Shown here in pieces: positions 1 through 64,000 of a DNA stretch of 64,000 nt (position 1 is its first letter; every line of letters starts with the position of its first letter). The translations under genes were made by a program, and so were the position numbers. The stretch is from Alphaproteobacteria bacterium. GTDB taxonomy: Bacteria; Pseudomonadota; Alphaproteobacteria; UBA8366; Aestuariispiraceae. Below the pieces are notes generated by a model that was given only the letters and a program-made list of their open reading frames with translations, did not search any database and had not been told where the DNA came from. The stretch covers positions 248,001 to 312,000 of the forward strand of contig JANSXE010000003.1 in NCBI GenBank assembly GCA_024743195.1. Reading direction: 5' to 3'.

Positions 1-954
1 CTGTCGACCGCGGACATCCTGATCGGCGGCGCGACGGAGTACGCGGAGAAGGCCTACAGCGAAAATACGGCGGCCAATCTCTCTGTCTCCGCCGTCAAGC
101 CGGATTACTTCTTCACCGCCGGACTGTGGGCGCTGGCGCGCTTCTCCAGCATCAGCCCGCTACGGGTCGACGACCCGGCCGCGGTGAGCTGCGATCCGGC
201 CGATCTCGATTCCGGGCCTCAGGTCACCTGGTCGACGCCCTATCGCTATTTCCTGACCCGCGTGGGGGAGGGGATGGACGGGCTGGAGGGCCTGTCGGAC
301 CGGACGATCAAGTTCCCGATGGCGCGCTTGGCCGCGGACTATACCTACCTGATGGGCCTGGCCGCCGATCCGGCGGCGAACGGCGCGCGGCTCCTCGACT
401 GCTTCGCGGGCCGCTATCAGGAGACCGAGGCGGCGGCGGCGCGCATCGCACAGGAGGACGCCCGCTTCTACGCCGGCTACGGCAACAACCGCGCTGAGGC
501 GGTCCGTCGGCTGATGGTGACGACCTTGGCGGCGCGCATCGCCCGCCGGCTCGCGCCGGGCGACGCGCCCGCGGCCTTCGAGGCGCTGCTGGGCCCGCTC
601 GGCGCCTCGGGCGCCGCCGCCTGCGCGATGGAGGAGCCGCCGATCGCGGTCGCCTTGCTGGAGGGCGCGGTCGCCCTGCAGGACGGGCTCTATTACAACG
701 AACCGGACGACTGGTTCTATCCGGTGCGCGAGAGCCTGGGTGCGGCCTATCTGGAGGCGGGCCGGCCGGACTGCGCGCTCGCCGTCTTCCAGCGCGATCT
801 GGAGGAACATCCGCGCAACCCGCGCAGCCTGTTCGGTCTGGCCGAGACGCTCGACGCCCTGGGCGAGGCGGAGGAGGCCGAACGGGTGCGCGCGGAGTTC
901 CGCACGGTCTGGCGCAATTCGGAGCTGCGCATGACCTTGGCGGAGTTGCGTTAG
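1..954 (+). CDS. Tetratricopeptide-repeat protein, 5' end missing
   Basis: The frame is open from the first base, so the N terminus lies outside the window; at least 317 residues are present. The last 80 or so residues look like TPR helices: alternating Ala/Leu-rich helices with the pattern YLEAGRPDCALAVFQRDLEE, then LFGLAETLDALGEAEEAERV. TPRs are protein-interaction scaffolds, and no catalytic domain is visible in the part that can be read. The upstream part contains aromatic-rich segments of no recognised family. The TAG stop shares two bases with the stop of the convergent acetyltransferase gene. No further function can be given. Confidence 0.7.
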   Translation: MSTADILIGGATEYAEKAYSENTAANLSVSAVKPDYFFTAGLWALARFSSISPLRVDDPAAVSCDPADLDSGPQVTWSTPYRYFLTRVGEGMDGLEGLSDRTIKFPMARLAADYTYLMGLAADPAANGARLLDCFAGRYQETEAAAARIAQEDARFYAGYGNNRAEAVRRLMVTTLAARIARRLAPGDAPAAFEALLGPLGASGAAACAMEEPPIAVALLEGAVALQDGLYYNEPDDWFYPVRESLGAAYLEAGRPDCALAVFQRDLEEHPRNPRSLFGLAETLDALGEAEEAERVRAEFRTVWRNSELRMTLAELR

Positions 955-1463
955 GCGCGGGCGGCGGGCGGCGTCGCCCAAACCTCCCGATCCAGGCGCA
1001 TCACGAGACACGCGTCGGCGCCGAAGCTCTGACGCTCGATCGGGCGGAAGCCGAGACGGGCGTAGAAGCGCTGGGCGCGGACATTGTCCGCCAACGGATC
1101 GATCAGCACGGCGGTCACCGCCGGATCGGCGAAGCAGCGCGCGAGCGCGAGGCGCATCATTTCCGTCCCGAAGCCGCGGCCGAGGCAATCGGGCTCCCCG
1201 ATCCAGATGTCGATGGCGCGCTGGTTCGGCGCGACCGCGCCCCAGTATCCGGTCGGATCCCGCGCGGGATCAATGATCTGCAGGAAGCCGATGGGACGGC
1301 CGTCCCGCTCCGCGATCAGCATCTGGCGCCAGTCGACCCGCTCCGGGATCTCCCGCTCCCAATCGAACGGCCCGTCGGCGCCCATGGCCGCTTTCACATG
1401 CGGCGCGGCCTCCCAGCGGCGAAGCAGCGGGATGTCCGAAACGGCGGCGGGGCGCAGATGCAT
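951..1463 (-). CDS. GNAT-family N-acetyltransferase (RimJ/RimL or AacA4-like)
   Basis: This 170-residue protein fits the GNAT family, which moves an acetyl group from acetyl-CoA to an amine. The motif A region reads IDIWIGEPDCLGRGFGTEMM, with the acetyl-CoA pyrophosphate loop GRGFGT. It is followed by the usual C-terminal DPLADNVRAQRFYARLGF segment (motif B). The MHLRPAA start at 1463 is chosen because it begins the first strand of the fold; in-frame starts at 1499 and 1607 would add unrelated residues, and the latter would run into the divergent gene. The family also includes aminoglycoside acetyltransferases, and the substrate cannot be told from sequence. Confidence 0.85.
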   Translation of the reverse strand: MHLRPAAVSDIPLLRRWEAAPHVKAAMGADGPFDWEREIPERVDWRQMLIAERDGRPIGFLQIIDPARDPTGYWGAVAPNQRAIDIWIGEPDCLGRGFGTEMMRLALARCFADPAVTAVLIDPLADNVRAQRFYARLGFRPIERQSFGADACLVMRLDREVWATPPAARA

Positions 1464-1501
1464 GCCGGTCTTCTCCGAAAGCGCGGCGCCTTTTATCATG
1501 C

Positions 1502-1526
1502 CGCCTCTTCGATTGGGAAGGAGGCG
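1502..1526 (+). promoter_or_regulatory. Possible hairpin covering the ribosome binding site
   Basis: CGCCTCTT at 1502-1509 can pair with AAGGAGGCG at 1518-1526 (one G-U pair), with a loop of about nine bases. The right arm is the Shine-Dalgarno sequence of the deiminase-like gene starting at 1534. Pairing would hide the ribosome site. This may be chance in GC-rich DNA. Confidence 0.25.
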
Positions 1527-1533
1527 CAATGCG

Positions 1534-2607
1534 ATGCGGGCTTGGATCTGGGCGGCGGCTCTGGCCCTGGCCCTGGCTCTGGCGTCGTCCGTGAGCGGCG
1601 CGGCCACAGCCCAGGAGGTCGCCGCTCTTGGCGACGGAGAGTTGATCGTGCTCGCCGCGCCCCGGGCCGACGATTCCTACTACGCCCCCATGGCGGACGC
1701 GATCGTCGCTTTCCACATCCGCTTCGCGAAGGCGCTCGCGGGCGGCGATCGGGCGCTGATCCTGACCGACGCCGCGACCCGGCCGCACTATGTCCAGGCG
1801 CTGGGCGAGGAGGCCGTCCTGGTCGCGCCGATGGAGGACGTCTGGGCGCGCGATTTCTCCCTGACCCGCCCCGAGCGCCCGGTGCGGTTCCGCTACACCG
1901 CCGAAGGGCAGGGCGGCGGTCGCGGCGGCCAACGCGACGCGGACTGGGTTCAGAGCGGCTTCGAGAGGCTGGCCGCCGCGGCGGGCTTGGACTACCGCGT
2001 CAGCACGCTCTTCAACGACGGCGGCAATCTCGTCGACGATTACGCGGGCGCGGCGGTCCTCAGCCGGAAAGTCCTGCGCGACAACGGCCTCACCGAGGCG
2101 GAGGGGCGCGCGGCGCTTCGCGAGGAGGCGGGCCTCGAGACCGTCGCCTTCATCGAAGCCGACGAGCAGGGCGGGCTCGAGCACGCCGACGGCGTGGTCG
2201 CCTTCCTGGAGCCGGGCGTCCTGGTCGTGAACCGCTATCCCGACGATCCGGACTATGCGGCGGCGCTCCGCGCCGATCTGGAGAGAGGCTTGCCGGGCGT
2301 CGCGCTCCACGAGATCCCGGCTCCCTATGACGACAGCGCGGTCTATGACGCGCGGTTCGGCTCCGCCTGCGGGCTCTACACGAACATGGTCGTCACCCCG
2401 CATCGCATCTATCTGCCGCAATTCGGCGTCCCCGAGGACTCCGAGGCGCTGGCTCTGATCGAAAGCCTGACGGACAAGCAGGTCGTCCCGGTCGAGTCCG
2501 GCGGCGTCTGCAGCATGGGCGGCGGCGTGCGCTGCATGAGCTGGCAGGTCCGCGGCGAGAATGCGGCCCGGCTGTTGGGCTGGCGGGCGGCGCGCGCGCC
2601 GCAATAA
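1534..2607 (+). CDS. Exported agmatine deiminase / peptidyl-arginine deiminase-family protein
   Basis: This 357-residue protein belongs to the PAD_porph guanidino-hydrolase fold. Family motifs are visible in order: MEDVWARDFS, LFNDGGNLVDDYAG, the catalytic His/Asp in LEHADGVVAF, YTNMVVTPHRIYLPQFG, and a C-terminal nucleophile Cys near residue 334 in GGGVRCMSWQ. Agmatine deiminases act in the cytosol on agmatine. This one instead starts with a hydrophobic leader ending near ATAQE (about residue 27), which predicts export, so its substrate may be a peptide or other guanidino compound. The start at 1534 is preceded by AAGGAGG at eight bases and gives the intact leader. It is followed by an M81 peptidase gene 70 bases downstream. 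Confidence 0.8.
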   Translation: MRAWIWAAALALALALASSVSGAATAQEVAALGDGELIVLAAPRADDSYYAPMADAIVAFHIRFAKALAGGDRALILTDAATRPHYVQALGEEAVLVAPMEDVWARDFSLTRPERPVRFRYTAEGQGGGRGGQRDADWVQSGFERLAAAAGLDYRVSTLFNDGGNLVDDYAGAAVLSRKVLRDNGLTEAEGRAALREEAGLETVAFIEADEQGGLEHADGVVAFLEPGVLVVNRYPDDPDYAAALRADLERGLPGVALHEIPAPYDDSAVYDARFGSACGLYTNMVVTPHRIYLPQFGVPEDSEALALIESLTDKQVVPVESGGVCSMGGGVRCMSWQVRGENAARLLGWRAARAPQ

Positions 2608-2677
2608 TCGGCTGGCGGGACCCTCCCGGCGGCGCTAGCCTCGCCGAACGGCTCCCACCCTCCGCAGAGGCCCGTCC

Positions 2678-4180
2678 ATGCGCATCGCCGTCGGCGGCTT
2701 TCAGCACGAAACCAACACCTTCGCCCCGGTGACGGCGGAGTACGAGAAGTTCGCGCGCACCGACGGCTGGCCGGGGCTCGCCTATGGCGAGGCCATGCTG
2801 GACGCCGTGGACGGCGTCCACATCCCGATCAGCGGGGCGGTTGGCCGCTTGCGGGAGGCCGGGGCGACGTTGGTCCCGCTGTCCTGGTGCTCCGCCCCGC
2901 CGTCGGCGCAGGTGACCGAGGACGCCTTCGAGCGCATCGCCGGCGGCCTGCTGGGGACGCTGCGAGAGGCGATCGCCGCCGACGGTCCGGTCGACGGCGT
3001 CTATCTGGACCTGCACGGCGCCATGGTGACGGAGCACCTGGAAGACGGCGAAGGGGAGCTGCTGCGCCGGCTGCGCGCGCTGATCGGGCCGGACGTTCCC
3101 GTGGCGGCCAGCCTCGACCTGCACGCCAACGTCACCGAGGCGATGCTTCGCCACGCCGACGTGATCGACATCTATCGGACCTATCCGCATGTCGACATGG
3201 GGGAAACCGGCGCCCGCACGGCAGGCCACCTGCTGGCGCTGCTGCGCGCTGGAGGAAAGCCCGCCAAGGCGCTCAGAAAGCTCGATTTTCTGATCCCGTT
3301 GAATTGGGGCTGCACGGACATCGCGCCGATGGACGCGCTCTATGGCGAGGCGCTGCCGCAGCGCTTGGCGCAGACGCCCGGCCTCGCCGCGCTGGCGGTC
3401 GCCTGCGGCTTTCCCCAGGCGGACATCCGCGAGGTGGGCCCCGCGGTCCTGGCCTATGGCGCCGATCAGGCGACGGCCGACGCCGCGGCCGATGCGATGG
3501 CGGCGGCGATCGTCGCGCGGCAGGCTGAGTTCGGGGAGCCGATCTACGATCCCAAGGGTGCGGTCGCCGAAGCGCTCGCCCGCGTCGGCGCCGGCGCGGC
3601 GCGCCCCATCGTGATCGCCGACACGCAGGACAATCCCGGCGGCGGCGGACCGGGCGACACGACGGGCATGCTGCGCGCCCTGCTGGCGGCGAAGGCGCGC
3701 GGCGCCGTGCTGGCGATGCTGATCGACCCGGAGAGCGCCGAGACGGCGCACGCCGCCGGGGAGGGCGCGACCGCCCGTTTCGCGCTCGGCGGCCGGCGCT
3801 ATCCCGGCGACAGCCCGGTGGAGGGCGCGGCCGAGGTCCTGCGCGTTGGCGACGGCCACTTCACCGCGACCGGGCCGATGTGGGGCGGGGCGCGGATGGA
3901 ATTGGGACCGATGGCGCTGTTGGACATGGACGGCGTCAAGGTCGTCGTCGCCTCGCGCGAGATGCAGGCGGGCGATCAGGCCATGCTGCGTCATTTGGGC
4001 GTGGAGCCGTCGGCGCAGCCGATCCTCGTGCTCAAGAGTTCGGTGCATTTCCGCGCGGATTTCGAGCCCATCGCGGACGTCGTGCTGACGGCGGCGGCGC
4101 CGGGGCCCGTCACGGCCGATCCGGCGACGCTGGCCTATCGCAACATCCGCCCCGGCGTGCGCCGGCGGCCCGATCTGTGA
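2678..4180 (+). CDS. M81-family metallopeptidase (MlrC-like)
   Basis: This 500-residue protein matches the MlrC/M81 family, named for the enzyme completing microcystin breakdown but widespread and mostly uncharacterised. Characteristic pieces are the N-terminal GGFQHETNTF, the metal-site segments YLDLHGAM, ASLDLHANVT and TYPHVDMGETG, and DTQDNPGGGGPGDTTGML in the C-terminal MlrC_C domain. The probable zinc ligands are in DLHGAM, LDLHAN and PHVD. The length is usual for the family. An SDR gene begins ten bases after the stop, so the two are probably co-transcribed. The substrate is unknown; in many alphaproteobacteria such genes sit with amide or peptide catabolism. Confidence 0.88.
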   Translation: MRIAVGGFQHETNTFAPVTAEYEKFARTDGWPGLAYGEAMLDAVDGVHIPISGAVGRLREAGATLVPLSWCSAPPSAQVTEDAFERIAGGLLGTLREAIAADGPVDGVYLDLHGAMVTEHLEDGEGELLRRLRALIGPDVPVAASLDLHANVTEAMLRHADVIDIYRTYPHVDMGETGARTAGHLLALLRAGGKPAKALRKLDFLIPLNWGCTDIAPMDALYGEALPQRLAQTPGLAALAVACGFPQADIREVGPAVLAYGADQATADAAADAMAAAIVARQAEFGEPIYDPKGAVAEALARVGAGAARPIVIADTQDNPGGGGPGDTTGMLRALLAAKARGAVLAMLIDPESAETAHAAGEGATARFALGGRRYPGDSPVEGAAEVLRVGDGHFTATGPMWGGARMELGPMALLDMDGVKVVVASREMQAGDQAMLRHLGVEPSAQPILVLKSSVHFRADFEPIADVVLTAAAPGPVTADPATLAYRNIRPGVRRRPDL

Positions 4181-4190
4181 GGGGGCGGGC

Positions 4191-4955
4191 GTGAGTCGCC
4201 ACGACGGCCAGCGCGTGCTGGTGACCGCCGCCGGCGCCGGCATCGGCCGGCGCATCGCGGAGCGGTTCGCGGAAGAGGGCGCGCAGGTGTTCGCCTGCGA
4301 CCTTGACGCCATGGCCTTGGAGAGCTTGCCGTCGAGCATTCACCGCCGCGCGGCCGACGTCGCCGATCCGGCGGCGGTGGCGGGGCTGTTCGCTGCGGCG
4401 GACGCGGCGCTCAGCGGGCTCGACGTGCTGGTCGCGGCGGCGGGGACGGCCGGACCGATCGCGCCGGTCGAGGAGACCGAGCCCGACGCCTGGCGCCGCT
4501 GCGTGGAGGTCAGCCTCTACGGGACCTACCTCTGCGCCCGCGCGGCCGCCTCGCGGCTGAAGGCGGCCGGCGGCGGCTCGATCATCGCCTTCTCGTCGAC
4601 CGCCGGGCTCCACGGCTACCCGCAGCGCACCGCCTATTGCGCGGCCAAATGGGGCGTCATCGGGCTGGTGAAGTCGCTCGCAACCGAATTGGGCCCGCAC
4701 CGCATACGGGTGAATGCGATCTGCCCCGGCGTGGTGGAGGGCGAGCGGATGGATCGCGTGATCGCCGGCGAGGCCGCGGCCCGCGGCGTCGCGGAGGAGG
4801 CGGTGCGGGCCGCCTACACGGAGGGCAGCAGCCTGCGGCAATGGGTGACGGCCGACGATCTGGCGGCGATGGCGCTCTTCCTCGCGTCGGACGGGGCCGC
4901 GAAGATCTCCGGCCAGGCGCTGCCGGTGGACGGGCACACCGAGGCGCGCTACTGA
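4191..4955 (+). CDS. SDR-family NAD(P)-dependent oxidoreductase
   Basis: This 254-residue protein is a classical short-chain dehydrogenase/reductase. The cofactor loop is a TAAGAGIGR variant of TGxxxGIG, followed by the NAAG-equivalent AAAGTAG. The catalytic Ser lies in IIAFSSTAGLHG, and Tyr and Lys in YCAAKWGVIG. The tail IRVNAICPGVV and ISGQALPVDGH is typical of the 3-oxoacyl-ACP reductase-like subgroup. Translation starts at GTG (4191), ten bases after the M81 peptidase stop, suggesting one operon. The substrate cannot be inferred. Confidence 0.9.
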   Translation: MSRHDGQRVLVTAAGAGIGRRIAERFAEEGAQVFACDLDAMALESLPSSIHRRAADVADPAAVAGLFAAADAALSGLDVLVAAAGTAGPIAPVEETEPDAWRRCVEVSLYGTYLCARAAASRLKAAGGGSIIAFSSTAGLHGYPQRTAYCAAKWGVIGLVKSLATELGPHRIRVNAICPGVVEGERMDRVIAGEAAARGVAEEAVRAAYTEGSSLRQWVTADDLAAMALFLASDGAAKISGQALPVDGHTEARY

Positions 4956-4970
4956 ACCGACTGCCGCCCC

Positions 4971-5001
4971 TTGACCTTCCATGAACTGGAAACCTCATCT
5001 A
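4971..5001 (+). promoter_or_regulatory. CueR/HmrR-type copper-responsive promoter of copA
   Basis: A -35 element TTGACC (4971-4976) and a -10-like CATCTA (4996-5001) are 19 bases apart, the overlong spacing typical of MerR-family promoters. The spacer holds ACCTTCC and GGAAACC arms around seven bases, close to the CueR operator pattern (CCTTCC...GGAAGG). A copper ATPase and a CueR-like gene follow directly, which supports the call. Confidence 0.85.
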
Positions 5002-5041
5002 ACGGATAGCGAGAGGTTCTTAGTGGAAGGAGCGCGCCGTC

Positions 5042-7339
5042 ATGGCCCATGCGCACGACTGTTCGCAGCACGCGGCCGACAGGCCGGCGCCGACCGGATC
5101 GGAGCGCCCGAAGGACGGCTATATCTGCCCGATGTGCCCGGACGTCTGGAGTCCCGTTCCCGCGGACTGCCCCTCCTGCGGCATGGCGCTGGAGCCGGCG
5201 CGGCCGCAGAAGGCTGAAACCAAGGTCGAGTACACCTGCCCGATGCACCCCGAGATCGTGCGGGACGCGCCCGGCGACTGTCCGATCTGCGGCATGGCGC
5301 TGGAGCCGCGCACGGTGACGGCGGAGACGCCGCCCAATCCGGAACTCGTCGATATGACGCGCCGGTTCTGGGGCGGGTTGGCGTTGACCATCCCGGTTTT
5401 CCTCCTGGCGATGGGGGAGTTCATTCCGCCGCTCGAGCAGGCCTTAGCCGGCGATTGGGCGCGCTGGGTGCAGCTCGTGCTCACGACCCCCATCATGTTC
5501 TGGGCGGGCTGGCCCTTCTTCGTGCGCGGCTGGAAGTCGATCCGCACGGTCAATCCGAACATGTTCACCCTGATCGCGATCGGCACGGGCGCGGCCTATC
5601 TGTTCAGCGTGGTGGCCGTGATCGCGCCGCAGATCTTCCCCGCCGGGTTCCTGACGGCGGGAGGTGCTGCGCCGCTCTATTTCGAGACCGCAGGCGTCAT
5701 CATCACCCTCATGCTGCTCGGCCAGGTGTTGGAGTTGCGGGCGCGCGAGCGCACCGGCGACGCCCTGAAGGCGCTGATCGATCTGGCGCCAAAGACGGCG
5801 ATCCGTCTGACAGACTGCGGACACGAGCGGGAGGTCGGCCTCGATCAGGTGCAGGTCGGCGACCGGCTGCGCGTCCGGCCGGGCGACAGCGCGCCCGTCG
5901 ACGGCGTCGTTCTCGAAGGGACGGCCGTACTCGACGAAAGCATGGTGACCGGCGAATCCAAGCCCGTCACGAAGCGCCCCGACGATCCCGTCATCGGCGG
6001 CACGATCGTGCAGGGCTCGACCGGGATCGTGATGCGCGCGGAGAAGGTGGGCGACGACACCATGCTCTCGCGCATCGTCGCCCTCGTCGCCGACGCGCAA
6101 AGGAGCCGTGCGCCGATCCAGTCCCTGGCGGACCGGGTGGCCGGGATTTTCGTGCCGACCGTGGTCGTGATCGCGATCGCGTCGTTCGCCGTTTGGGCGC
6201 TGGTCGGGCCGCCCCCCGCGCTTGCCTACGGGCTCGCCGCGGCGGTGACGGTGCTGATCATCGCCTGCCCCTGCGCGCTCGGGCTGGCGACGCCTATGTC
6301 GGTGATGACCGGCGTCGGGCGCGGCGCCCAGGCGGGCGTGCTGATCCGCAATGCGGAGGCGATCGAGCGCATCGCGAAGATCGACACGCTGGTGCTCGAC
6401 AAGACCGGCACCCTGACCGAGGGCAAGCCTGCCGTCGAGGCGATCGAGACGGCGGGCGGCGCCTCCTCCGACGAGTTGTTGCGCCGCGCCGCCGCGTTGG
6501 AGCGTGCGAGCGGCCATCCGCTGGCCCGCGCCTTCGTCGAGGCGGCGGAGGCGCGCGGGCTCTCGCTCCCCGCGACGCCGGACGATTACGAGCAGCATGA
6601 CGGCAAGGGGATCGTCGGCGCGGTGGACGGCGCGCGTCTTGCGATCGGCAATGCGGCGATGATGCGCGTCGCAGGCGCCGACCCCGCGCCGCTTGAGCAG
6701 ACGGCGGACGGCTGGCGCGACGAGGGGGCGACGGCGGTCTTCGTTGCGCTCGACGGCCGGCTGGCCGGGGTCGTGAAGATCGCCGATCCGATCAAGGAGA
6801 CCACGGCGGAGGCGATTGAGGGGCTGCACCGCGCCGGGGTGCGCCTCGTGATGTTGACCGGCGACAACGCCAAGACCGCGCAGGCCGTGGCGCGCCGCCT
6901 GGGCCTCGACGAAGTGGAGGCGGAGGTGATGCCCGAGGACAAGCACGCGGTCGTCGAGCGGCTCCAGAAAGAGGGGCGCCGCGTCGCCATGGCCGGCGAC
7001 GGCGTCAACGACGCCCCGGCGCTCGCGCGCGCCGATGTCGGCATCGCCATGGGCGCGGGCGCCGACGTCGCGATCGAGAGCGCGCACGTCACCCTGGTTA
7101 AAGGCGATCTGCGCGGCGTTCTGCGGGCCCGGACGCTGGGCCGCGCGGTGATGCGGAACATCCGGCAGAATCTGTTCTTCGCATTCATTTACAACGGGCT
7201 CGGGGTCCCGGTCGCGGCGGGCGTGCTCTATCCCGTGTTCGGATTGCTGTTGAGCCCGATGATCGCGGCCGCCGCCATGAGCCTGAGTTCCGTCTCGGTG
7301 ATCGGCAACGCGCTGCGGCTGCGTCGCCAGAAGTTGTAG
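5042..7339 (+). CDS. copA: Copper-translocating P1B-type ATPase
   Basis: This 765-residue inner-membrane Cu(I) efflux pump has family landmarks in order. Two N-terminal heavy-metal-binding modules of the CPM-x-P...CPxCGMALEP type replace the usual HMA (CxxC ferredoxin-like) domains; their cysteines are near residues 29/32/43/46 and 66/80/83. Then come paired membrane helices, the actuator motif VTGES (about 302-306), the transmembrane metal site CPC (409-411), the phosphorylation site DKTGT (D453), the SGHPLA loop and the hinge [10 protein letters not shown]. It follows a CueR-type promoter with AAGGAG nine bases before the ATG, and it heads an operon with cueR and a cytochrome c gene. Silver could also be a substrate. 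Confidence 0.95.
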
Positions 7340-7351
7340 GAGGGCCTGAGC

Positions 7352-7768
7352 ATGAACATCGGCGAAGCGGCCAAGCTGTCCGGCGTCCCGGCGAAGACGA
7401 TCCGCTATTACGACGAAATCGACCTGATCAAGCCGTCGGGCCGCACGGCGGGGGGCTACCGGGACTATGACGAACGTGCGGTGGAGAGCCTGCGCTTCGT
7501 GCGCCATGCGCGCGGCCTCGGCTTCTCGGTCGAGGACTGCCGCGCGCTGCTCTCCCTTTACCGCGACCGCAACCGGGCCAGCGCCGATGTGAAGTCCCTG
7601 ACGGCGAAGCATCTGGCGCGCATCGAAAGCAAGATCGCCGAACTGGAGAGCATGAAGCGCACGCTGCAGGACCTGACCGCCCGCTGCCAGGGCGACGACC
7701 GACCGGATTGCCCGATCCTCGACAACCTTGCCGGGCCGGAGCGGAGCAGGGCGGAGGCGCGGGGATGA
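7352..7768 (+). CDS. cueR: Cu(I)-responsive MerR-family regulator
   Basis: This 138-residue protein has an N-terminal MerR winged helix (MNIGEAAKLSGVPAKTIRYYDEI), a dimerisation coiled coil and a C-terminal metal loop. Two cysteines in RCQGDDRPDC have the C-x7-C spacing used by CueR to bind Cu(I) or Ag(I). It lies 12 bases after copA with a GGAGG site, and its stop overlaps the ATG of the cytochrome c gene (ATGA). As copA, cueR and the cytochrome share the 4971-5001 promoter, the regulator is probably autoregulated. Confidence 0.93.
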   Translation: MNIGEAAKLSGVPAKTIRYYDEIDLIKPSGRTAGGYRDYDERAVESLRFVRHARGLGFSVEDCRALLSLYRDRNRASADVKSLTAKHLARIESKIAELESMKRTLQDLTARCQGDDRPDCPILDNLAGPERSRAEARG

Positions 7769-8286
7769 ACGGCGGCGTCAGCCGAAACACGCTCGTCGGG
7801 TTGGCCGGGGCCGGCGCCGTCGCTGCGGGCCTCGCCGTCGGCCTCTACCTCTGGCAGGCGGAGAGCGCCCGGGCGCCGGACAGCCCGTCCGCCGATTGGC
7901 GCGGCGTGCGCATTTCGGCCGACGCGCCCGAACTCGCGGCCAAGGGCGCGCCGCTCTATCGGGACGCCTGCGCCGCCTGCCACGGCGCCGATCTGGAAGG
8001 CGCCGTGAACTGGCGCCAGCCTCTGGCCGACGGGACGCTGCCGCCGCCGCCGCACGACGAGACCGGCCACACCTGGCACCATCCGGACGGCTTCCTCTTC
8101 GCCTACACCAAGTTCGGCGGGCAGCCCTTCATGCCGGAAGGCCGGCGCAGCGCCATGCCGGCCTTCGCCGACGCCTACAGTGACGACGAGATCCTGGCGA
8201 TCCTGACCTACATCAAGAGCACCTGGCCGGAGGACGTTGCCGCCCGACAGGCGCGGATCACGGAGCAGGCGTCCGGTGGCGATTAG
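7765..8286 (+). CDS. Membrane-anchored c-type cytochrome in the copper operon
   Basis: The protein has 173 residues. An N-terminal hydrophobic helix (about 10-30) without an obvious cleavage site probably anchors it to the periplasmic face. One haem-binding CAACH motif is at 69-73, and a Met in PFMPEG or SAMPAF could be the sixth haem ligand. The remainder resembles COG2010-type monohaem cytochromes. A His-rich stretch (HDETGHTWHH) between the haem motif and the Met loop could bind metal. It overlaps cueR by four bases, so it is translationally coupled to the copper genes. A redox role in Cu(I)/Cu(II) handling is possible but is inference. Confidence 0.85.
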   Translation: MNGGVSRNTLVGLAGAGAVAAGLAVGLYLWQAESARAPDSPSADWRGVRISADAPELAAKGAPLYRDACAACHGADLEGAVNWRQPLADGTLPPPPHDETGHTWHHPDGFLFAYTKFGGQPFMPEGRRSAMPAFADAYSDDEILAILTYIKSTWPEDVAARQARITEQASGGD

Positions 8287-8335
8287 AGTGTGGCGCTCGA
8301 GGGCGTGCGCACCGGGGCCGCGGGGGTGAAGACAA

Positions 8336-9775
8336 TCATTCGGGCTCGCGTCCGTACTGGTCGTCCAGACGCTCGATGTCGTCCTCGCCGACATAGTCGC
8401 CGACCTGCACCTCGATCAGGTGGAGCGGCTCCGCGCCGCGATTCTCCAGCCGGTGCGTCTCGCCCACGGGGACGAAGGTGGATTGGTTCCGGCGCAGCAG
8501 TTCGACCCGCTCGCCGATGGTGACGTGCGCTTCGCCCTGCACGACGATCCAATGTTCCGAACGTTTGGCGTGCCGCTGCAGGGAGAGCCGACCGCCCGGC
8601 TTCACCACGATGCGCTTGACCCGGAAATCCGGCTCCTTGTCGATGTCCTCATAGGTTCCCCAGGGGCGATGCACCCGCCGATGCTCCGTCGCTTCCGGAC
8701 GGCCCGCCGCCTCCAGCTCGCCCACCAGACGCTTGAGCGCCTGCGCGCGATCCGCCGGCGCGACCAGCACGGCGTCCGGCGTCGCCGCCACCACCATGCC
8801 GTCGAGGCCGATCGCGGCCACCAGACCCGCCCCGTCGCTGGCGACGAAGCAGTTTCGGCTGTCGATCAGGCGCACGTCGCCGCGGACGACGTTGCCGTCG
8901 GCGTCCGCGGCGCCGGCCTCCCGCAGCGCGGAAAAGGCGCCGAGGTCGCTCCAGCCCATATCGACCGGGACCACCGCCGCGCGATCGGTGCGCTCCATCA
9001 CCGCGACGTCGATCGCCTCCGCCGGGCAGGCGGCGAACCGCGCCTCCGGCAGGCGCAGGAAGCCGAGGTCGGGCCGCGCCTCCGCCAAGGACTGCTGACA
9101 GGCCGCGAGGATCTCCGGCGCGTGGCGCTTCAGTTCGCGCAGCATCGCCTCGGCCTTGAAGACGAACATGCCGCTGTTCCATCCATAGCCGCCGGCCGCC
9201 AGGAAGCCTTCGGCCGCGGCGCGGTCCGGCTTCTCGACGAAGCGCTCGACGGCCGAGACTCCGTCGAGCTCGGGAAGGGCCGCGCCCGCCTTGATGTAGC
9301 CGTAGCCGGTCTCCGGCCGGTCGGGCTCGATCGCGAAGGTGACGAGCCACCCCTGCCGCGCCGCCGCCCGGGCGCGATCGAGCGCCGCGTGAAAGGCCGG
9401 CTCGTCGGCGATGCGGTGGTCGGAGGGCAGCACCGCGACGATGGCTTCCGGCGACTCCGCCGCCGCCTGCAACGCCGCCAGGGCGACGGCCGGCGCGGTG
9501 TTGCGCCCCACCGGCTCCAGCAGCAGCGCGGCCGGGGTGCAGCCGACCGCCTCCAACTGGTCGCGCACGATGAAGCGGTGCAGGTCGTTGGCGATCACCA
9601 GCGGCGGCGCGAAGCGGGCCGGGTTCCCCACCCGGCGCACCGTTTGCTGGAGCGGCGTCTCCGCGCCGTCCAGCGCCAGCAATTGCTTGGGATAGGCCTT
9701 GCGTGAGAGAGGCCAAAGGCGCGAGCCGGCGCCGCCGGAGAGGATGACGGGGTGGATTCTCGTCGAAGTCGCCAC
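8336..9775 (-). CDS. manC: Mannose-1-phosphate guanylyltransferase / mannose-6-phosphate isomerase
   Basis: This 479-residue bifunctional type II phosphomannose enzyme makes GDP-mannose (guanylyltransferase) and interconverts fructose-6-P and mannose-6-P (isomerase). The N-terminal nucleotidyltransferase motif ILSGGAGSRLWPLSRK and the FVEKPD sugar-phosphate motif are intact. The C-terminal cupin carries VKPGGRLSLQRHAKRSEHW, with the metal-binding His. Length and domain order match ManC/AlgA/CpsB. No other capsule or O-antigen gene is next to it, so it may serve a polysaccharide locus elsewhere. Confidence 0.94.
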   Translation of the reverse strand: MATSTRIHPVILSGGAGSRLWPLSRKAYPKQLLALDGAETPLQQTVRRVGNPARFAPPLVIANDLHRFIVRDQLEAVGCTPAALLLEPVGRNTAPAVALAALQAAAESPEAIVAVLPSDHRIADEPAFHAALDRARAAARQGWLVTFAIEPDRPETGYGYIKAGAALPELDGVSAVERFVEKPDRAAAEGFLAAGGYGWNSGMFVFKAEAMLRELKRHAPEILAACQQSLAEARPDLGFLRLPEARFAACPAEAIDVAVMERTDRAAVVPVDMGWSDLGAFSALREAGAADADGNVVRGDVRLIDSRNCFVASDGAGLVAAIGLDGMVVAATPDAVLVAPADRAQALKRLVGELEAAGRPEATEHRRVHRPWGTYEDIDKEPDFRVKRIVVKPGGRLSLQRHAKRSEHWIVVQGEAHVTIGERVELLRRNQSTFVPVGETHRLENRGAEPLHLIEVQVGDYVGEDDIERLDDQYGREPE

Positions 9776-9837
9776 GGCGCGGTCTCGGTCTGGTCAGCGA
9801 TGGACGCACCATAGGGGCCGCGGGCTGGCGCGAAAAG

Positions 9838-10794
9838 CTAGCGATCCTCCGAGGGCGCGCGGCCGAAGCGTTGGCGGTAGCTGCGCGAGAAGTGCGCGGC
9901 CGACGCGAAGCCGCAGGCGACCGCCACGTCCAGGACCGGCATTTCCGTCCCCTGCAAGAGCGTGCGCGCCCGGTCGAGCCGCAGGCGGCGGTAATAGGCG
10001 CCGGGGCTGGCGTCCAGCCAGCGACGGAACATGCGCTCCAGCTCCCGGGCGGAGACGCCGGCGGCCTCTGCGATCTCGGCGGTGGAAAGGGGCTCGTCCA
10101 GCGCGGCCTCCATGGCCTCCACGGCTCGGATCAGGCGCGGGTTCGCACTCTTCAGCCGCTGGCGCAGCGGCATGCGCTGGCTGTCCCCGCCTTCGCGGAT
10201 GCGCGCGTAGACGAAGAAATCGGCGCAGGCCGCCGCCAGCTCCTGCCCATGCTGCGTGCGGATCAGGTTCAGCATCAGGTCGAGCCCCGCCGTCGCGCCC
10301 GCCGAGGTGAAGCGGTCGCGGTCGACCACGAACAAATCCTGCCGCGCCTCGACCCGCGGATAGCGCTCGGCGAAGCTTTCGAGCTCCTGCCAATGGGTGG
10401 TGGCCCGATAGCCGTCGAGCAACCCGGCTTCCGCAAGGGCGAAGCTGCCGGTGTCGATCGCCCCCAGGCGCGCCCCGAAGGCGGCCGCCCGGCGCAGCCA
10501 GGCGAGCAGCGGACGGGTGATCGCCTCCTCGTGGTCGTAGCTCGCCGTGACCACGATCGCCGGCAAGGCGGGGGCGTCCGCTAGGCTGTAGTCGACGACG
10601 GAGGTCATGCCATTGACGGCCGTCACCGGCTCTCCATCCTGCGAGAGGAGACGCCATTCGTAGAGCGTCCGCCCGGCGAAGAGATTGGCGACGCGCAGCG
10701 GCTCGACGGCCGCGGCGAAGGCGAGCAGCGAGAACTTGGGCTGCAGCAGAAAGCCGATGCGCTGAATCTGACCGGATCGTTGTGGGGCGAACAT
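9838..10794 (-). CDS. GlxA-family AraC-type regulator, likely of carnitine catabolism
   Basis: This 318-residue protein has an N-terminal DJ-1/PfpI-like (class I glutaminase amidotransferase-like) sensor domain and a C-terminal pair of AraC helix-turn-helices (STAEIAEAAGVSARELERMF, then VLDVAVACGFASAAHFSRSY). This architecture is shared by CdhR and GbdR, the regulators of carnitine and betaine use in Pseudomonas. It is divergent from the BKACE and carnitine dehydrogenase genes, the arrangement seen for CdhR. The symbol is not assigned because the domain alone does not separate the family members. Confidence 0.85.
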   Translation of the reverse strand: MFAPQRSGQIQRIGFLLQPKFSLLAFAAAVEPLRVANLFAGRTLYEWRLLSQDGEPVTAVNGMTSVVDYSLADAPALPAIVVTASYDHEEAITRPLLAWLRRAAAFGARLGAIDTGSFALAEAGLLDGYRATTHWQELESFAERYPRVEARQDLFVVDRDRFTSAGATAGLDLMLNLIRTQHGQELAAACADFFVYARIREGGDSQRMPLRQRLKSANPRLIRAVEAMEAALDEPLSTAEIAEAAGVSARELERMFRRWLDASPGAYYRRLRLDRARTLLQGTEMPVLDVAVACGFASAAHFSRSYRQRFGRAPSEDR

Positions 10795-10943
10795 GACGGG
10801 CCTTCACGGCGTAGGTATGGGACCGACGGCGCGCCCGGTCCCCCCGCGGGCCGCATTCCTTCGATATGGGGATGCGCCGTCGCGTCGGAAGGGGGGCGGT
10901 GCGCGGCCGGCGCGGGTAAATGTGAAAATAGTCAAGAAATCGG

Positions 10944-10967
10944 CGGAAAATGTAAAATGCTTTTCCG
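10944..10967. promoter_or_regulatory. Inverted repeat, candidate operator in the carnitine divergent region
   Basis: CGGAAAA (10944-10950) and TTTTCCG (10961-10967) are exact inverted repeats around ten AT-rich bases, in an otherwise GC-rich 231-base gap between the regulator and the BKACE gene. Similar AAATGT(G)AAAAT stretches occur at about 10918 and 10947. It is a candidate binding site for the divergent AraC-type regulator; there is no direct proof. Confidence 0.45.
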
Positions 10968-11025
10968 ACACAAGCGTAGCCTCGTCTGCACGCCTGACCA
11001 ACCAGCCCGCCGAGGACGCCAGCCC

Positions 11026-11916
11026 ATGAACCGAGACGTCGTCATCACCTGCGCCGTGACCGGATCCGGCGCGACCCATGACAAGCACCCGGACCTGCCC
11101 AAGACGCCCGCCCAGATCGCCGACAGCGCGATCGAGGCCGCCAAGGCCGGCGCGGCCATCGTCCATATCCATGTGCGCGAGGACGACGGGACCCCGTGCC
11201 GCGATCCCGACAAGTTCGCGGAAGTGTGCGAGCGCATCCGGGCGAGCGGTGTGGACGTCGTCCTGAACCTGACCGCCGGCATGGGCGGGGATCTGACCCT
11301 TGGCCCGCCGGACGATCCGATGCGGATCGACGAGACGGCGACCGACATGGCCTCGGCGAGCGAGCGGCTCGAACATGTGCGCCGCGCGATGCCGGAAATC
11401 TGCACGCTCGATTGCGGCACCATGAATTTCGGCCATGGCGACTACGTCATGACCAATACGACGTCGATGCTCTTCGCCTTGGCGAAGGAGATTCAGGCGC
11501 TCGGCGTCAAGCCGGAGATCGAGGCCTTCGACACCGGCCATATCGTGCAGGCGCAGGAGCTGATCGACGCGGGGTTGATCGACGCTCCGCCGTTGTTCCA
11601 GCTCTGCCTCGGCATTCCCTACGGCGCGCCGGCGACCCCGACCGCGATGAAGGCGATGGCTGAGATGCTGCCGGCCGGCGCCAACTGGTCCGGGTTCGGC
11701 ATCAGCCGCCAGCAGATGCCGATGGTGGCGCAGGCGGCGCTGCTGGGCGGCAATGTGCGCGTCGGATTGGAGGACAATCTCTATCTCGAGCGCGGCGTCT
11801 TCGCCTCGAACGCGGATCTCGTCGCCCGGGCGCGCCAGATTCTGGAGTTGATGGGCGCGCGGGTCCTCTCCCCGGACGAGGCGCGGGCGAAGTTCGCCCT
11901 CGCCAAGCGCCACTGA
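11026..11916 (+). CDS. BKACE-family beta-keto acid cleavage enzyme, probably 3-dehydrocarnitine-cleaving
   Basis: This 296-residue TIM-barrel enzyme of the BKACE family (formerly DUF849) condenses a beta-keto acid with acetyl-CoA and releases acetoacetate or a CoA ester. The zinc-binding H47-I-H49 in VHIHVRE and the [11 protein letters not shown] and VRVGLEDN segments are family marks. Placed before carnitine 3-dehydrogenase and beside a CdhR-like regulator, it is most likely the enzyme that splits 3-dehydrocarnitine to glycine betaine and an acetoacetyl product. The ATG at 11026 starts the first barrel strand ([13 protein letters not shown]). Confidence 0.85.
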
Positions 11917-11948
11917 GCGACGCCGCTGATCGACAAGGATTGCCGGAC

Positions 11949-12923
11949 ATGTCGGAGATCAAGACCGTCGGCCTGATCGGGGGCGGCGTCATCGGCGCGG
12001 GCTGGGCGGCGCGCTGCCTGGCGCACGGGCTGGACGTCGTCGCCTGGGACCCCAATCCGGAGGGCGCCGCCGTGCTGCGCGCCAAGGTCGACAACGCCTG
12101 GCCGGCGCTTGAGACGCTGGGCCTCGCCGAGGGCGCGTCGCGCGACCGACTGCGCATCGCCGCCAGCCTGGAGGAGGCGGCGGACGCCGCCGACTTCGTC
12201 CAGGAATCGGCGCCGGAGCGTTTGGACCTCAAGATCGACGTCCACCGCCGGATTGACGCGGCCGCCGGGCCGGACACGCTGATCGCCAGCTCCACCTCCG
12301 GCCTGCTGCCGAGCGACTTCCAGGCGGAGTGCGCGCGCCCGGAGCGGGTGCTGGTCGGCCATCCCTTCAATCCTGTCTATCTGCTGCCGCTGGTCGAGGT
12401 GCTGGGCGGCAAGAAGACCGACCCGGCGGCGCTCGACCGGGCGGAGGCCTTCTACCGCGCGATCGGCATGCACCCCTTGCGCGTGCGCACGGAGGTGGAG
12501 GGCTTCCTCTCCGACCGGCTGCAGGAGGCGCTGTGGCGCGAGAATCTTCATCTGGTGGCCGAGGGCGCGGCGACGACCGGGGAGTTGGACGACGCCATCG
12601 TCTACGGCCCCGGGCTGCGCTGGGCCTTCATGGGAGTCAACAAGACCTTCGCGCTGGCCGGGGGCGAGCAGGGCATGCGCCATTTCATGGAGCAGTTCGG
12701 CCCCGCCCTGAAGTTGCCCTGGACCAAGCTGGAGGCGCCGGAGCTGACCGACGATTTGATCGACCGGATGGTCGAGGGGACCGAGGCGCAGCTCGGCGGG
12801 ACGACGATCCGCGAGATGGAGCGGCTGCGCGACGCGTGCCTGATCGCGATCATGCGCGCGCTGGCCCAGTACCGCCAGGGCGCCGGCCGGCTTCTGGCCG
12901 AGCGCGCCGAACAGGGAGAGTGA
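11949..12923 (+). CDS. L-carnitine 3-dehydrogenase
   Basis: This 324-residue member of the 3-hydroxyacyl-CoA dehydrogenase superfamily oxidises carnitine to 3-dehydrocarnitine with NAD+. The N-terminal Rossmann loop [13 protein letters not shown] and the catalytic segment [18 protein letters not shown], typical of carnitine dehydrogenases, are clear. The C-terminal domain has [11 protein letters not shown], which is also conserved in them. The ATG at 11949 has AAGGA nine bases upstream; a TTG nine bases earlier is less likely. It lies 32 bases after the BKACE gene and six before the acyl-CoA dehydrogenase. Confidence 0.9.
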
Positions 12924-12929
12924 CGCCCC

Positions 12930-14102
12930 ATGCATTTCGCGCAGACCGACGAACAGAAGATGGTGATCGAGACCGCGCGCCGGTTCGTTGAGGAGACGCT
13001 CTATCCGCACGAGCGGACGGTCGAGGAACGCGACGACGTGCCGGCGGAGGTGGCCGACGAGATCAAGCGCCGGTCGATCGAGCTCGGCCTCTACGCCGCC
13101 GCGATGCCGGTCGAGTTGGGCGGCGGCGGGCTCGATACGCTCTCAATGAGCATGCTGGATCGGGAGCTGGGCCGCGCCTCCTACGCGCTGCACTATCTGG
13201 TTTATCGCCCTTCCAACATCCTGCAGGCCTGCGTCGGCGAGCAGCGGGAGAAATACCTGCTGCCCTGCATCCGCGGCGAGAAGGTCGATTGCCTGGCGAT
13301 GACCGAGCCCGGCGCGGGCTCCGACGTGCGCGGCATGAAGTGCAAGGCCGAGCGCGACGGGGACGACTGGGTCATAAACGGGACCAAGCACTTCATCAGC
13401 CACGCCGACTGGGCCGATTTCGTGATCCTGATGGCGGCGACCGGCGAGGAGGAGGCCCCCCCGCAATCGGGCCGAGGACCGCGCAAGAAGATCACGACTT
13501 TCCTGGTCGACAAGGGGACGCCCGGATTCACGGTGCGGCCCGGCTACAAGAACGTCTCCATGCGCGGCTATCACAACTTTATCCTCGAATTCGACGATTG
13601 CCGCGTGCCGACCTCCCAGGTGTTGGGCGAAATCGACAAGGGCTTCGACGTCGCCAATGACTGGCTCGGCGCGACGCGGCTGCAGGTCGCGGCGACCTGT
13701 CTGGGGCGCTGCGACCGGGCGCTGGAGCTGTCGACGCGCTGGGCGGCGGAGCGCAAGCAGTTCGGCCAGCAGATCGGCAAGTTCCAGGGCGTCAGCTTCA
13801 AGCTCGCCGACATGGCGCTGAAGCTGAAGGCGGCCGAACTGCTGACCTACGAGGCCGCCTGGAAGCACGACCAGGGCGCGATGACCGACAGCGACGCGGC
13901 CATGGCGAAGCTGGCGGCGACCGAGGCGCTCGGCTTCATCGCGGACGAGGCGATCCAGATCCATGGCGGCATGGGGCTGATGAACGACCTGCCGCTGGAG
14001 ATGATCTGGCGCGATGCGCGGCTCGAGCGCATCTGGGAGGGCACGTCCGAGATCCAGCGCCACATCATCTCGCGCGGGCTCCTGCGCCCGCTCGGCGGCT
14101 GA
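12930..14102 (+). CDS. Acyl-CoA dehydrogenase, possibly acting on crotonobetainyl/gamma-butyrobetainyl-CoA
   Basis: This 390-residue FAD flavoprotein is of usual length. It shows MTEPGAGSDVRGMKC and FISHADWADF in the substrate and FAD region, RKQFGQQIGKFQGV, the segment EAIQIHGGMGLM, and the catalytic Glu at about residue 370 in RIWEGTSEIQRH. In this operon it could oxidise gamma-butyrobetainyl-CoA to crotonobetainyl-CoA, the reverse of CaiA in E. coli. GGGAGAG precedes the ATG, and the gap to carnitine dehydrogenase is six bases. The family is certain; the substrate is inferred from neighbours. Confidence 0.88.
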   Translation: MHFAQTDEQKMVIETARRFVEETLYPHERTVEERDDVPAEVADEIKRRSIELGLYAAAMPVELGGGGLDTLSMSMLDRELGRASYALHYLVYRPSNILQACVGEQREKYLLPCIRGEKVDCLAMTEPGAGSDVRGMKCKAERDGDDWVINGTKHFISHADWADFVILMAATGEEEAPPQSGRGPRKKITTFLVDKGTPGFTVRPGYKNVSMRGYHNFILEFDDCRVPTSQVLGEIDKGFDVANDWLGATRLQVAATCLGRCDRALELSTRWAAERKQFGQQIGKFQGVSFKLADMALKLKAAELLTYEAAWKHDQGAMTDSDAAMAKLAATEALGFIADEAIQIHGGMGLMNDLPLEMIWRDARLERIWEGTSEIQRHIISRGLLRPLGG

Positions 14103-14122
14103 AGCCGGGGGAGGGCGCGGTC

Positions 14123-16225
14123 ATGGCGCTCGACGAGGCGGGCGCGCCCGCTCTCACGGGCCTTTCGCGACTGCTGGCGCCGCGGCGAATCGCCTTCGTC
14201 GGCGGGCGCGAATGCGCGGTCGCAATCGAGCAATGCCGCCGGGCCGGCTTCGCAGGCGCGATCGAGGCGGTGCACCCGCGGCGCGAGGATCTGGCCGGCG
14301 TTCCTTGCGTGCGTTCGGTCGAGGACTTGTCGGCCCCGCCGGACGCCGTGTTCCTGGCCGTGCCGCCGGAGGCGACGGTGGGGACGGCCGCCCGGCTCTC
14401 CGCCATGGGCGCTGGCGGCGCCGTCTGCTACGCGGCCGGCTTCGCAGAGGCCGGACCGCACGGGGCGGCGTTGCAGCAAGCGCTTCTGGAGGCCGCCGGC
14501 GCCATGCCGGTGCTGGGGCCGAACTGCTACGGGCTGCTCAACTATCTCGACGGGGCGGCGCTCTGGCCCGACGTGCACGGCGGGGAGCGGGTCGCGCGCG
14601 GCGTCGGCCTGATCTCCCAATCCAGCAATCTCGCCATCAACCTGACCATGCAGCGTCGCGGCCTTCCGATCGCCTATGTGGCGACGGTCGGCAACGCGGC
14701 CCGCGTCGGCGTCGCCGACTTGATCGAAGCCTATGCGGCGGACCCGCGGGTCAGCGCCGTCGGCGTCTATCTGGAGAGCCTCGGCGGCGCGCCGCATCGG
14801 TTTGCCGCCGCGGTGCGGTCGGCGCAGGCGGCGGGCAAGCCGGTGGTCGCCTTCAAGACCGGCCGCTCCGAAGCGGGCGCCCGCGCGACGCTGAGCCACA
14901 CCTCCAGCCTGGCCGGCGGCGCGGCGGCCTTCGACGCCTTCCTCGACGGCCTCGACGTGCCGCAGGCCTTCTCCGTCCCGGCCTTCCTGGAGGCGTTGAA
15001 GCTGCTGCACGTCCTCGGTCCGCTGCCGGGTGCGCGGCTCGTCTCCATGAGCTGCTCCGGCGGGGAGGCGGCGCTTGTCGCCGACGCCGCGGCGCGGCTC
15101 GGCGTCGAGACGCCGTCGCTCGACGCCGAGGCGTCGAGGCTCCTTTCGGCCGTCCTGGGACCGAAGGTCGCGATCGACAACCCGCTCGACTACCACACCT
15201 ACATCTGGCTCGACGGGGAGGCGTGCCGCGCCTGCTATACGGCGGCGCTCGGTGCGCCGACGGCGGATGTCGGGATGTTGGTGCTCGACTACCCCAAGGA
15301 CGGGGCAGGCGACGCCACCGGCTGGGATTTGGCGACGGACGCCTTGATCGCCGCGGCGCAGGCGACCGGCCGGCCGGCGCTCGTCGCCGCGACCCTTCCG
15401 GAATGCCTGCCGGAGGGGCCGCGTGCGCGGTTGATGCAGGCCGGCGTCGCCCCGATGCAGGGGATCGAGGAGGCGCTGTTCGCCATCCGCGCCGCCGCGG
15501 TCGCCGGCCGTGCGCGGCCCGGCGTCGCGCCGTCGCCGGTCGCGCCGCCCGCGGTGCTGCGAGACGGACCGGCGCGCACGCTGGATGAATGGCGCGCGAA
15601 GAAGCGCCTCGCGGCCTGGGGGCTGAGCGCGCCGGAGGGCGCCTTGGTGACGGACGCGACCGAAGCCGCGGCGGCGGCCGAGGCGCTCGGCTACCCGGTC
15701 GCCGTGAAGATCGTCAGCGCCGCGTTGGCGCATAAGAGCGAGGTCGGCGGCGTGCGCCTGGGGCTCGGCGATGCCGACGCCGTCGTCGCCGCGGTCGACG
15801 CGCTCTCCGCGACGGGTGAGCGCTTCCTGGTCGAGCGCATGGTGACGGACGGCGTCGCGGAGTTGATCCTGGGCGTGACCCGCGACCCGCAGATCGGCCT
15901 GTGTGTGATGATCGGCGCCGGCGGGGTGCTGACGGAGCTGCTCGCGGATCGCGCCGTGCTGCCGCTGCCGACGGATGCGGCGGCGGTGGAGCGCGCGTTG
16001 GACGGCTTGCGCATCGCGCGCCTGCTGACCGGCTATCGCGGCCGGCCGCCGGCCGACCGGGCGGCGGCGGTCGCCGCGGCGCTGGCCGTCGCCGATTTCG
16101 CGACGGCCCACGCCGATCGGTTGCTGGAGTTGGACGTGAACCCGCTGATCGTGCGGCCCGAGGGGCTGGGCGCGATCGCCGCGGACGCGCTGATACGCTG
16201 GATCGAGGAAGGAGAGGACGGATGA
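14123..16225 (+). CDS. ADP-forming acyl-CoA ligase (acetate--CoA ligase family), fused alpha-beta type
   Basis: This 700-residue fusion has an N-terminal CoA-binding Rossmann domain (RIAFVGG...VLGPNCYGLLN), succinyl-CoA-ligase-like domains with GLISQSSNLA and the phosphohistidine candidate ATLSHTSSLAGG, and a C-terminal ATP-grasp domain (YPVAVKIVSAALAHKSEVGG...ELDVNPLIV). Such enzymes activate carboxylates with ATP, giving ADP and phosphate. Here it occupies the place of the AMP-forming ligase CaiC, so it may activate gamma-butyrobetaine, crotonobetaine or carnitine. It overlaps the hydratase gene by four bases (ATGA), indicating translational coupling. The substrate is inferred from context. 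Confidence 0.87.
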   Translation: MALDEAGAPALTGLSRLLAPRRIAFVGGRECAVAIEQCRRAGFAGAIEAVHPRREDLAGVPCVRSVEDLSAPPDAVFLAVPPEATVGTAARLSAMGAGGAVCYAAGFAEAGPHGAALQQALLEAAGAMPVLGPNCYGLLNYLDGAALWPDVHGGERVARGVGLISQSSNLAINLTMQRRGLPIAYVATVGNAARVGVADLIEAYAADPRVSAVGVYLESLGGAPHRFAAAVRSAQAAGKPVVAFKTGRSEAGARATLSHTSSLAGGAAAFDAFLDGLDVPQAFSVPAFLEALKLLHVLGPLPGARLVSMSCSGGEAALVADAAARLGVETPSLDAEASRLLSAVLGPKVAIDNPLDYHTYIWLDGEACRACYTAALGAPTADVGMLVLDYPKDGAGDATGWDLATDALIAAAQATGRPALVAATLPECLPEGPRARLMQAGVAPMQGIEEALFAIRAAAVAGRARPGVAPSPVAPPAVLRDGPARTLDEWRAKKRLAAWGLSAPEGALVTDATEAAAAAEALGYPVAVKIVSAALAHKSEVGGVRLGLGDADAVVAAVDALSATGERFLVERMVTDGVAELILGVTRDPQIGLCVMIGAGGVLTELLADRAVLPLPTDAAAVERALDGLRIARLLTGYRGRPPADRAAAVAAALAVADFATAHADRLLELDVNPLIVRPEGLGAIAADALIRWIEEGEDG

Positions 16226-17007
16226 GCGACAGCCTGACGGTCACGGAATCCGACGGCGTTCTGGAGGTCGTGGTCGACCGCCCGAAGGCGAACGCCATCG
16301 ACAACGCGACCAGCCGCGCGATGGGCGACCTCTTCGCGCGCTTCCGCGACGACCCGGACCTGCGGGTCGCGATTCTGACCGGAGGCGGGGAGAAATTCTT
16401 TTCCGCCGGGTGGGACCTGAAGGAGGCGGCGAGCGGAGAGGCCGAATACGAGGACGATTACGGCGTCGGCGGTTTCGGCGGGCTGCAGGAGCTGCCGGAT
16501 CTGAACAAGCCCGTGATCTGCGCCGTCAACGGCATGGCGGTCGGCGGCGGGTTCGAGATCGCGCTCGCCTGCGACATGCTGATCGCGGCGGATCACGCCC
16601 GCTTCGCCCTGCCGGAGATCAATGTGGGCGTGCTGGCGGACGCCGCGACCATCAAGCTGCCGAAGCGCATCCCCTACCACATCGCCATGGACATGCTGCT
16701 GACCGGCCGCTGGATGGAGGCGGGCGAGGCGAAGCAGTGGGGCCTCGTGAACGAGGTCGTCCCGGCCGACCAGCTTCTGCCGCGGGCGCGGGAGATCGCG
16801 CGGCTTCTGGCCGAGGGCCCGCCGCTCGTCTTCGCCGCGATCAAGGAGGTCGTGCGTGAGACCGCGGCGCTTCGGGTGCAGGAGTCCTTCGACCTGCTGA
16901 AAAGCCACCGGCTCCCGACCTATGTCGCCATGCTGGAAAGCGAGGATTCCAAGGAGGGTCCGCGCGCCTTCGCCGAGAAGCGCAAGCCGAATTGGCGCGG
17001 CCGCTGA
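16222..17007 (+). CDS. Enoyl-CoA hydratase/isomerase, CaiD-like (crotonobetainyl-CoA hydratase)
   Basis: The protein has 261 residues, the same length as E. coli CaiD. The crotonase oxyanion-hole segments are KFFSAGWDLKE and NGMAVGGGFEIALACD, and the acidic segment is FALPEINVGVLADA. The C terminus GPRAFAEKRKPNWRGR resembles the CaiD tail. It should interconvert crotonobetainyl-CoA and carnitinyl-CoA, supplying carnitine to the dehydrogenase upstream. Its ATG overlaps the ligase stop. It is the last gene of the operon; a palindromic repeat follows. Confidence 0.85.
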   Translation: MSDSLTVTESDGVLEVVVDRPKANAIDNATSRAMGDLFARFRDDPDLRVAILTGGGEKFFSAGWDLKEAASGEAEYEDDYGVGGFGGLQELPDLNKPVICAVNGMAVGGGFEIALACDMLIAADHARFALPEINVGVLADAATIKLPKRIPYHIAMDMLLTGRWMEAGEAKQWGLVNEVVPADQLLPRAREIARLLAEGPPLVFAAIKEVVRETAALRVQESFDLLKSHRLPTYVAMLESEDSKEGPRAFAEKRKPNWRGR

Positions 17008-17070
17008 CGGCGCGCCTGCGCGGCGAAAAGGACAGCCTGGCGCAACTTTACGCTATGAAGCTTTCCTCGG

Positions 17071-17141
17071 CCATCACCCCGGCCGCAGCGAAGCGAAGAG
17101 CCGGGGTCCCGGATCGGCCTGACGGCCCGTCCGGGACGACG
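17071..17141. repeat. REP-like palindromic extragenic element
   Basis: Between the convergent caiD-like and hutH genes lie ACCCCGGC (17076-17083) with its complement GCCGGGGT (17100-17107), then TCCCGGA (17107-17113) with TCCGGGA (17130-17136). Two adjoining hairpins of this composition, with AGCGAAGCGAAGAGCCGGG between the arms, look like the dispersed extragenic repeats common in alphaproteobacteria. It may end both converging transcripts. Only one copy is seen in this window. Confidence 0.6.
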
Positions 17142-17150
17142 GGCGACGTG

Positions 17151-18680
17151 TCAACCGCTTGGCAACAAGGCCTCCGGCAGGAAGTCCCTGAAAACGCCTG
17201 ATTGCACGAGGTCGGTGATGGCGGCGAGATCCGGGGCCCAGAACCTGTCGCGCTCATAGCCCGGAACGCGCGCGCGGATCAGCGTCATCGCGCGCTGCAG
17301 CGCCGGCGAGGTCTCGAGCGGCCGGTGAAAGTCTATCGCCTGGGCGGCGGCCAGCAGCTCCACCGCCGCGACGCCGGCGACGTTCTCCGCGATGTCGGTC
17401 AGCCGCCGCGCGGCGAAGGTCGCCATCGATACGTGATCCTCCTGATTGGCGGAGGTGGGCAGGCTGTCGACGCTCGCCGGGTGGGCCAGCGTCTTGTTCT
17501 CGCTGGCGAGCGCGGCCGCCGTCACCTGCGCGATCATGAAGCCGGAATTCACGCCGCCGTCCTCGACCAGGAAGGCGGGCAGGCCGCTCAGGCCCGGGTC
17601 CATCAGCAGCGCGATGCGCCGCTCGCTGAGCGCGCCGACCTCGCTCAGCGCGATCGCCAGCACGTCGGCGGAGAGCGCCACCGGCTCCGCATGGAAATTG
17701 CCGCCGGAGAGCACCTCGCCCGTCTCCGCGAAGACCAGCGGATTGTCGGAGACGGCCGCCGCCTCGGTCGCGAAGGTCCGCGCGGCGAAGCGGATATGGT
17801 CGAGGCAGGCGCCCATCACCTGCGGCTGACAGCGCAGGGAGTAGGGGTCCTGCACCCGGTCGCAGGTCAGATGGCTCTCCCGGATGCGGCTTCCCGCGAG
17901 CAGGGCGCGGTAGAGCGTCGCCATGTCGGCCTGACCGGCGTGGCCGCGGATCGCCTGGATGCGGGGGTCGAAGGGGGAGTCGGAGCCCTTGGCCGCATCG
18001 ACCGACAAGGCGCCGGCGACCGCGGCGGCGGCGAAGGCGTCTTCCGCCGCGAACAGGCCCTTGAGCGCCAGGGCGGTCGACACCTGGGTTCCGTTCAGCA
18101 GCGCGAGCCCCTCCTTCGGCCCGAGCGCCAGCGGCGCGAGCTCGGCCGCGCGCAGCCCCTCGGCGGCGTCCATTTCCCGCCCGCCGCGGCGCACCCGCCC
18201 GACGCCGATCAGCGCGCAGGCGAGATGCGCCAGCGGCGCCAAATCGCCCGACGCGCCGACCGAGCCCTTGGCCGGGATCACCGGATAGGTCTCGGTCTCG
18301 ATCAGACGGACCAGCGCCCCGATCGTCTCCCACGCCACGCCGGAGCAGCCGCGGGCCAGCGAGGCGGCTTTCAGGGCCAGCACCAGCCGCACCGTTTCGT
18401 CGTCCAGAGGCGCGCCCGTTCCGACGGCGTGACTTTTCACCAGATTGTTTTGCAAATCCAGCAGCTTGTCGCGCGGAATTGAGGTGCGGGCCAGGCGCCC
18501 GAACCCAGTGTTCACGCCATAGACCGTGCGGTCTTCCTCGACGATGGCGGCGATTGTGGCGCGCGCGGCGTCGACCGAGGGTTTGCAGGACGGGTCGAGC
18601 GCGACCGGCGCGCCGGCGGCGACGGCCCGCCAGTCGGCGAGCGTCAGGGCGGGCGTGAGGGGACGCGGGGCGTCAGGCAT
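17151..18680 (-). CDS. hutH: Histidine ammonia-lyase
   Basis: This 509-residue cytosolic enzyme opens histidine degradation by making urocanate and ammonia. The autocatalytic MIO prosthetic group forms from Ala-Ser-Gly at residues 143-145 in [14 protein letters not shown]. Other marks are YGVNTGFG near residue 54, the NGTQ segment of the active site, and [14 protein letters not shown]. Length is normal. It is the last gene of hutC-hutU-hutH on this strand, separated from hutU by a 200-base repeat-bearing gap, and probably controlled by HutC. Confidence 0.97.
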
Positions 18681-18715
18681 GGCTCTGGCTTCTCATAGGA
18701 TAGGGGGCGTGGAGC

Positions 18716-18835
18716 GAACCCTCTCCCCAGGGGAGAGGGCGGCCGCGGAAGCGGCCGGGTGAGGGGCGTAGGCGCCCAGGCGACGAGGCCTTCCGCTCCC
18801 TCACCGCAACCCCTCTCCCCGGGGGAAAGGGGCTC
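18716..18835. repeat. Composite palindromic element between hutU and hutH
   Basis: This contains CCCTCTCCCC (18719-18728) and its exact complement GGGGAGAGGG (18730-18739), then CGGCCGC-GGAA-GCGGCCG (18740-18757), a hairpin with a GGAA tetraloop. A second, inverted copy of the first unit lies at 18811-18832, and GGGTGAGGG (18757-18765) pairs with CCCTCACC (18798-18805). The whole is an imperfect long palindrome of the mobile extragenic type. It lies inside the hut transcript and could process or weaken it. Confidence 0.7.
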
Positions 18836-18880
18836 GGCGCGCCTAGCGACTGGATCAGCGAACCCGCCGCGCTCATCGCC

Positions 18881-20587
18881 TCACCCCTCCAGCATCGGCA
18901 GGTCGAGCCCCTGGCGGCGCGCGCAGTCGGCCGCCTCCTCATAGCCCGCGTCGGCGTGGCGCATGACGCCGGTCGCCGGGTCGTTCCACAGCACGCGGGC
19001 GAGGCGGCGGTCGGCGTCCTCCGTTCCGTCGCAGACGACGACCATGCCGCTGTGCTGGGAATAGCCCATGCCCACGCCGCCGCCATGATGCAGCGACACC
19101 CAGGTCGCGCCCGAGGCGGTGTTGAGCAGCGCGTTCAAGAGCGGCCAGTCGCTGACCGCGTCGGAGCCGTCGGCCATCGCCTCGGTCTCTCGGTTGGGGG
19201 AGGCGACGGAGCCGCTGTCCAGATGGTCGCGGCCGATCACCACGGGCGCGCTGAGCGCGCCCGAGCGCACCATCTCGTTGAAGGCGAGGCCGAGCCGGTG
19301 GCGCTGGCCCAGCCCGACCCAGCAGATGCGCGCCGGCAGCCCCTGGAAGGCGATCCGCTCGCGCGCCATGTCGAGCCAGGTGTGGAGGTGCGGATCGTCC
19401 GGGATCAGCGCCTTCACCTTGGCGTCGGTCCGGTAGATGTCCTCCGGATCGCCGGAGAGCGCGGCCCAACGGAACGGCCCCACCCCGCGGCAGAACAGCG
19501 GGCGGATGTAGGCCGGCACGAAGCCGGGGAAGGCGAAGGCGTTCTCCACCCCCTCGTCGAGGGCCATCTGGCGGATGTTGTTGCCGTAGTCGAAGGTCGG
19601 GACGCCCATCTCCTGAAAGGCCAGCATGGCGCGCACATGGGTCGCCATCGAGGCCTTGGCGGCGGCGACGACCGCGTCCGGGTCGCGTTCGCGCGCATGG
19701 TCCCAGTCGTCCAGCGTCCAGCCGACCGGCAGATAGCCGTTCAACGGATCGTGGGCGGACGTCTGGTCGGTGACCAGGTCGGGCCGAACGCCGCGCCGCA
19801 CCAGCTCGGGCAGGACCTCGGCCGCATTGCCGAGCAGGCCGACCGAGACCGCCTCGCGCTTGGCCGTCGCCGCCTCGATGATCGCCAGCGCGTCGTCCAG
19901 CGTGTCGGCCCGGCGGTCGAGATAGCGGGTCTTCAGGCGCATCTCGATCCGGCTCGGCCGGCATTCAACGGCGAGCACGCTGGCCCCCGCCATGGTCCCG
20001 GCCAGCGGCTGCGCGCCGCCCATGCCGCCCAAGCCCGCGGTCAGGATCCACTTGCCGGCGAGGTCGCCGCCATAGTGCCTCCGCCCGGCTTCCTTGAAGG
20101 TCTCGAAAGTGCCCTGGACGATGCCCTGGCTGCCGATATAGATCCAACTGCCGGCGGTCATCTGGCCGTACATCATCAGGCCCTTGGCGTCCAAGTCGTT
20201 GAAATGCGACCAGTCGGCCCAGTGCGGCACGAGGTTGGAGTTGGCGATGAGAACCCGCGGCGCGTCCTTGTGGGTGGGGAAGACGCCGACCGGCTTGCCG
20301 CTCTGCACCAGCAGGGTCTGGTCGTCCTCCAGCCGCTCCAGCACCTCGACGATCCGGTCGTAGCAGGTCCAGTTGCGCGCGGCCCGGCCGATGCCGCCAT
20401 AGACGACGAGTTCCTCCGGCGCCTCGGCCACCTCCGCGTCGAGATTGTTCATCAGCATGCGCAGGGGCGCCTCGGTCAGCCAGCTCTTGCAGCGCAGCTC
20501 GGACCCGCGCGGCGCGGCGATCCGGCGGCTGTTGTCGAGGCGGTCGGCCATGGGGGCGGACGGGCGGGCGGCGTCGGCGAGGGGCAT
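18881..20587 (-). CDS. hutU: Urocanate hydratase
   Basis: This 568-residue NAD-dependent enzyme turns urocanate into imidazolone propionate, the second step of histidine degradation. The NAD-binding [19 protein letters not shown] segment and the C-R-G-V-G-P-F-R-W motif containing the conserved cysteine are intact, as are [14 protein letters not shown] and the C-terminal [15 protein letters not shown]. The ATG at 20587 is chosen for its GAGGAG site seven bases upstream; a TTG at 20602 would overlap the hutC stop. It starts 11 bases after hutC. Confidence 0.97.
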
Positions 20588-20598
20588 CGGATTTCTCC

Positions 20599-21336
20599 TC
20601 AAAGCGGCGGGACGGTCTCGGCGGCGGGGCGGCCGGCCGTCAGGCGATAGCGTGCGGCCGGGTAGGTGAGGCGCGCGAGGCTCGCCACCTGCGTCCCGAC
20701 CCAGGTGCGACGGTCGACGCCGAGGCAGGGCGCGCCGGCGTCGATGCGCAGCAGGTCGGCGGTCGCCGCGTCCGCCGGCGCGGCTTCGACCGCGTGCTCG
20801 ACGGCGGTGGCGGGCGCAACGCGCGTCAGATAAGCGTTCGGGGTCTCGAGCGTGAAGTCGACCGTGGGATAGTCGGGCGCCACGGCCGGGTTCACCAGGC
20901 GGTCCTCCAACTGGACCGGGACCCCGTCCTGCAGATGGACCAGACGGCTGTGGAAGACGGCGGCGCCGGCCGCCAGCCCCATCCGCACCGCCTGCCCGGG
21001 GGCGAGCGACGCCCTTGCGACGGCGAGGATGTCGACGGTGTGGCGGCGGCCGCGCGCGGCGATTTCGTCCGCGATGTTGCGCAATTCCAACAGATCGCTG
21101 GCGGGGGTCGGGTCGGCCACGAAGCTGCCGGCGCCCTGCACCCGGGTGATGGCGCCTTCGTCCGCCAGTTCGCGCAGCGCCCGGTTGACCGTCATGCGGC
21201 TGGCGCCGGTTTCCTTCACCAGAGCGTGCTCTGACGGAATCTGTGCGCCCGGAGGGTAGGTTCCGGCCGCGATGGCCTCCTGCAGGCGGTGTTTCACCTG
21301 CAGATAGAGGGGCCGATGGGATGCGCTGTCAGGCAT
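20599..21336 (-). CDS. hutC: Histidine utilisation repressor (GntR/HutC family)
   Basis: This 245-residue protein has an N-terminal GntR winged helix ([23 protein letters not shown]) and a C-terminal UTRA effector domain that binds urocanate in characterised HutC proteins. The ATG at 21336 has GGAGAG five bases upstream; a GTG two codons earlier is an alternative. It is the first gene of the hutC-hutU-hutH unit. A perfect TTGTATATACAA site lies 20 bases upstream of its start, so it very likely represses its own operon. Confidence 0.95.
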
Positions 21337-21356
21337 GCTCACTCTCCGCAGTCGAT

Positions 21357-21368
21357 TTGTATATACAA
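21357..21368. promoter_or_regulatory. HutC operator
   Basis: TTGTATATACAA is a perfect 12-base palindrome matching the known HutC site pattern (TGTATATACA core). It lies between hutC on the minus strand and the fumarylacetoacetase-family gene on the plus strand, in an AT-rich spot consistent with a promoter. Repression relieved by urocanate is expected for hutCUH; an effect on the divergent gene is possible. Confidence 0.88.
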
Positions 21369-21513
21369 TTTTTGTCGACCCGACTCAACAGCTCGTGGGC
21401 GATCCTCGACGCGACTTCGACGTTGCGCCGTCGCTTAACGCCGCTACCATCGGACTGTCGCAGCGACCGCGGCGGCGCAGCGCCGCCGTCGCAACAAGGC
21501 AGGGGGATCCGCC

Positions 21514-22359
21514 ATGAAATTCGTGCGCTACGGTCAGATCGGCGCCGAGAAACCGGGCTTCGTCGACGGCGATGGGCGGCTGCGCGACCTGTCGGCGGTG
21601 TTGCCGGACCTGACGGGAGACGCGCTCGATCCGCAGGCGCTCGCCGATCTTGCGGCTCGGGACGCCTCGGCCTTTCCGGAAGTGGAGGGCAAGCCGCGCC
21701 TGGGCGCGCCCGTGGGCGGCGTCGGTAAATTCATCGGCATCGGACTGAACTACACGGATCATGCGGAGGAGGTCGGCGCGTCGGTTCCGAAGGAGCCGGT
21801 GGTCTTCATGAAGGCGACCAGTTCGATCTGCGGCCCGCGGGACGAAATCGTACTGCCGCGCGACTCCGAGGCGACGGATTGGGAGGTGGAACTCGCCGTC
21901 GTGATCGGCCGCAAGGCGAAATACGTCGCGGCGTCGGACGCGCTAGACTGCGTCGCCGGCTACACGATCTGCATCGACGTGTCGGAGCGCAGCTATCAGA
22001 ACGAGCGCGGCGGCCAGTGGACCAAGGGCAAGAGCTGCGACAGTTTCGGGCCGCTCGGCCCCTGGCTGGTTCCCGCCGGCAAAGTGAGAGACCCGCAGCA
22101 GCTCGGCCTCTGGCTCGAGGTCGACGGCGACCGGAAACAGTTCGGCTCGACCGAATTGATGATCTTCCCGGTGGCCGAGATCATCGCCTATCTCTCCACC
22201 TTCTTCACGCTGCATCCGGGCGACGTGATCGTGACCGGCACGCCGGCCGGCGTCGGACACGGCATGTCGCCGCGCCAGTATCTGCGCCCCGGCAACAAGG
22301 TCGAATGCGGGATCGACGGGCTGGGCGAGCAGCAACACTTCGTCACGGCCGACGGGTAG
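21514..22359 (+). CDS. Fumarylacetoacetate hydrolase-family protein
   Basis: The protein has 281 residues. An N-terminal cap is followed by the FAH catalytic domain: GKFIGIGLNYTDHAEE with the His, VVFMKATSSICGP, the metal-binding Glu residues in DWEVELAVVIG, DVSERSYQNERGGQWTKGKSCDSFGPLGPWLV, and VTGTPAGVGHGMSP. The family cleaves C-C bonds or decarboxylates beta-diketo acids. The length and the KGKSCDSF segment are like 2,4-diketo-3-deoxy-L-fuconate hydrolase-type and related members. It starts 177 bases from hutC with an AGGGGG ribosome site. No classical hut step uses such an enzyme, so the exact role is open. Confidence 0.88.
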   Translation: MKFVRYGQIGAEKPGFVDGDGRLRDLSAVLPDLTGDALDPQALADLAARDASAFPEVEGKPRLGAPVGGVGKFIGIGLNYTDHAEEVGASVPKEPVVFMKATSSICGPRDEIVLPRDSEATDWEVELAVVIGRKAKYVAASDALDCVAGYTICIDVSERSYQNERGGQWTKGKSCDSFGPLGPWLVPAGKVRDPQQLGLWLEVDGDRKQFGSTELMIFPVAEIIAYLSTFFTLHPGDVIVTGTPAGVGHGMSPRQYLRPGNKVECGIDGLGEQQHFVTADG

Positions 22360-22396
22360 ACGCCGCGTCCGGCCGCGTTGCGCCGGGGCCGCGCGC

Positions 22397-23659
22397 CTAC
22401 CAGCCGCGGGGATTGCCCTCTTGGAGGAGGGCGTCGGCAAGGATTCCGCCGCCCTCGTCGATCAGGTTGAAGACGCCGCCGTAGGATTCCCGCAGAAAGG
22501 CGCAGCGCCAGTTGCCGGGATCGGGCGCCTCCACCTTCCAGCACCGGCGTCCGTCCTGCAGCACGTTCCAGCGGCCTTCCTCCGGCCCGACTTTGAAGCT
22601 GCCGTCGGGGCGGTAGTAGGTGGTCACGGGGTCGCCGCCGCCGCCGGCGATGCGCTCTTCCGTATGGCCGGCCGTGACCCGCAGCGCCATTTCGGGCGCC
22701 AGCACGTCGGCGACCCTTGCGACGAACAGGCCTTGGGGGTTCCCGGGCTCGAAACTCACCGTGGCGCGCAGCGCGCCCGTGGGCCGTCCGTCGACCGCAT
22801 CCATCATCGCGTAGACGCCGTCCCCCTGGTCGACGAGGGCGCTGCACCGCCAGCCGGCGCGCGGGGCGATTTCCACGCAATAGGTCCCGTCCGCCGCGAC
22901 GCGCCACGTGCCGGTGTCGATCTGTTGCGAGCCCTCGGCCCGCCCGGACAGCAGCCGGTCCGGGGCGTGGTAGGCGTAGTAGGGGGGGCGGCCGTCGAGC
23001 GGCCGGATCACCAGCGTCGAATCCTCCAGCAGGCGGGTGACCGCCAGGCGGTCGAGCAGATCATAGGTCGGCAGGGCGGGTTTCAGATCGATCGTCGCCA
23101 TGCGCCGCGACGGGTAGAGACGCAGCGCGGCGCGCTGGGCCGGGTCTTCGGTCGGGATGGCGTGCGCCTGGTCCGGCGCGTCGGCTTCCCAGCCGTCCAG
23201 CGCGGTCGCAAGCGCCGTCTCGGTGTTCGCGCGGGCGTCCGTCCAGCTCGGCCGCAGGGCGTCGGCCAGCATCTCAACCGCATCGGTCAGGGCGAGACGG
23301 TTGATCGTGGCGTTGTCGCTGATTTCCATGGCGAGCCGCGCGATCTTCGCGGCGCCGTCATGGTCGAAGCCGAGCTGGATCGTCTGCCGTCCGACGGTGG
23401 TGGGGCGTTCGAGCCGGTAGACGACGCCGTGCGCGCCGCGCGTCTCGTCCTGGAAGACGAAGCCCAGGTCGAACTCCAGCCGGTTGACCGCAACTGGCCG
23501 GCGGGGCGCGTCCGCCGCGGCGCCGTCCGACAGGTCGGGGGCGATCACGAGGCGCGCGTCCTGCGCAACGGAGGGAGCGGCGCCGAGCGCGGCCGCAAAT
23601 CCGATGAGCGCCGCTGCGGCGAGCCCGCCGAGCGATCCGGTCGGCCCGGATAGCGTCAT
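22397..23659 (-). CDS. Exported protein of unknown function with duplicated C-terminal unit
   Basis: The protein has 420 residues and begins with a probable signal peptide (cut near SVAQD, about residue 33). Residues of about 50-220 form a mixed region with no recognised motif. The last 190 or so residues hold two similar units. Each has a (T/R)W-x-V-x-x-DG element, a Cys-containing strand (GTYCVEIAP / RRCWKVEAP), a second WRC strand (GWRCSALVD / NWRCAFLRE) and a GNPxG ending. The paired cysteines suggest disulphides in the periplasm. I do not recognise the family; the units recall small beta-rich domains of the DUF995 kind. Confidence 0.8.
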   Translation of the reverse strand: MTLSGPTGSLGGLAAAALIGFAAALGAAPSVAQDARLVIAPDLSDGAAADAPRRPVAVNRLEFDLGFVFQDETRGAHGVVYRLERPTTVGRQTIQLGFDHDGAAKIARLAMEISDNATINRLALTDAVEMLADALRPSWTDARANTETALATALDGWEADAPDQAHAIPTEDPAQRAALRLYPSRRMATIDLKPALPTYDLLDRLAVTRLLEDSTLVIRPLDGRPPYYAYHAPDRLLSGRAEGSQQIDTGTWRVAADGTYCVEIAPRAGWRCSALVDQGDGVYAMMDAVDGRPTGALRATVSFEPGNPQGLFVARVADVLAPEMALRVTAGHTEERIAGGGGDPVTTYYRPDGSFKVGPEEGRWNVLQDGRRCWKVEAPDPGNWRCAFLRESYGGVFNLIDEGGGILADALLQEGNPRGW

Positions 23660-23772
23660 TCCGAAACGTCCTCGATCCAGTGGCCGAACCCCCTCGGCCG
23701 GGCCGGACCCTTCCCCATGGCGCCCACTCTAGTGCGCCGCGCCGCGCCGGGACAAGGAGTGTCTGCGTCGGA

Positions 23773-24936
23773 TCAATAAGATCGTGGGATGTCCAAGACA
23801 TGTTGCGCGATATAGGCGAGCACCATGTTCGTCGAGATCGGGGCCGTCTGGAACAGGCGCGTCTCGCGCCATTTCCGTTCGACGTCGTACTCGCGTGCGA
23901 AGGCGAAGCCGCCGAAGGTCTGGAAGCAGGCCTCGCCCGCCGCCCAGGCCGCTTCGGAGGTCAACAGCTTGGCCATGTTGGCCTCCGCCCCGCAGGTTTG
24001 GCCGGCGTCGAACAGCGCGGCCGCCTTGCGCGCCATCAGGTCCGCCGCCTCCGTCTGGGCGCAGGCGCGGGCGAGCGGAAACTGGATCCCCTGATTGGCG
24101 CCGATCGGACGATCGAAGACGGTGCGCTCGCGCGCATAGGCCGATGCGGTCTCCAGGAACCAGCGGGCGTCGCCGACCGCTTCGGCGGAGAGCAGGATGC
24201 GCTCCGCGTTCATGCCGTCCAGCACGTAGCGAAAGCCCTTGCCTTCCTCGCCCACGAGACTGTCCGCCGGGATCACGAGGTCGTCGAAGAACACTTCGGT
24301 CGCGCTGTGATTGATCATCGCGGGCAGGGGGCGGATCTCCAGTCCCCGGCCGCGCGCCGCGCGCAGATCGATCAGGAAGAGCGAGAGGCCGTCGCCCCGC
24401 TTCGCGCAGTCTTCGAGCGGCGTCGTGCGCGCCAGCAGCAGCATCAGGTCGGACTGCAACGCGCGGCTGGTCCAGACCTTCTGGCCGGTGACGCGATAGC
24501 TCGCTCCGTCGCGCACGGCGCGGGTCGTCAGGCGCGTCGTGTCCGAGCCCGTGGTCGGCTCCGTCACCCCGAAGGCCTGCAGCGCGAGGGCGCCGGCGGC
24601 GAGCTCCGGCAGCCAGCGCGCCTTCTGCGCCGCCGAGCCGTGCCGCAGCAGCGCCCCCATGATGTACATCTGCGCGTGGCAGGCCCCGGCGTTCCCGCCG
24701 CAGGCGTGGATCGTCTCCAGAACGACGGCGGCGGCGCGCAGCGGCAGGCCGGCGCCGCCATACTCTTCCGGAATCAGGGCGGCCAGCCAGCCGCCGTCGG
24801 TGAGCGCCGCGACGAATTCCGCCGGATAGGCCTGGGCTGCGTCCTTCTCGCGCCAATAGGAGCCTGGGAAATCGGCGCAGACGCGCGCCACCGCTTCGCG
24901 GATGTCCGGCCAGTCCCGGTCGAGGGCCATGTCCAT
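23773..24936 (-). CDS. Acyl-CoA dehydrogenase
   Basis: This is a 387-residue FAD flavoenzyme. Landmarks are EEYGGAGLPL, GVTEPTTGSDTTRL for FAD and substrate contact, KVWTSRALQSD, ERTVFDRPIGANQGIQFPLA, and FGGFAFAREYDVERKWRE at the C terminus. The usual catalytic Glu segment (WEGT) is replaced by a FQTAPIS stretch, so the base may be elsewhere, as in isovaleryl- or glutaryl-type relatives. The start at 24936 follows the hydratase stop by seven bases. It ends a minus-strand run with two TRAP transporters and an enoyl-CoA hydratase, suggesting degradation of an imported acid. The substrate is unknown. Confidence 0.85.
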   Translation of the reverse strand: MDMALDRDWPDIREAVARVCADFPGSYWREKDAAQAYPAEFVAALTDGGWLAALIPEEYGGAGLPLRAAAVVLETIHACGGNAGACHAQMYIMGALLRHGSAAQKARWLPELAAGALALQAFGVTEPTTGSDTTRLTTRAVRDGASYRVTGQKVWTSRALQSDLMLLLARTTPLEDCAKRGDGLSLFLIDLRAARGRGLEIRPLPAMINHSATEVFFDDLVIPADSLVGEEGKGFRYVLDGMNAERILLSAEAVGDARWFLETASAYARERTVFDRPIGANQGIQFPLARACAQTEAADLMARKAAALFDAGQTCGAEANMAKLLTSEAAWAAGEACFQTFGGFAFAREYDVERKWRETRLFQTAPISTNMVLAYIAQHVLDIPRSY

Positions 24937-24943
24937 GGGCGGG

Positions 24944-25750
<807 letters not shown>

Positions 25751-25781
25751 GGCGGCATCTCGCCCGATCGGGCGCGATTCG

Positions 25782-28022
25782 TCAATCGGGCCCGCGGGCG
25801 ACGCTCGGGGCGGGGGCTTTCGGCTTCACCACGCGTTGGAGGAAGAAGGCGCCGGCCGCGACGCCGAGTCCGATCAGATCGGTGACCAGCCCGCCTTCGA
25901 TCATGAAGAGCGCGGCCGCGGCGAGCGCGACCTGCAGGTACCATTTCGCCGGCCCGCCCAGGAACCAGCCCTGCACCCCGGACGAAAGCAGGAAGACGCC
26001 GGCGACGGCCGTGGCGCCCGCCCGTGCGATCTCCAGCGTGTCGCCGTCCATCAGGAGGGCGGAGTTGTAGAAGAACATGAAGGGCACGATGAAGGCCGCA
26101 ATGCCGATCTTGAAGGAGGCGACCGAGGTTTCCATCGCGTTCGATCCGGAAATCCCGGCCGCCGCGTAGGAGGCGAGCGCCACCGGCGGCGTGATCGCGG
26201 AGACGACGGCGAAATAGAAGACGAAGAAATGCGCCGTCAGCATCGGGATTCCGAGCTCCACCAGGCCCGGCGCCACGACCGAGGCCGCCACCGCATAGGC
26301 CGCCGTCGTCGGCATGCCCATGCCCAGCAGGATCGCGATGCACATGGCGAAGACCAGCGCGAGGAGCTGCGAGGCCTCCGCCAGCCCCAGCAGGAGGTTG
26401 GAGAAGCGCGCGCCCACGCCGGTCAGCGAGATGACGCCGACGATGACGCCGGCGCAGGCGCAGACGGCGATGATCTGGATCGACATGGAGCCGGCGAGCT
26501 CGAACGCCTTGCCGATCGCCTTCGGCCCCATGCGATAGGGCGTGAGCCAACTCACCACCGCGGCGGAGACGGTCGCCAGCGTGCCGGCCCGGATCACCGA
26601 ATAGCCCATGAACAGCGCGACGATCAGGATCACGATGGGCAGGAAGAGGAAGACCTGCTTCGCCATCTCCGCCAGACGCGGAAGTTCGTCGTCGCGCATG
26701 CCGCGCATGCCGAGCTTGGCGGCCTCGAAATCGACCATGAAGTAGATCGAAACGAAATAGAGGATCGCTGGGATGATCGCGGCGATGGCGATCTCGGTGT
26801 AGGGGATGCCGGTGATCTCGGCCATGATGAAGGCGCCGGCGCCCATGATCGGCGGCATGATCTGTCCGCCGGTGGAGGCCGCGGCCTCGATCGCGCCCGC
26901 GGTGCGCGGCCGGTAGCCGACCTTCTTCATCAGCGGGATGGTCAGCGAGCCGGTCGCGACCACGTTGCCGGCCGATGTGCCGTTGATCATGCCCATCAGG
27001 CCGGAGGCGAAGATCGCCACCTTGGCCGGCCCGCCGCGCGCGCGGCCCGCCAGCGCGAAGGCGAAATTGACGAAATAGTCGCCCACCTTCGAGGCCTGCA
27101 GGAAGGCGGCGAAGATGATGAAGAGGATGATGTAGGTCGAGGAGACCGCCGTCGTCGGCCCCAGGATGCCGGCGTCGGTGTAGACTTGGCTGAAGAAGCG
27201 CTGCCAGGTGATCGCAGGCGACTGCAGGAAGCCCGGCAGATGCTGCCCCACGAAGACGTAGATCAGGAAAATCGTCGCGATCACGACGAGGGCGAGGCCC
27301 GCGACCCGGCGCGTCAACTCCATGATAAGCAAGGCGCCGGCGACTGCGGCCAGCGAAATCCCGATCGGGGCGAAAGGCGTGCCGGTCGAATTGCGCATCA
27401 GCGTGCCGTAGATCGTGATCAGATAGACTGCGACCGACAGCCCGCAGACCGCCAGCACCAGATCCGGGATCGAAAGCGCCGCGCGCGGCGTCCGATGCAC
27501 CCAGGAGGTCAGGATCGACCCGGCGGTCGCCGCGACCAGCGGGACGCCGAACCACCATGTCTCGTTGAACTTGATGCGCGCGTCGATGCCGTTCCAGGCG
27601 ACGCCGCCGGCAATCTCGAAGGCGAAGGAGATCGCGGCGCCCAGCGAAACCAGGGCCGGGACCATGAGGGCCCAGCCGAGCAGCGTGAGGACCCGGTTGG
27701 CGCGTTCCCGCTCCTCCAGGAACCCGGCGCCGGCGTACCACAGGAAGCCGAGCGCCAGCGCTCCCGCGATATGCACGATCCGGAAGTTCCAGGTCTCCAG
27801 CGGAAAATCGGGCAGGAAGGCCGGATCGACCAGCCCGCCCGTGAGCGCCGACAGGCCAAGCCCGTTGAGGGCCGCCATATGGAAGGCGGCGTAGACCCCG
27901 GCCGCGACCGTGATCGCCGTCAGCATCCGGCCGGTGAACAGGCGCCGGTTCGCCTCCACGGGCGTCTCGTCGACGCCGTGCGCGATCATATGGTCGTCGG
28001 CGCCGCGCTTTTCTGCGGACAT
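25782..28022 (-). CDS. TRAP transporter fused permease (TAXI type, DctQ-DctM fusion)
   Basis: This 746-residue inner-membrane protein is made almost wholly of hydrophobic helices. The N-terminal third corresponds to the small DctQ-like domain. The rest is the DctM-like domain with GTSAGNVVATGSLTIPLMKKVGY, GGQIMPPIMGAGAFIM and GMGMPTTAAYAVAAS, the conserved membrane loops of TRAP large subunits. Fused permeases are the rule for TAXI-type TRAP systems, matching the upstream TAXI binding protein. Transport is probably driven by an ion gradient. The gap to the binding-protein gene (150 bases) holds a strong stem-loop. Confidence 0.93.
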   Translation of the reverse strand: MSAEKRGADDHMIAHGVDETPVEANRRLFTGRMLTAITVAAGVYAAFHMAALNGLGLSALTGGLVDPAFLPDFPLETWNFRIVHIAGALALGFLWYAGAGFLEERERANRVLTLLGWALMVPALVSLGAAISFAFEIAGGVAWNGIDARIKFNETWWFGVPLVAATAGSILTSWVHRTPRAALSIPDLVLAVCGLSVAVYLITIYGTLMRNSTGTPFAPIGISLAAVAGALLIMELTRRVAGLALVVIATIFLIYVFVGQHLPGFLQSPAITWQRFFSQVYTDAGILGPTTAVSSTYIILFIIFAAFLQASKVGDYFVNFAFALAGRARGGPAKVAIFASGLMGMINGTSAGNVVATGSLTIPLMKKVGYRPRTAGAIEAAASTGGQIMPPIMGAGAFIMAEITGIPYTEIAIAAIIPAILYFVSIYFMVDFEAAKLGMRGMRDDELPRLAEMAKQVFLFLPIVILIVALFMGYSVIRAGTLATVSAAVVSWLTPYRMGPKAIGKAFELAGSMSIQIIAVCACAGVIVGVISLTGVGARFSNLLLGLAEASQLLALVFAMCIAILLGMGMPTTAAYAVAASVVAPGLVELGIPMLTAHFFVFYFAVVSAITPPVALASYAAAGISGSNAMETSVASFKIGIAAFIVPFMFFYNSALLMDGDTLEIARAGATAVAGVFLLSSGVQGWFLGGPAKWYLQVALAAAALFMIEGGLVTDLIGLGVAAGAFFLQRVVKPKAPAPSVARGPD

Positions 28023-28109
28023 GCCCCCAGTCTCCCCTGAAGCCCCGACATCCTGGCGGAGCGCCGGCCCGGCCGTCTCTTCAGCGGACGGCTTGCGTCG
28101 GGGCCGAAG

Positions 28110-28154
28110 CCGGGCCGCGCCCTCCGACGGTCCCGTCGGTCAGGCGCGGCCCGG
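28110..28154 (-). terminator. Strong stem-loop after the TAXI binding-protein gene
   Basis: CCGGGCCGCGCC (28110-28121) pairs exactly with GGCGCGGCCCGG (28143-28154), and inside it CCGACGG (28124-28130) pairs with CCGTCGG (28133-28139). It lies 18 bases beyond the binding-protein stop and before the permease. There is no T-tract, so it may act as a partial terminator or as a 3' shield that keeps binding-protein mRNA more abundant than permease mRNA. Confidence 0.65.
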
Positions 28155-28172
28155 GTCTAGGCGGCGCGTCGG

Positions 28173-29153
28173 TCAGCCGCCGTGGATCATGTCGGCCCCG
28201 ATCGAGGCGCCGTTCTCATTGAACCACTTGGCGGCGCCGGGGTGCCACATCATGACGCCGTTCTTGTCCCAGTTCGCCGGGACCGTGGAGCGCGCCGCGC
28301 GGTGGATCGAGACCATCCGCTCGTTGTCCGACATCACCACGTCGACGACCGCGTAGACGAAGCTCTCCGGCAGGTCGCAGTTGGCGATGGCGAAGTTCCA
28401 CATCGAGACCGAGCGCGCGGGCGCGGTCAGCGTGGTGTAGGTGTCGGCGGCGATCTCGAACGGCGAAACCGGGAAGGCCTCGAGGATCTTGGCCTGCTCC
28501 TCTTCCGTGAACTCGATGATGTTCACGTCGGTCTGAACCTCGAGCTGGCTGACCGCGGGAACCGGCACGCCGGCCGCGAAGGCGATCACATCAAGGAGAC
28601 CGTCCTGGAGCTGACCGCCCAGATCCGACCAGCCGCCGTTGCGACGCTCGAAATCGACGCCGAGCGTCTCCAGCATGCGCGGGAAATAGGTGTCGGAGGT
28701 CGAGCCGGCCGGACCGTAGCCGATCTTCGCGCCGGCCGGGATCTCCGAGACCGAGGTGATGCCGGAGGAGGAGAGCGCCGTGATCGAGAACGGCGTCTGA
28801 TACATCGGGAACATCGCGCAGGCGTTGGTCATCTGCAGCCCCGGCGCGATGGGATTGGTGCCGGCGAGCGATTCGGCGGCTGGGCCCATCGTCGTCATGC
28901 CGAAGGCGGCCTCGCCGGTATGCACCAGCGCCATGTTCTGCATCGGGCCGCCGGTCACCTCGCCGCCGCCGGAGATCCCCAGCTCGTCCGCGACCAGGTT
29001 CGCCCAGCCCGAGCCATAGGCGAAATAGGTGCCGCCCTGCGAGGCGGTGCCGACGGTGAAGCTGTCCGGCCAGCCGGCGCGATCCTGCGCCGCGGCGGGG
29101 CCGGCGGCGACCGAGAGCGCCAGAACGGCGCCCGCAACCAATGTGCGTTTCAT
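28173..29153 (-). CDS. TAXI-family TRAP transporter solute-binding protein
   Basis: The protein has 326 residues with a cleavable leader (MKRTLVAGAVLALS...AAAQD). The segment FTVGTASQGGTYFAYGSGWANLV is the TAXI signature region of this periplasmic binding-protein class, which captures organic acids or amino acids such as glutamate for the fused permease. KIGYGPAGSTSDTYFPRML is a second conserved block. The ATG at 29153 gives the complete signal peptide. It is upstream of its permease in the same transcript direction. Confidence 0.92.
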   Translation of the reverse strand: MKRTLVAGAVLALSVAAGPAAAQDRAGWPDSFTVGTASQGGTYFAYGSGWANLVADELGISGGGEVTGGPMQNMALVHTGEAAFGMTTMGPAAESLAGTNPIAPGLQMTNACAMFPMYQTPFSITALSSSGITSVSEIPAGAKIGYGPAGSTSDTYFPRMLETLGVDFERRNGGWSDLGGQLQDGLLDVIAFAAGVPVPAVSQLEVQTDVNIIEFTEEEQAKILEAFPVSPFEIAADTYTTLTAPARSVSMWNFAIANCDLPESFVYAVVDVVMSDNERMVSIHRAARSTVPANWDKNGVMMWHPGAAKWFNENGASIGADMIHGG

Positions 29154-29282
29154 GCGAATCCTCCACTGTTCTGCGTTTCTTGGGGATAGGTCCCCGGGAC
29201 GGCGTTGAAGGGTATGGTGCGTCTTTGTCCCGACAAGATGCAACATATTCGAGAAACGATCATCCGCCGTCACCGCCTCTCG

Positions 29283-30683
29283 CTAGACTTGGCTTGGCAG
29301 CCAAAGCACGATCGCGGGGAAGGCGACCAGCAGGGCGATCGTCACCGCGTCGGCGATGAAGAAGGGGGTCACGCCCTTGAAGACGTCCTGGACGCTCAGG
29401 TCCTCGCGCACCCCGGCGACCACGAAACAGTTCAAGCCGATTGGGGGCGTGATCAGACAGAACTCCGCCATCTTCACGACCAGAATCCCGAACCAGATCG
29501 CGCACATGGCGCCGGACATGCCGAAGGCGGAGTCCTCCGCGCTGACATAGGGGCCGCCGTTCAAGGCGATCACCGCGGGATAGACCACCGGCAGCGTCAA
29601 GAGCAGCATCCCGATCGCGTCCATGAACATGCCCAGGATCGCATAGGCGAGCAGGATCAGGACGAGCGTCAGCATCGGCGACTGTTCGAGCGACGTGATC
29701 CAGTCCGAGAAGGCGGCCGGCAGATCCGCGAAACCCAGGAAGCGCACATAGATCAGCACGCCCCAGATGATCGTCAGGATCATTACCGAGAGCTTGGCCG
29801 CCTCCAAGAGCGCGTCCTTCAACTCCGCCCAGCGCATGCCGCGATAGAGCGCCATGCAGAACACCACGAAGGCGCCGAGCGCGCCGCCCTCCGTCGGCGT
29901 GCCCCAGGCGTCGCCGCCGAAGGGGTTGTAGATGAAGACGATGATGATGAAGACGACGAAGAAGATCGGCAGCGCGGGGGGCAGGGCGGTGAAGCGCTCC
30001 TTCCAGGTGAACCCGCCGACCGGCGGCCCGAAATTCTTCATCACCAGCGCCATGGTGATGATCAGGGCGGCGTAGACCACGGCCGAGAAGGCGCCGGGAA
30101 TGAAGCCCGCCAGCAGCAGCTTGCCGACGTCCTGCTCCACGATGATGGCGTAGATCACCAGGATGGCCGATGGCGGGATCAGCGACGCCAGCGTCCCGCC
30201 CGCAGCCACCACGCCGGCCGCGAACTTTTTGTTGTAGCCGATCTTCAGCATCTCCGGGATCGCGATGCGCGCGAACACGGCGGAGGTCGCGACCGAGGCG
30301 CCGGATACCGCGGCGAAGCCGGCGGTCGCGAACACCGTCGACACAGCGAGACCGCCCGGCACCCAGGCGATCCAGCGCTTGGCCGCCTCGAACAGCGCCC
30401 GGGTCAGGCCGGCGTAATAGGCCAGATAGCCGATCAGCACGAAGGTCGGGATCAGCGACAGCGCCTGGGTCGACAACTTGGAGTGCGGCACCTGACCCGC
30501 CGTCTTGGCGGCGACGCTGACGGCCCAGCCGAGCTCGCCCATGTCGTAGCCCTTCTTGGACCAGAAGATCCAGACGAGCCCGACCAGCCCGGCCATGGCC
30601 GCCGCGAAGGCGACCCGCATGCCGAGCACGACGAGCACGACAAGCCCGCCGGTGACGATCAGACCGATGTCGAGCGGCTCCAT
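29283..30683 (-). CDS. dctM: TRAP transporter large permease (DctM-like)
   Basis: This 466-residue inner-membrane subunit with about 12 helices is the ion-coupled channel of a three-part TRAP transporter. GASVATSAVFARIAIPEMLKIGY, AAGGTLASLIPPSAILVIYA and the C-terminal CLITPPIGLNCFVVAG blocks are family features. The ATG at 30683 follows AAAGGGA; an in-frame TTG one codon upstream is less likely. It lies 36 bases after the small permease gene. The solute is not known. Confidence 0.93.
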   Translation of the reverse strand: MEPLDIGLIVTGGLVVLVVLGMRVAFAAAMAGLVGLVWIFWSKKGYDMGELGWAVSVAAKTAGQVPHSKLSTQALSLIPTFVLIGYLAYYAGLTRALFEAAKRWIAWVPGGLAVSTVFATAGFAAVSGASVATSAVFARIAIPEMLKIGYNKKFAAGVVAAGGTLASLIPPSAILVIYAIIVEQDVGKLLLAGFIPGAFSAVVYAALIITMALVMKNFGPPVGGFTWKERFTALPPALPIFFVVFIIIVFIYNPFGGDAWGTPTEGGALGAFVVFCMALYRGMRWAELKDALLEAAKLSVMILTIIWGVLIYVRFLGFADLPAAFSDWITSLEQSPMLTLVLILLAYAILGMFMDAIGMLLLTLPVVYPAVIALNGGPYVSAEDSAFGMSGAMCAIWFGILVVKMAEFCLITPPIGLNCFVVAGVREDLSVQDVFKGVTPFFIADAVTIALLVAFPAIVLWLPSQV

Positions 30684-30719
30684 CAATGGTCCCTTTCAGG
30701 CGGCCCGCGACGCGCGGGC

Positions 30720-31361
30720 TCAGTCGTCATGGCCGCTGACATGCTCGGCCTCGCGTTTCGCCTGCGTGGCCACATCTTCGACCAGCGGCACGGCGACGGG
30801 TCGGTCCGTTCCGCTGGCGAACGCCCGACCGAAGCCCCAGAGCTGCAGCGCGAGCCGCACGCACAGCACCGAAAAGGCGACGGGCGCGAGCAGCTTCGCC
30901 GGCCAGAGCGGCAGCGCGATGTCCATCGAGCTGTCGCGGCTCCACAGCGGCGCCCCGAAATCGAAACTGCGCAGGAAATGCTCCCAGCCGCCCCAGACCA
31001 GCAGCAGCATCAGAAGGAGTATCGCGGAGGTCGTCACGACTTCCGCGGCGTAGAGCACCCGGCCCTTGAGCGCGCCGACCAGCATGTCCATGCGGATGTG
31101 TCCGCCGTTACGCTGGGTGTAGGCGATCCCCATGAAGGCGATCAGCGGCATCGCCTGTTCGATCCAGTCGACATAGCCGGGCAGGGGCTGATTGAAGAAG
31201 TTGCGCCCGCCGACGGACAGCACCGCAAGCACCATCAGCCCGAGGATCGCGAACCCGCTGACCAAAGCCAGCAGTTTTTCGAGCCGGTGCAAAGACCGGT
31301 CGATTCGGCTCAGGATGCTGTCGTCGCTTAGAACGCTGTTAGCGCCCGCCATCCGCCCCAT
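30720..31361 (-). CDS. dctQ: TRAP transporter small permease (DctQ-like)
   Basis: This 213-residue, four-helix inner-membrane subunit is somewhat longer than the family norm because of a hydrophilic tail (RPVAVPLVEDVATQAKREAEH). The conserved NFFNQPLPGYVDWIEQAMPLIAFMG with GGHIRMDML is typical of DctQ. It stabilises the large permease in characterised systems. Either ATG 31361 or 31352 could be the start; both lie after G-rich stretches. It lies between the binding-protein and large-permease genes. Confidence 0.88.
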   Translation of the reverse strand: MGRMAGANSVLSDDSILSRIDRSLHRLEKLLALVSGFAILGLMVLAVLSVGGRNFFNQPLPGYVDWIEQAMPLIAFMGIAYTQRNGGHIRMDMLVGALKGRVLYAAEVVTTSAILLLMLLLVWGGWEHFLRSFDFGAPLWSRDSSMDIALPLWPAKLLAPVAFSVLCVRLALQLWGFGRAFASGTDRPVAVPLVEDVATQAKREAEHVSGHDD

Positions 31362-31433
31362 CCCCCGATGTGGGTCGTAACGAACCCGTCGTCGGCGCGC
31401 GGGCCGTCAGACCGGACGCGCGGTCGGCGGGGT

Positions 31434-31463
31434 GCGGGGCGCGCCGGCGAGCGCGCGCCCCGC
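31434..31463 (-). terminator. Strong stem-loop after the DctP binding-protein gene
   Basis: GCGGGGCGCGC (31434-31444) and GCGCGCCCCGC (31453-31463) form an exact 11-bp stem with an 8-base loop, 11 bases past the stop of the binding-protein gene and before dctQ. As with the TAXI gene, it is well placed to raise binding-protein expression over the permease. There is no T-run. Confidence 0.65.
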
Positions 31464-31474
31464 GTCCACAGCCG

Positions 31475-32497
31475 TTACTGGCTGAACTCTTCGATCTTCT
31501 GCGTCGCGAAGTCGTAGAGCTCCTGGGCGGGCAGGCCGCGCGCGCCGTTGTCCTCGATCCAGGCCTGGGCGGCCGGGCCGGCGACCCGATCGCGGAAAGC
31601 GGCGATCTCGCCCGCGGAGTAGGTGATGCGCTCGATGCCGCGCTCGTCGAGAACCGGTCCCCACTGGGCCATCGTGTTGTTCTCGTAGTTGTCGACATAG
31701 TGGTCGAGCGCCTCGTCGATTGAGCTCATCAGCGCGTCACGATGCGCGTCCGAGAGCGCGTTCAACGCGTCCGTGTTCGCCACCACCGGGCAATTGACGG
31801 TGCCCGGGTTCAGATTGGTGGTCCACCATGCGGCGTTCTCGATCGTGCCGAAGGCCATGTGGGCGTGCGGGGCGAAGGCGACCGCCTTGACGACGCCGCT
31901 GTCGAGGGCCTGGCGCACCTCGGTCGCGGACATCGAGGTCGGCACCGCGCCGACCGCCTCCATCGCCGCGCCGATGCCGCCGGTGGCGCGCACCGACAGG
32001 CCGTCGAAATCGGCCAGCGTGCGCGGCGCGTCGCCGACGCCGATGATGTTGTACTGCGGCATGGGCGACGGCATCAGCAGCGTCGCGTTCCAACGCGCCA
32101 GATCCTCGACCACCGCCGGATGCTGGTAAAGCGCCATCGCGACCTGACGCTCCTGCTCGAGCGTCTCGACGCCCAGGAAGGGCAGTTCGAGGACGGTGAG
32201 CGTCGGGTTCTTGTCGCGGTGGTAGCCGGCGCAGAACTGCGCCATCTCAAAGGCGCCGATGGAGATTCCGTCGAGATTCTCGCGGTTGTTGGACAGACCG
32301 CCGTAGGAGATGTTCAGCGTGAACTCGCCGTTGGTCTTCTGCGCGACCAGCTCGGCCAGCTTCTCGGTGTTCTCGGTGAAAGCGCGGCGCTTGCCCCACA
32401 GCGAGACGTTCCACTCGACCGCCGCGGCGATCTCGCCGCCCAGGAAGGTGAACGCCATGCCGGCCAGAACCGCCGTTTTCCAGGACCGCATTTTCAT
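31475..32497 (-). CDS. dctP: TRAP transporter solute-binding protein (DctP family)
   Basis: The protein has 340 residues with a signal peptide (MKMRSWKTAVLAG...EIAAAVEW). Blocks are WGKRRAFTENTEKLAELVAQ, LDGISIGAFEMAQFCAGYH, GLSVRATGGIGAAMEAVGA and ATEVRQALDSGVVKA. The Arg in VRATGG is the conserved carboxylate-binding residue of DctP proteins. The ATG at 32497 has GGAGG nine bases upstream. It heads dctP-dctQ-dctM. The ligand is likely a carboxylate because of that Arg, and no more can be said. Confidence 0.92.
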   Translation of the reverse strand: MKMRSWKTAVLAGMAFTFLGGEIAAAVEWNVSLWGKRRAFTENTEKLAELVAQKTNGEFTLNISYGGLSNNRENLDGISIGAFEMAQFCAGYHRDKNPTLTVLELPFLGVETLEQERQVAMALYQHPAVVEDLARWNATLLMPSPMPQYNIIGVGDAPRTLADFDGLSVRATGGIGAAMEAVGAVPTSMSATEVRQALDSGVVKAVAFAPHAHMAFGTIENAAWWTTNLNPGTVNCPVVANTDALNALSDAHRDALMSSIDEALDHYVDNYENNTMAQWGPVLDERGIERITYSAGEIAAFRDRVAGPAAQAWIEDNGARGLPAQELYDFATQKIEEFSQ

Positions 32498-32674
32498 GAT
32501 GTGAGCCTCCTCCGTGTCCCGTGTGCGTTGTTTTGCGTTGGAGGAGGTTATACGCGACCCACGGGAAACTATGAAAGCCCGATCACGCAAAAAATTCACA
32601 AATGGCGATCTCCGGAACCGACGGTCCCGACGCGGCGATGGGGGCGAGCCGGGGAGGGACGCCGCCGCGGCGCG

Positions 32675-35008
32675 CTACTTGCTCGTCGCGACGTAGACGC
32701 CGTCCCAATCGGCGGGCGGCGGGGTCTCGCGGAATTCGGCGATTCGCTCGCGATAGACCGCGTAGAAACCGTCCAGCGCGCCGTCGAGCCGGCCTTCGCA
32801 TTTGGCGATCAGCGCGTCCGCCTCGTCGAAGCGCTGCGCCCGGTACGCGGCCATCATGGCGTCGTGATCCGCGATCAGGCTCTCATAGTCCGGGCTCTGC
32901 GCGAGGCGTGCGTCCCCCAGCAGGGTGAAGATGCGCACCGCCTCCGACTTGCCCTTGACGGCGATCAGGTCCAACTCGGCGACCGGCAACTGGCCGCGCA
33001 CGGCCTCGGCCGTGTCCTCGCCGATCACCGTTCCGACGCCGTAGCTCTTGGATTGGCCCTCCAGCCGGCTCGCCAGATTCACCGCGTCGCCGAGCACCGA
33101 ATAGTCGAAGCGCTGGTCGGAGCCCATGTTCCCGACCACGCAGTCGCCGGTGTTCACCCCGATCCCGATATTGAGCGGCAGATACGCGAACCCGCCTTCC
33201 TCGGCCTCGCGCTTGCGCTCTTCGTTGAGCCGCTCCAGCGCTTCGAACATGGCCAGCGCGGATTGGCAGGCGTGGACCTCCTGCCGCTCGTCCTCCAGCG
33301 GCGCGTTCCAGAAGGCCATGATGCAGTCGCCCATGTATTTGTCGATCGTGCCCTGGCGCTGCAGGATCTCGTTGGTCAGCGGGGTCAACAGCCGGTTGAT
33401 CAGGCGCGTTAGCCCCTGGGGATCGCTGCGGTAACTCTCCGAGATGGTGGTGAAGCCGCGCACGTCGCAGAACAGCAGCGTCATCCTCTTGGTCTCGCCG
33501 CCGAGGCGGAGCTGGTCCGGATTCTCGGCCAGCTGCTCGACCAGATCCGGCGAGAGATACTGGCTGAAGGCGCCGCGCACCTGGCGCTTCTCGGCCGCGT
33601 CGCGTGCGTAGTTCGAGAAGGCGAGCACCGCATAGACGGCGAACACCATCGCGCCGGGATAGGTGACGTCCAGGAAGGTCTTGTGCTCGATGAAGAGATA
33701 CCAACTCGCCGCCGCGATGCCGCCGCCGGAGACCACCAAGCCCGCCAGCGTGAAGATCGGCCCGACCCGGGGCACGAAGAAGATCAGCGCCAGCCCCGCA
33801 GCCAGAATCGCGATCATCTCCCACAGCACCATGGTGAAGGGATAGCGGATGAACTGCTGGGTCAGGATGTTCTCAAGAATGTTGGCGTGCACCTCCACGC
33901 CCGGCAGGCGCGGTTCGATCGGCGTCGCCCGGATGTCGAGCAGGCCGGTGGCCGAGGTGCCCACCAACGCCAGACGGCCGGCCAGCCGGCCCGGCGGCAG
34001 CCGCCCCTCCAGCACATCGACGGCGGACACGTACATGCGGCCCGAACTGTCGGGGGTGTTGAACCGGTCCGGCTCCGCGAAATAGACCCAGAGCCGGCCC
34101 CGGCCGTCCACCGGGATCGGATAGTTGCCCTGCGGCGTCTGCAGCCGGACCTCGTGCATGCCCCCGGGATCGACGACGGTGACGATGCTGTTGCCCTGGA
34201 AGCCGACGCGCAGCATCTCGACGGAGAGCGCGGGCTTCACGACGCCGTCGACCTCCATGACCAGCGGCACCCGGCGGATGACGCCGTCCACCTCCTCGTC
34301 GACGGAGAACATGCCGAGGCCGCTTGACGAGGCCTCCAGCACCTCGAGATTGTGGATCAGGGTCGGCTTGCTGATGAGGTAGGGGCGCGGATCGGTCTCC
34401 GTCGCGCCGAGCGTCCCGAGATTGGCGCGCACGCTCGTATACTGGGCCGTCTCGTGCGGCGGGGTGTCGTCGGGCGCGTTGCTGCCGGCCTGGCCCATCA
34501 CCGTGCGCATGGTGCGCATGATGGAGGCCATCACCTCCTCGTTGGACGGCAGCTCCTTGAGGGCTGCGGTCACCGTAGGGCCCGCGCCGCGCAGGCTGTC
34601 GGCGATGCGGTCGGGGGACGTGCGGTCGGGTTCTGCGAAGACCACGTCGAAGCCGACCACGGCGGCGCCCTGGTCGCGCAGGGCGGCGATCAGGTCGCCG
34701 ACCACGGTGCGCGGCCACGGCCATTGCCCGACCTCGGCCAGGCTGCGTTCGTCCAGGTCGACGATGACGACGGGGCTTTGCGCCGGCGGTTCGCGCGGCT
34801 CGATCCGGTTATAGGCGTCGAACACCTTGACCCGCACGAACTCCACGAACCAGGGATCGACATAGCGCAGGAACAGGCCCCCGCCGATCACCGCGAAGGC
34901 GAGCAGCGTGGCGAGGCTCGGCTTCCACCAGGGACCGCGCCCGCGTCGCTTCCTGCGCCGCGGGGGCGCCGACCCGTCTGAAGCTTCGGCAGCGTCCTCC
35001 GTCCCCAT
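32675..35008 (-). CDS. CHASE2-domain adenylate cyclase (class III)
   Basis: The protein has 777 residues. There is one N-terminal membrane helix (about 30-48), an extracytoplasmic CHASE2 sensor domain (about 60-390), three closely spaced helices (about 396-467) and a class III cyclase domain (about 506-690). The catalytic residues are present: metal Asp515 in LLFCDVRGF and Asp561 in YMGDCIM, Lys557, which favours ATP over GTP, and Asn644/Arg648 in GDAVNLASRLE. It should make cAMP in response to an unknown periplasmic signal. It stands alone between the dctP promoter region and a divergent lipoprotein gene. Confidence 0.92.
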   Translation of the reverse strand: MGTEDAAEASDGSAPPRRRKRRGRGPWWKPSLATLLAFAVIGGGLFLRYVDPWFVEFVRVKVFDAYNRIEPREPPAQSPVVIVDLDERSLAEVGQWPWPRTVVGDLIAALRDQGAAVVGFDVVFAEPDRTSPDRIADSLRGAGPTVTAALKELPSNEEVMASIMRTMRTVMGQAGSNAPDDTPPHETAQYTSVRANLGTLGATETDPRPYLISKPTLIHNLEVLEASSSGLGMFSVDEEVDGVIRRVPLVMEVDGVVKPALSVEMLRVGFQGNSIVTVVDPGGMHEVRLQTPQGNYPIPVDGRGRLWVYFAEPDRFNTPDSSGRMYVSAVDVLEGRLPPGRLAGRLALVGTSATGLLDIRATPIEPRLPGVEVHANILENILTQQFIRYPFTMVLWEMIAILAAGLALIFFVPRVGPIFTLAGLVVSGGGIAAASWYLFIEHKTFLDVTYPGAMVFAVYAVLAFSNYARDAAEKRQVRGAFSQYLSPDLVEQLAENPDQLRLGGETKRMTLLFCDVRGFTTISESYRSDPQGLTRLINRLLTPLTNEILQRQGTIDKYMGDCIMAFWNAPLEDERQEVHACQSALAMFEALERLNEERKREAEEGGFAYLPLNIGIGVNTGDCVVGNMGSDQRFDYSVLGDAVNLASRLEGQSKSYGVGTVIGEDTAEAVRGQLPVAELDLIAVKGKSEAVRIFTLLGDARLAQSPDYESLIADHDAMMAAYRAQRFDEADALIAKCEGRLDGALDGFYAVYRERIAEFRETPPPADWDGVYVATSK

Positions 35009-35231
35009 GGGGCGGGAGTGTAGCGGCGGTCCGAGCCCTTTGTCTTGCGCGAATTGGCGTGCGCGCGGGCGCCGCCCCGCATGTCGGCGCGAATCGGGCG
35101 CGCGGCGCCGGTCCAGGTTCGGCCCGCGCGGGCGCTGTGCGGGGTGATGCTAAGTCCTTTGAATTGCAAGCATTTACGCAGCAATCCACGGCGATGGTGA
35201 AGCGGGGCGAGGCATTCGGTAGGCTCGGGCC

Positions 35232-36569
35232 ATGGAAAGCACCCTCCTTCCGCCGGCGCGGCGCGCGCGCGTCCGGGCGTCCGCGCTGCTTGCGGGCGCA
35301 CTCCTCCTCGCAGGCTGCAGCAGCCTCGAGGGGTTGTTCGACGGCGGCCTCTTCGGCGGGTCCGAGATGTCAAATGCGGCGGCGTCGACTGACGGCGCCG
35401 CGCTGGACGAGCGGCCCAGCCTGGAAGCGCTTGCCGCCGCCGCGCCTGAGCTTGCGGCCGGCGACCGCTTCACCTTCGACAACCCGACCGTCACCTGGAC
35501 AGTCGAGCGGGTCGAGGACGACCGCATCTATTGGCGCGCCGACAATGGCGACGAGCAAGTGACCGCGCAGAACGTGATCCTGCCGGCGCTCGCCTGGAGC
35601 AGCGCCGGGCAGGGGCGGGGCCGCCGGCTGATCACGGAGATGAGCGCGCCGTTCTTTCCGTTGCGCGCCGGCAAGCGGGTGACCTTCAACTCCACGGTCA
35701 GCACCGATGCGCCGCCCTACGCCTGGGAGTTTACCTGGGCCTGCGAGACCCTGGGGGCGGAGAGCGTCGCGGTCCCCGCCGGCCGTTTCGACGCGTACGT
35801 CATCCAGTGCGGGCGCCAGCGCCCGGACGAACTCACCTTCCACTATGCGCCGGCGGTCGGCCACTACGTCCGGCTGGTGAGCCGCCCCGCGACCGGCGGC
35901 GCCCAGCAGAGCTTCACCCGGGAGCTCACCGACTTCATGAGCCGTCGCTACATCGCCTATGTCGACCCGAAGACCTCCGCGCTCGCCTCGGAGCTGGCGG
36001 CCGAGCCCCCGCCGACGCCGACCTTGTCGGACGCGGCGATGGACGCCGCACGTCCCCCCGCTTCCCCCATGACGGCCGCGCCGCTGGGCGAGGTCGAGAC
36101 GGACGGCGCGGGCGCAAAGGCGGGAGGGCGGGAGCCAGGGCCGGTCGTCGTCGCGCCTGTGGCGCCGGCGCCGCAATCGGATCTCAGCGACGAAGGGCGC
36201 GCGCGCAGCGCTGCGGAGGCCGCCCCGGCGCCGGCCGCAAACGGGCGGACCGCGCCGAGCCAGCCCGAGGCGAGCGCCGCGCCGACGGGCGGGATGACGG
36301 AGCAACAGGCCGCCGCGTCCGGCGCCGCGGCCTTGCATCTGGCGTCCTACAAGCAGTCCGCGAATGCGGAGCGGGGCTGGCGGCAATTGAGCGGCGCCAA
36401 CGCCGACCTTCTGGGCGGCGCGCGGCCGATCGTGCGCCAGGTGGACGTGCCGGGGAAGGGGATGTTCTATCGGCTGTACGCCGGACCGATCGCCTCGATG
36501 GAGGACGCCCGGGCGCTCTGCCGCGCCCTCAAGGCGCGCAACGTCTACTGCGCGCCCATGCGGCTCTGA
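35232..36569 (+). CDS. Lipoprotein with C-terminal SPOR domain
   Basis: The protein has 445 residues. The leader ends in the lipobox LLLAGC (Cys about residue 28), so it should be lipid-anchored. Residues about 70-240 form a folded region of unknown family, with strands such as DRIYWRADNGDEQVT and FTWACETLGAESVAVPAGRFDAYVIQCGRQ. A long Pro/Ala-rich linker follows. The last 80 residues (ALHLASYKQSANAERGWRQL...YRLYAGPIASMEDARALC) match a SPOR domain, which binds denuded peptidoglycan at division sites. It may link the outer membrane to septal wall. The gene ends in a palindrome shared with the convergent gene. Confidence 0.85.
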   Translation: MESTLLPPARRARVRASALLAGALLLAGCSSLEGLFDGGLFGGSEMSNAAASTDGAALDERPSLEALAAAAPELAAGDRFTFDNPTVTWTVERVEDDRIYWRADNGDEQVTAQNVILPALAWSSAGQGRGRRLITEMSAPFFPLRAGKRVTFNSTVSTDAPPYAWEFTWACETLGAESVAVPAGRFDAYVIQCGRQRPDELTFHYAPAVGHYVRLVSRPATGGAQQSFTRELTDFMSRRYIAYVDPKTSALASELAAEPPPTPTLSDAAMDAARPPASPMTAAPLGEVETDGAGAKAGGREPGPVVVAPVAPAPQSDLSDEGRARSAAEAAPAPAANGRTAPSQPEASAAPTGGMTEQQAAASGAAALHLASYKQSANAERGWRQLSGANADLLGGARPIVRQVDVPGKGMFYRLYAGPIASMEDARALCRALKARNVYCAPMRL

Positions 36570-36581
36570 CGCGTCAGAGCC
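36562..36581. terminator. Perfect palindrome spanning both stop codons of convergent genes
   Basis: GGCTCTGA, CGCG and TCAGAGCC form a perfect 20-base palindrome. The + strand gene stops at its TGA (36567-36569) and the minus-strand gene at its TGA (36574-36576), both inside it. It can fold in either transcript and is the only candidate for bidirectional termination between the two genes, which are four bases apart. Confidence 0.6.
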
Positions 36582-36948
36582 AGCGCCGGACCGCTTCGGC
36601 GGTGTCGCTCGGCTGGGTGTTGAAGCAGATCTTCGCGCCTGGCGCCTCGGCGTGCAGCAGGTTGATCAGGCGCTCGAACAACAGGAACAGCGCATCGTCC
36701 TTGCGCACGCCGGCCCCGATCAGCACGGCGTCGACCGGGGTTTCGGCCAAGGCGGCGCGCACGGTCTGCTCCGCCGTCTCCCCGCGATCGATCAGGCAGA
36801 GCGCGACCCGATATCCTTCGCCCTCCAGGCTTCGCCGATCCGTCTCAAGCCCGCCGAGGATCTTTTCGGGCGTCAGCATCGGCCACCGTTCGTAGTCGAC
36901 GACTTGGGGGTCGAGGCCGATCAGGAGGATCGTCTTTTCGCCGGACAT
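36574..36948 (-). CDS. Small conserved-looking protein, unknown function
   Basis: This 124-residue soluble protein has no signal peptide. It begins with a Rossmann-like strand and loop (KTILLIGLDPQVVDYERW), followed by alternating helices and strands (YRVALCLIDRG, VDAVLIGAGVRKD, FLLFERLINLLHAEAPGAKICFN). This recalls flavodoxin-like or receiver-like folds, but no catalytic Asp or phosphate-loop motif is evident. It ends at the palindrome shared with the SPOR lipoprotein and starts 24 bases after the stop of the membrane coiled-coil gene. No function is assigned. Confidence 0.7.
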   Translation of the reverse strand: MSGEKTILLIGLDPQVVDYERWPMLTPEKILGGLETDRRSLEGEGYRVALCLIDRGETAEQTVRAALAETPVDAVLIGAGVRKDDALFLLFERLINLLHAEAPGAKICFNTQPSDTAEAVRRWL

Positions 36949-36972
36949 GACGCGGTGTGACGGATCCGTCGC

Positions 36973-37509
36973 CTATTCGGCGGTCAGGATCCGCACACTC
37001 GGCTCGTCGCTGGACAAGGCGGGCGAGACGCCGCGGTCGGACGAGGCTGCAGGGGCGGCTTCGGACTGTGCGCCCGGCGCGGGCGCGGGGGCGGGCGCCG
37101 CCTCTTCCGGGGGCGCCGACTGGTCTGCGGGCGCCTCGAAGGCCGGGAGGGTGAAGGTCGCGCCGGCCTGATTCTGCTGCAGGAAGTACCAGCTTCCGCC
37201 GGCCAGCACGCCGACGGTGACGCCGAACAGCAGCACCAGCGTGGTCAGGATCGCCGTCGTCAGCTTGCGCTGCCGGCCCAGATTGTGGACGTCGGAGATG
37301 ACGCGGTCCAGCTTGTTGTCGAGTTGCCCGGAGCCGCTGTTGATCTCCGACTGCAGGCGGATGAGCGCAGCCGACAAATCCGCACGCAGCGCGCTGTGCG
37401 CCTGCTGCACGGATTTCGACTCCGCCGCGACGATGCGCAACGCGGCGCGCACCTGCGCCTCCACGGCCGACAGGTGCGCTCTCAACTCTTCGCGGGATAG
37501 GTCGGTCAT
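36973..37509 (-). CDS. Coiled-coil single-pass membrane protein
   Basis: The protein has 178 residues. The N-terminal half is helical and heptad-rich (VEAQVRAALRIVAAESKSVQ to LDNKLDRVISDVHNLGRQ). One membrane helix follows (TTAILTTLVLLFGVTVGVLAGGSWYF, about 85-110), then a Pro/Ala-rich C-terminal tail (EEAAPAPAPAPG) probably outside the membrane. No known family. It is co-oriented with the downstream 124-residue gene, so they may be co-transcribed. Confidence 0.7.
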   Translation of the reverse strand: MTDLSREELRAHLSAVEAQVRAALRIVAAESKSVQQAHSALRADLSAALIRLQSEINSGSGQLDNKLDRVISDVHNLGRQRKLTTAILTTLVLLFGVTVGVLAGGSWYFLQQNQAGATFTLPAFEAPADQSAPPEEAAPAPAPAPGAQSEAAPAASSDRGVSPALSSDEPSVRILTAE

Positions 37510-37522
37510 ATCCCTTTCCTGG

Positions 37523-37561
37523 ATCTCCGCCGGTGATCTCCGCCGATTATCTCCGCCGGTT
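37523..37561. repeat. Three tandem 13-bp repeats upstream of the coiled-coil gene
   Basis: ATCTCCGCCG occurs at 37523, 37536 and 37549, each followed by three variable bases, giving three 13-base units in the leader of the minus-strand gene starting at 37509. It lies in a 268-base intergenic stretch with no open frame I would call. It may be slippage or a binding array. Confidence 0.5.
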
Positions 37562-37779
37562 GGGGCCTCCGCCGGGTGGGCCGACGCGATCCCCCATACG
37601 CCTCGTTCGAACGACAGAGCCCACGGCCTGCGATCACACGGCCGCGCCCGGCTCTATCGAAGCCGGCGCAAGCTATGCAATATGGCTGCCACGAGCCCCT
37701 CCCGATTGCGAACGCACTGAGGAGTATAGGGGAATTCGAGCCAAATTGAAATCGTTTCACCCGAGCTCCGCGCACGCCC

Positions 37780-38511
37780 TCACGAGCGCCTGCGGGGCGC
37801 GGCGCTGCGGGGGCGGTCCTCCGAGACCGGGACGTAGCGGATCTCGCGCAGCAGTTTGCGGCGAATCGCGTCGCGATAGTCGGGGTAGGTGTTCGCGACC
37901 TCCACGAAGGCGCCGAAGCCCGCGATCACCTCGTCGCGGAAATAGGCGTCGAGGGTCGGCTCCTCATTCAGGACGGCCAGGCCGTTGATCGTGACGCCCT
38001 GGGCCTCGGCGCTCAATCGGAAGCGGCCGATCGGCGGGCCGTTGTTGTTGCGCCCGTCGCCGCTCACGTCGATGATTCGCCGAACGGCGCTGTACGGCGC
38101 GCGCTGCAACACGCCGAGCGAGAAGGCGATGGCCGCGGAGATCGAGGTCGCGCCGTCCTGGGTCGCGCGCGGCAAGGCCGCGATTTCGGCGCCGGCCGCG
38201 TCGATCGCGGCCGGCCCGTTCAGCAGCCGCCAGGGCAGGGCGAGAACCTGGCTGCGCGCGGACGACCACTGCACCACCGCGATGGCGATGGCCCCGTGCG
38301 GGCCGGAGGCGATCGCTTCGCGCACCTCGGCGTCCTGGAGCGCGTGCGCGATGCCTTTTCGCTGGAGATCGTACTCGCCGTAGTCGACGCTGTAGGAGCA
38401 GTCGATCGCGAGCACCAGCAGCAGGTCGACCGGCTGCGCGGCCGATGGGCGCAACGGGGCGATCGCCAGGGCGAGCGCCAATCCGACGGCGAGCGCGCAG
38501 AGAACGCGCAT
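37780..38511 (-). CDS. DUF1194-type von Willebrand factor A protein, exported
   Basis: The protein has 243 residues. A signal peptide (MRVLCALAVGLALALAI...SAAQ) is followed by a VWA-like fold with a metal-binding MIDAS sequence DCSYSVD in LLLVLAIDCSYSVDYGEYDLQ. Further pieces are GATSISAAIAFSLG and RRIIDVSGDGRNNNG, the second metal loop, which with NGLAVLNEEPTLDAYFRDEV is characteristic of DUF1194. The ATG at 38511 is chosen over an upstream TTG. The function of DUF1194 is unknown; it is a periplasmic adhesion or scaffold candidate. Confidence 0.85.
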   Translation of the reverse strand: MRVLCALAVGLALALAIAPLRPSAAQPVDLLLVLAIDCSYSVDYGEYDLQRKGIAHALQDAEVREAIASGPHGAIAIAVVQWSSARSQVLALPWRLLNGPAAIDAAGAEIAALPRATQDGATSISAAIAFSLGVLQRAPYSAVRRIIDVSGDGRNNNGPPIGRFRLSAEAQGVTINGLAVLNEEPTLDAYFRDEVIAGFGAFVEVANTYPDYRDAIRRKLLREIRYVPVSEDRPRSAAPRRRS

Positions 38512-38729
38512 CGCTCGCAAACGCTGAGGTTTTGCGAGCCGCCCTGAAGGCGGAGGCGCGGAACGCGTCGTCCCGGGCGGGCCGGGCGACGGACGGCGGC
38601 GGGCGCGGCTGATGATCGCTTCGTCCCCTTACCTTTCCGCGTAGATCGCCTATAAGACCCTATGCTCCCTGTCCCATGCAACCGCACACGGTGCGGGGCT
38701 ACTCGGACAGAGCCGGAAGGATGGAAGGG

Positions 38730-39554
38730 ATGCCGATGATCTGGTTCCTCGGGGCGCTGGCGGCCGGATACCTCACGCTGACGGCGGGGATGTACGCCGG
38801 GCAGCGCAGCCTGATGTATCACCCGTCCGACCGCGCGCCCGTCCCGAGCCTGAGCGGGCTGCCGGAAATGCAGGCGGTGCGCCTGCCCGTCGAGGACGGG
38901 GTCGAGCTCTTCGCCTGGTGGCGGCCGCCGGTGCGGGAGGGCGCGCCGACCCTGGTCTATTTCCACGGTAACGCCGGCAATCTCGACGACCGCGCCGGGC
39001 GGGCGCGGATCTTCCTGGACCAGGGCTACGGGCTGTTGCTCAAGACCTATCGCTACAATGCGGGCGCCGGCGGCGCGCCCAGCGAAGCGGCGCTGATCGC
39101 CGACGGCTTGGCCGCCGTCGACTGGCTGGCGGCGGAGCACGGCGTCGGCGCGGACCGCATCGCGCTGTACGGGGAATCGCTGGGCTCAGGGGTGGCGGCG
39201 GCGTTGCTGGCGGAAGGCCGGGGCGCGGCCCTGATCGTCGACGGCGGCTTCGATTCGATCGCGCATGTGGCGCAGGGCGCCTATCCCTATCTGCCGGCGA
39301 AATGGCTGGTGAAGGATCGTTTCGACAATGCGGCCCGGCTCGGCGACGCGCACGGCGCGCCCAAGCTGATCGTGCATGGCGGACGGGACCGCATCATCCC
39401 GCTGAAGCGCGCCCGCGCGCTGTACGACGCCGCGGCCGAGCCCAAACGTTTCGAAATCCTCGAGGAGGGCGGCCACAGCGATCTCTACGACCACGGGATG
39501 GCCGACCTGGTGAACGCCTTCCTGGCGGAGGCCTTCGGGCCGCGCAAGCGGTAA
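38730..39554 (+). CDS. Alpha/beta hydrolase, membrane-anchored
   Basis: The protein has 274 residues from the 38730 ATG. A hydrophobic N-terminal helix (MIWFLGALAAGYLTLTAG) probably anchors it. The fold motifs are clear: oxyanion YFHGNAGNLDDRAGRA, nucleophile elbow ALYGESLGSGVAA (Ser in GESLG), the Asp in IVHGGRDRIIPL and the His in GGHSDLYDHG. This resembles the ABHD13/YtmA-like serine hydrolases. Starts at 38721 and 38736 are also possible; the 38676 start would add an unlikely hydrophilic extension. The substrate is unknown. Confidence 0.87.
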   Translation: MPMIWFLGALAAGYLTLTAGMYAGQRSLMYHPSDRAPVPSLSGLPEMQAVRLPVEDGVELFAWWRPPVREGAPTLVYFHGNAGNLDDRAGRARIFLDQGYGLLLKTYRYNAGAGGAPSEAALIADGLAAVDWLAAEHGVGADRIALYGESLGSGVAAALLAEGRGAALIVDGGFDSIAHVAQGAYPYLPAKWLVKDRFDNAARLGDAHGAPKLIVHGGRDRIIPLKRARALYDAAAEPKRFEILEEGGHSDLYDHGMADLVNAFLAEAFGPRKR

Positions 39555-39588
39555 CGCCCAGCGGCCGGAATGCTTATTTTCGAAGAGC

Positions 39589-41232
39589 TTAGCCCTCAGT
39601 CTTGAAGCGCGCGAGGGCCTCCGGCGTGTCGATGTCGGTCAGCACGGCGGGGTCCCCCATCTCCACCTCCACGACCAGATCCTCATAGGCGCCGATCAAG
39701 GCTTTGGCCCCGGCGTCCCCGGCCAGATCCTGCATTTCCGCGAAGAAGCGGCGCGCGAAAAGGACCGGATTGCCGCGCTTGCCGCGATAGGTGGGCGCGC
39801 AGATGGCGCGGCCCGCCGCCGGATCGAAGGCGGCGATCAGCCGGTCGATCGCCGTCCGGTCGACGCGCGGCATGTCGGCGAGGCAGACGACGACCCCGTC
39901 CGCGTCGTCGGGCAGCGCCGCGATCCCGCGCTTGAGACTGGCGCTCAGGCCTTCCGCATAATCGGGATTGTGGACGAAGTCGGCCTCGCAGAGCGCGACG
40001 GCGGCGCGCACGTCCTCCGGATCGCAGCCGGTCACGACGACGATCCCGTCGACCGAGGACTGGCGCAGCGCCTCGGCCGCGTGCGCGGCCATCGGCCGGC
40101 CGTCGATCTCGGCCAGCAGCTTGTTCTCCGCGCCCATGCGCCGCGATTGTCCGGCGGCGAGCAACAGGCCGACGATCCGCGGCGCCCGCTTCTCCTGCGG
40201 CGCGTCGGCAGGGTGCGCGGCGGCGGGCGGCTCCGCCGCGCGCGGCTGCGGGCGTGAGGGGATTTCCTTCAGGAGGCCGCCGTCGCCCATGCGCATCACG
40301 TCCTCGCGCGTGACCGTCACGTCGGCGCACAGCCGGCTCAGCACCCAGTCGAAGCCGTTCGCCTTGGGCGAGCGCACGCAGCCCGGCGCCCCGATCACCG
40401 GCTTCCCGTGCAACTCCCCGAGCAGCAGCAGATTGCCGGGATCGACCGGCATGCCGAAATGGTCGACCCGGCCGCCTGCGGCTTCGATCGCCGCGGGAAT
40501 GACGTCGCCGCGGTCGACGATGGCGGAGGCCCCGACGGCGACGACGATGTCGGAGCGCTTGGCGGCGGCGTCCAACTCGCCGGCGAGGGCCTGTATCTCG
40601 TGCGGGCAGCGGACCTCCCCGTCGAGTCGGCTGCCCAGCGATTCGAGCCGTTGGCGCATGATCGGAACCGTCTTGTCCAGCACGCTCGGCTTGGTCTCCG
40701 CGAGCTGCGTCTGGATCAGCGCGACCCGCTTCTCGACCAAGGGCGCCACGCGCATCAGCGGGCCTCCATCGGCGGCCAGACGTTCGGCCTCCGCGACGGC
40801 GGCTTCCGGAGCGGCGAAGGGGATGATCTTGATCGTCGCCGCCATCTGCTTCGCCTGCACGCGCTCATAGGCGGGCAGGGCGGCGATGGTGACCGCCTCG
40901 TCGATCAGATTGACCGCGTCGAGCCGCGCCCGGTCGAAGACCAGCACGCCGGCGGTCCGGACGATCAGGTTCGCGCGGCCGGTGAAGGCCTCGGCCCGCT
41001 TCAGGTTGGCGCCGCAGGCGGCCCGGGCGATGCGCGCCGCCGCCTCGTCCTCATGCACGTCGCCGGCCTCCAGGCGCGCCGCCACGACATGATCGCGCCC
41101 GTCGGCCCGAAGCGCCGCCACGTCCTCCGCCGACAGTCGGCGACCCTTCTTGAAGCGCTTGCCGCCGACCGTCTGGCTGTGCGCCAGGATCGCGCCCTCG
41201 GCCTGGTCGAGCGGGGTGGGGCCGAACCGCAT
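39589..41232 (-). CDS. Molybdopterin-binding domain fused to MobA-like nucleotidyltransferase
   Basis: The protein has 547 residues. The first about 330 resemble a MoeA/MogA-type molybdopterin-binding domain (TLDQAEGAILAHS-like start, SDIVVAVGASAIVDRGDVIPAAI, and the GNLLLLGELHGKPVIGAPGCVRSPK segment). The rest is a MobA/MocA-like NTP transferase with GLLLAAGQSRRMGAENKLLAEIDG and VVCLADMPRVD. It should finish the molybdenum cofactor, probably by adding a nucleotide (CMP for MCD). It closes the cox-type cluster downstream of the xdhC genes, from which it is separated by 11 bases. This fusion is seen in other cox-like operons. Confidence 0.87.
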   Translation of the reverse strand: MRFGPTPLDQAEGAILAHSQTVGGKRFKKGRRLSAEDVAALRADGRDHVVAARLEAGDVHEDEAAARIARAACGANLKRAEAFTGRANLIVRTAGVLVFDRARLDAVNLIDEAVTIAALPAYERVQAKQMAATIKIIPFAAPEAAVAEAERLAADGGPLMRVAPLVEKRVALIQTQLAETKPSVLDKTVPIMRQRLESLGSRLDGEVRCPHEIQALAGELDAAAKRSDIVVAVGASAIVDRGDVIPAAIEAAGGRVDHFGMPVDPGNLLLLGELHGKPVIGAPGCVRSPKANGFDWVLSRLCADVTVTREDVMRMGDGGLLKEIPSRPQPRAAEPPAAAHPADAPQEKRAPRIVGLLLAAGQSRRMGAENKLLAEIDGRPMAAHAAEALRQSSVDGIVVVTGCDPEDVRAAVALCEADFVHNPDYAEGLSASLKRGIAALPDDADGVVVCLADMPRVDRTAIDRLIAAFDPAAGRAICAPTYRGKRGNPVLFARRFFAEMQDLAGDAGAKALIGAYEDLVVEVEMGDPAVLTDIDTPEALARFKTEG

Positions 41233-41243
41233 GCGGCGTCCCC

Positions 41244-41951
41244 CTAGCGACCCTTGGCGCCGCGCAGGGCGAGTGTGATCTGCGCCATGACGGCGATCGC
41301 GATCTCCGCCGGCGAGAGGGCTCCGATGTCGAGGCCGATCGGCGCGGCGATGCGCTCGATCTCCGCCGCCGTCAGCCCGGCCTCGGTCAGCCGCTCGACC
41401 CGATTGGCGTGGGTCTTCTTGCTGCCGAGCGCGCCGACATAGAAGGCGGGCGAGCGCAGCGCGCGCACCAGCGCCGGGTCGTCCAGCTTCGGATCGTGGG
41501 TCAGCGCGCAGACCGCCGTGCGCCGGTCGGGGGAAAGCGCGTCCAGCGCCTCGTCCGGCCAGCGGTCGTCGACGCGCACGCCTGGAAAGCGCTCCCGGCT
41601 GGCCCAGGCGCCGCGCGGGTCGATCACGATCACCTCGTAGCCCGCCTGCGCCGCGATCGGCGCGAGCGCCTGGGCGATGTGCACCGCGCCCACGCACAGA
41701 AGCCGCAGCGGCGGGTTGAAGACCTGCACGAAATAGAGATGGCCGTCGCCGGCCTCGACCGTGCGGCTCGTGTCCTTGTCGAGCGCCGCTTCGGCCGCGT
41801 CCAGCACGTCGGCCGGCGCGACCAGCCCGCCCGCCTCGATCTCGCCGTCGATCAGCAGAAGCTGGTCGCCGTCGTCGAGCTTGGTCACCACCGCCGTGCG
41901 GCGCTTCTCCGCCCGCGCGGCGTTGAGCGCGTCCAACAGGTCGCGTCGCAT
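41244..41951 (-). CDS. XdhC/CoxF-family molybdenum cofactor insertion protein, C-terminal-domain form
   Basis: This 235-residue protein has an N-terminal segment (DLLDALNAARAEKRRTAVVT) and a C-terminal Rossmann XdhC_C domain (LLCVGAVHIAQALAPIAAQAG; RTAVCALTHDPKLDDPALVRA; YVGALGSKKTHANRVERL; IGLDIGALSPAEIAIAVMAQI). XdhC proteins bind sulphurated molybdenum cofactor and insert it into hydroxylases. It starts five bases after the small XdhC-type gene, in another frame, so the family is split here in two genes, as CoxF and CoxI are. Confidence 0.88.
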   Translation of the reverse strand: MRRDLLDALNAARAEKRRTAVVTKLDDGDQLLLIDGEIEAGGLVAPADVLDAAEAALDKDTSRTVEAGDGHLYFVQVFNPPLRLLCVGAVHIAQALAPIAAQAGYEVIVIDPRGAWASRERFPGVRVDDRWPDEALDALSPDRRTAVCALTHDPKLDDPALVRALRSPAFYVGALGSKKTHANRVERLTEAGLTAAEIERIAAPIGLDIGALSPAEIAIAVMAQITLALRGAKGR

Positions 41952-41956
41952 GGTGG

Positions 41957-42283
41957 CTACCTGTCCTCCAGCTTTTCCACGAAGACCTTCACCTCGCCGC
42001 CGCAGGCGAGACCGACCTCCCAGGCCATCGCGTCGGAGACGCCGAATTCCAGCAGTTTCGACTCGCCGGACTGCATGACGTCGAGCGCCTCGGTCACCAC
42101 CGCGCCCTCGATGCAGCCGCCGGAGACGGAGCCTTCGAAGTCGGAGTCCTCATTGATCACCAATTGGCTGCCCACGGGGCGCGGCGAGGAGCCCCAGGTC
42201 TGCACCACGGTGGCCAGCGCGACGTGCTTGCCGGCGTCGGCCCACTGCGCGGCTTTCATCAGGAGATCGTCGTCAGGGGTCAT
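41957..42283 (-). CDS. XdhC/CoxI-family protein, N-terminal-domain form
   Basis: This 108-residue protein consists solely of the XdhC_CoxI N-terminal domain: ALATVVQTWGSSPRPVGSQL, GSVSGGCIEGAVVTEAL and GLACGGEVKVFVE. These are the classic GSSPR, GGC(I/L)E and CGG motifs. It would cooperate with the separate C-terminal partner downstream. It starts 101 bases from the coxE-like gene on the same strand. Confidence 0.88.
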   Translation of the reverse strand: MTPDDDLLMKAAQWADAGKHVALATVVQTWGSSPRPVGSQLVINEDSDFEGSVSGGCIEGAVVTEALDVMQSGESKLLEFGVSDAMAWEVGLACGGEVKVFVEKLEDR

Positions 42284-42384
42284 GATCCGTTCCCGTCTAA
42301 GAAGCTTCAGCCCGCCGTCCGAGACGACCGGGACCGGCCGCGACGACTGGAGTTTCCGTCAGCCCCGAGCGAGCGGCCTCGCCA

Positions 42385-43653
42385 TCACGCCGCCATCGCC
42401 CGCCATTTCGCCATATCGCGCCGGGCGGCGGCGTCGCTCGCACTCAGAGCATCGGACAGCTTGGCCAGACTGTCCAGATTGTGCACGGGGCGGAACTCGT
42501 CAACATGCGGCATCATGGCCCGCGCGCCGGCGGTCTTGGGCTCGTAGCCCTCGTAGCGCAGCAGCGGATTGAGCCAGATCAGCCGGCGGCAGCTCTTGTG
42601 CAGCCGCTCCATCTCCTCCGCCAGGCCCGCGGCCGCGTCGCGGTCCAGCCCGTCGGTGATCAGAAGCACGACCGGCCCCTGGCTCAGCACCCGGCGCGAC
42701 CAGTCGCTGTTGAACCGGTGCAGGGTTTCCCCGATCCGGGTGCCGCCGGCCCAGTCCTCGACCGCCTCCGTCACCTTGTCGATCGCCTGGTCCGGGTCGC
42801 GTTCGCGCAGGTGGCGGGTGATGTTGGTCAGCCGGGTGCCGAACAGGAAGCTGTGCACCCGGTCGCGGTCGTTTGTCAGGGCGTGCAGGAAGTGCAGCAG
42901 CATGCGCGCGTAGCGATCCATGGAGCCGGAAATGTCGCACAGCACCACCAGCGGCGGATGCTCGCGCCGGCGGCTGCGGCGCTTCAGCCAGATCATGTCG
43001 CCGCCCTGGCGCGCCGAGGCGCGCAGGGTGGCCCGCAGATCCGCCCGCCGGCCGCCGGGGTCCGCCCGATAGCGCCGCGTCTTCACCGGCTTGATCGGCA
43101 GCCGCATGCGCTTGATCGCCTGCCGGGCCTGCTCCAGCTCGGCGGTTGTCATCTTCTCGAAATCCTTCTCCGCCAGCACCTCCTGGGCGGAAACGGAGAG
43201 CGCGGCGTCGAACTCGACCTCCTCTTCCTGCTCCTCGGCGGCCGCGGCCTCGTCCTCCCGATCGCGCCCGGCCATCGCCTCGGCGACGCGGGCGGAGAGC
43301 TCTGATTTCTGCTCCTCCTCCGCGTCTTCGCCGCGCATGGTGGGGAGCAGCATGCCCATCATGCGCTCCAGCAGGTTCGGATTGCGCCAGAAGACGTGGA
43401 AAGCCTGATCGAAGACGAGCCGCTGGTCGCGCCGGTTCACGAAGACGGCGTGCAGGGTCCAGTAGAAGTCCTTGCGGCTGCCGACGCCGACCTGGGCGAC
43501 CGCGTCGATCGCGTCCAGCACCTTACCGGGCCCGACCGGCAGGCCGGCGGCGCGCAGGACCCGACCGAAATGCATGATGTTCTCGGCGAGGCGCCCGCCG
43601 TCGGCGTCGCCGAGCACCAGATTGGGGGCGGGGGCGTCCGTCCTGTCGGTCAT
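42385..43653 (-). CDS. coxE: VWA-domain protein, CoxE-like
   Basis: The protein has 422 residues. An Asp/Glu-rich acidic stretch (EDEAAAAEEQEEEVEFDAAL) precedes a C-terminal VWA domain with MIDAS motif CDISGSMDRYARML, then LITDGLD. CoxE proteins act with the MoxR ATPase CoxD in maturing the CuSMo or Mo centre of aerobic CO dehydrogenases. The ATG at 43653 is chosen because residues further upstream in this frame are an antisense-like low-complexity stretch over the AAA gene. It is 23 bases after the CoxD-like gene. Confidence 0.88.
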   Translation of the reverse strand: MTDRTDAPAPNLVLGDADGGRLAENIMHFGRVLRAAGLPVGPGKVLDAIDAVAQVGVGSRKDFYWTLHAVFVNRRDQRLVFDQAFHVFWRNPNLLERMMGMLLPTMRGEDAEEEQKSELSARVAEAMAGRDREDEAAAAEEQEEEVEFDAALSVSAQEVLAEKDFEKMTTAELEQARQAIKRMRLPIKPVKTRRYRADPGGRRADLRATLRASARQGGDMIWLKRRSRRREHPPLVVLCDISGSMDRYARMLLHFLHALTNDRDRVHSFLFGTRLTNITRHLRERDPDQAIDKVTEAVEDWAGGTRIGETLHRFNSDWSRRVLSQGPVVLLITDGLDRDAAAGLAEEMERLHKSCRRLIWLNPLLRYEGYEPKTAGARAMMPHVDEFRPVHNLDSLAKLSDALSASDAAARRDMAKWRAMAA

Positions 43654-43676
43654 CGGCGGCTGCGGCTCCCCGTTGA

Positions 43677-44594
43677 TCAGGCGGCCCCGGCCAGGTCGCG
43701 CTTCACCTCGTCCAGCAGCCGCGCGGCCTCGGAGCCCTGAAGCTTCTGGATGTCGTCCTGGTACTTGAGGAGCGCGCCCAGCGTGTCGTTGATCGTGTCC
43801 GGGTCGAGCGCCAGCCGGTCGAGCTGGGTCAGCGCCTGGGCCCAGTCGATGGTCTCCGCCACGCCGGGCAGCTTGAAGAGGTCGAGGGTGCGGATCTTCT
43901 GAACGAAGGCGACGATCTGACGCGACAGCTCCTCCGGCGCGTTCGGCGCCTTGACCCGCAGGATTTCCAGTTCCCGCTCGGCGTCGGGATAGTCGACCCA
44001 ATAGTAGAAGCAGCGCCGCTTGATGGCGTCGTGGATCTCGCGCGTGCGGTTCGACGTCAGGATGACGATCGGCGGCTGCTCGGCGCGGATCGTGCCCAAC
44101 TCCGGCACCGTGACCTGGAAGTCGGACAGAACCTCCAGCAGGAACGCCTCGAACGGCTCGTCGGTGCGGTCCAGCTCGTCGATCAAAAGCACCGGCGGCA
44201 GGCCGCCCGCGTCCTCCAGCGCGGTCAGGATCGGTCGCTTGATCAGGAACCGTTCGGAGAACAGGTCGCTCTCCAACTGGTCGCGCCCGCGGTCGCCGGC
44301 GGCCTCGCTCAGACGGATCTCGACCATCTGGCGGGGATAGTTCCACTCGTAGACGGCCGAGGAGACGTCGAGTCCCTCGTAGCATTGCAGTCGGATAAGC
44401 CGGCGGCCCAGCGTTTCGGACAGAACCTTCGCGATCTCCGTCTTGCCGACGCCGGCCTCGCCCTCCAGGAACAGCGGCCGGCCGAGGCTGAGCGCCAGAT
44501 AGAGCGCGGTCGCCAACGAGCGGTCGGCGACGTAGCGTCCGTCGCGCAGCAGCGCTTCCGTCGCATCGACGTCGGCGGGAAGGGGGGTTGGCAT
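43677..44594 (-). CDS. coxD: MoxR-family AAA+ ATPase, CoxD-like
   Basis: The protein has 305 residues. Walker A is GEAGVGKTEIAKVL, Walker B is VLLIDELDRTDEPFEAFLLE, and sensor 1 is in VILTSNRTREIHDAIKRR. The C-terminal part (KTIRTLDLFKLPGVAETIDW) is typical of MoxR proteins. Working with the VWA protein, it probably remodels the apo-hydroxylase for cofactor insertion, as CoxD does. It lies 46 bases downstream of the ydbL-like gene. Confidence 0.9.
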   Translation of the reverse strand: MPTPLPADVDATEALLRDGRYVADRSLATALYLALSLGRPLFLEGEAGVGKTEIAKVLSETLGRRLIRLQCYEGLDVSSAVYEWNYPRQMVEIRLSEAAGDRGRDQLESDLFSERFLIKRPILTALEDAGGLPPVLLIDELDRTDEPFEAFLLEVLSDFQVTVPELGTIRAEQPPIVILTSNRTREIHDAIKRRCFYYWVDYPDAERELEILRVKAPNAPEELSRQIVAFVQKIRTLDLFKLPGVAETIDWAQALTQLDRLALDPDTINDTLGALLKYQDDIQKLQGSEAARLLDEVKRDLAGAA

Positions 44595-44640
44595 GAAGAA
44601 CCTCGCTTGGTCGCTCGGAAAAGGGGCTTCGGGCGGCCGG

Positions 44641-45018
44641 CTACTTCTGGACCCAGCCGCGGTTCCGGAGCAGGAACCACCAGCCGGCGGGCGCTTTCTC
44701 GAAGATCGTCTCGGCGTAGATCAGGGAGATCGCGTCGGCGGAGACGCCTTCCGAGCGCGCCTGCTGTTCGTAGTAGGCGCGGCGCTGAGTGTTGATGTCG
44801 TCGACGAGCGTATGGAGCGCGGCGTCGGCCCGGGTTTCGTCGCGGATTTGGGCGTAGCCGTCATAGCGTTCGCCCACGATCCCGGCGTCGCGCGGGCCGT
44901 CCAGCGGCGACGCCTGGACCGGCGGCGCCGCCAGCCCCAAGCCGGCGAGGGCCGCGAGCGCGAGCGACGCCGCGAGCATCCGACGGCGCGTCCTAGAAAA
45001 TCGGCTTGGTTTCCACAT
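44641..45018 (-). CDS. ydbL: YdbL-like periplasmic protein (DUF1318)
   Basis: The protein is 125 residues from the start used (45018). A leader (MLAASLALAALAGLGLAAPP) precedes the small DUF1318 domain: GIVGERYDGYAQIRDETRAD, LVDDINTQRRAYYEQQARSEGVSADAISL, IFEKAPAGWW. In E. coli YdbL sits in the ydbH-ynbE-ydbL operon and helps assemble YnbE into the YdbH lipid bridge. Here it ends the same trio. Starts at 45039 and 44979 are alternatives; the 44979 ATG would avoid overlapping ynbE but shortens the n-region. Confidence 0.85.
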   Translation of the reverse strand: MWKPSRFSRTRRRMLAASLALAALAGLGLAAPPVQASPLDGPRDAGIVGERYDGYAQIRDETRADAALHTLVDDINTQRRAYYEQQARSEGVSADAISLIYAETIFEKAPAGWWFLLRNRGWVQK

Positions 45019-45238
45019 CGTCCTCGGCCTTTTCCTCAAGACGCAGGCGCACGTCGGCGTCGAGCTTGACGTTGAGATTGATGGTGATCGGCTCTTTCGG
45101 CGCCTGCACTTCCACCCTTGGCGTGCAGGCGGCGAGCGTCAGCGCCGCGCCGGCGAGGACGGCCGCCGCGCCGGCGCCGGACGATAGCCGGCGCGTCCAG
45201 GGGAGGACCGGGTCCGGCGGCGGTCGGGTGCGGGTCAT
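44993..45238 (-). CDS. ynbE: YnbE-like lipoprotein
   Basis: This 81-residue protein has a lipobox (AALTLAACTP, Cys about residue 39) followed by the diagnostic short domain VEVQAPKEPITINLNVKLDADVRLR, which nearly repeats the YnbE family sequence (APKEPITINLNVKI). YnbE is an outer-membrane lipoprotein that extends the YdbH beta-sheet groove to the outer membrane in E. coli. The N terminus is longer than in E. coli. The gene sits between the ydbH- and ydbL-like genes on the same strand and overlaps the latter by 26 bases at the start used. Confidence 0.9.
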   Translation of the reverse strand: MTRTRPPPDPVLPWTRRLSSGAGAAAVLAGAALTLAACTPRVEVQAPKEPITINLNVKLDADVRLRLEEKAEDDVETKPIF

Positions 45239-45303
45239 GCGGCGTCCGTCCTTGCGTCTCGTCGGCGATTGGTGAAGACAGAGTAGCCTCTCGGGCGACC
45301 CGG

Positions 45304-47928
45304 TCAACGCGTCTGCTCGGCCAACCGCTCCAGCAGCTCGTCCGTCACGGCGACGGCGTCGCCCAAGGCGCCGAACAGTTTGGCGAAATCGGTCTCGATC
45401 GAGATGTTGAGATCGAAGGGCTGCCCGTCCAGCACGTTGGGATTGGCGCCGAGCAGTTTGACGCCCAGCACCCCGGTCCCGTCGGGCCCGACATCCAGGG
45501 TCGCGGACAATTCGTCGAAATGGAAGTTCTTCAGCGCGTCGACAAGCAGGTCGACCGCCTCGTTGCGGCCGCCGAGATAGGCGGACACCGCCGGGTGATC
45601 GACCTGCAGGCGGCCGGGATCCGCGGCCGCGATGCGCGCCCCGTCGACGACCAGGGCGCCGGTTGCGGACGCGTTCGCGGTCTCCAGCCGCAGCGGGATG
45701 ACGCCGTGAAGCTCCCCCTCGCCGTCGACGCCGTCGACGTCGAGGGCGAGGAAGGCGTCGTCGAGATCGACCGACGAGAGCTCGACCGACCCGGAGAAGC
45801 GGTTGGCCAGAGGGTCGAAGAGCGCGTCCACCAAAGCGATCTCGCCGCCGAGCATGTCGAGGGCGAAACGCTCGATCAGCAGCCGCGCCTGTTCGTCCAG
45901 CGCGAAGACGAGCCGCGTCTGTGCGGCCGGCAGCCCGGCGACGGCGAGCCGCGCCTGCAGGCTCTGGCGCGGTTCGGTGGCGGGCGGCCGCGCGGCGTCG
46001 AAGACGACGGCCCCGCTGAGATCGATGACGCGGGCCAGCCCGGCGGCGAATCCGATACCGTCGAGCGTCACGGTCACGTCTCCTTCCGAGGCCCGGTCGT
46101 CCCCGAGGGTCAGATCGCCCTTGAGGGAGAGAGCGCCGCTCACCTGCCGGAACAGGCCGGTCAGCAGCGGCGAAATGCGCCCGGGCTGGAATCCCTCCGG
46201 CGCGTAGCGGACGGGGTCGGTTTCGAAGCGCAGCGCGCTCGGCCCGTCGACGGGAAGGCGGGCGTCGAACCGGCCCGTCATATGGCCGTCGACCGCGCTC
46301 AACCGTCCGTCGGCTCTCCAGCCGCCGTCCGGGTCCGCGCTCACGCTTGCGTCCAGGCTTGCGGCTCCCAGGATGACGGGGAGGCCGTCGCGGCTGTTCT
46401 CGCCGGCGCGCAGGGAGACGGCGTAGGGGGCTTCCGTCGGTCCCTCGACCCGGGCGTCGAGGTCTGTGAGACGGATTTCCTCCTCGGGCAGCCGCAGGGC
46501 GGCGGCGCGCGCCTCGATGGAGAGCGCGTCATCGACCCAGGTCACGTCCAGGGCAGGTAGGAAGAGATCCACCTCCTCCCCAGCTGGCAGGGTCGCGGCG
46601 AGGTCGCGCGTCGCCAGCGGCGCGAAAAGACGCGTGAGCGCGCCCTCGGCGAACTCAAGCGTCACCGGCGCGCGCGCCGTCAGGACCAAGGGGCGGCGGA
46701 GCCTCAGCCCGGCGCCCAGGCGCAGACGCGGCGCGCGGAGCTGCGCGTCGGCGGCGAGTAAGATCGTCAGGTGCCCGTCGGCGGTGGTGTTCATGGTAGG
46801 TTGAAAATCCAGGGAAACCGGACCGTTCATAAGGTGAACGCTGCGATTCGCGGCGATCTCCCACCCGCCGTCGTGAGCTGCGGTGACTGTCGCGCCGAAT
46901 TCCGCGGGCGCATTGAGGATTATCCCCGCCTGCCGCATCTCTGAAGACGCGATGGCGCCTAGAACCTCAGGCAGCGGCGGCGCGATCCACCGAACCGATG
47001 ACCCTTCGGGCGCGGACAGGGTGAGCGCGCCGTCCGCGGCGGTCAGCGCAAGCGGGGCGTCCGCTAGCGCGATCGGGCCGAGCGCGGAGGTTTCAAGCGA
47101 CAGCCCCGTCGGGGTGAGCGCAAGACGGCCTTCGATCGCCGCGAGCAGCGCGGCCGGCGTCGCCGCGCCGTTGGAAAGCGCCTCCGCCCGACCGGACGCG
47201 TCCAGGGAGAAGACCAGCCTGCCTTCGGCCGCGGAGACGCCCGGCAACGCTCCGGACCAAGCCGCTAGGTCGAGCGCGCCGTCCCCGCGCGCGACGACGC
47301 GCCGTGGGTCCATCGAGACGGCAAGGGCGAGACGGGCCGACCCGGCGGCGTCCGCAAGATCGACAGCAGCCTCGAAGGGAAGCAACGCCTGTTGGTCCGG
47401 CCTGTCGATCGACAGGGCGCCGGTCAGCCGGCGCGGGCCGATCGGCGTTTCGGCGTCGAGCGCGAGATCGCTCAGCGTGATCCGGCGGGGCAGGGGTGGG
47501 GGCGGGCTTGGCGCGCCGCTCTCTCCGGGGACGAGCAGATCGTCCGGCAGGCCGGCGATGCGCGGTCGCCCAGGCGCGGTCAGGTCGATCGCGGCGCGCA
47601 GCCCGTCGATCTCGAGCGTCTCGACCTTCCCCGAGAGCAGGTCCGTCGGATCATAGGTGACGACAAGCCGCGCCGCCCGCGGGCCGTCGTCGGCGCCCGG
47701 GGCGTTGACCCGGAGGTCCGCCAGCACCGAGCGGTCGGTTTCGAGCGCGACGAGGCGGGCGGAGACGTCGAGCCCCAGCAGTTCGCGGGCGATCGTCGGA
47801 AGCGCGAGGGCGGCCGCCTCGAGGCGGAAAATCCAGAGCGCCGCCAGACCCGACCCGCCAAGCGCAAAGGACAGTCCGAGCGTCCAAACGAGAACGGCGC
47901 CGATGCGGGATCGGCGCCGTCTCGTCAG
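45304..47928 (-). CDS. ydbH: YdbH-like AsmA-family intermembrane phospholipid transport protein, atypical start
   Basis: The protein is about 874 residues if translation begins at CTG 47928, close to E. coli YdbH (879). The N terminus would read TRRRRSRIGAVLVWTLGLSF, one anchor helix, then AsmA-type repeats of amphipathic beta strands. The C terminus carries the DUF748/YdbH-like domain (NFHFDELSATLDVGPDGTGV, GVKLLGANPNVLDGQPFDLN). No ATG, GTG or TTG occurs in frame before 47727, and starting there would delete the anchor. It lies 52 bases after coxM and 65 before ynbE. In E. coli YdbH bridges the membranes for phospholipids. Confidence 0.85.
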   Translation of the reverse strand: MTRRRRSRIGAVLVWTLGLSFALGGSGLAALWIFRLEAAALALPTIARELLGLDVSARLVALETDRSVLADLRVNAPGADDGPRAARLVVTYDPTDLLSGKVETLEIDGLRAAIDLTAPGRPRIAGLPDDLLVPGESGAPSPPPPLPRRITLSDLALDAETPIGPRRLTGALSIDRPDQQALLPFEAAVDLADAAGSARLALAVSMDPRRVVARGDGALDLAAWSGALPGVSAAEGRLVFSLDASGRAEALSNGAATPAALLAAIEGRLALTPTGLSLETSALGPIALADAPLALTAADGALTLSAPEGSSVRWIAPPLPEVLGAIASSEMRQAGIILNAPAEFGATVTAAHDGGWEIAANRSVHLMNGPVSLDFQPTMNTTADGHLTILLAADAQLRAPRLRLGAGLRLRRPLVLTARAPVTLEFAEGALTRLFAPLATRDLAATLPAGEEVDLFLPALDVTWVDDALSIEARAAALRLPEEEIRLTDLDARVEGPTEAPYAVSLRAGENSRDGLPVILGAASLDASVSADPDGGWRADGRLSAVDGHMTGRFDARLPVDGPSALRFETDPVRYAPEGFQPGRISPLLTGLFRQVSGALSLKGDLTLGDDRASEGDVTVTLDGIGFAAGLARVIDLSGAVVFDAARPPATEPRQSLQARLAVAGLPAAQTRLVFALDEQARLLIERFALDMLGGEIALVDALFDPLANRFSGSVELSSVDLDDAFLALDVDGVDGEGELHGVIPLRLETANASATGALVVDGARIAAADPGRLQVDHPAVSAYLGGRNEAVDLLVDALKNFHFDELSATLDVGPDGTGVLGVKLLGANPNVLDGQPFDLNISIETDFAKLFGALGDAVAVTDELLERLAEQTR

Positions 47929-47980
47929 TCTGGTGCGCGGATCGGCGATCGTCCGACCCTCCGCTCTCGTCCGCCGCCCG

Positions 47981-48769
47981 TCAGGCGCAGGCGGCGACCG
48001 CGCGCTTCGCCATCACGCCGATCAGGTGCTGGCGATACTCGGCGCTCGCATGGATGTCGCCGTTCAGGCCGTCGACGTCGATGGTCGAGCTGTCGACCGC
48101 GTCCGGCGAGAAGTTGGACGACAGCGCGCTTTCGATGTCCGTCGCCCGGAAGACGCCGTCCTGGCCCGCGCCGGTGACGGCGACGCGCACCTGACCGCCG
48201 GTCTTGGCGACGAAGACCCCGACCAGCGCGTAGCGCGAGGCCGGGTTCTCGAACTTCATGTACTTGCCCGCCTCGGGCTTGGGGAAGCGGATCGCGGTGA
48301 TGATCTCGCCTTCCTCCAGCGCCGTTTCGAACATGCCGGTGAAGTAGTCGTCGGCCGCGATCTCGCGGCTGTTCGTGACGATGGTCGCGTTCAACGCCAG
48401 GCAGGCCGACGGGTAGCAGGCCGTGGGGTCGTTGTTCGCCACCGAGCCGCCGATCGTGCCGCGGTTTCGCACCTGGGCGTCGCCGATATTGCCGGCGAGT
48501 TCGGCCAGGCACCCCGGCACGTCGGGCGAGGCCGCGACGGCCGCATGGGTCGTCATGGCCCCGATCTCGACATGGTCGCCCTTGTCGCGCACGCCGACCA
48601 GATCGGCGACGCCGGAGAGGTCCACCAGATCGCTCGGCGCGGCGAGACGCTGCTTCAGGGTCGGGATCAGCGTCATCCCGCCGGCGACGAGCGTCGCGTC
48701 CTCCCCGGAGCCGAGGGCCGCGACCGCGTCCGCGACCGAGGAGGGCTTGTGATACTGGAAATCATGCAT
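47981..48769 (-). CDS. coxM: Molybdenum hydroxylase FAD subunit (CoxM type, form II)
   Basis: This 262-residue medium subunit binds FAD. MHDFQYHKPSSVADAV and DATLVAGGMTLIPTLKQRL form the first FAD loop, and RNRGTIGGSVANNDPTACYP is the second TIGGxxAxxDP loop. It passes electrons from the 2Fe-2S subunit to the acceptor. Order S-L-M is typical of form II CO dehydrogenase-like operons. Next downstream is the ydbH-like gene rather than a cox accessory. Confidence 0.92.
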   Translation of the reverse strand: MHDFQYHKPSSVADAVAALGSGEDATLVAGGMTLIPTLKQRLAAPSDLVDLSGVADLVGVRDKGDHVEIGAMTTHAAVAASPDVPGCLAELAGNIGDAQVRNRGTIGGSVANNDPTACYPSACLALNATIVTNSREIAADDYFTGMFETALEEGEIITAIRFPKPEAGKYMKFENPASRYALVGVFVAKTGGQVRVAVTGAGQDGVFRATDIESALSSNFSPDAVDSSTIDVDGLNGDIHASAEYRQHLIGVMAKRAVAACA

Positions 48770-48791
48770 GGGATTGTCCTCCTCTGAACCG

Positions 48792-51167
<2,376 letters not shown>

Positions 51168-51317
51168 GTCGTGTCGCCTCCCATAGGTCCCGGTCCCTGA
51201 GTGCGGGGAAGGCCGGGACGGTCCGTTCTCCCGGGCGGCGCGCTCTCTTGCTGCTCTTGAATATGGCGGGCGCGCCTGCCCAATCGCATCACGCGGCGGC
51301 TCGGTCGACGGGGCGGA

Positions 51318-51803
51318 TCACTCCGCCGCCGCGGCCTGGCCGCGCATCGTCTGGGCCGCCTGCTTCACGGCCTTCACGATGTTGTGGTAGCCGGTGCAGC
51401 GGCAGATGTTGCCCTCGAGCCACTCGCGGATCTCGTGATCGCTCGGGTCCGGATTGACGTTGAGCAGGTCGACCGCGCTCATCACCATGCCGGGCGTGCA
51501 GAACCCGCACTGCAGGCCGTGGCAGTCGCGGAAGGCTTCCTGCATCGGGTGCAGCTCCTCGCCGTCAGCGAGGCCTTCGATGGTGACGACGTCGGCGCCC
51601 TCGGCCTGAACGGCGAGCAGCGTGCAGCTCTTGATCGAGCGGCCGTCGACATGCACGACGCAAGCGCCGCACTGGCTCGTGTCGCAGCCGATATGGGTGC
51701 CGGTCAGGTCCAGATTTTCGCGGATGAAGGTGGAGAGCAGGGTGCGCCCCTCCACATCGCCGGAAACCTGTTTGCCGTTGACCGTCATGGTGACGCTGGG
51801 CAT
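51318..51803 (-). CDS. coxS: Molybdenum hydroxylase 2Fe-2S subunit (CoxS type)
   Basis: The protein has 161 residues. The N-terminal plant-ferredoxin cluster is in [21 protein letters not shown], and the second cluster in CGFCTPGM and CRCTGYHN. It carries electrons from molybdenum to FAD. The ATG at 51803 has GGGAGG about ten bases upstream; an upstream GTG-like extension has no family residues. It is the first of the coxS-L-M genes, 194 bases downstream of coxG. Confidence 0.94.
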
Positions 51804-51922
51804 CTCGCGCGTACCTCCCTGTCGCTGTGCGGGGCGGCCGCGCTGAAAAGGCCCGCCCCGGCCCGTCTTATAGAGGGCGGTTCCCACCCCCGGTTGCCTC
51901 GCAGTTTGGGACCGGCCCGTTA

Positions 51923-51942
51923 GCCGGTCAACCCTAACCGGC
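51923..51942. promoter_or_regulatory. Inverted repeat and possible promoter upstream of coxS
   Basis: GCCGGT (51923-51928) and ACCGGC (51937-51942) are inverted repeats. On the minus strand TTGACC (51926-51931) could be a -35 box, with a poor -10 (CAAACT) 17 bases on. It lies in the 193-base gap between coxG and coxS, so coxS may have its own promoter. Confidence 0.3.
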
Positions 51943-51996
51943 GACGGGTATAGCCGCCGGTCCGTGACGCTTTCGCGACGGCGCGGGGCGCTGCCG

Positions 51997-52824
51997 TCAG
52001 CCGCCGCCCATGCCGGAGAAGATCGCCAGCAGCAGCAGAACGACGATGATGACGATCAGCGTCCAGCTCATGCCGCTGAGACCGCCCTTGCGCGCGCCGC
52101 GGGTCTTGTCGACCGCATCGAGCGCGGCGCGGGTTGGGTTGGGCTCCGCCTCCTTCATGCCGTCGTCGATTTCGGCGGCGCTCCCGTCGGCGCTCCCGTC
52201 GGCGCTCCCGTCGGCGCTCCCGGTCGTTCGGGAGGCCGCGGCGGGCTCGGCTTCGCGCGGGGCGGGCGCGGGCTCGGCCGCGGGTTCCGGAGCCGAGGCG
52301 CCGGCCGCGGCGGAGGGGGCCGCCTCCTCCGCCGCCTTCTCGATCGCGTCCGCGGGCGGCTTCTCGGGCGCGCCGCCGGCGCGCTCCGAGACGATCTCCA
52401 CGAACCGGCTGAAGAAGTCGTTGGCGTACTTCTTGGCGGTCGAATCGATCAGGCGAGCGCCGAGCTGGGCGAGCTTGCCGCCGACATGCGCCTTCACCTC
52501 GTAGCTGAGCACGGTTTCGGCGCCGTCCTCGGCCAAATGAACGTCGGCGGAGCCCTTGGCGAAGCCCGCGGCGCCGCCTTTGCCCTCGCCGACGATGGTG
52601 TAGCTCTCGGGCGCGTTCACATTCTCCAGCGACACCGAGCCGGAGAAGGTCGCCTTCACCGGCCCGACCTTCGCCGTGACCTTGGCGTCGAAGCCGTCGC
52701 CGGCCTCGTTGCGCTCCAGCGTCTCGCAGCCCGGGATCGAGGCCTTCAGCGCCTCGGGGTCGTTCAACGCCTCCCAGACCGTCTCGCGCGGGGCGGGAAT
52801 GCGGTGTTCGCCTTTCATGTCCAT
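51997..52824 (-). CDS. coxG: CoxG-like SRPBCC protein with C-terminal membrane anchor
   Basis: The protein has 275 residues. The N-terminal 150 or so are the CoxG/SRPBCC fold ([61 protein letters not shown]). A linker rich in Ala, Pro, Glu and Ser follows, with repeated GSAD units, and the last residues are a membrane helix ([16 protein letters not shown]). CoxG is thought to tether CO dehydrogenase to the membrane. A GGGAG site precedes the ATG at 52824. It is the first gene of the cox-type block. Confidence 0.88.
52177..52224. repeat. Four tandem 12-bp units inside coxG
   Basis: GGCGCTCCCGTC is repeated at 52177, 52189 and 52201, with a diverged fourth copy at 52213. On the coding strand each encodes DGSA, giving the repetitive linker before the membrane helix. 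It probably arose by slippage. Confidence 0.75.
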
Positions 52825-52983
52825 AGCGGTGGTCTCCCTGCGTGGCCCCCGGCGCGCGTCTGCGGCGCTTCCCGGAACGGCCCGATTCTGGCATGGATGG
52901 ACTGAGGTGCACAGTAAAGACGCCCGGACGGGCTCACAAGCTGTGCGCGCCCGACGGAGTTGAACAGGGGACGCAAAGCGCGG

Positions 52984-53502
52984 ATGTCGGCGCCGGCCAT
53001 TCCATCCACCCTCGACGTCGCGCTCTGGCTGTTCGACCAGAGCCGGCGCGACGACCTCTATCTGCCCGCGCAGAAGCTGCAGCGCCTGCTTTGGCTGCAG
53101 CAGGGAACCTATGCGGCGATGAACCACGGCCGGATGCTCATGCCGGCCACCTTCGTCGCGGACGAGACCGGTCCGATCGAGCCGACGGTCTTCCATCTGT
53201 TCGAGGATTCGCGCCCGCCGATCCCGGCGCGGCCGATCGAGCCGGTGGCGGAGAACCATCTGACCCGCACCTGGCGGCGCTACAGCCACCATTCGCCGGA
53301 CTACCTTACGAAGCGAATCGTGAAGATGCTGTGCTATCGCGAGGCCTGGGCGAAAGGGCCGGGGACGGTCATCCCCTATGAGGCGATCGCGCGCGATTTC
53401 ACCCAATTGCCCGAGCAGCAGGATCTGGTGCGCGTCGGCGACGGCCGCGCGCTCCAGAAGTGGGTGCCGACGGCGAAACCCGCGGTGCGGCGCATCCGCT
53501 GA
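52984..53502 (+). CDS. Panacea-domain (SocA/DUF4065-like) protein
   Basis: The protein has 172 residues. The N-terminal segment STLDVALWLFDQSRRDDLYL, then QKLQRLLWLQQGTYAAM and the GPIEPTVFHLFE stretch, resemble the Panacea domain, known from the proteolytic adaptor and antitoxin SocA. The rest (HHSPDYLTKRIVKMLCYREAWA) is helical. No toxin-like partner sits next to it; the neighbours are coxG (divergent) and mrpG (convergent). Its only likely role is as an adaptor or antitoxin. The ATG at 52984 is preferred over an upstream TTG at 52960. Confidence 0.6.
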   Translation: MSAPAIPSTLDVALWLFDQSRRDDLYLPAQKLQRLLWLQQGTYAAMNHGRMLMPATFVADETGPIEPTVFHLFEDSRPPIPARPIEPVAENHLTRTWRRYSHHSPDYLTKRIVKMLCYREAWAKGPGTVIPYEAIARDFTQLPEQQDLVRVGDGRALQKWVPTAKPAVRRIR

Positions 53503-53521
53503 GCGCCGGCCCGCGCCGCGC

Positions 53522-53953
53522 TTAGCCCCGCTCTCCGTCGCGGCCGCCCGGGCGGTCCGCGGGGGCGATGGCCATCGGCTCCCCGTCCGCGCCGATCGGG
53601 GGGCCGTCGAAGGTCGCCCAGCCCTTGCTCGATCCGGTGGGCGGCAGCTCCGTGCGGCGGCTCATCCGGCGATGCAGGAAGCTCTTGGCGATGAAGTTGG
53701 CCGTGATCGGCGCCGTCAGGAAGAGGAACAGCGTGATCAGCAGCTCGTGCCAGGAGAAATGGCCGCGCTCCCACAGGAAAAAGAGCATCGAGGCGATCAG
53801 CACCCCGCCGATGCCCAGCGTCGTCGCCTTGGTGGGGCCGTGCAGCCGCGTCATCAGGTCCGGCAGTTTGGCCAGGCCGAAGGAGCCGACGATGCCGAAG
53901 AAGCCGGCGCCGACGATCAGGAATGCGATCAGGCCTTCGATCAGCAGGTCCAT
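53522..53953 (-). CDS. mrpG: Monovalent cation/H+ antiporter subunit G
   Basis: The protein has 143 residues. Three membrane helices with the family core IVGSFGLAKLPDLMTRLHGPTKATTLGIGGVLI, then LFLFLTAPITANFIAKSF and a hydrophilic tail, fit MrpG/MnhG. It is the last gene of the six-gene Mrp operon, 46 bases after mrpF. Mrp complexes exchange cytosolic Na+ for protons. Confidence 0.93.
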   Translation of the reverse strand: MDLLIEGLIAFLIVGAGFFGIVGSFGLAKLPDLMTRLHGPTKATTLGIGGVLIASMLFFLWERGHFSWHELLITLFLFLTAPITANFIAKSFLHRRMSRRTELPPTGSSKGWATFDGPPIGADGEPMAIAPADRPGGRDGERG

Positions 53954-53999
53954 GGGGCGGGGGCGCTCCGGTCGCCAGTCGTGGGGGGGAAGGATCGGG

Positions 54000-54269
54000 T
54001 CATTCGATGATGTCGCCGCGCAGGATGAACTTGCAGTAGGCGACGGTCGAGATGAAGCCCACCATGGCGAACAGCAGCGACGCCTCGAAATAGACCGCCG
54101 TGCCTTCGTACATGCCGTACAGGATCAAGAGTGCGATGCCGTTGATCACCATGGTGTCGAGCGCCAGCACGCGGTCCGCGATGCTGGGCCCGACGGTCAG
54201 TCGATAGAGATTGAGGACCAGGGCCGCCGCGAAGCAGGAAAAGCCGATCACAAGCGCGATGTCGATCAT
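54000..54269 (-). CDS. mrpF: Monovalent cation/H+ antiporter subunit F
   Basis: This 89-residue, three-helix protein contains the family segment YRLTVGPSIADRVLALDTMV, followed by LLILYGMYEGTAVYFEASLLFAMVGFIST. The ATG overlaps the mrpE stop (ATGA), so translation is coupled. Small MrpF subunits can carry bile-salt or cation transport roles in other bacteria, but here it fits the operon. Confidence 0.93.
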   Translation of the reverse strand: MIDIALVIGFSCFAAALVLNLYRLTVGPSIADRVLALDTMVINGIALLILYGMYEGTAVYFEASLLFAMVGFISTVAYCKFILRGDIIE

Positions 54270-54766
54270 TCGAAGATCTCCTTCAGCCGGCCTTCGTAGC
54301 GTTGCTTGATCTCGGCGACCACGGCGTCGGGGTCGGGCGCGTCGAGGCAATGGATGAGCAGCGCCCGCCCGTCGCCGGAGACGTCGGCCGAGACCGTGCC
54401 CGGCGTCATGGTGATGGTGCCGGCCAGGACGGTGATCGCCTCGGCGCTGGTCAGCTCCAGCGGCACGGTCACGAAGCGCGTGCGCAGCTTGGCCGACGGC
54501 ACGAACAGGACCAGATAGGCGACGTGGATGTTGGCCCGCACGATGTCCCACAGCACGATCAGGATGTAGGCCGCGATCCGGACCGGGTTGCGCACCGTCG
54601 GCCGGTCCGGCCAGAAGGGGGCGGTGAGGAACGGGACGATCGTCCCCAGGATCAGGCCCATGATCACCGATCCGGCGGAGACGCCGTTCACCAGCATCAG
54701 CCACACGACGGTCAGCGTCGCCGTCAGCAGCGGGTGGGGGAAGAGCTTCTTCAGCAGCAGGGTCAT
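54266..54766 (-). CDS. mrpE: Monovalent cation/H+ antiporter subunit E
   Basis: The protein has 166 residues. Two or three N-terminal helices (LTVVWLMLVNGVSAGSVIMG, IAAYILIVLWDIVRANIHVA) are followed by the cytosolic MrpE domain with LTMTPGTVSADVSGDGRALLIH-like sequence (TITMTPGTVSADV is visible). It is 16 bases after mrpD and overlaps mrpF. Confidence 0.93.
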   Translation of the reverse strand: MTLLLKKLFPHPLLTATLTVVWLMLVNGVSAGSVIMGLILGTIVPFLTAPFWPDRPTVRNPVRIAAYILIVLWDIVRANIHVAYLVLFVPSAKLRTRFVTVPLELTSAEAITVLAGTITMTPGTVSADVSGDGRALLIHCLDAPDPDAVVAEIKQRYEGRLKEIFE

Positions 54767-54782
54767 CGTCGGCGCGCCTCCC

Positions 54783-56342
54783 TCAGCGTCCCGCCAGCGC
54801 GTCGGCGCCGAGCACGGTCGTGATGTAGTCGCTCGGATCGTAGAGCTGCGCGGCCGCGTCCGCGAGATAGCCGGTCACCGGCCCCGCGAAGAGCGTCAGC
54901 CCGACCATTCCCGCCAGCATGAAGCCGACGCAGGACAGCGCGACGCCCGGGGCGGGCCCGAGCGGCCGGGGCGCGGGCGCGTCGTCTTCGTCCCCGCTCA
55001 CCTGTGCGGATTTCCAGAAGACGGTGCTGCCGGCGCGCGCGAACCCGACGATGCAGAGCAGCGAGGTGACCAGCACGACCGTCCAGACCGCCGTCATCGC
55101 GGGCGTGGAGGCTGCGGCCTCCAGCACCAGGAGCTTGCCGATGAAGCCGCTCAGCGGCGGCATGCCCGCCATGCCGATCGCCGCGGCGAAGAAGAGCGCC
55201 GCCAGCAGGCCGGTCTGCATGAAACGCGGGGCCGGCGTGATGGCGTCGCCGACGTCCGGCCGGCGCGCCACGATCAGGTCGGCCAGCAGGAACAGCGCGG
55301 CCGCGGCGAAGGTGGAGTGGATCAGGTAATAGAGCGCCGCCACCGTCGCCTCCGGCGTGAAGAGCGCAATCGCGGTCAGCAGCGTGCCCATGGAGCCGAG
55401 CACCGCGAAGCACACCTGCCGCACCAGCCCCTTGGCGCCGAGCACGCCGACCATGCCGATCGCCAGCGTCGCGAGAGCGGCCGGCAGCAGCCAATCCGCG
55501 GCCAGCCACGCCGCCTCGCCGGCGTCCGCCCCGAAGACGAGCGTGTAGACGCGCAGGATCGCATAGGCGCCGACCTTGGTCATGATCGCGAACAGCGCCG
55601 CCACCGGCCCCGGCGCATTGGCGTAGGCGCCGGGCAGCCAGAAATGGATCGGCGCGGCCGCCGCCTTGACCGCGAAGACGATCAGCAGGAGCACGCCGCC
55701 GGTCTGCAGCAGGGCCTGGTTCTCGGCCGGCATGGCCGCCGCCTTGAGCGCCAGGTCGGCCATGTTGAGCGTGCCCGTCACGCCGTACAGCACGCCGATC
55801 GCGATCAGGAAAAGGGTGGAGCCGGCGAGGTTGATCGCCACATATTGCAGGCCCGCGCGCGTGCGTTTGGCCCCGCCGCCATGCAGCATCAGCCCGTAGG
55901 AGGCGATCAGCAGCACCTCGAAGAAGACGAAGAGGTTGAAGACGTCGCCGGTCAGGAACGCGCCGTTGACGCCCATGAGCTGGAACTGGAACAGCGCATG
56001 GAAATGCCGTCCGCGCGCGTCCCAGCCGCTGGCGATGGCGTAGCCGATCACGCCCAGCGCCAGCACCGCGGTGAGCAAGAGCATCAGCGCGGACAACCGA
56101 TCCAGCACCATGACGATCCCGAACGGGCCGTCCCAGTTGCCGAGCTCGTAATGCTGCACCGGACCGTCCGCCGCCTGGACGACGAGCGCGATCGCGATCG
56201 CCAGCAGCGCCGCGACCCCGGCGACGGAGAAGACGCGGCTCAGCAGCATGTCGTGGCGCATCGCGATGATGATGATCGGCGCCAGCAGCGAGGGCAGGAC
56301 GATCGGCGCGACGATCCAGTGATTGAGCGTCAGATCGATCAT
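54783..56342 (-). CDS. mrpD: Monovalent cation/H+ antiporter subunit D
   Basis: The protein has 519 residues and about 14 helices, and is homologous to complex I antiporter-like subunits (NuoM/N). The conserved helix-5 Glu is in FVFFEVLLIASYGLML and the helix-7 Lys in FAIMTKVGAYAILR, both needed for proton translocation in the family. Its start overlaps the mrpC stop by four bases. Confidence 0.95.
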   Translation of the reverse strand: MIDLTLNHWIVAPIVLPSLLAPIIIIAMRHDMLLSRVFSVAGVAALLAIAIALVVQAADGPVQHYELGNWDGPFGIVMVLDRLSALMLLLTAVLALGVIGYAIASGWDARGRHFHALFQFQLMGVNGAFLTGDVFNLFVFFEVLLIASYGLMLHGGGAKRTRAGLQYVAINLAGSTLFLIAIGVLYGVTGTLNMADLALKAAAMPAENQALLQTGGVLLLIVFAVKAAAAPIHFWLPGAYANAPGPVAALFAIMTKVGAYAILRVYTLVFGADAGEAAWLAADWLLPAALATLAIGMVGVLGAKGLVRQVCFAVLGSMGTLLTAIALFTPEATVAALYYLIHSTFAAAALFLLADLIVARRPDVGDAITPAPRFMQTGLLAALFFAAAIGMAGMPPLSGFIGKLLVLEAAASTPAMTAVWTVVLVTSLLCIVGFARAGSTVFWKSAQVSGDEDDAPAPRPLGPAPGVALSCVGFMLAGMVGLTLFAGPVTGYLADAAAQLYDPSDYITTVLGADALAGR

Positions 56343-56728
56343 CGGCCGGTCCCCGCGCTCTCGCCGAGGCCGTCGCTTTCGCCGGGCTGCCCGCTTTCGG
56401 TGTCGTCGGCCCCGATGTCGACCGCGTCGTCGCCCGATTCCAGATAGGCCCGCAGCGCCAGCACCACGACCACGGCCGTCATGCCGAAAGCGATCACGAT
56501 GGCGGTGAGCACCAGGGCCTGGGGCAGGGGGTCGCTGTAGGCGACGGCGTCCTTGGAGATGACCGGCGGCAGGTTGATCGCGATGCGCCCGGTGGCGAAC
56601 AGGAAGACGTTGACCGCATAGGACAGCATCGCCAACCCGACGATGACGGGGAAGCTGCGCGCGCGGAGCACCAGATAGACCCCGGCCGCCGTCATCGCGC
56701 CCACGCCGCTTGCGACGAGAATCTCCAT
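56339..56728 (-). CDS. mrpC: Monovalent cation/H+ antiporter subunit C
   Basis: This 129-residue NuoK-like subunit has three helices, with LVLRARSFPVIVGLAMLSYAVNVFLFATG and DPLPQALVLTAIVIAFGMTA, the family core. The C terminus adds an acidic Asp/Glu/Gly-rich tail (SGDDAVDIGADDTESGQPG) not needed for the fold. It lies four bases after mrpAB. Confidence 0.93.
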   Translation of the reverse strand: MEILVASGVGAMTAAGVYLVLRARSFPVIVGLAMLSYAVNVFLFATGRIAINLPPVISKDAVAYSDPLPQALVLTAIVIAFGMTAVVVVLALRAYLESGDDAVDIGADDTESGQPGESDGLGESAGTGR

Positions 56729-56732
56729 CCCC

Positions 56733-59576
56733 TTACCGAGCCTCCTGATCCAGCGCCGCGGGATTGACGTCCATCGGGGCCTCGCTCACCGGCTCCTCCG
56801 TCGAGCGGGCGAGGCGCGAGAGGTTGGCCAGCGCCACCAGCACCGAGCCGACGACGGTCAGGAAGACGCCGACGTCGAAGATCAGCGTGGTCGCAAGACC
56901 CAGCTCGCCCAGGATCGGCAGCGTGAAGTACTCGAAGTCGCTGGTCAGGAACGGTCGGCTCGCGACCCAGGCGCCGACGCCGGTGAAGCCGGCGAACAGC
57001 ACGCCGACGCCCGTGACGAAATGATAGTCGAGCTTCATGCGCCGTTCGGCCCAGCCGTATCCGCTCGCCATGTACTGCATGAGAAGCGCGATCGCGACGA
57101 CGAGGCCGGCGATGAAGCCGCCGCCCGGTTCGTTGTGCCCGCGCAGGAAGATGTAGACGCCGACGAGCAGCGACAGCGGCAGCATGACCCGCGTGGCGAC
57201 CACCAGCATCATCGGGTGCCGGTCGCGTGCGCGCTCCTGATCCGGAATCCAGGATTGCAGGCGCCGCGCGGCGGGGCCCCTGAGCGCGCCGTCCAGCAGC
57301 GCGAAGATCGCCAGCGCCGCGATCGCCAGCACGATGATCTCGCCATAGGTGTCGAAGCCGCGGAAGTCGACGAGGATCACGTTCACGACGTTGGTGCCGC
57401 CGCCGCCGGGCTTCGAATTCTCCAGATGAAAGGCGGAAATGCTGGAGACGTCGCGCGTCATCACCGCAAAGATCAGCGCGCCGACGCCCAGCCCGCTGAG
57501 GCCGGCGATCAGACCGTCGCGCGCGCGCCGCGGCGCGCCGCTCTCGCGCGGGCTCTCCTTGGGCAGGAAGTTGAGTGCGAGGAGCAGCAGGATGACCGTC
57601 ACCACCTCGACCGAGATCTGGGTGAGCGCGAGATCCGGCGCCGACATGTAGACGAAGCCGAGCGAAACCAGAACGCCCACCACGCCGACGATCACGAGCG
57701 TCAGGAGCCGGTTGTGATGCGCCAGCACGATCGTGACGCAGGCCCCGATCAAGACCGCCCAGGCCAGGATCACGACCGGCGAGGCGTGCGTCAGCGGCCG
57801 CGCGCCGGGCCCGTGCGTCGCGCCCCAGAAGGCGATTGCGCCGGCGATCGTCGACGTTGCGATCAGCACCGCCATGTAGCGGCGCAGCGAGCCGTTGTGC
57901 AGCACGTCGGTGGCGCGATTCGAAATCGACACGAGCGTCCGAACCAACGCCTCGAAGATCCGCTTCGCCTCCGGCCGCGGTACGGCGAGGCGGAGCCTGT
58001 TCGCCGCCGCATGCCGCCAGAGCAGCAGCGCACCGCCGGCCAGCGCGACCAGACTGACCACCAGCGTCAGATTGAAGCCGTGCCAGATCGCCAGATAGTA
58101 GTCCGGCAACGGCCCCTTGAGCGCCGCCTGCGCGGTCACGGCGACCACTTGGCCCGCGACGGCTTCCGGGAACAGCCCGATCAGGACCACTGGAATAACC
58201 AGAATCAGCGGCGGTAGATACAGTCCGAAGGGCGGGTCGTGCGGCTTGGACGGGTAGTCGTCGCGCTTCGGCCCGAAGAAGACATGCACCACGTAGCGCA
58301 GGCTGTAGGCGACCGAGAACAGCGCGCCGACGCCCGCGGCCAGGCCGATGATCCAGGGATTGCCCAGCCACTCCGTCCGGAGCGCCTCGTGCAGCATCAT
58401 CTCCTTGGTCAGGAAGCCGTTCAGAAGCGGCACGCCGGCCATGGACAGGGCGGCCAGGCTCGCCAGCGTGCCGGTGATCGGCATCAACGCCATCAGTCCG
58501 CCGAGCCGCTTGACGTCGCGCGTCCCGACCTCGTGATCGACGATGCCGGCGGTCATGAAGAGCGCCGCCTTGAAGCAGGCGTGGTTGATGATGTGGAAGA
58601 GGCCCGCGACCACCCCCATCGGCGTTCCCAGGCCGAACAGGAAGGTCACCAGCGCCAGGTGGCTGACGGTGGAGAAGGCGAGCAGCCCTTTCAGATCGTC
58701 CTTGAAGAGCGCGATCCAGGCCGCCATCACCATGGTGAAGAGGCCGGTCGTGGCGACGAGGTAGAACCACCACTCGGTGCCCGCGAGCGCCGGCCAGAGT
58801 CGCGCGAGCAGGAAGAGGCCCGCCTTCACCATGGTTGCGGAATGCAGATAGGCGCTGACCGGCGTCGGCGCCGCCATCGCGTGCGGCAGCCAGAAATGGA
58901 AGGGGAACTGGGCCGACTTCGTGAAACAGCCGACCAGGATCAGCAAGAGCGCGGGCGCGTACCAGGGCGAGGCCTGGATCTCCGCCCCGTGCTGCAGGAT
59001 CACGCTGAGATCGTACGAGCCCGCGATCTGGCCCAGAATCAGCATGCCCGCGATCATCGCGAGTCCGCCCGACCCGGTCACGGCGAGCGCCATGCGCGCG
59101 CCCTGGCGGCCCTCCGGCAGGTGCTTCCAATAGCCGATCAAGAGGAAGGAGGAGAGGCTGGTCAGCTCCCAGAAAATCAACAGAAGCAAGATGTTGTCGG
59201 ACAGAACGATGCCCACCATCGCGCCCTGGAACAGGAGCAGATAGCTGTAGAACTGCCCCATCGGGTCGCGGCGCGAGAGGTAGAACCGGGCGTAGATGAT
59301 GATCAGCAGGCCGATGCCCAGGATCAACGTCGCGAACAGCAGCCCCAACCCGTCCAGGAAGAAGGTGACGTTGAGGCCCAGCTGCGGCAGCCATTCCCAG
59401 CGCGCCTGGATCACCTCGCCGGCGAACACGGCCGGCGCCTCCGCCAGCAGCAGGATCAGCGCCAGCAGCGTCACGGAGCCCGTCGCGACGGCGCAGGCGT
59501 TGCGCCCGGCCCGGATCATGAGCCCCGGCAGAAGCGCGCCGAGGAAGGGCAAGAGAACGATCAGGGCGAGGCTCAT
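56733..59576 (-). CDS. mrpA: Fused Mrp antiporter subunits A and B
   Basis: The protein has 947 residues. The N-terminal about 780 form MrpA, a NuoL-like subunit. The family Glu is in LIFWELTSLSSFLLIGYW, and the Lys in LHSATMVKAGLFLLARLW. A helix-rich MrpA tail follows, then the last 160 or so residues are MnhB-like (VATRVMLPLSLLVGVYIFLRGHNEPGGGFIAG, with the GHNEPGGGF signature). Gram-negative group 2 Mrp operons carry this AB fusion, so the operon is mrpAB-C-D-E-F-G. The ATG at 59576 has GGAAAGG upstream. The system would help in saline or alkaline conditions. Confidence 0.95.
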   Translation of the reverse strand: MSLALIVLLPFLGALLPGLMIRAGRNACAVATGSVTLLALILLLAEAPAVFAGEVIQARWEWLPQLGLNVTFFLDGLGLLFATLILGIGLLIIIYARFYLSRRDPMGQFYSYLLLFQGAMVGIVLSDNILLLLIFWELTSLSSFLLIGYWKHLPEGRQGARMALAVTGSGGLAMIAGMLILGQIAGSYDLSVILQHGAEIQASPWYAPALLLILVGCFTKSAQFPFHFWLPHAMAAPTPVSAYLHSATMVKAGLFLLARLWPALAGTEWWFYLVATTGLFTMVMAAWIALFKDDLKGLLAFSTVSHLALVTFLFGLGTPMGVVAGLFHIINHACFKAALFMTAGIVDHEVGTRDVKRLGGLMALMPITGTLASLAALSMAGVPLLNGFLTKEMMLHEALRTEWLGNPWIIGLAAGVGALFSVAYSLRYVVHVFFGPKRDDYPSKPHDPPFGLYLPPLILVIPVVLIGLFPEAVAGQVVAVTAQAALKGPLPDYYLAIWHGFNLTLVVSLVALAGGALLLWRHAAANRLRLAVPRPEAKRIFEALVRTLVSISNRATDVLHNGSLRRYMAVLIATSTIAGAIAFWGATHGPGARPLTHASPVVILAWAVLIGACVTIVLAHHNRLLTLVIVGVVGVLVSLGFVYMSAPDLALTQISVEVVTVILLLLALNFLPKESPRESGAPRRARDGLIAGLSGLGVGALIFAVMTRDVSSISAFHLENSKPGGGGTNVVNVILVDFRGFDTYGEIIVLAIAALAIFALLDGALRGPAARRLQSWIPDQERARDRHPMMLVVATRVMLPLSLLVGVYIFLRGHNEPGGGFIAGLVVAIALLMQYMASGYGWAERRMKLDYHFVTGVGVLFAGFTGVGAWVASRPFLTSDFEYFTLPILGELGLATTLIFDVGVFLTVVGSVLVALANLSRLARSTEEPVSEAPMDVNPAALDQEAR

Positions 59577-59735
59577 GCCCAACCTTTCCTTTTAACGTAT
59601 CCCGAGCTAGGTGATTGATCGGCGGCGTTATGCGGGTCCAACTTCTAGTGACCGGGCCGTCGAGGTCAAGCCAAACCGGTCGCATTGCGCGGCGATATGG
59701 GGTGTCCTTATGCCGGGCGCCAGATTGGAACGTCC

Positions 59736-61628
59736 ATGACGCCGCCGGACGGCGCGTTCGCCGACGACGACCCCGCCGCGCGCGCGGATGCGCGGCGCCG
59801 GCAGTGGCGTGCGCTGCTCACGCTGCTGCCCTATCTGTGGCCGCCCGGCCGGGGCGACATCAAACGCCGGGTCGTGTTCGCGCTGGCGGCGCTCGGGCTG
59901 GCGAAGCTCGCCACCGTGTACGTGCCGATCCTCTACAAGCAGGCGGTCGACGCGCTCGACCTCTCGGGCGAGCAGACGGCGCTCGCCGTGCCGGTGGGCC
60001 TGATCGTCGCCTATGGCGGGGTGCGGCTCGCCTCCGTGCTGTTCCAGGAACTGCGCGAGGCGCTGTTCGCCAAAGTCACGCAGAACGCGATCCGCAACGC
60101 CGCGCTCAACACCTTCCGGCATCTGCATCAGTTGTCGCTGCGCTTCCACATGGACCGCCAGACGGGCGGCTTGAGCCGCGTCATCGAACGCGGCGTGAAG
60201 GGCATCGAGTTCCTGCTGGCCTTCACCCTGTTCAACATCCTGCCGACGCTGTTGGAGATCGTCATGGTCTGCGGCGTGCTGTGGGCGATGCTGGACTGGC
60301 GCTTCGCGGTCGTGACCTTCGTAACCATCGTCGGCTACATCGCCTACACGCTGGCGATCACCGAATGGCGCCTCAAGTATCGGCGCGCCATGAACACCAA
60401 GGATTCAGAGGCCAACACCAAGGCCATCGACAGCCTGCTGAACTACGAGACGGTGAAGTATTTCGGCGCCGAGGCGCATGAGGCCGCGCGCTTCGACCGC
60501 TCGATGCGCGATTACGAGTGGGCGGCGGTGAAGTCGATCACCAGCCTCTCCGTCGTCAATATCGGGCAGGGCGCCATCGTCTCATTCGGCCTCGTCGTCA
60601 TCATGCTGATGGCGGCCGACGGCGTGGCCTCGGGCGCGATGACGCTCGGCGATTTCGTCCTGGTGAACACCTATCTGATCCAGCTCTATCTGCCGCTCAA
60701 CTTCCTCGGCTTCGTCTATCGCCAGATCCGGCAATCGCTGACCGACATGGAGGACATGTTCTCGATCCTGCGCATCGAGCGGGAGGTCGAGGACAAGCCG
60801 GGCGCGAAGCCCCTGGCGCTCTCCGGCGGCGCGGTCGCCTTCGAAGGCGTGCGCTTCGGTTACGATCCGCGCCGGCCGATCCTGAAAGATGTGAGCGTCA
60901 CGGTGCCGGCAGGGCGAACGCTCGCCATCGTCGGACCGTCGGGCGCCGGCAAGTCGACCATCAGCCGCCTGCTGTTCCGGTTCTACGACGTGCAGGACGG
61001 GCGGTTGGCGATCGACGGCCAGGACGTTCGCGACGTGACGCAAACCAGCCTGCGCGCCGCGATCGGCGTGGTGCCGCAGGACACCGTGCTCTTCAACGAC
61101 ACGATCCGCTACAACATCGCCTACGGCCGCCCGGACGCGACGCCCGAGGAGGTTGAGGAGGCCGCCCGTCTGGCCCAGATCGACCGTTTTATCGAAAGCC
61201 TGCCCGACGGCTACGACACCATGGTCGGCGAGCGCGGCCTCAAGCTCTCCGGCGGCGAGAAGCAGCGCGTCGCGATCGCCCGCACGATCCTGAAGGACCC
61301 GGCGATTCTGCTTTTCGACGAGGCGACGTCCGCGTTGGACACCGCCACCGAGCGGGAGATCCAGAAGAGCCTGAAGGCGGTCAGCCGCGGCCGCACGACC
61401 CTCGTGATCGCCCATCGTCTCTCGACGGTCGTGGAGGCGGACGAGATCATCGTGCTGTCTGACGGGCGCGTCGTCGAGCGCGGGCGCCATCAGGATTTGC
61501 TGGCCCGCAACGGGGTCTACGCCGAGATGTGGCGCCGTCAGCGGGAGGGCGACGCGACCGCGTCCGTCGATCCCCCCGCGGCCGGGGCGGACGACGCGGC
61601 GGCGGCGGACCCGACGCTCCCGCGCTGA
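59736..61628 (+). CDS. Atm1-type ABC exporter (half-transporter)
   Basis: The protein has 630 residues. Six membrane helices contain the Atm1/ABCB7 hallmark FHMDRQTGGLSRVIERGVKGIEFLL and DSEANTKAIDSLLNYETVKYF. The ATPase domain has Walker A GPSGAGKST, the LSGGEKQR signature, Walker B ILLFDEATSALD and H-loop VIAHRLSTV. Atm1 homologues export glutathione-linked metal or sulphur species and support cytosolic Fe-S assembly and metal tolerance. It is divergent from the Mrp operon across 159 bases. The 59736 ATG begins MTPPDGAFA. Confidence 0.92.
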   Translation: MTPPDGAFADDDPAARADARRRQWRALLTLLPYLWPPGRGDIKRRVVFALAALGLAKLATVYVPILYKQAVDALDLSGEQTALAVPVGLIVAYGGVRLASVLFQELREALFAKVTQNAIRNAALNTFRHLHQLSLRFHMDRQTGGLSRVIERGVKGIEFLLAFTLFNILPTLLEIVMVCGVLWAMLDWRFAVVTFVTIVGYIAYTLAITEWRLKYRRAMNTKDSEANTKAIDSLLNYETVKYFGAEAHEAARFDRSMRDYEWAAVKSITSLSVVNIGQGAIVSFGLVVIMLMAADGVASGAMTLGDFVLVNTYLIQLYLPLNFLGFVYRQIRQSLTDMEDMFSILRIEREVEDKPGAKPLALSGGAVAFEGVRFGYDPRRPILKDVSVTVPAGRTLAIVGPSGAGKSTISRLLFRFYDVQDGRLAIDGQDVRDVTQTSLRAAIGVVPQDTVLFNDTIRYNIAYGRPDATPEEVEEAARLAQIDRFIESLPDGYDTMVGERGLKLSGGEKQRVAIARTILKDPAILLFDEATSALDTATEREIQKSLKAVSRGRTTLVIAHRLSTVVEADEIIVLSDGRVVERGRHQDLLARNGVYAEMWRRQREGDATASVDPPAAGADDAAAADPTLPR

Positions 61629-61690
61629 GTATCGGCGGAAACGCCCACCAAAAGATCGCCTCAAGGTAGCAATACCCCAAAAAGTAATGC

Positions 61691-61760
61691 TATCGATACG
61701 ATAATCTGCTATCTATGCACGATACGGCAACCTTAGCGAGACCTTCGCGCCAACGTATCG
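61691..61760. promoter_or_regulatory. Three copies of a CGATACG heptamer upstream of a GNAT-like gene
   Basis: CGATACG occurs at 61694-61700 (within TATCG-ATA-CGATA) and 61720-61726, and as its complement CGTATCG at 61754-61760. All lie in an AT-rich 141-base gap leading to the gene at 61770, the third copy nine bases before its ATG. The set of same-sequence sites in a GC-rich genome suggests a regulator's binding sites. Confidence 0.45.
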
Positions 61761-61769
61761 GATGAGCGG

Positions 61770-62465
61770 ATGCAGCAGACACTCGATCTACCCGACTTCG
61801 ACATGACGTTGTCCATCGTGGAGGACGCGTCGGTTCTCTTCCAACAGCCGGATCGCCCGGCGACCTCCCTGGTGTTCGACCCCGCCCGCGCGGCCTTCAC
61901 CGACAGCTTCGTCGTCCTGGGCCACGACAGCGACGGGGTGTTGATGCACACCCAGGCGGTGGGGCTGTGCGATCCCAACACATCCTTGAAGCGCCATATC
62001 CAGCGCTCTTTTCTCGACTATCGGCCGGCGGACTACCCCCTGCACGCGCTGAATTGTCGGCTCGATCTGCCGGACGCCTTCGCCTTCCTGCGCGGGCGCT
62101 TCGCCTATCAGGGCGAGCTCTGGATGCGTCCGGGCAGGGGCGGTCGGCAGGGCATCGGCCTTGCCCGCAAGCTGACCAACTTCGCCATGATGCACGCCCT
62201 GCGGCGCTGGGACTACGACGTGATCTGGGCGGTCGTGTCGGAGAAGAAGATCCGCACGAAGTTCCCGCAGCGCTCCGGCTATGCGCATCATAACGGTCCG
62301 GCCTTCCGCTGGAGCGCAGGCGACAAGTCGTTGGAGGAGTTCGTCGTCTGGTCGCTGGCCGAAGAGGCGCCGGACTATTCGAACGATATCCGCTGCGAGG
62401 GCGTCGGGTCGGTGAACACCGCCAATTTGCCCAGCGAGAGCAGCGGCACGGTGATGCGCTTGTAA
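61770..62465 (+). CDS. GNAT-like acetyltransferase-fold protein, unknown substrate
   Basis: The protein has 231 residues. A central segment ELWMRPGRGGRQGIGLARKLTNF carries the acyl-CoA loop pattern RxGIGxA of GNAT enzymes, followed by VIWAVVSEKKIRTKFPQRSGYAHH, a motif B-like strand and helix with aromatic Trp residues. The N-terminal part (DDMTLSIVEDASVLF-like) is not recognised. Its C-terminal 30 residues are encoded by DNA overlapping the 3' end of the PAS protein gene on the other strand (91 bases). Repeated CGATACG sites lie upstream. Confidence 0.6.
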   Translation: MQQTLDLPDFDMTLSIVEDASVLFQQPDRPATSLVFDPARAAFTDSFVVLGHDSDGVLMHTQAVGLCDPNTSLKRHIQRSFLDYRPADYPLHALNCRLDLPDAFAFLRGRFAYQGELWMRPGRGGRQGIGLARKLTNFAMMHALRRWDYDVIWAVVSEKKIRTKFPQRSGYAHHNGPAFRWSAGDKSLEEFVVWSLAEEAPDYSNDIRCEGVGSVNTANLPSESSGTVMRL

Positions 62466-63172
62466 TGCAGCCAGCGCCGCTCCCGTCCGCCGATCCGCAC
62501 CGGCGCGGTCACGAGGTCCACCACCGGCCGATTGCTTTCGATCGCCGCGCGGTAGGCCTGCGTGACCGCGTCGCCGAAGCCGTTGTCGGCCGGATCGATC
62601 GAATCTTCCTTGCCGACGGTCTCGCGCACCTCTTCCGGCGTGCAGACATTGGCGAAGAGGGTGCGCCCGCCGATATGGGCGTAGCGCAGGCGGCCCGGCT
62701 CCAGCACGTCGTAGAGGATGATGTCCTCAAGCGCGTTCTGGCGCACCTTGCTCTCGATGTCGCGGGCGGCGCGCTCCTCATCGTCCGAGGGGGAGAGCGC
62801 CCGGATCCGGGGCGTCATGTTGATCGGGCGTCGGGCGATCTCTTCGATGTAGTCGAGACGTTCGAAGATCTCGGCCGCGTCGAGCGTCTCTTCCGCCCAG
62901 CCGGAGACGTAGTAGCGCAGGCTGATGCGCGCGCTCTCGAAATCGCTGCGCGCGACGTTGCTCGCCGCATTGAGCGCGGGCCAGTCGGTCGCGTCCGGAA
63001 CCCAGGTCATCAGAGGCGGCGCGCTGCGCGCATCGTCCGCCAGCAGAATAACGCCGCCGGCGTAGCGCATGCAGGCGCCGAGGGCCGGATCGTCGATCAA
63101 TCGCGGGGGCGGGCGCCGATGGGCGCGACCCTCATTGTCGAACCAGGCGCACCAGGTTTCGCTCTCGCTCAT
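62375..63172 (-). CDS. PAS-domain-like protein
   Basis: The protein has 265 residues. An N-terminal region of unknown type is followed by a PAS-like fold in the last 100 residues (ILYDVLEPGRLRYAHIGGRT, FGDAVTQAYRAAIESNRPVVDLV and GRERRWLHYKRITVPLLSLG). PAS_5-type single-domain proteins are common in Rhodospirillales and lack an output domain. Its 3' end overlaps the convergent GNAT-like gene by 91 bases. An XRE regulator gene lies 20 bases upstream in the same direction, so the two may be linked. Confidence 0.7.
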   Translation of the reverse strand: MSESETWCAWFDNEGRAHRRPPPRLIDDPALGACMRYAGGVILLADDARSAPPLMTWVPDATDWPALNAASNVARSDFESARISLRYYVSGWAEETLDAAEIFERLDYIEEIARRPINMTPRIRALSPSDDEERAARDIESKVRQNALEDIILYDVLEPGRLRYAHIGGRTLFANVCTPEEVRETVGKEDSIDPADNGFGDAVTQAYRAAIESNRPVVDLVTAPVRIGGRERRWLHYKRITVPLLSLGKLAVFTDPTPSQRISFE

Positions 63173-63192
63173 CGGCCGATCCAGCCTTTCTC

Positions 63193-63495
63193 TTACCGCC
63201 GCCTCCCTTTCGGGGTGGGCGGCGTCGCGTCGCCAGGCCCCGGCGCGCCGGGGGCGAGGGCGGGTTCGATGGTCAGGCCGTCGAAAATCCGCTCTACGCT
63301 AACATTCAACGCGTCTGCGAGCCGGAGTAAAGTTGTATAATCGGGCATCTGCTCGCCCTTTTCGAAAGATTCAAGGGCGGCTTCGCAGGTCGGGGCCCGC
63401 CTGGCGACCTCCGCGCGACTCATCGAGCGTCGTGCGCGCAGGCGCGCCAGATTCCGACCGACGATCGCGATCACTTGCGCTTCTTGACGGACCAT
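63193..63495 (-). CDS. XRE-family helix-turn-helix regulator
   Basis: This 100-residue protein has an N-terminal Cro/CI-type HTH: VGRNLARLRARRSMSRAEVARRAPTCEAALESFEKGEQMPDYTTLLRLADALNVSVERIF. The C-terminal 25 residues are Pro/Gly-rich. It lies 20 bases upstream of the PAS-like gene and could regulate it or the surrounding genes. The target is unknown. Confidence 0.85.
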   Translation of the reverse strand: MVRQEAQVIAIVGRNLARLRARRSMSRAEVARRAPTCEAALESFEKGEQMPDYTTLLRLADALNVSVERIFDGLTIEPALAPGAPGPGDATPPTPKGRRR

Positions 63496-63610
63496 GACCC
63501 TACCGTGACGGTTGAAACGCCGCTCGGTAAGAGTGTGCGCCGTCCTGGGATATACGGCAAGTCGTTTGCGCTCGGATCACCGGGAAAAGCGCAGAGGGGG
63601 TTGGCTGGGG

Positions 63611-63626
63611 ACCCGGTGCGCCGGGT
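63611..63626 (-). terminator. Possible terminator hairpin after the peroxiredoxin gene
   Basis: ACCCGG (63611-63616), TGCG and CCGGGT (63621-63626) form a six-pair stem, 19 bases past the stop of the minus-strand peroxiredoxin gene. There is no T-run, so confidence is low. Confidence 0.3.
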
Positions 63627-63645
63627 GCGCCGCCCCCCTCGGCCG

Positions 63646-64000
63646 TCAGCCGCTCGGGTCGGCGACGTAGCGCAGATACGGCTTCTCCGCCCGCCAACCG
63701 TTCGGAAACTTCTCCTTCGCGGCCTCGTCGTTGAGCGCCGGCACGATGATGACCTCGTCGCCGCGGGTCCAGTTCACCGGCGTGGCGACCTGGTGCTTGG
63801 CCGTCAGCTGCAGGGAATCGACGACGCGCAGGATCTCGTCGAAGTTCCGGCCCGTGCTCATCGGATAGGTCAGGATCAGCTTGATCTTCTTGTCGGGGCC
63901 GATGACGAAGACGCTGCGCACGGTCATGTTGTCCGCCGCGGTGCGGCCTTCCGAGCTGTCGCCGGCGCCCGCCGGCAGCATGTTGTAAAGCTTCGAGACC
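63646..64000 (-). CDS. 1-Cys peroxiredoxin (Prx6/AhpC-TSA family), C-terminal part
   Basis: The visible 118 residues are the C-terminal part of a Prx6-type peroxiredoxin: the SVFVIGPDKKIKLILTYPMSTGRNFDEILRV core and the Prx6-style VATPVNWTRGDEVIIVPALND segment and tail with YLRYVADPS. The catalytic Cys and the N terminus lie past base 64000. In full form such enzymes reduce peroxides. The stop is at 63646. Confidence 0.93.
   Translation of the reverse strand, partial: VSKLYNMLPAGAGDSSEGRTAADNMTVRSVFVIGPDKKIKLILTYPMSTGRNFDEILRVVDSLQLTAKHQVATPVNWTRGDEVIIVPALNDEAAKEKFPNGWRAEKPYLRYVADPSG

Follow-up and report, generated by a model that had tools for sequence, protein, structure and literature searches.

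A probable gamma-butyrobetaine/L-carnitine catabolic operon of the Sinorhizobium meliloti type with an ADP-forming-type acyl-CoA ligase and no thioesterase gene of its own

Six genes at positions 9838-17007 of the window (the whole 64,000-nucleotide stretch analysed here, G000:C20:248001-312000, where G000 is the genome of the window) raise two questions: what an ATP-grasp acyl-CoA ligase does beside a carnitine dehydrogenase, and how CoA is released again where the operon encodes no thioesterase. A sequence-only reading had described the genes as one divergon and had assigned them to a pathway from gamma-butyrobetaine (GBB) through carnitine to betaine. All six ORFs are indeed in place, and each matches the family proposed for it, as judged from the ORF list and from Pfam and NCBIfam profiles. 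The locus is very probably an aerobic GBB/L-carnitine catabolic operon of the S. meliloti type, with CoA released by a thioesterase that is coded elsewhere in the genome. Its features are as follows.

9838..10794, minus strand: AraC-family regulator, GbdR-like, with a DJ-1/PfpI-like N-terminal domain (NF052371 GbdR, 362.7 bits; Pfam HTH_18 and DJ-1_PfpI)
10795..11025, no strand: divergent intergenic region of 231 bases between the regulator and BKACE genes (from the sequence)
11026..11916, plus strand: BKACE (Pfam BKACE, 332.5 bits), which adjoins the carnitine dehydrogenase gene in sister clusters
11949..12923, plus strand: L-carnitine dehydrogenase (CDH), 324 residues, without the fused thioesterase domain of other lineages (NF005471)
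12930..14102, plus strand: acyl-CoA dehydrogenase (ACAD; Pfam Acyl-CoA_dh N, M and 1)
14123..16225, plus strand: ADP-forming-type acyl-CoA ligase, 700 residues (CoA_binding_2, Succ_CoA_lig, ATP-grasp_5)
16222..17007, plus strand: CaiD-like crotonobetainyl-CoA hydratase (ECH), 261 residues (best NCBIfam model NF002936)

CDH exceeds its NCBIfam equivalog cut-off (NF005471, 481.7 versus 414 bits, scored from 11946, one codon 5' of the ATG at 11949). The regulator lies below the GbdR cut-off (NF052371, 362.7 versus 480 bits), no NCBIfam BKACE model reaches its cut-off for the window protein (best NF052387, 257.3 versus 382), and ACAD falls below the CaiA cut-off. The hydratase is below the CaiD equivalog cut-off although this is its best-scoring family (NF002936, 342.5 versus 500 bits); the S. 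meliloti-like hydratase and ACAD are likewise under the NCBIfam CaiD and CaiA cut-offs. Spacing within the operon had been given as gaps of 4-35 bases, which is nearly right: the plus-strand genes are separated by 32 (BKACE-CDH), 6 and 20 bases, but the last pair, ligase and hydratase, overlaps by 4 bases (ATGA, 16222-16225). A CDH start at the upstream TTG (11940) would narrow the BKACE-CDH gap to 23 bases. The 231-base region between regulator and BKACE presumably serves as a shared promoter/operator.

Read from their ORFs, the genes flanking the operon on both sides look unrelated to it. The 5' flank contains copper ATPase, MerR-type regulator, cytochrome and mannose-1-phosphate guanylyltransferase-like genes, and histidine-utilisation-like genes (HutH/HutU by reading) follow directly and convergently at 17151-20602. 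No transporter was noticed among the neighbouring ORFs on reading the ORF list.

The arrangement is far beyond chance, as further classes and phyla have this set of genes too. An orthologue scan in named genomes yielded at least 586 relatives, the best 80 of which were kept as named ligase loci. Among these 80, ACAD lies nearby in 76, ECH in 75, CDH in 47, BKACE in 46 and a thioesterase of the cluster family in 41, and the proposed GBB/carnitine-to-betaine pathway is thereby well supported. The subset of 57 loci with long flanks behaves similarly (ACAD 56, ECH 55, BKACE 35, CDH 35, thioesterase 29). Several of the missing neighbours fall at contig ends, and genes that the caller, trained on the window, missed in the lower-GC loci L036, L037 and L040 were not scored as absences. 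Of the loci with full flanks, L091 shows no ACAD or ECH at the thresholds used, and L111 shows no ECH. ACAD, ligase and hydratase occur without detected BKACE or CDH at 17 of the 57 long-flank loci (14 without a thioesterase, three with one), as would be expected of a GBB-to-carnitine module. The loci among the best 80 span Alpha-, Beta- and Gammaproteobacteria and include three Actinobacteria.

Nearer to the window, 19 of 43 genomes of its taxonomic order have the ligase (E 1e-100 or better), and these include all 14 genomes of its family. In stretches of at most 20 kb, gene calling places BKACE, CDH, ACAD, ligase and hydratase together in the window and in eight other family genomes (G001, G004, G005, G007-G010 and G012). 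G013 and G006 have ACAD, ligase and hydratase, with BKACE and CDH not at that site; G013 carries BKACE and a CDH-thioesterase fusion elsewhere in its genome. G002 and G003 are poorly gene-called, and the G011 contig is too short for gene order to be judged.

Sister clusters show a number of variations on this theme. In L051 (Curvivirga aplysinae), positions 6125-12837 hold the regulator, a CDH-thioesterase fusion, ACAD, ligase and hydratase, and BKACE was not found in that stretch by tblastn. A short-chain dehydrogenase gene lies between CDH and ACAD in L078 (7939-8691), L105 (6152-6943), L122 (8044-8796) and L053 (7916-8686), and between BKACE and CDH in L060 (5874-6641); perhaps it encodes a dehydrogenase for D-carnitine or a second dehydrogenase. 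In L053 and L060 a cluster thioesterase is present as well. In L105, a copper amine oxidase gene (8044-9984) separates ACAD from the ligase. The Candidatus Thioglobus cluster L080 has a methyltransferase-domain gene between ligase and hydratase (12056-12730), and the ligase-hydratase gaps of L093 and L115 are similar in size to the gap occupied by this gene.

The comparison with S. meliloti defines the cluster type. Of 394 genomes sampled from the larger family to which G043 belongs, G384 and G300 match a 4 kb fragment of pSymB from S. meliloti 1021 at 96% identity. Both genomes carry the regulator facing BKACE, a CDH-thioesterase fusion, ACAD, ligase and hydratase, and the same order is found in G416, which is 75% identical to the pSymB piece. 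The fused S. meliloti-like protein scores 947.3 bits against a cut-off of 592 for NF005716, carnitine 3-dehydrogenase. The window agrees with these genomes in its regulator-facing gene order and in all five enzyme families; its ADP-forming-type ligase is about 47% identical to the S. meliloti-like counterpart. The window differs in having no thioesterase domain fused to or beside CDH, and its cluster is followed by the histidine-utilisation-like genes, whereas Opp/Nik-type ABC transporter genes follow the S. meliloti-like one. S. meliloti reportedly converts GBB to glycine betaine in seven steps with five enzymes, which equals the size of the five-gene set seen here. Among individual S. meliloti genes, SM2011_c01638 is reported to oxidise carnitine and to turn betainyl-CoA into glycine betaine (PMC12482172, 2025, which cites Bazire 2019 for this), and SMc01639 is given as a putative acyl-CoA dehydrogenase (PMC12542648). 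A 2007 review describes strain HK4, which is close to Rhizobium meliloti, as forming L-carnitine from GBB by a route that resembles the degradation of fatty acids, and a table of that review files it under gamma-butyrobetaine hydroxylase (PMC2131755). The gene set is thus largely ordinary, being found in many bacteria including close relatives of S. meliloti. The earlier opinion that an ATP-grasp ligase is unusual in this role is not supported, since the cluster contains this type of ligase in S. meliloti-like genomes and in Alpha-, Beta- and Gammaproteobacteria alike.

Two other known systems overlap with the window in part. The E. coli cai operon shares a CaiD-like hydratase and analogous intermediates; there CaiC is an AMP-forming ligase and CaiB a CoA transferase, whereas counterparts of both are absent from the window operon. 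In the CdhR-regulated carnitine catabolism of Pseudomonas aeruginosa, an AraC-family regulator lies divergent from the operon that turns carnitine into glycine betaine (PMC5806209), and CDH and BKACE are enzymes of this pathway (PMC12482172). The window has the divergent AraC-family regulator, CDH and BKACE in common with that system, and adds the ACAD-ligase-hydratase block.

These resemblances suggest the following course of reactions. The ligase, presumably a gamma-butyrobetaine--CoA ligase, would be phosphorylated at H259 by ATP and would proceed through the acyl phosphate of GBB to GBB-CoA and ADP. ACAD, as the presumed gamma-butyrobetainyl-CoA dehydrogenase, would form crotonobetainyl-CoA, which the hydratase would convert to carnitinyl-CoA. 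Carnitine freed from carnitinyl-CoA would be oxidised by CDH to 3-dehydrocarnitine, and BKACE, the presumed 3-dehydrocarnitine cleavage enzyme, would use acetyl-CoA to produce betainyl-CoA and acetoacetate. Hydrolysis of betainyl-CoA would then give glycine betaine. Both CoA-release steps would fall to a thioesterase coded outside the operon, for which G000:C7:114847-115296 is the best candidate, and the regulator would answer a carnitine-type signal. A hydroxylase route to carnitine may coexist, given five dioxygenase homologues in the window's genome: the gamma-butyrobetaine dioxygenase model TIGR02409 has five matches there, none over the cut-off (best 366.9 versus 414.75). These paralogues lie at G000:C19:78595-79674, C7:103618-104667, C15:484720-485814, C10:127204-128265 and C20:88835-89881.

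The ligase chain has the architecture of the ACD superfamily, with CoA_binding_2, Succ_CoA_lig and ATP-grasp_5 all above the Pfam gathering score. Its best PDB profile match is DddX (7cm9, E 6.4e-106), followed by a 4-hydroxybutyrate--CoA ligase (E 1.4e-104). Across 102 ligase rows (the window included, and a few genomes present twice), the residues E218, H259, Y357, W362, K493, K529, H537 and N673 do not vary. For Y357 this is in part an effect of selection, as one of the two patterns used in the scan for named loci spans residues 353-359; H259, W362 and W401 are outside both patterns. Residue 360 (Y360 in the window) is F or Y in 100 of the 102 rows, and position 401 is W in 100, F in one and Y in one. 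H259, the presumed phospho-His, is also kept in both other ACD paralogues found in the genome, which are without Y357 and W362 and have no BKACE or CDH nearby. At the paralogue locus L041, an ECH-like gene (35%) and a partial ACAD-like gene (37%) lie several kb off, so weak ECH/ACAD neighbours are by themselves not specific. The assignment of the ligase to the activating step gains support from the rarity of an AMP-forming alternative: with an AMP-forming ligase motif and ORFs of at least 400 codons, one of 102 related stretches (L073, the motif's sole positive control) contains an AMP-forming ligase.

DddX, an ATP-dependent DMSP lyase, is an ACD enzyme that acts on an onium acid. Its His292 is believed to carry the phosphate, docking and mutants implicate Trp391 and Phe435 in binding the sulfonium, and Glu432 probably serves as the base in the expulsion of DMS (PMC8163506). 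The window ligase belongs to the same family by sequence and has the conserved His, with aromatic residues that appear to lie at or near the onium-binding positions. In an alignment read by eye, Phe435 superimposes onto W401 and Trp391 onto H358, beside Y357 and near W362. The Y357/Y360/W362 loop and W401 may therefore form an aromatic pocket for the trimethylammonium group, probably without lyase activity. Glu432 aligns, again by eye, with A398, a position that is A in 25, D in 18, L in 13, P in 13 and G in nine of the 102 rows, with other residues in the rest; the base is not conserved. The neighbours differ as well, DddX being accompanied by DddB/DddC and the window ligase by a beta-oxidation-like block, and on these two grounds a DMSP lyase was rejected. 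No title or abstract opening found in a literature search names an ADP-forming GBB ligase. The apparent placement of the Y357/W362 loop and W401 near the sulfonium-holding positions of DddX and a cluster without a thioesterase are the new details of this locus.

CoA must be released from betainyl-CoA, and from carnitinyl-CoA as well if GBB is the substrate. The hydrolysis of betainyl-CoA needs a thioesterase-type enzyme as much as the release of carnitine does, a point absent from the sequence-only reading. That reading had found neither a thioesterase nor a CaiB-type transferase to free carnitine. The observation is correct for the operon, and an HMM built from 46 cluster thioesterase segments detects no thioesterase in the whole window (E limit 1e-3), but it does not extend to sister clusters, many of which have a thioesterase fused to or beside the dehydrogenases, nor to the genome itself. 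Two thioesterases are present at eight of the 80 loci (L045, L049, L054, L059, L071, L076, L083 and L108). In six of these, one follows CDH and one precedes ACAD; L071 has one fused and one before ACAD, and L083 has one at the contig end and one before ACAD. The ligase is kept in all eight. Its role as a mere replacement for the thioesterase was rejected, as clusters with one or two thioesterases retain the ligase.

The unlinked homologue in the window's genome (G000:C7:114847-115296) is a 163-residue 4HBT_2 protein (L131 9809-10300) encoded next to mlaA/mlaC, a diguanylate cyclase and a chloride channel. Two cluster thioesterases match it at 47% and 42% identity, and among NCBIfam models the thioesterase half of carnitine 3-dehydrogenase fits it best (E 3.1e-33). 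In a thioesterase tree made by a quick method, it groups with seven other solo copies of its family and away from those in clusters, at an SH-aLRT of 92 that falls short of the 95 mark. Three weaker homologues are found in the same genome.

The absence of a cluster thioesterase is shared by nine of the 35 CDH loci with long flanks, and we therefore treat it as a variant or lineage trait of the S. meliloti-type cluster. On a FastTree ligase tree, 20 of 64 CDH-bearing loci, in a list drawn by hand that includes a few duplicate genomes and cut contigs, are without a thioesterase; this distribution needs at least eight changes, four of them forced by well-supported branches. Nine genomes in which CDH is present and a cluster thioesterase is missing were examined, and each encodes a homologue at another site (E of 1.8e-15 or lower); the one in G437 lies inside a 485-residue frame that may be another fusion. 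A second homologue is also present in two of three controls with a cluster thioesterase (G445 and G446; none in G444), so these copies show availability rather than role. In G008-G012 the best homologue is just 30-35% identical. The long-flank CDH loci that have no thioesterase are L075, L078, L079, L080, L096, L105, L115, L116 and L122. A Pfam scan for a non-orthologous hydrolase among gap genes from six of them (L078, L079 apart from 7619-8371, L080, L105, L116 and L122) found no thioesterase. The genes in the scanned gaps encode short-chain dehydrogenases, a copper amine oxidase, a C92 peptidase-like protein, a GNAT acetyltransferase, a methyltransferase and one 171-residue protein without a Pfam match.

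ACD enzymes are reversible, and the ligase could itself release CoA, converting carnitinyl-CoA and/or betainyl-CoA with ADP and Pi to the free acid and ATP. A thioesterase would then be unneeded, and activation would be ATP-neutral and CoA-transferase-like. We consider this rather unlikely. The lack of a thioesterase in the window, its absence from nine of 35 and 20 of 64 loci with at least eight changes, and the low identity of the homologues in G008-G012 are all consistent with it. Against it, the genome has its 47% stand-alone thioesterase and three weaker homologues, the stand-alone protein best matches the thioesterase half of carnitine 3-dehydrogenase, homologues occur in nine of nine genomes (bearing in mind that this speaks to availability), and clusters with one or two thioesterases retain the ligase. 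The more general proposal, that in lineages without a cluster thioesterase a single reversible ATP-grasp ligase with an aromatic cage for trimethylammonium spends ATP on GBB and regains it from carnitinyl-CoA and/or betainyl-CoA, seems to us improbable to a like degree. Either the solo thioesterase or a reversible ligase would release CoA, and the solo thioesterase needs less assumption; release by this separately coded thioesterase is the reading that we prefer.

Somewhat less likely again is a CaiC-like ligase that activates carnitine or crotonobetaine, with the block serving as an overflow or electron-acceptor route that runs mainly from carnitine to crotonobetainyl-CoA or GBB. The hydratase does resemble CaiD, and sequence gives no direction. 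Yet the adjoining CDH and BKACE oxidise carnitine, no CaiB-type CoA transferase is found among the six genes with Pfam and NCBIfam, the S. meliloti pathway is said to run from GBB to betaine, and HK4 is said to take GBB to L-carnitine, its listing under hydroxylase in the review table aside.

Plasmid records provide 157 matches to the ligase orthologue (E limit 1e-80), 131 of them from Rhizobium, and of the 30 records listed, 15 annotate it as 'acetate--CoA ligase family protein' and 15 have no annotation. An ordinary acetate/propionate-CoA ligase, in the operon by chance, would suit that label and is nonetheless very improbable, as the ligase is kept beside ACAD and ECH across classes, reaches neither of the corresponding models (NF045494, 196.4 versus 1200 bits; TIGR02717, 185 versus 567 bits) and has an aromatic loop that is absent from the genome's two other ACDs. 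In those of the listed plasmid records that have an annotation the orthologues bear an acetate name, yet their context points to an onium-acid ligase, and the NPLDYHT(Y/F)xW-type loop could help annotators tell the family apart from enzymes for acetate or DMSP. Lineages whose cluster has no thioesterase offer a testable case for ATP-recovering CoA release; if it were true, one reversible ATP-grasp enzyme would do the work that CaiB/CaiC and two thioesterases do elsewhere.
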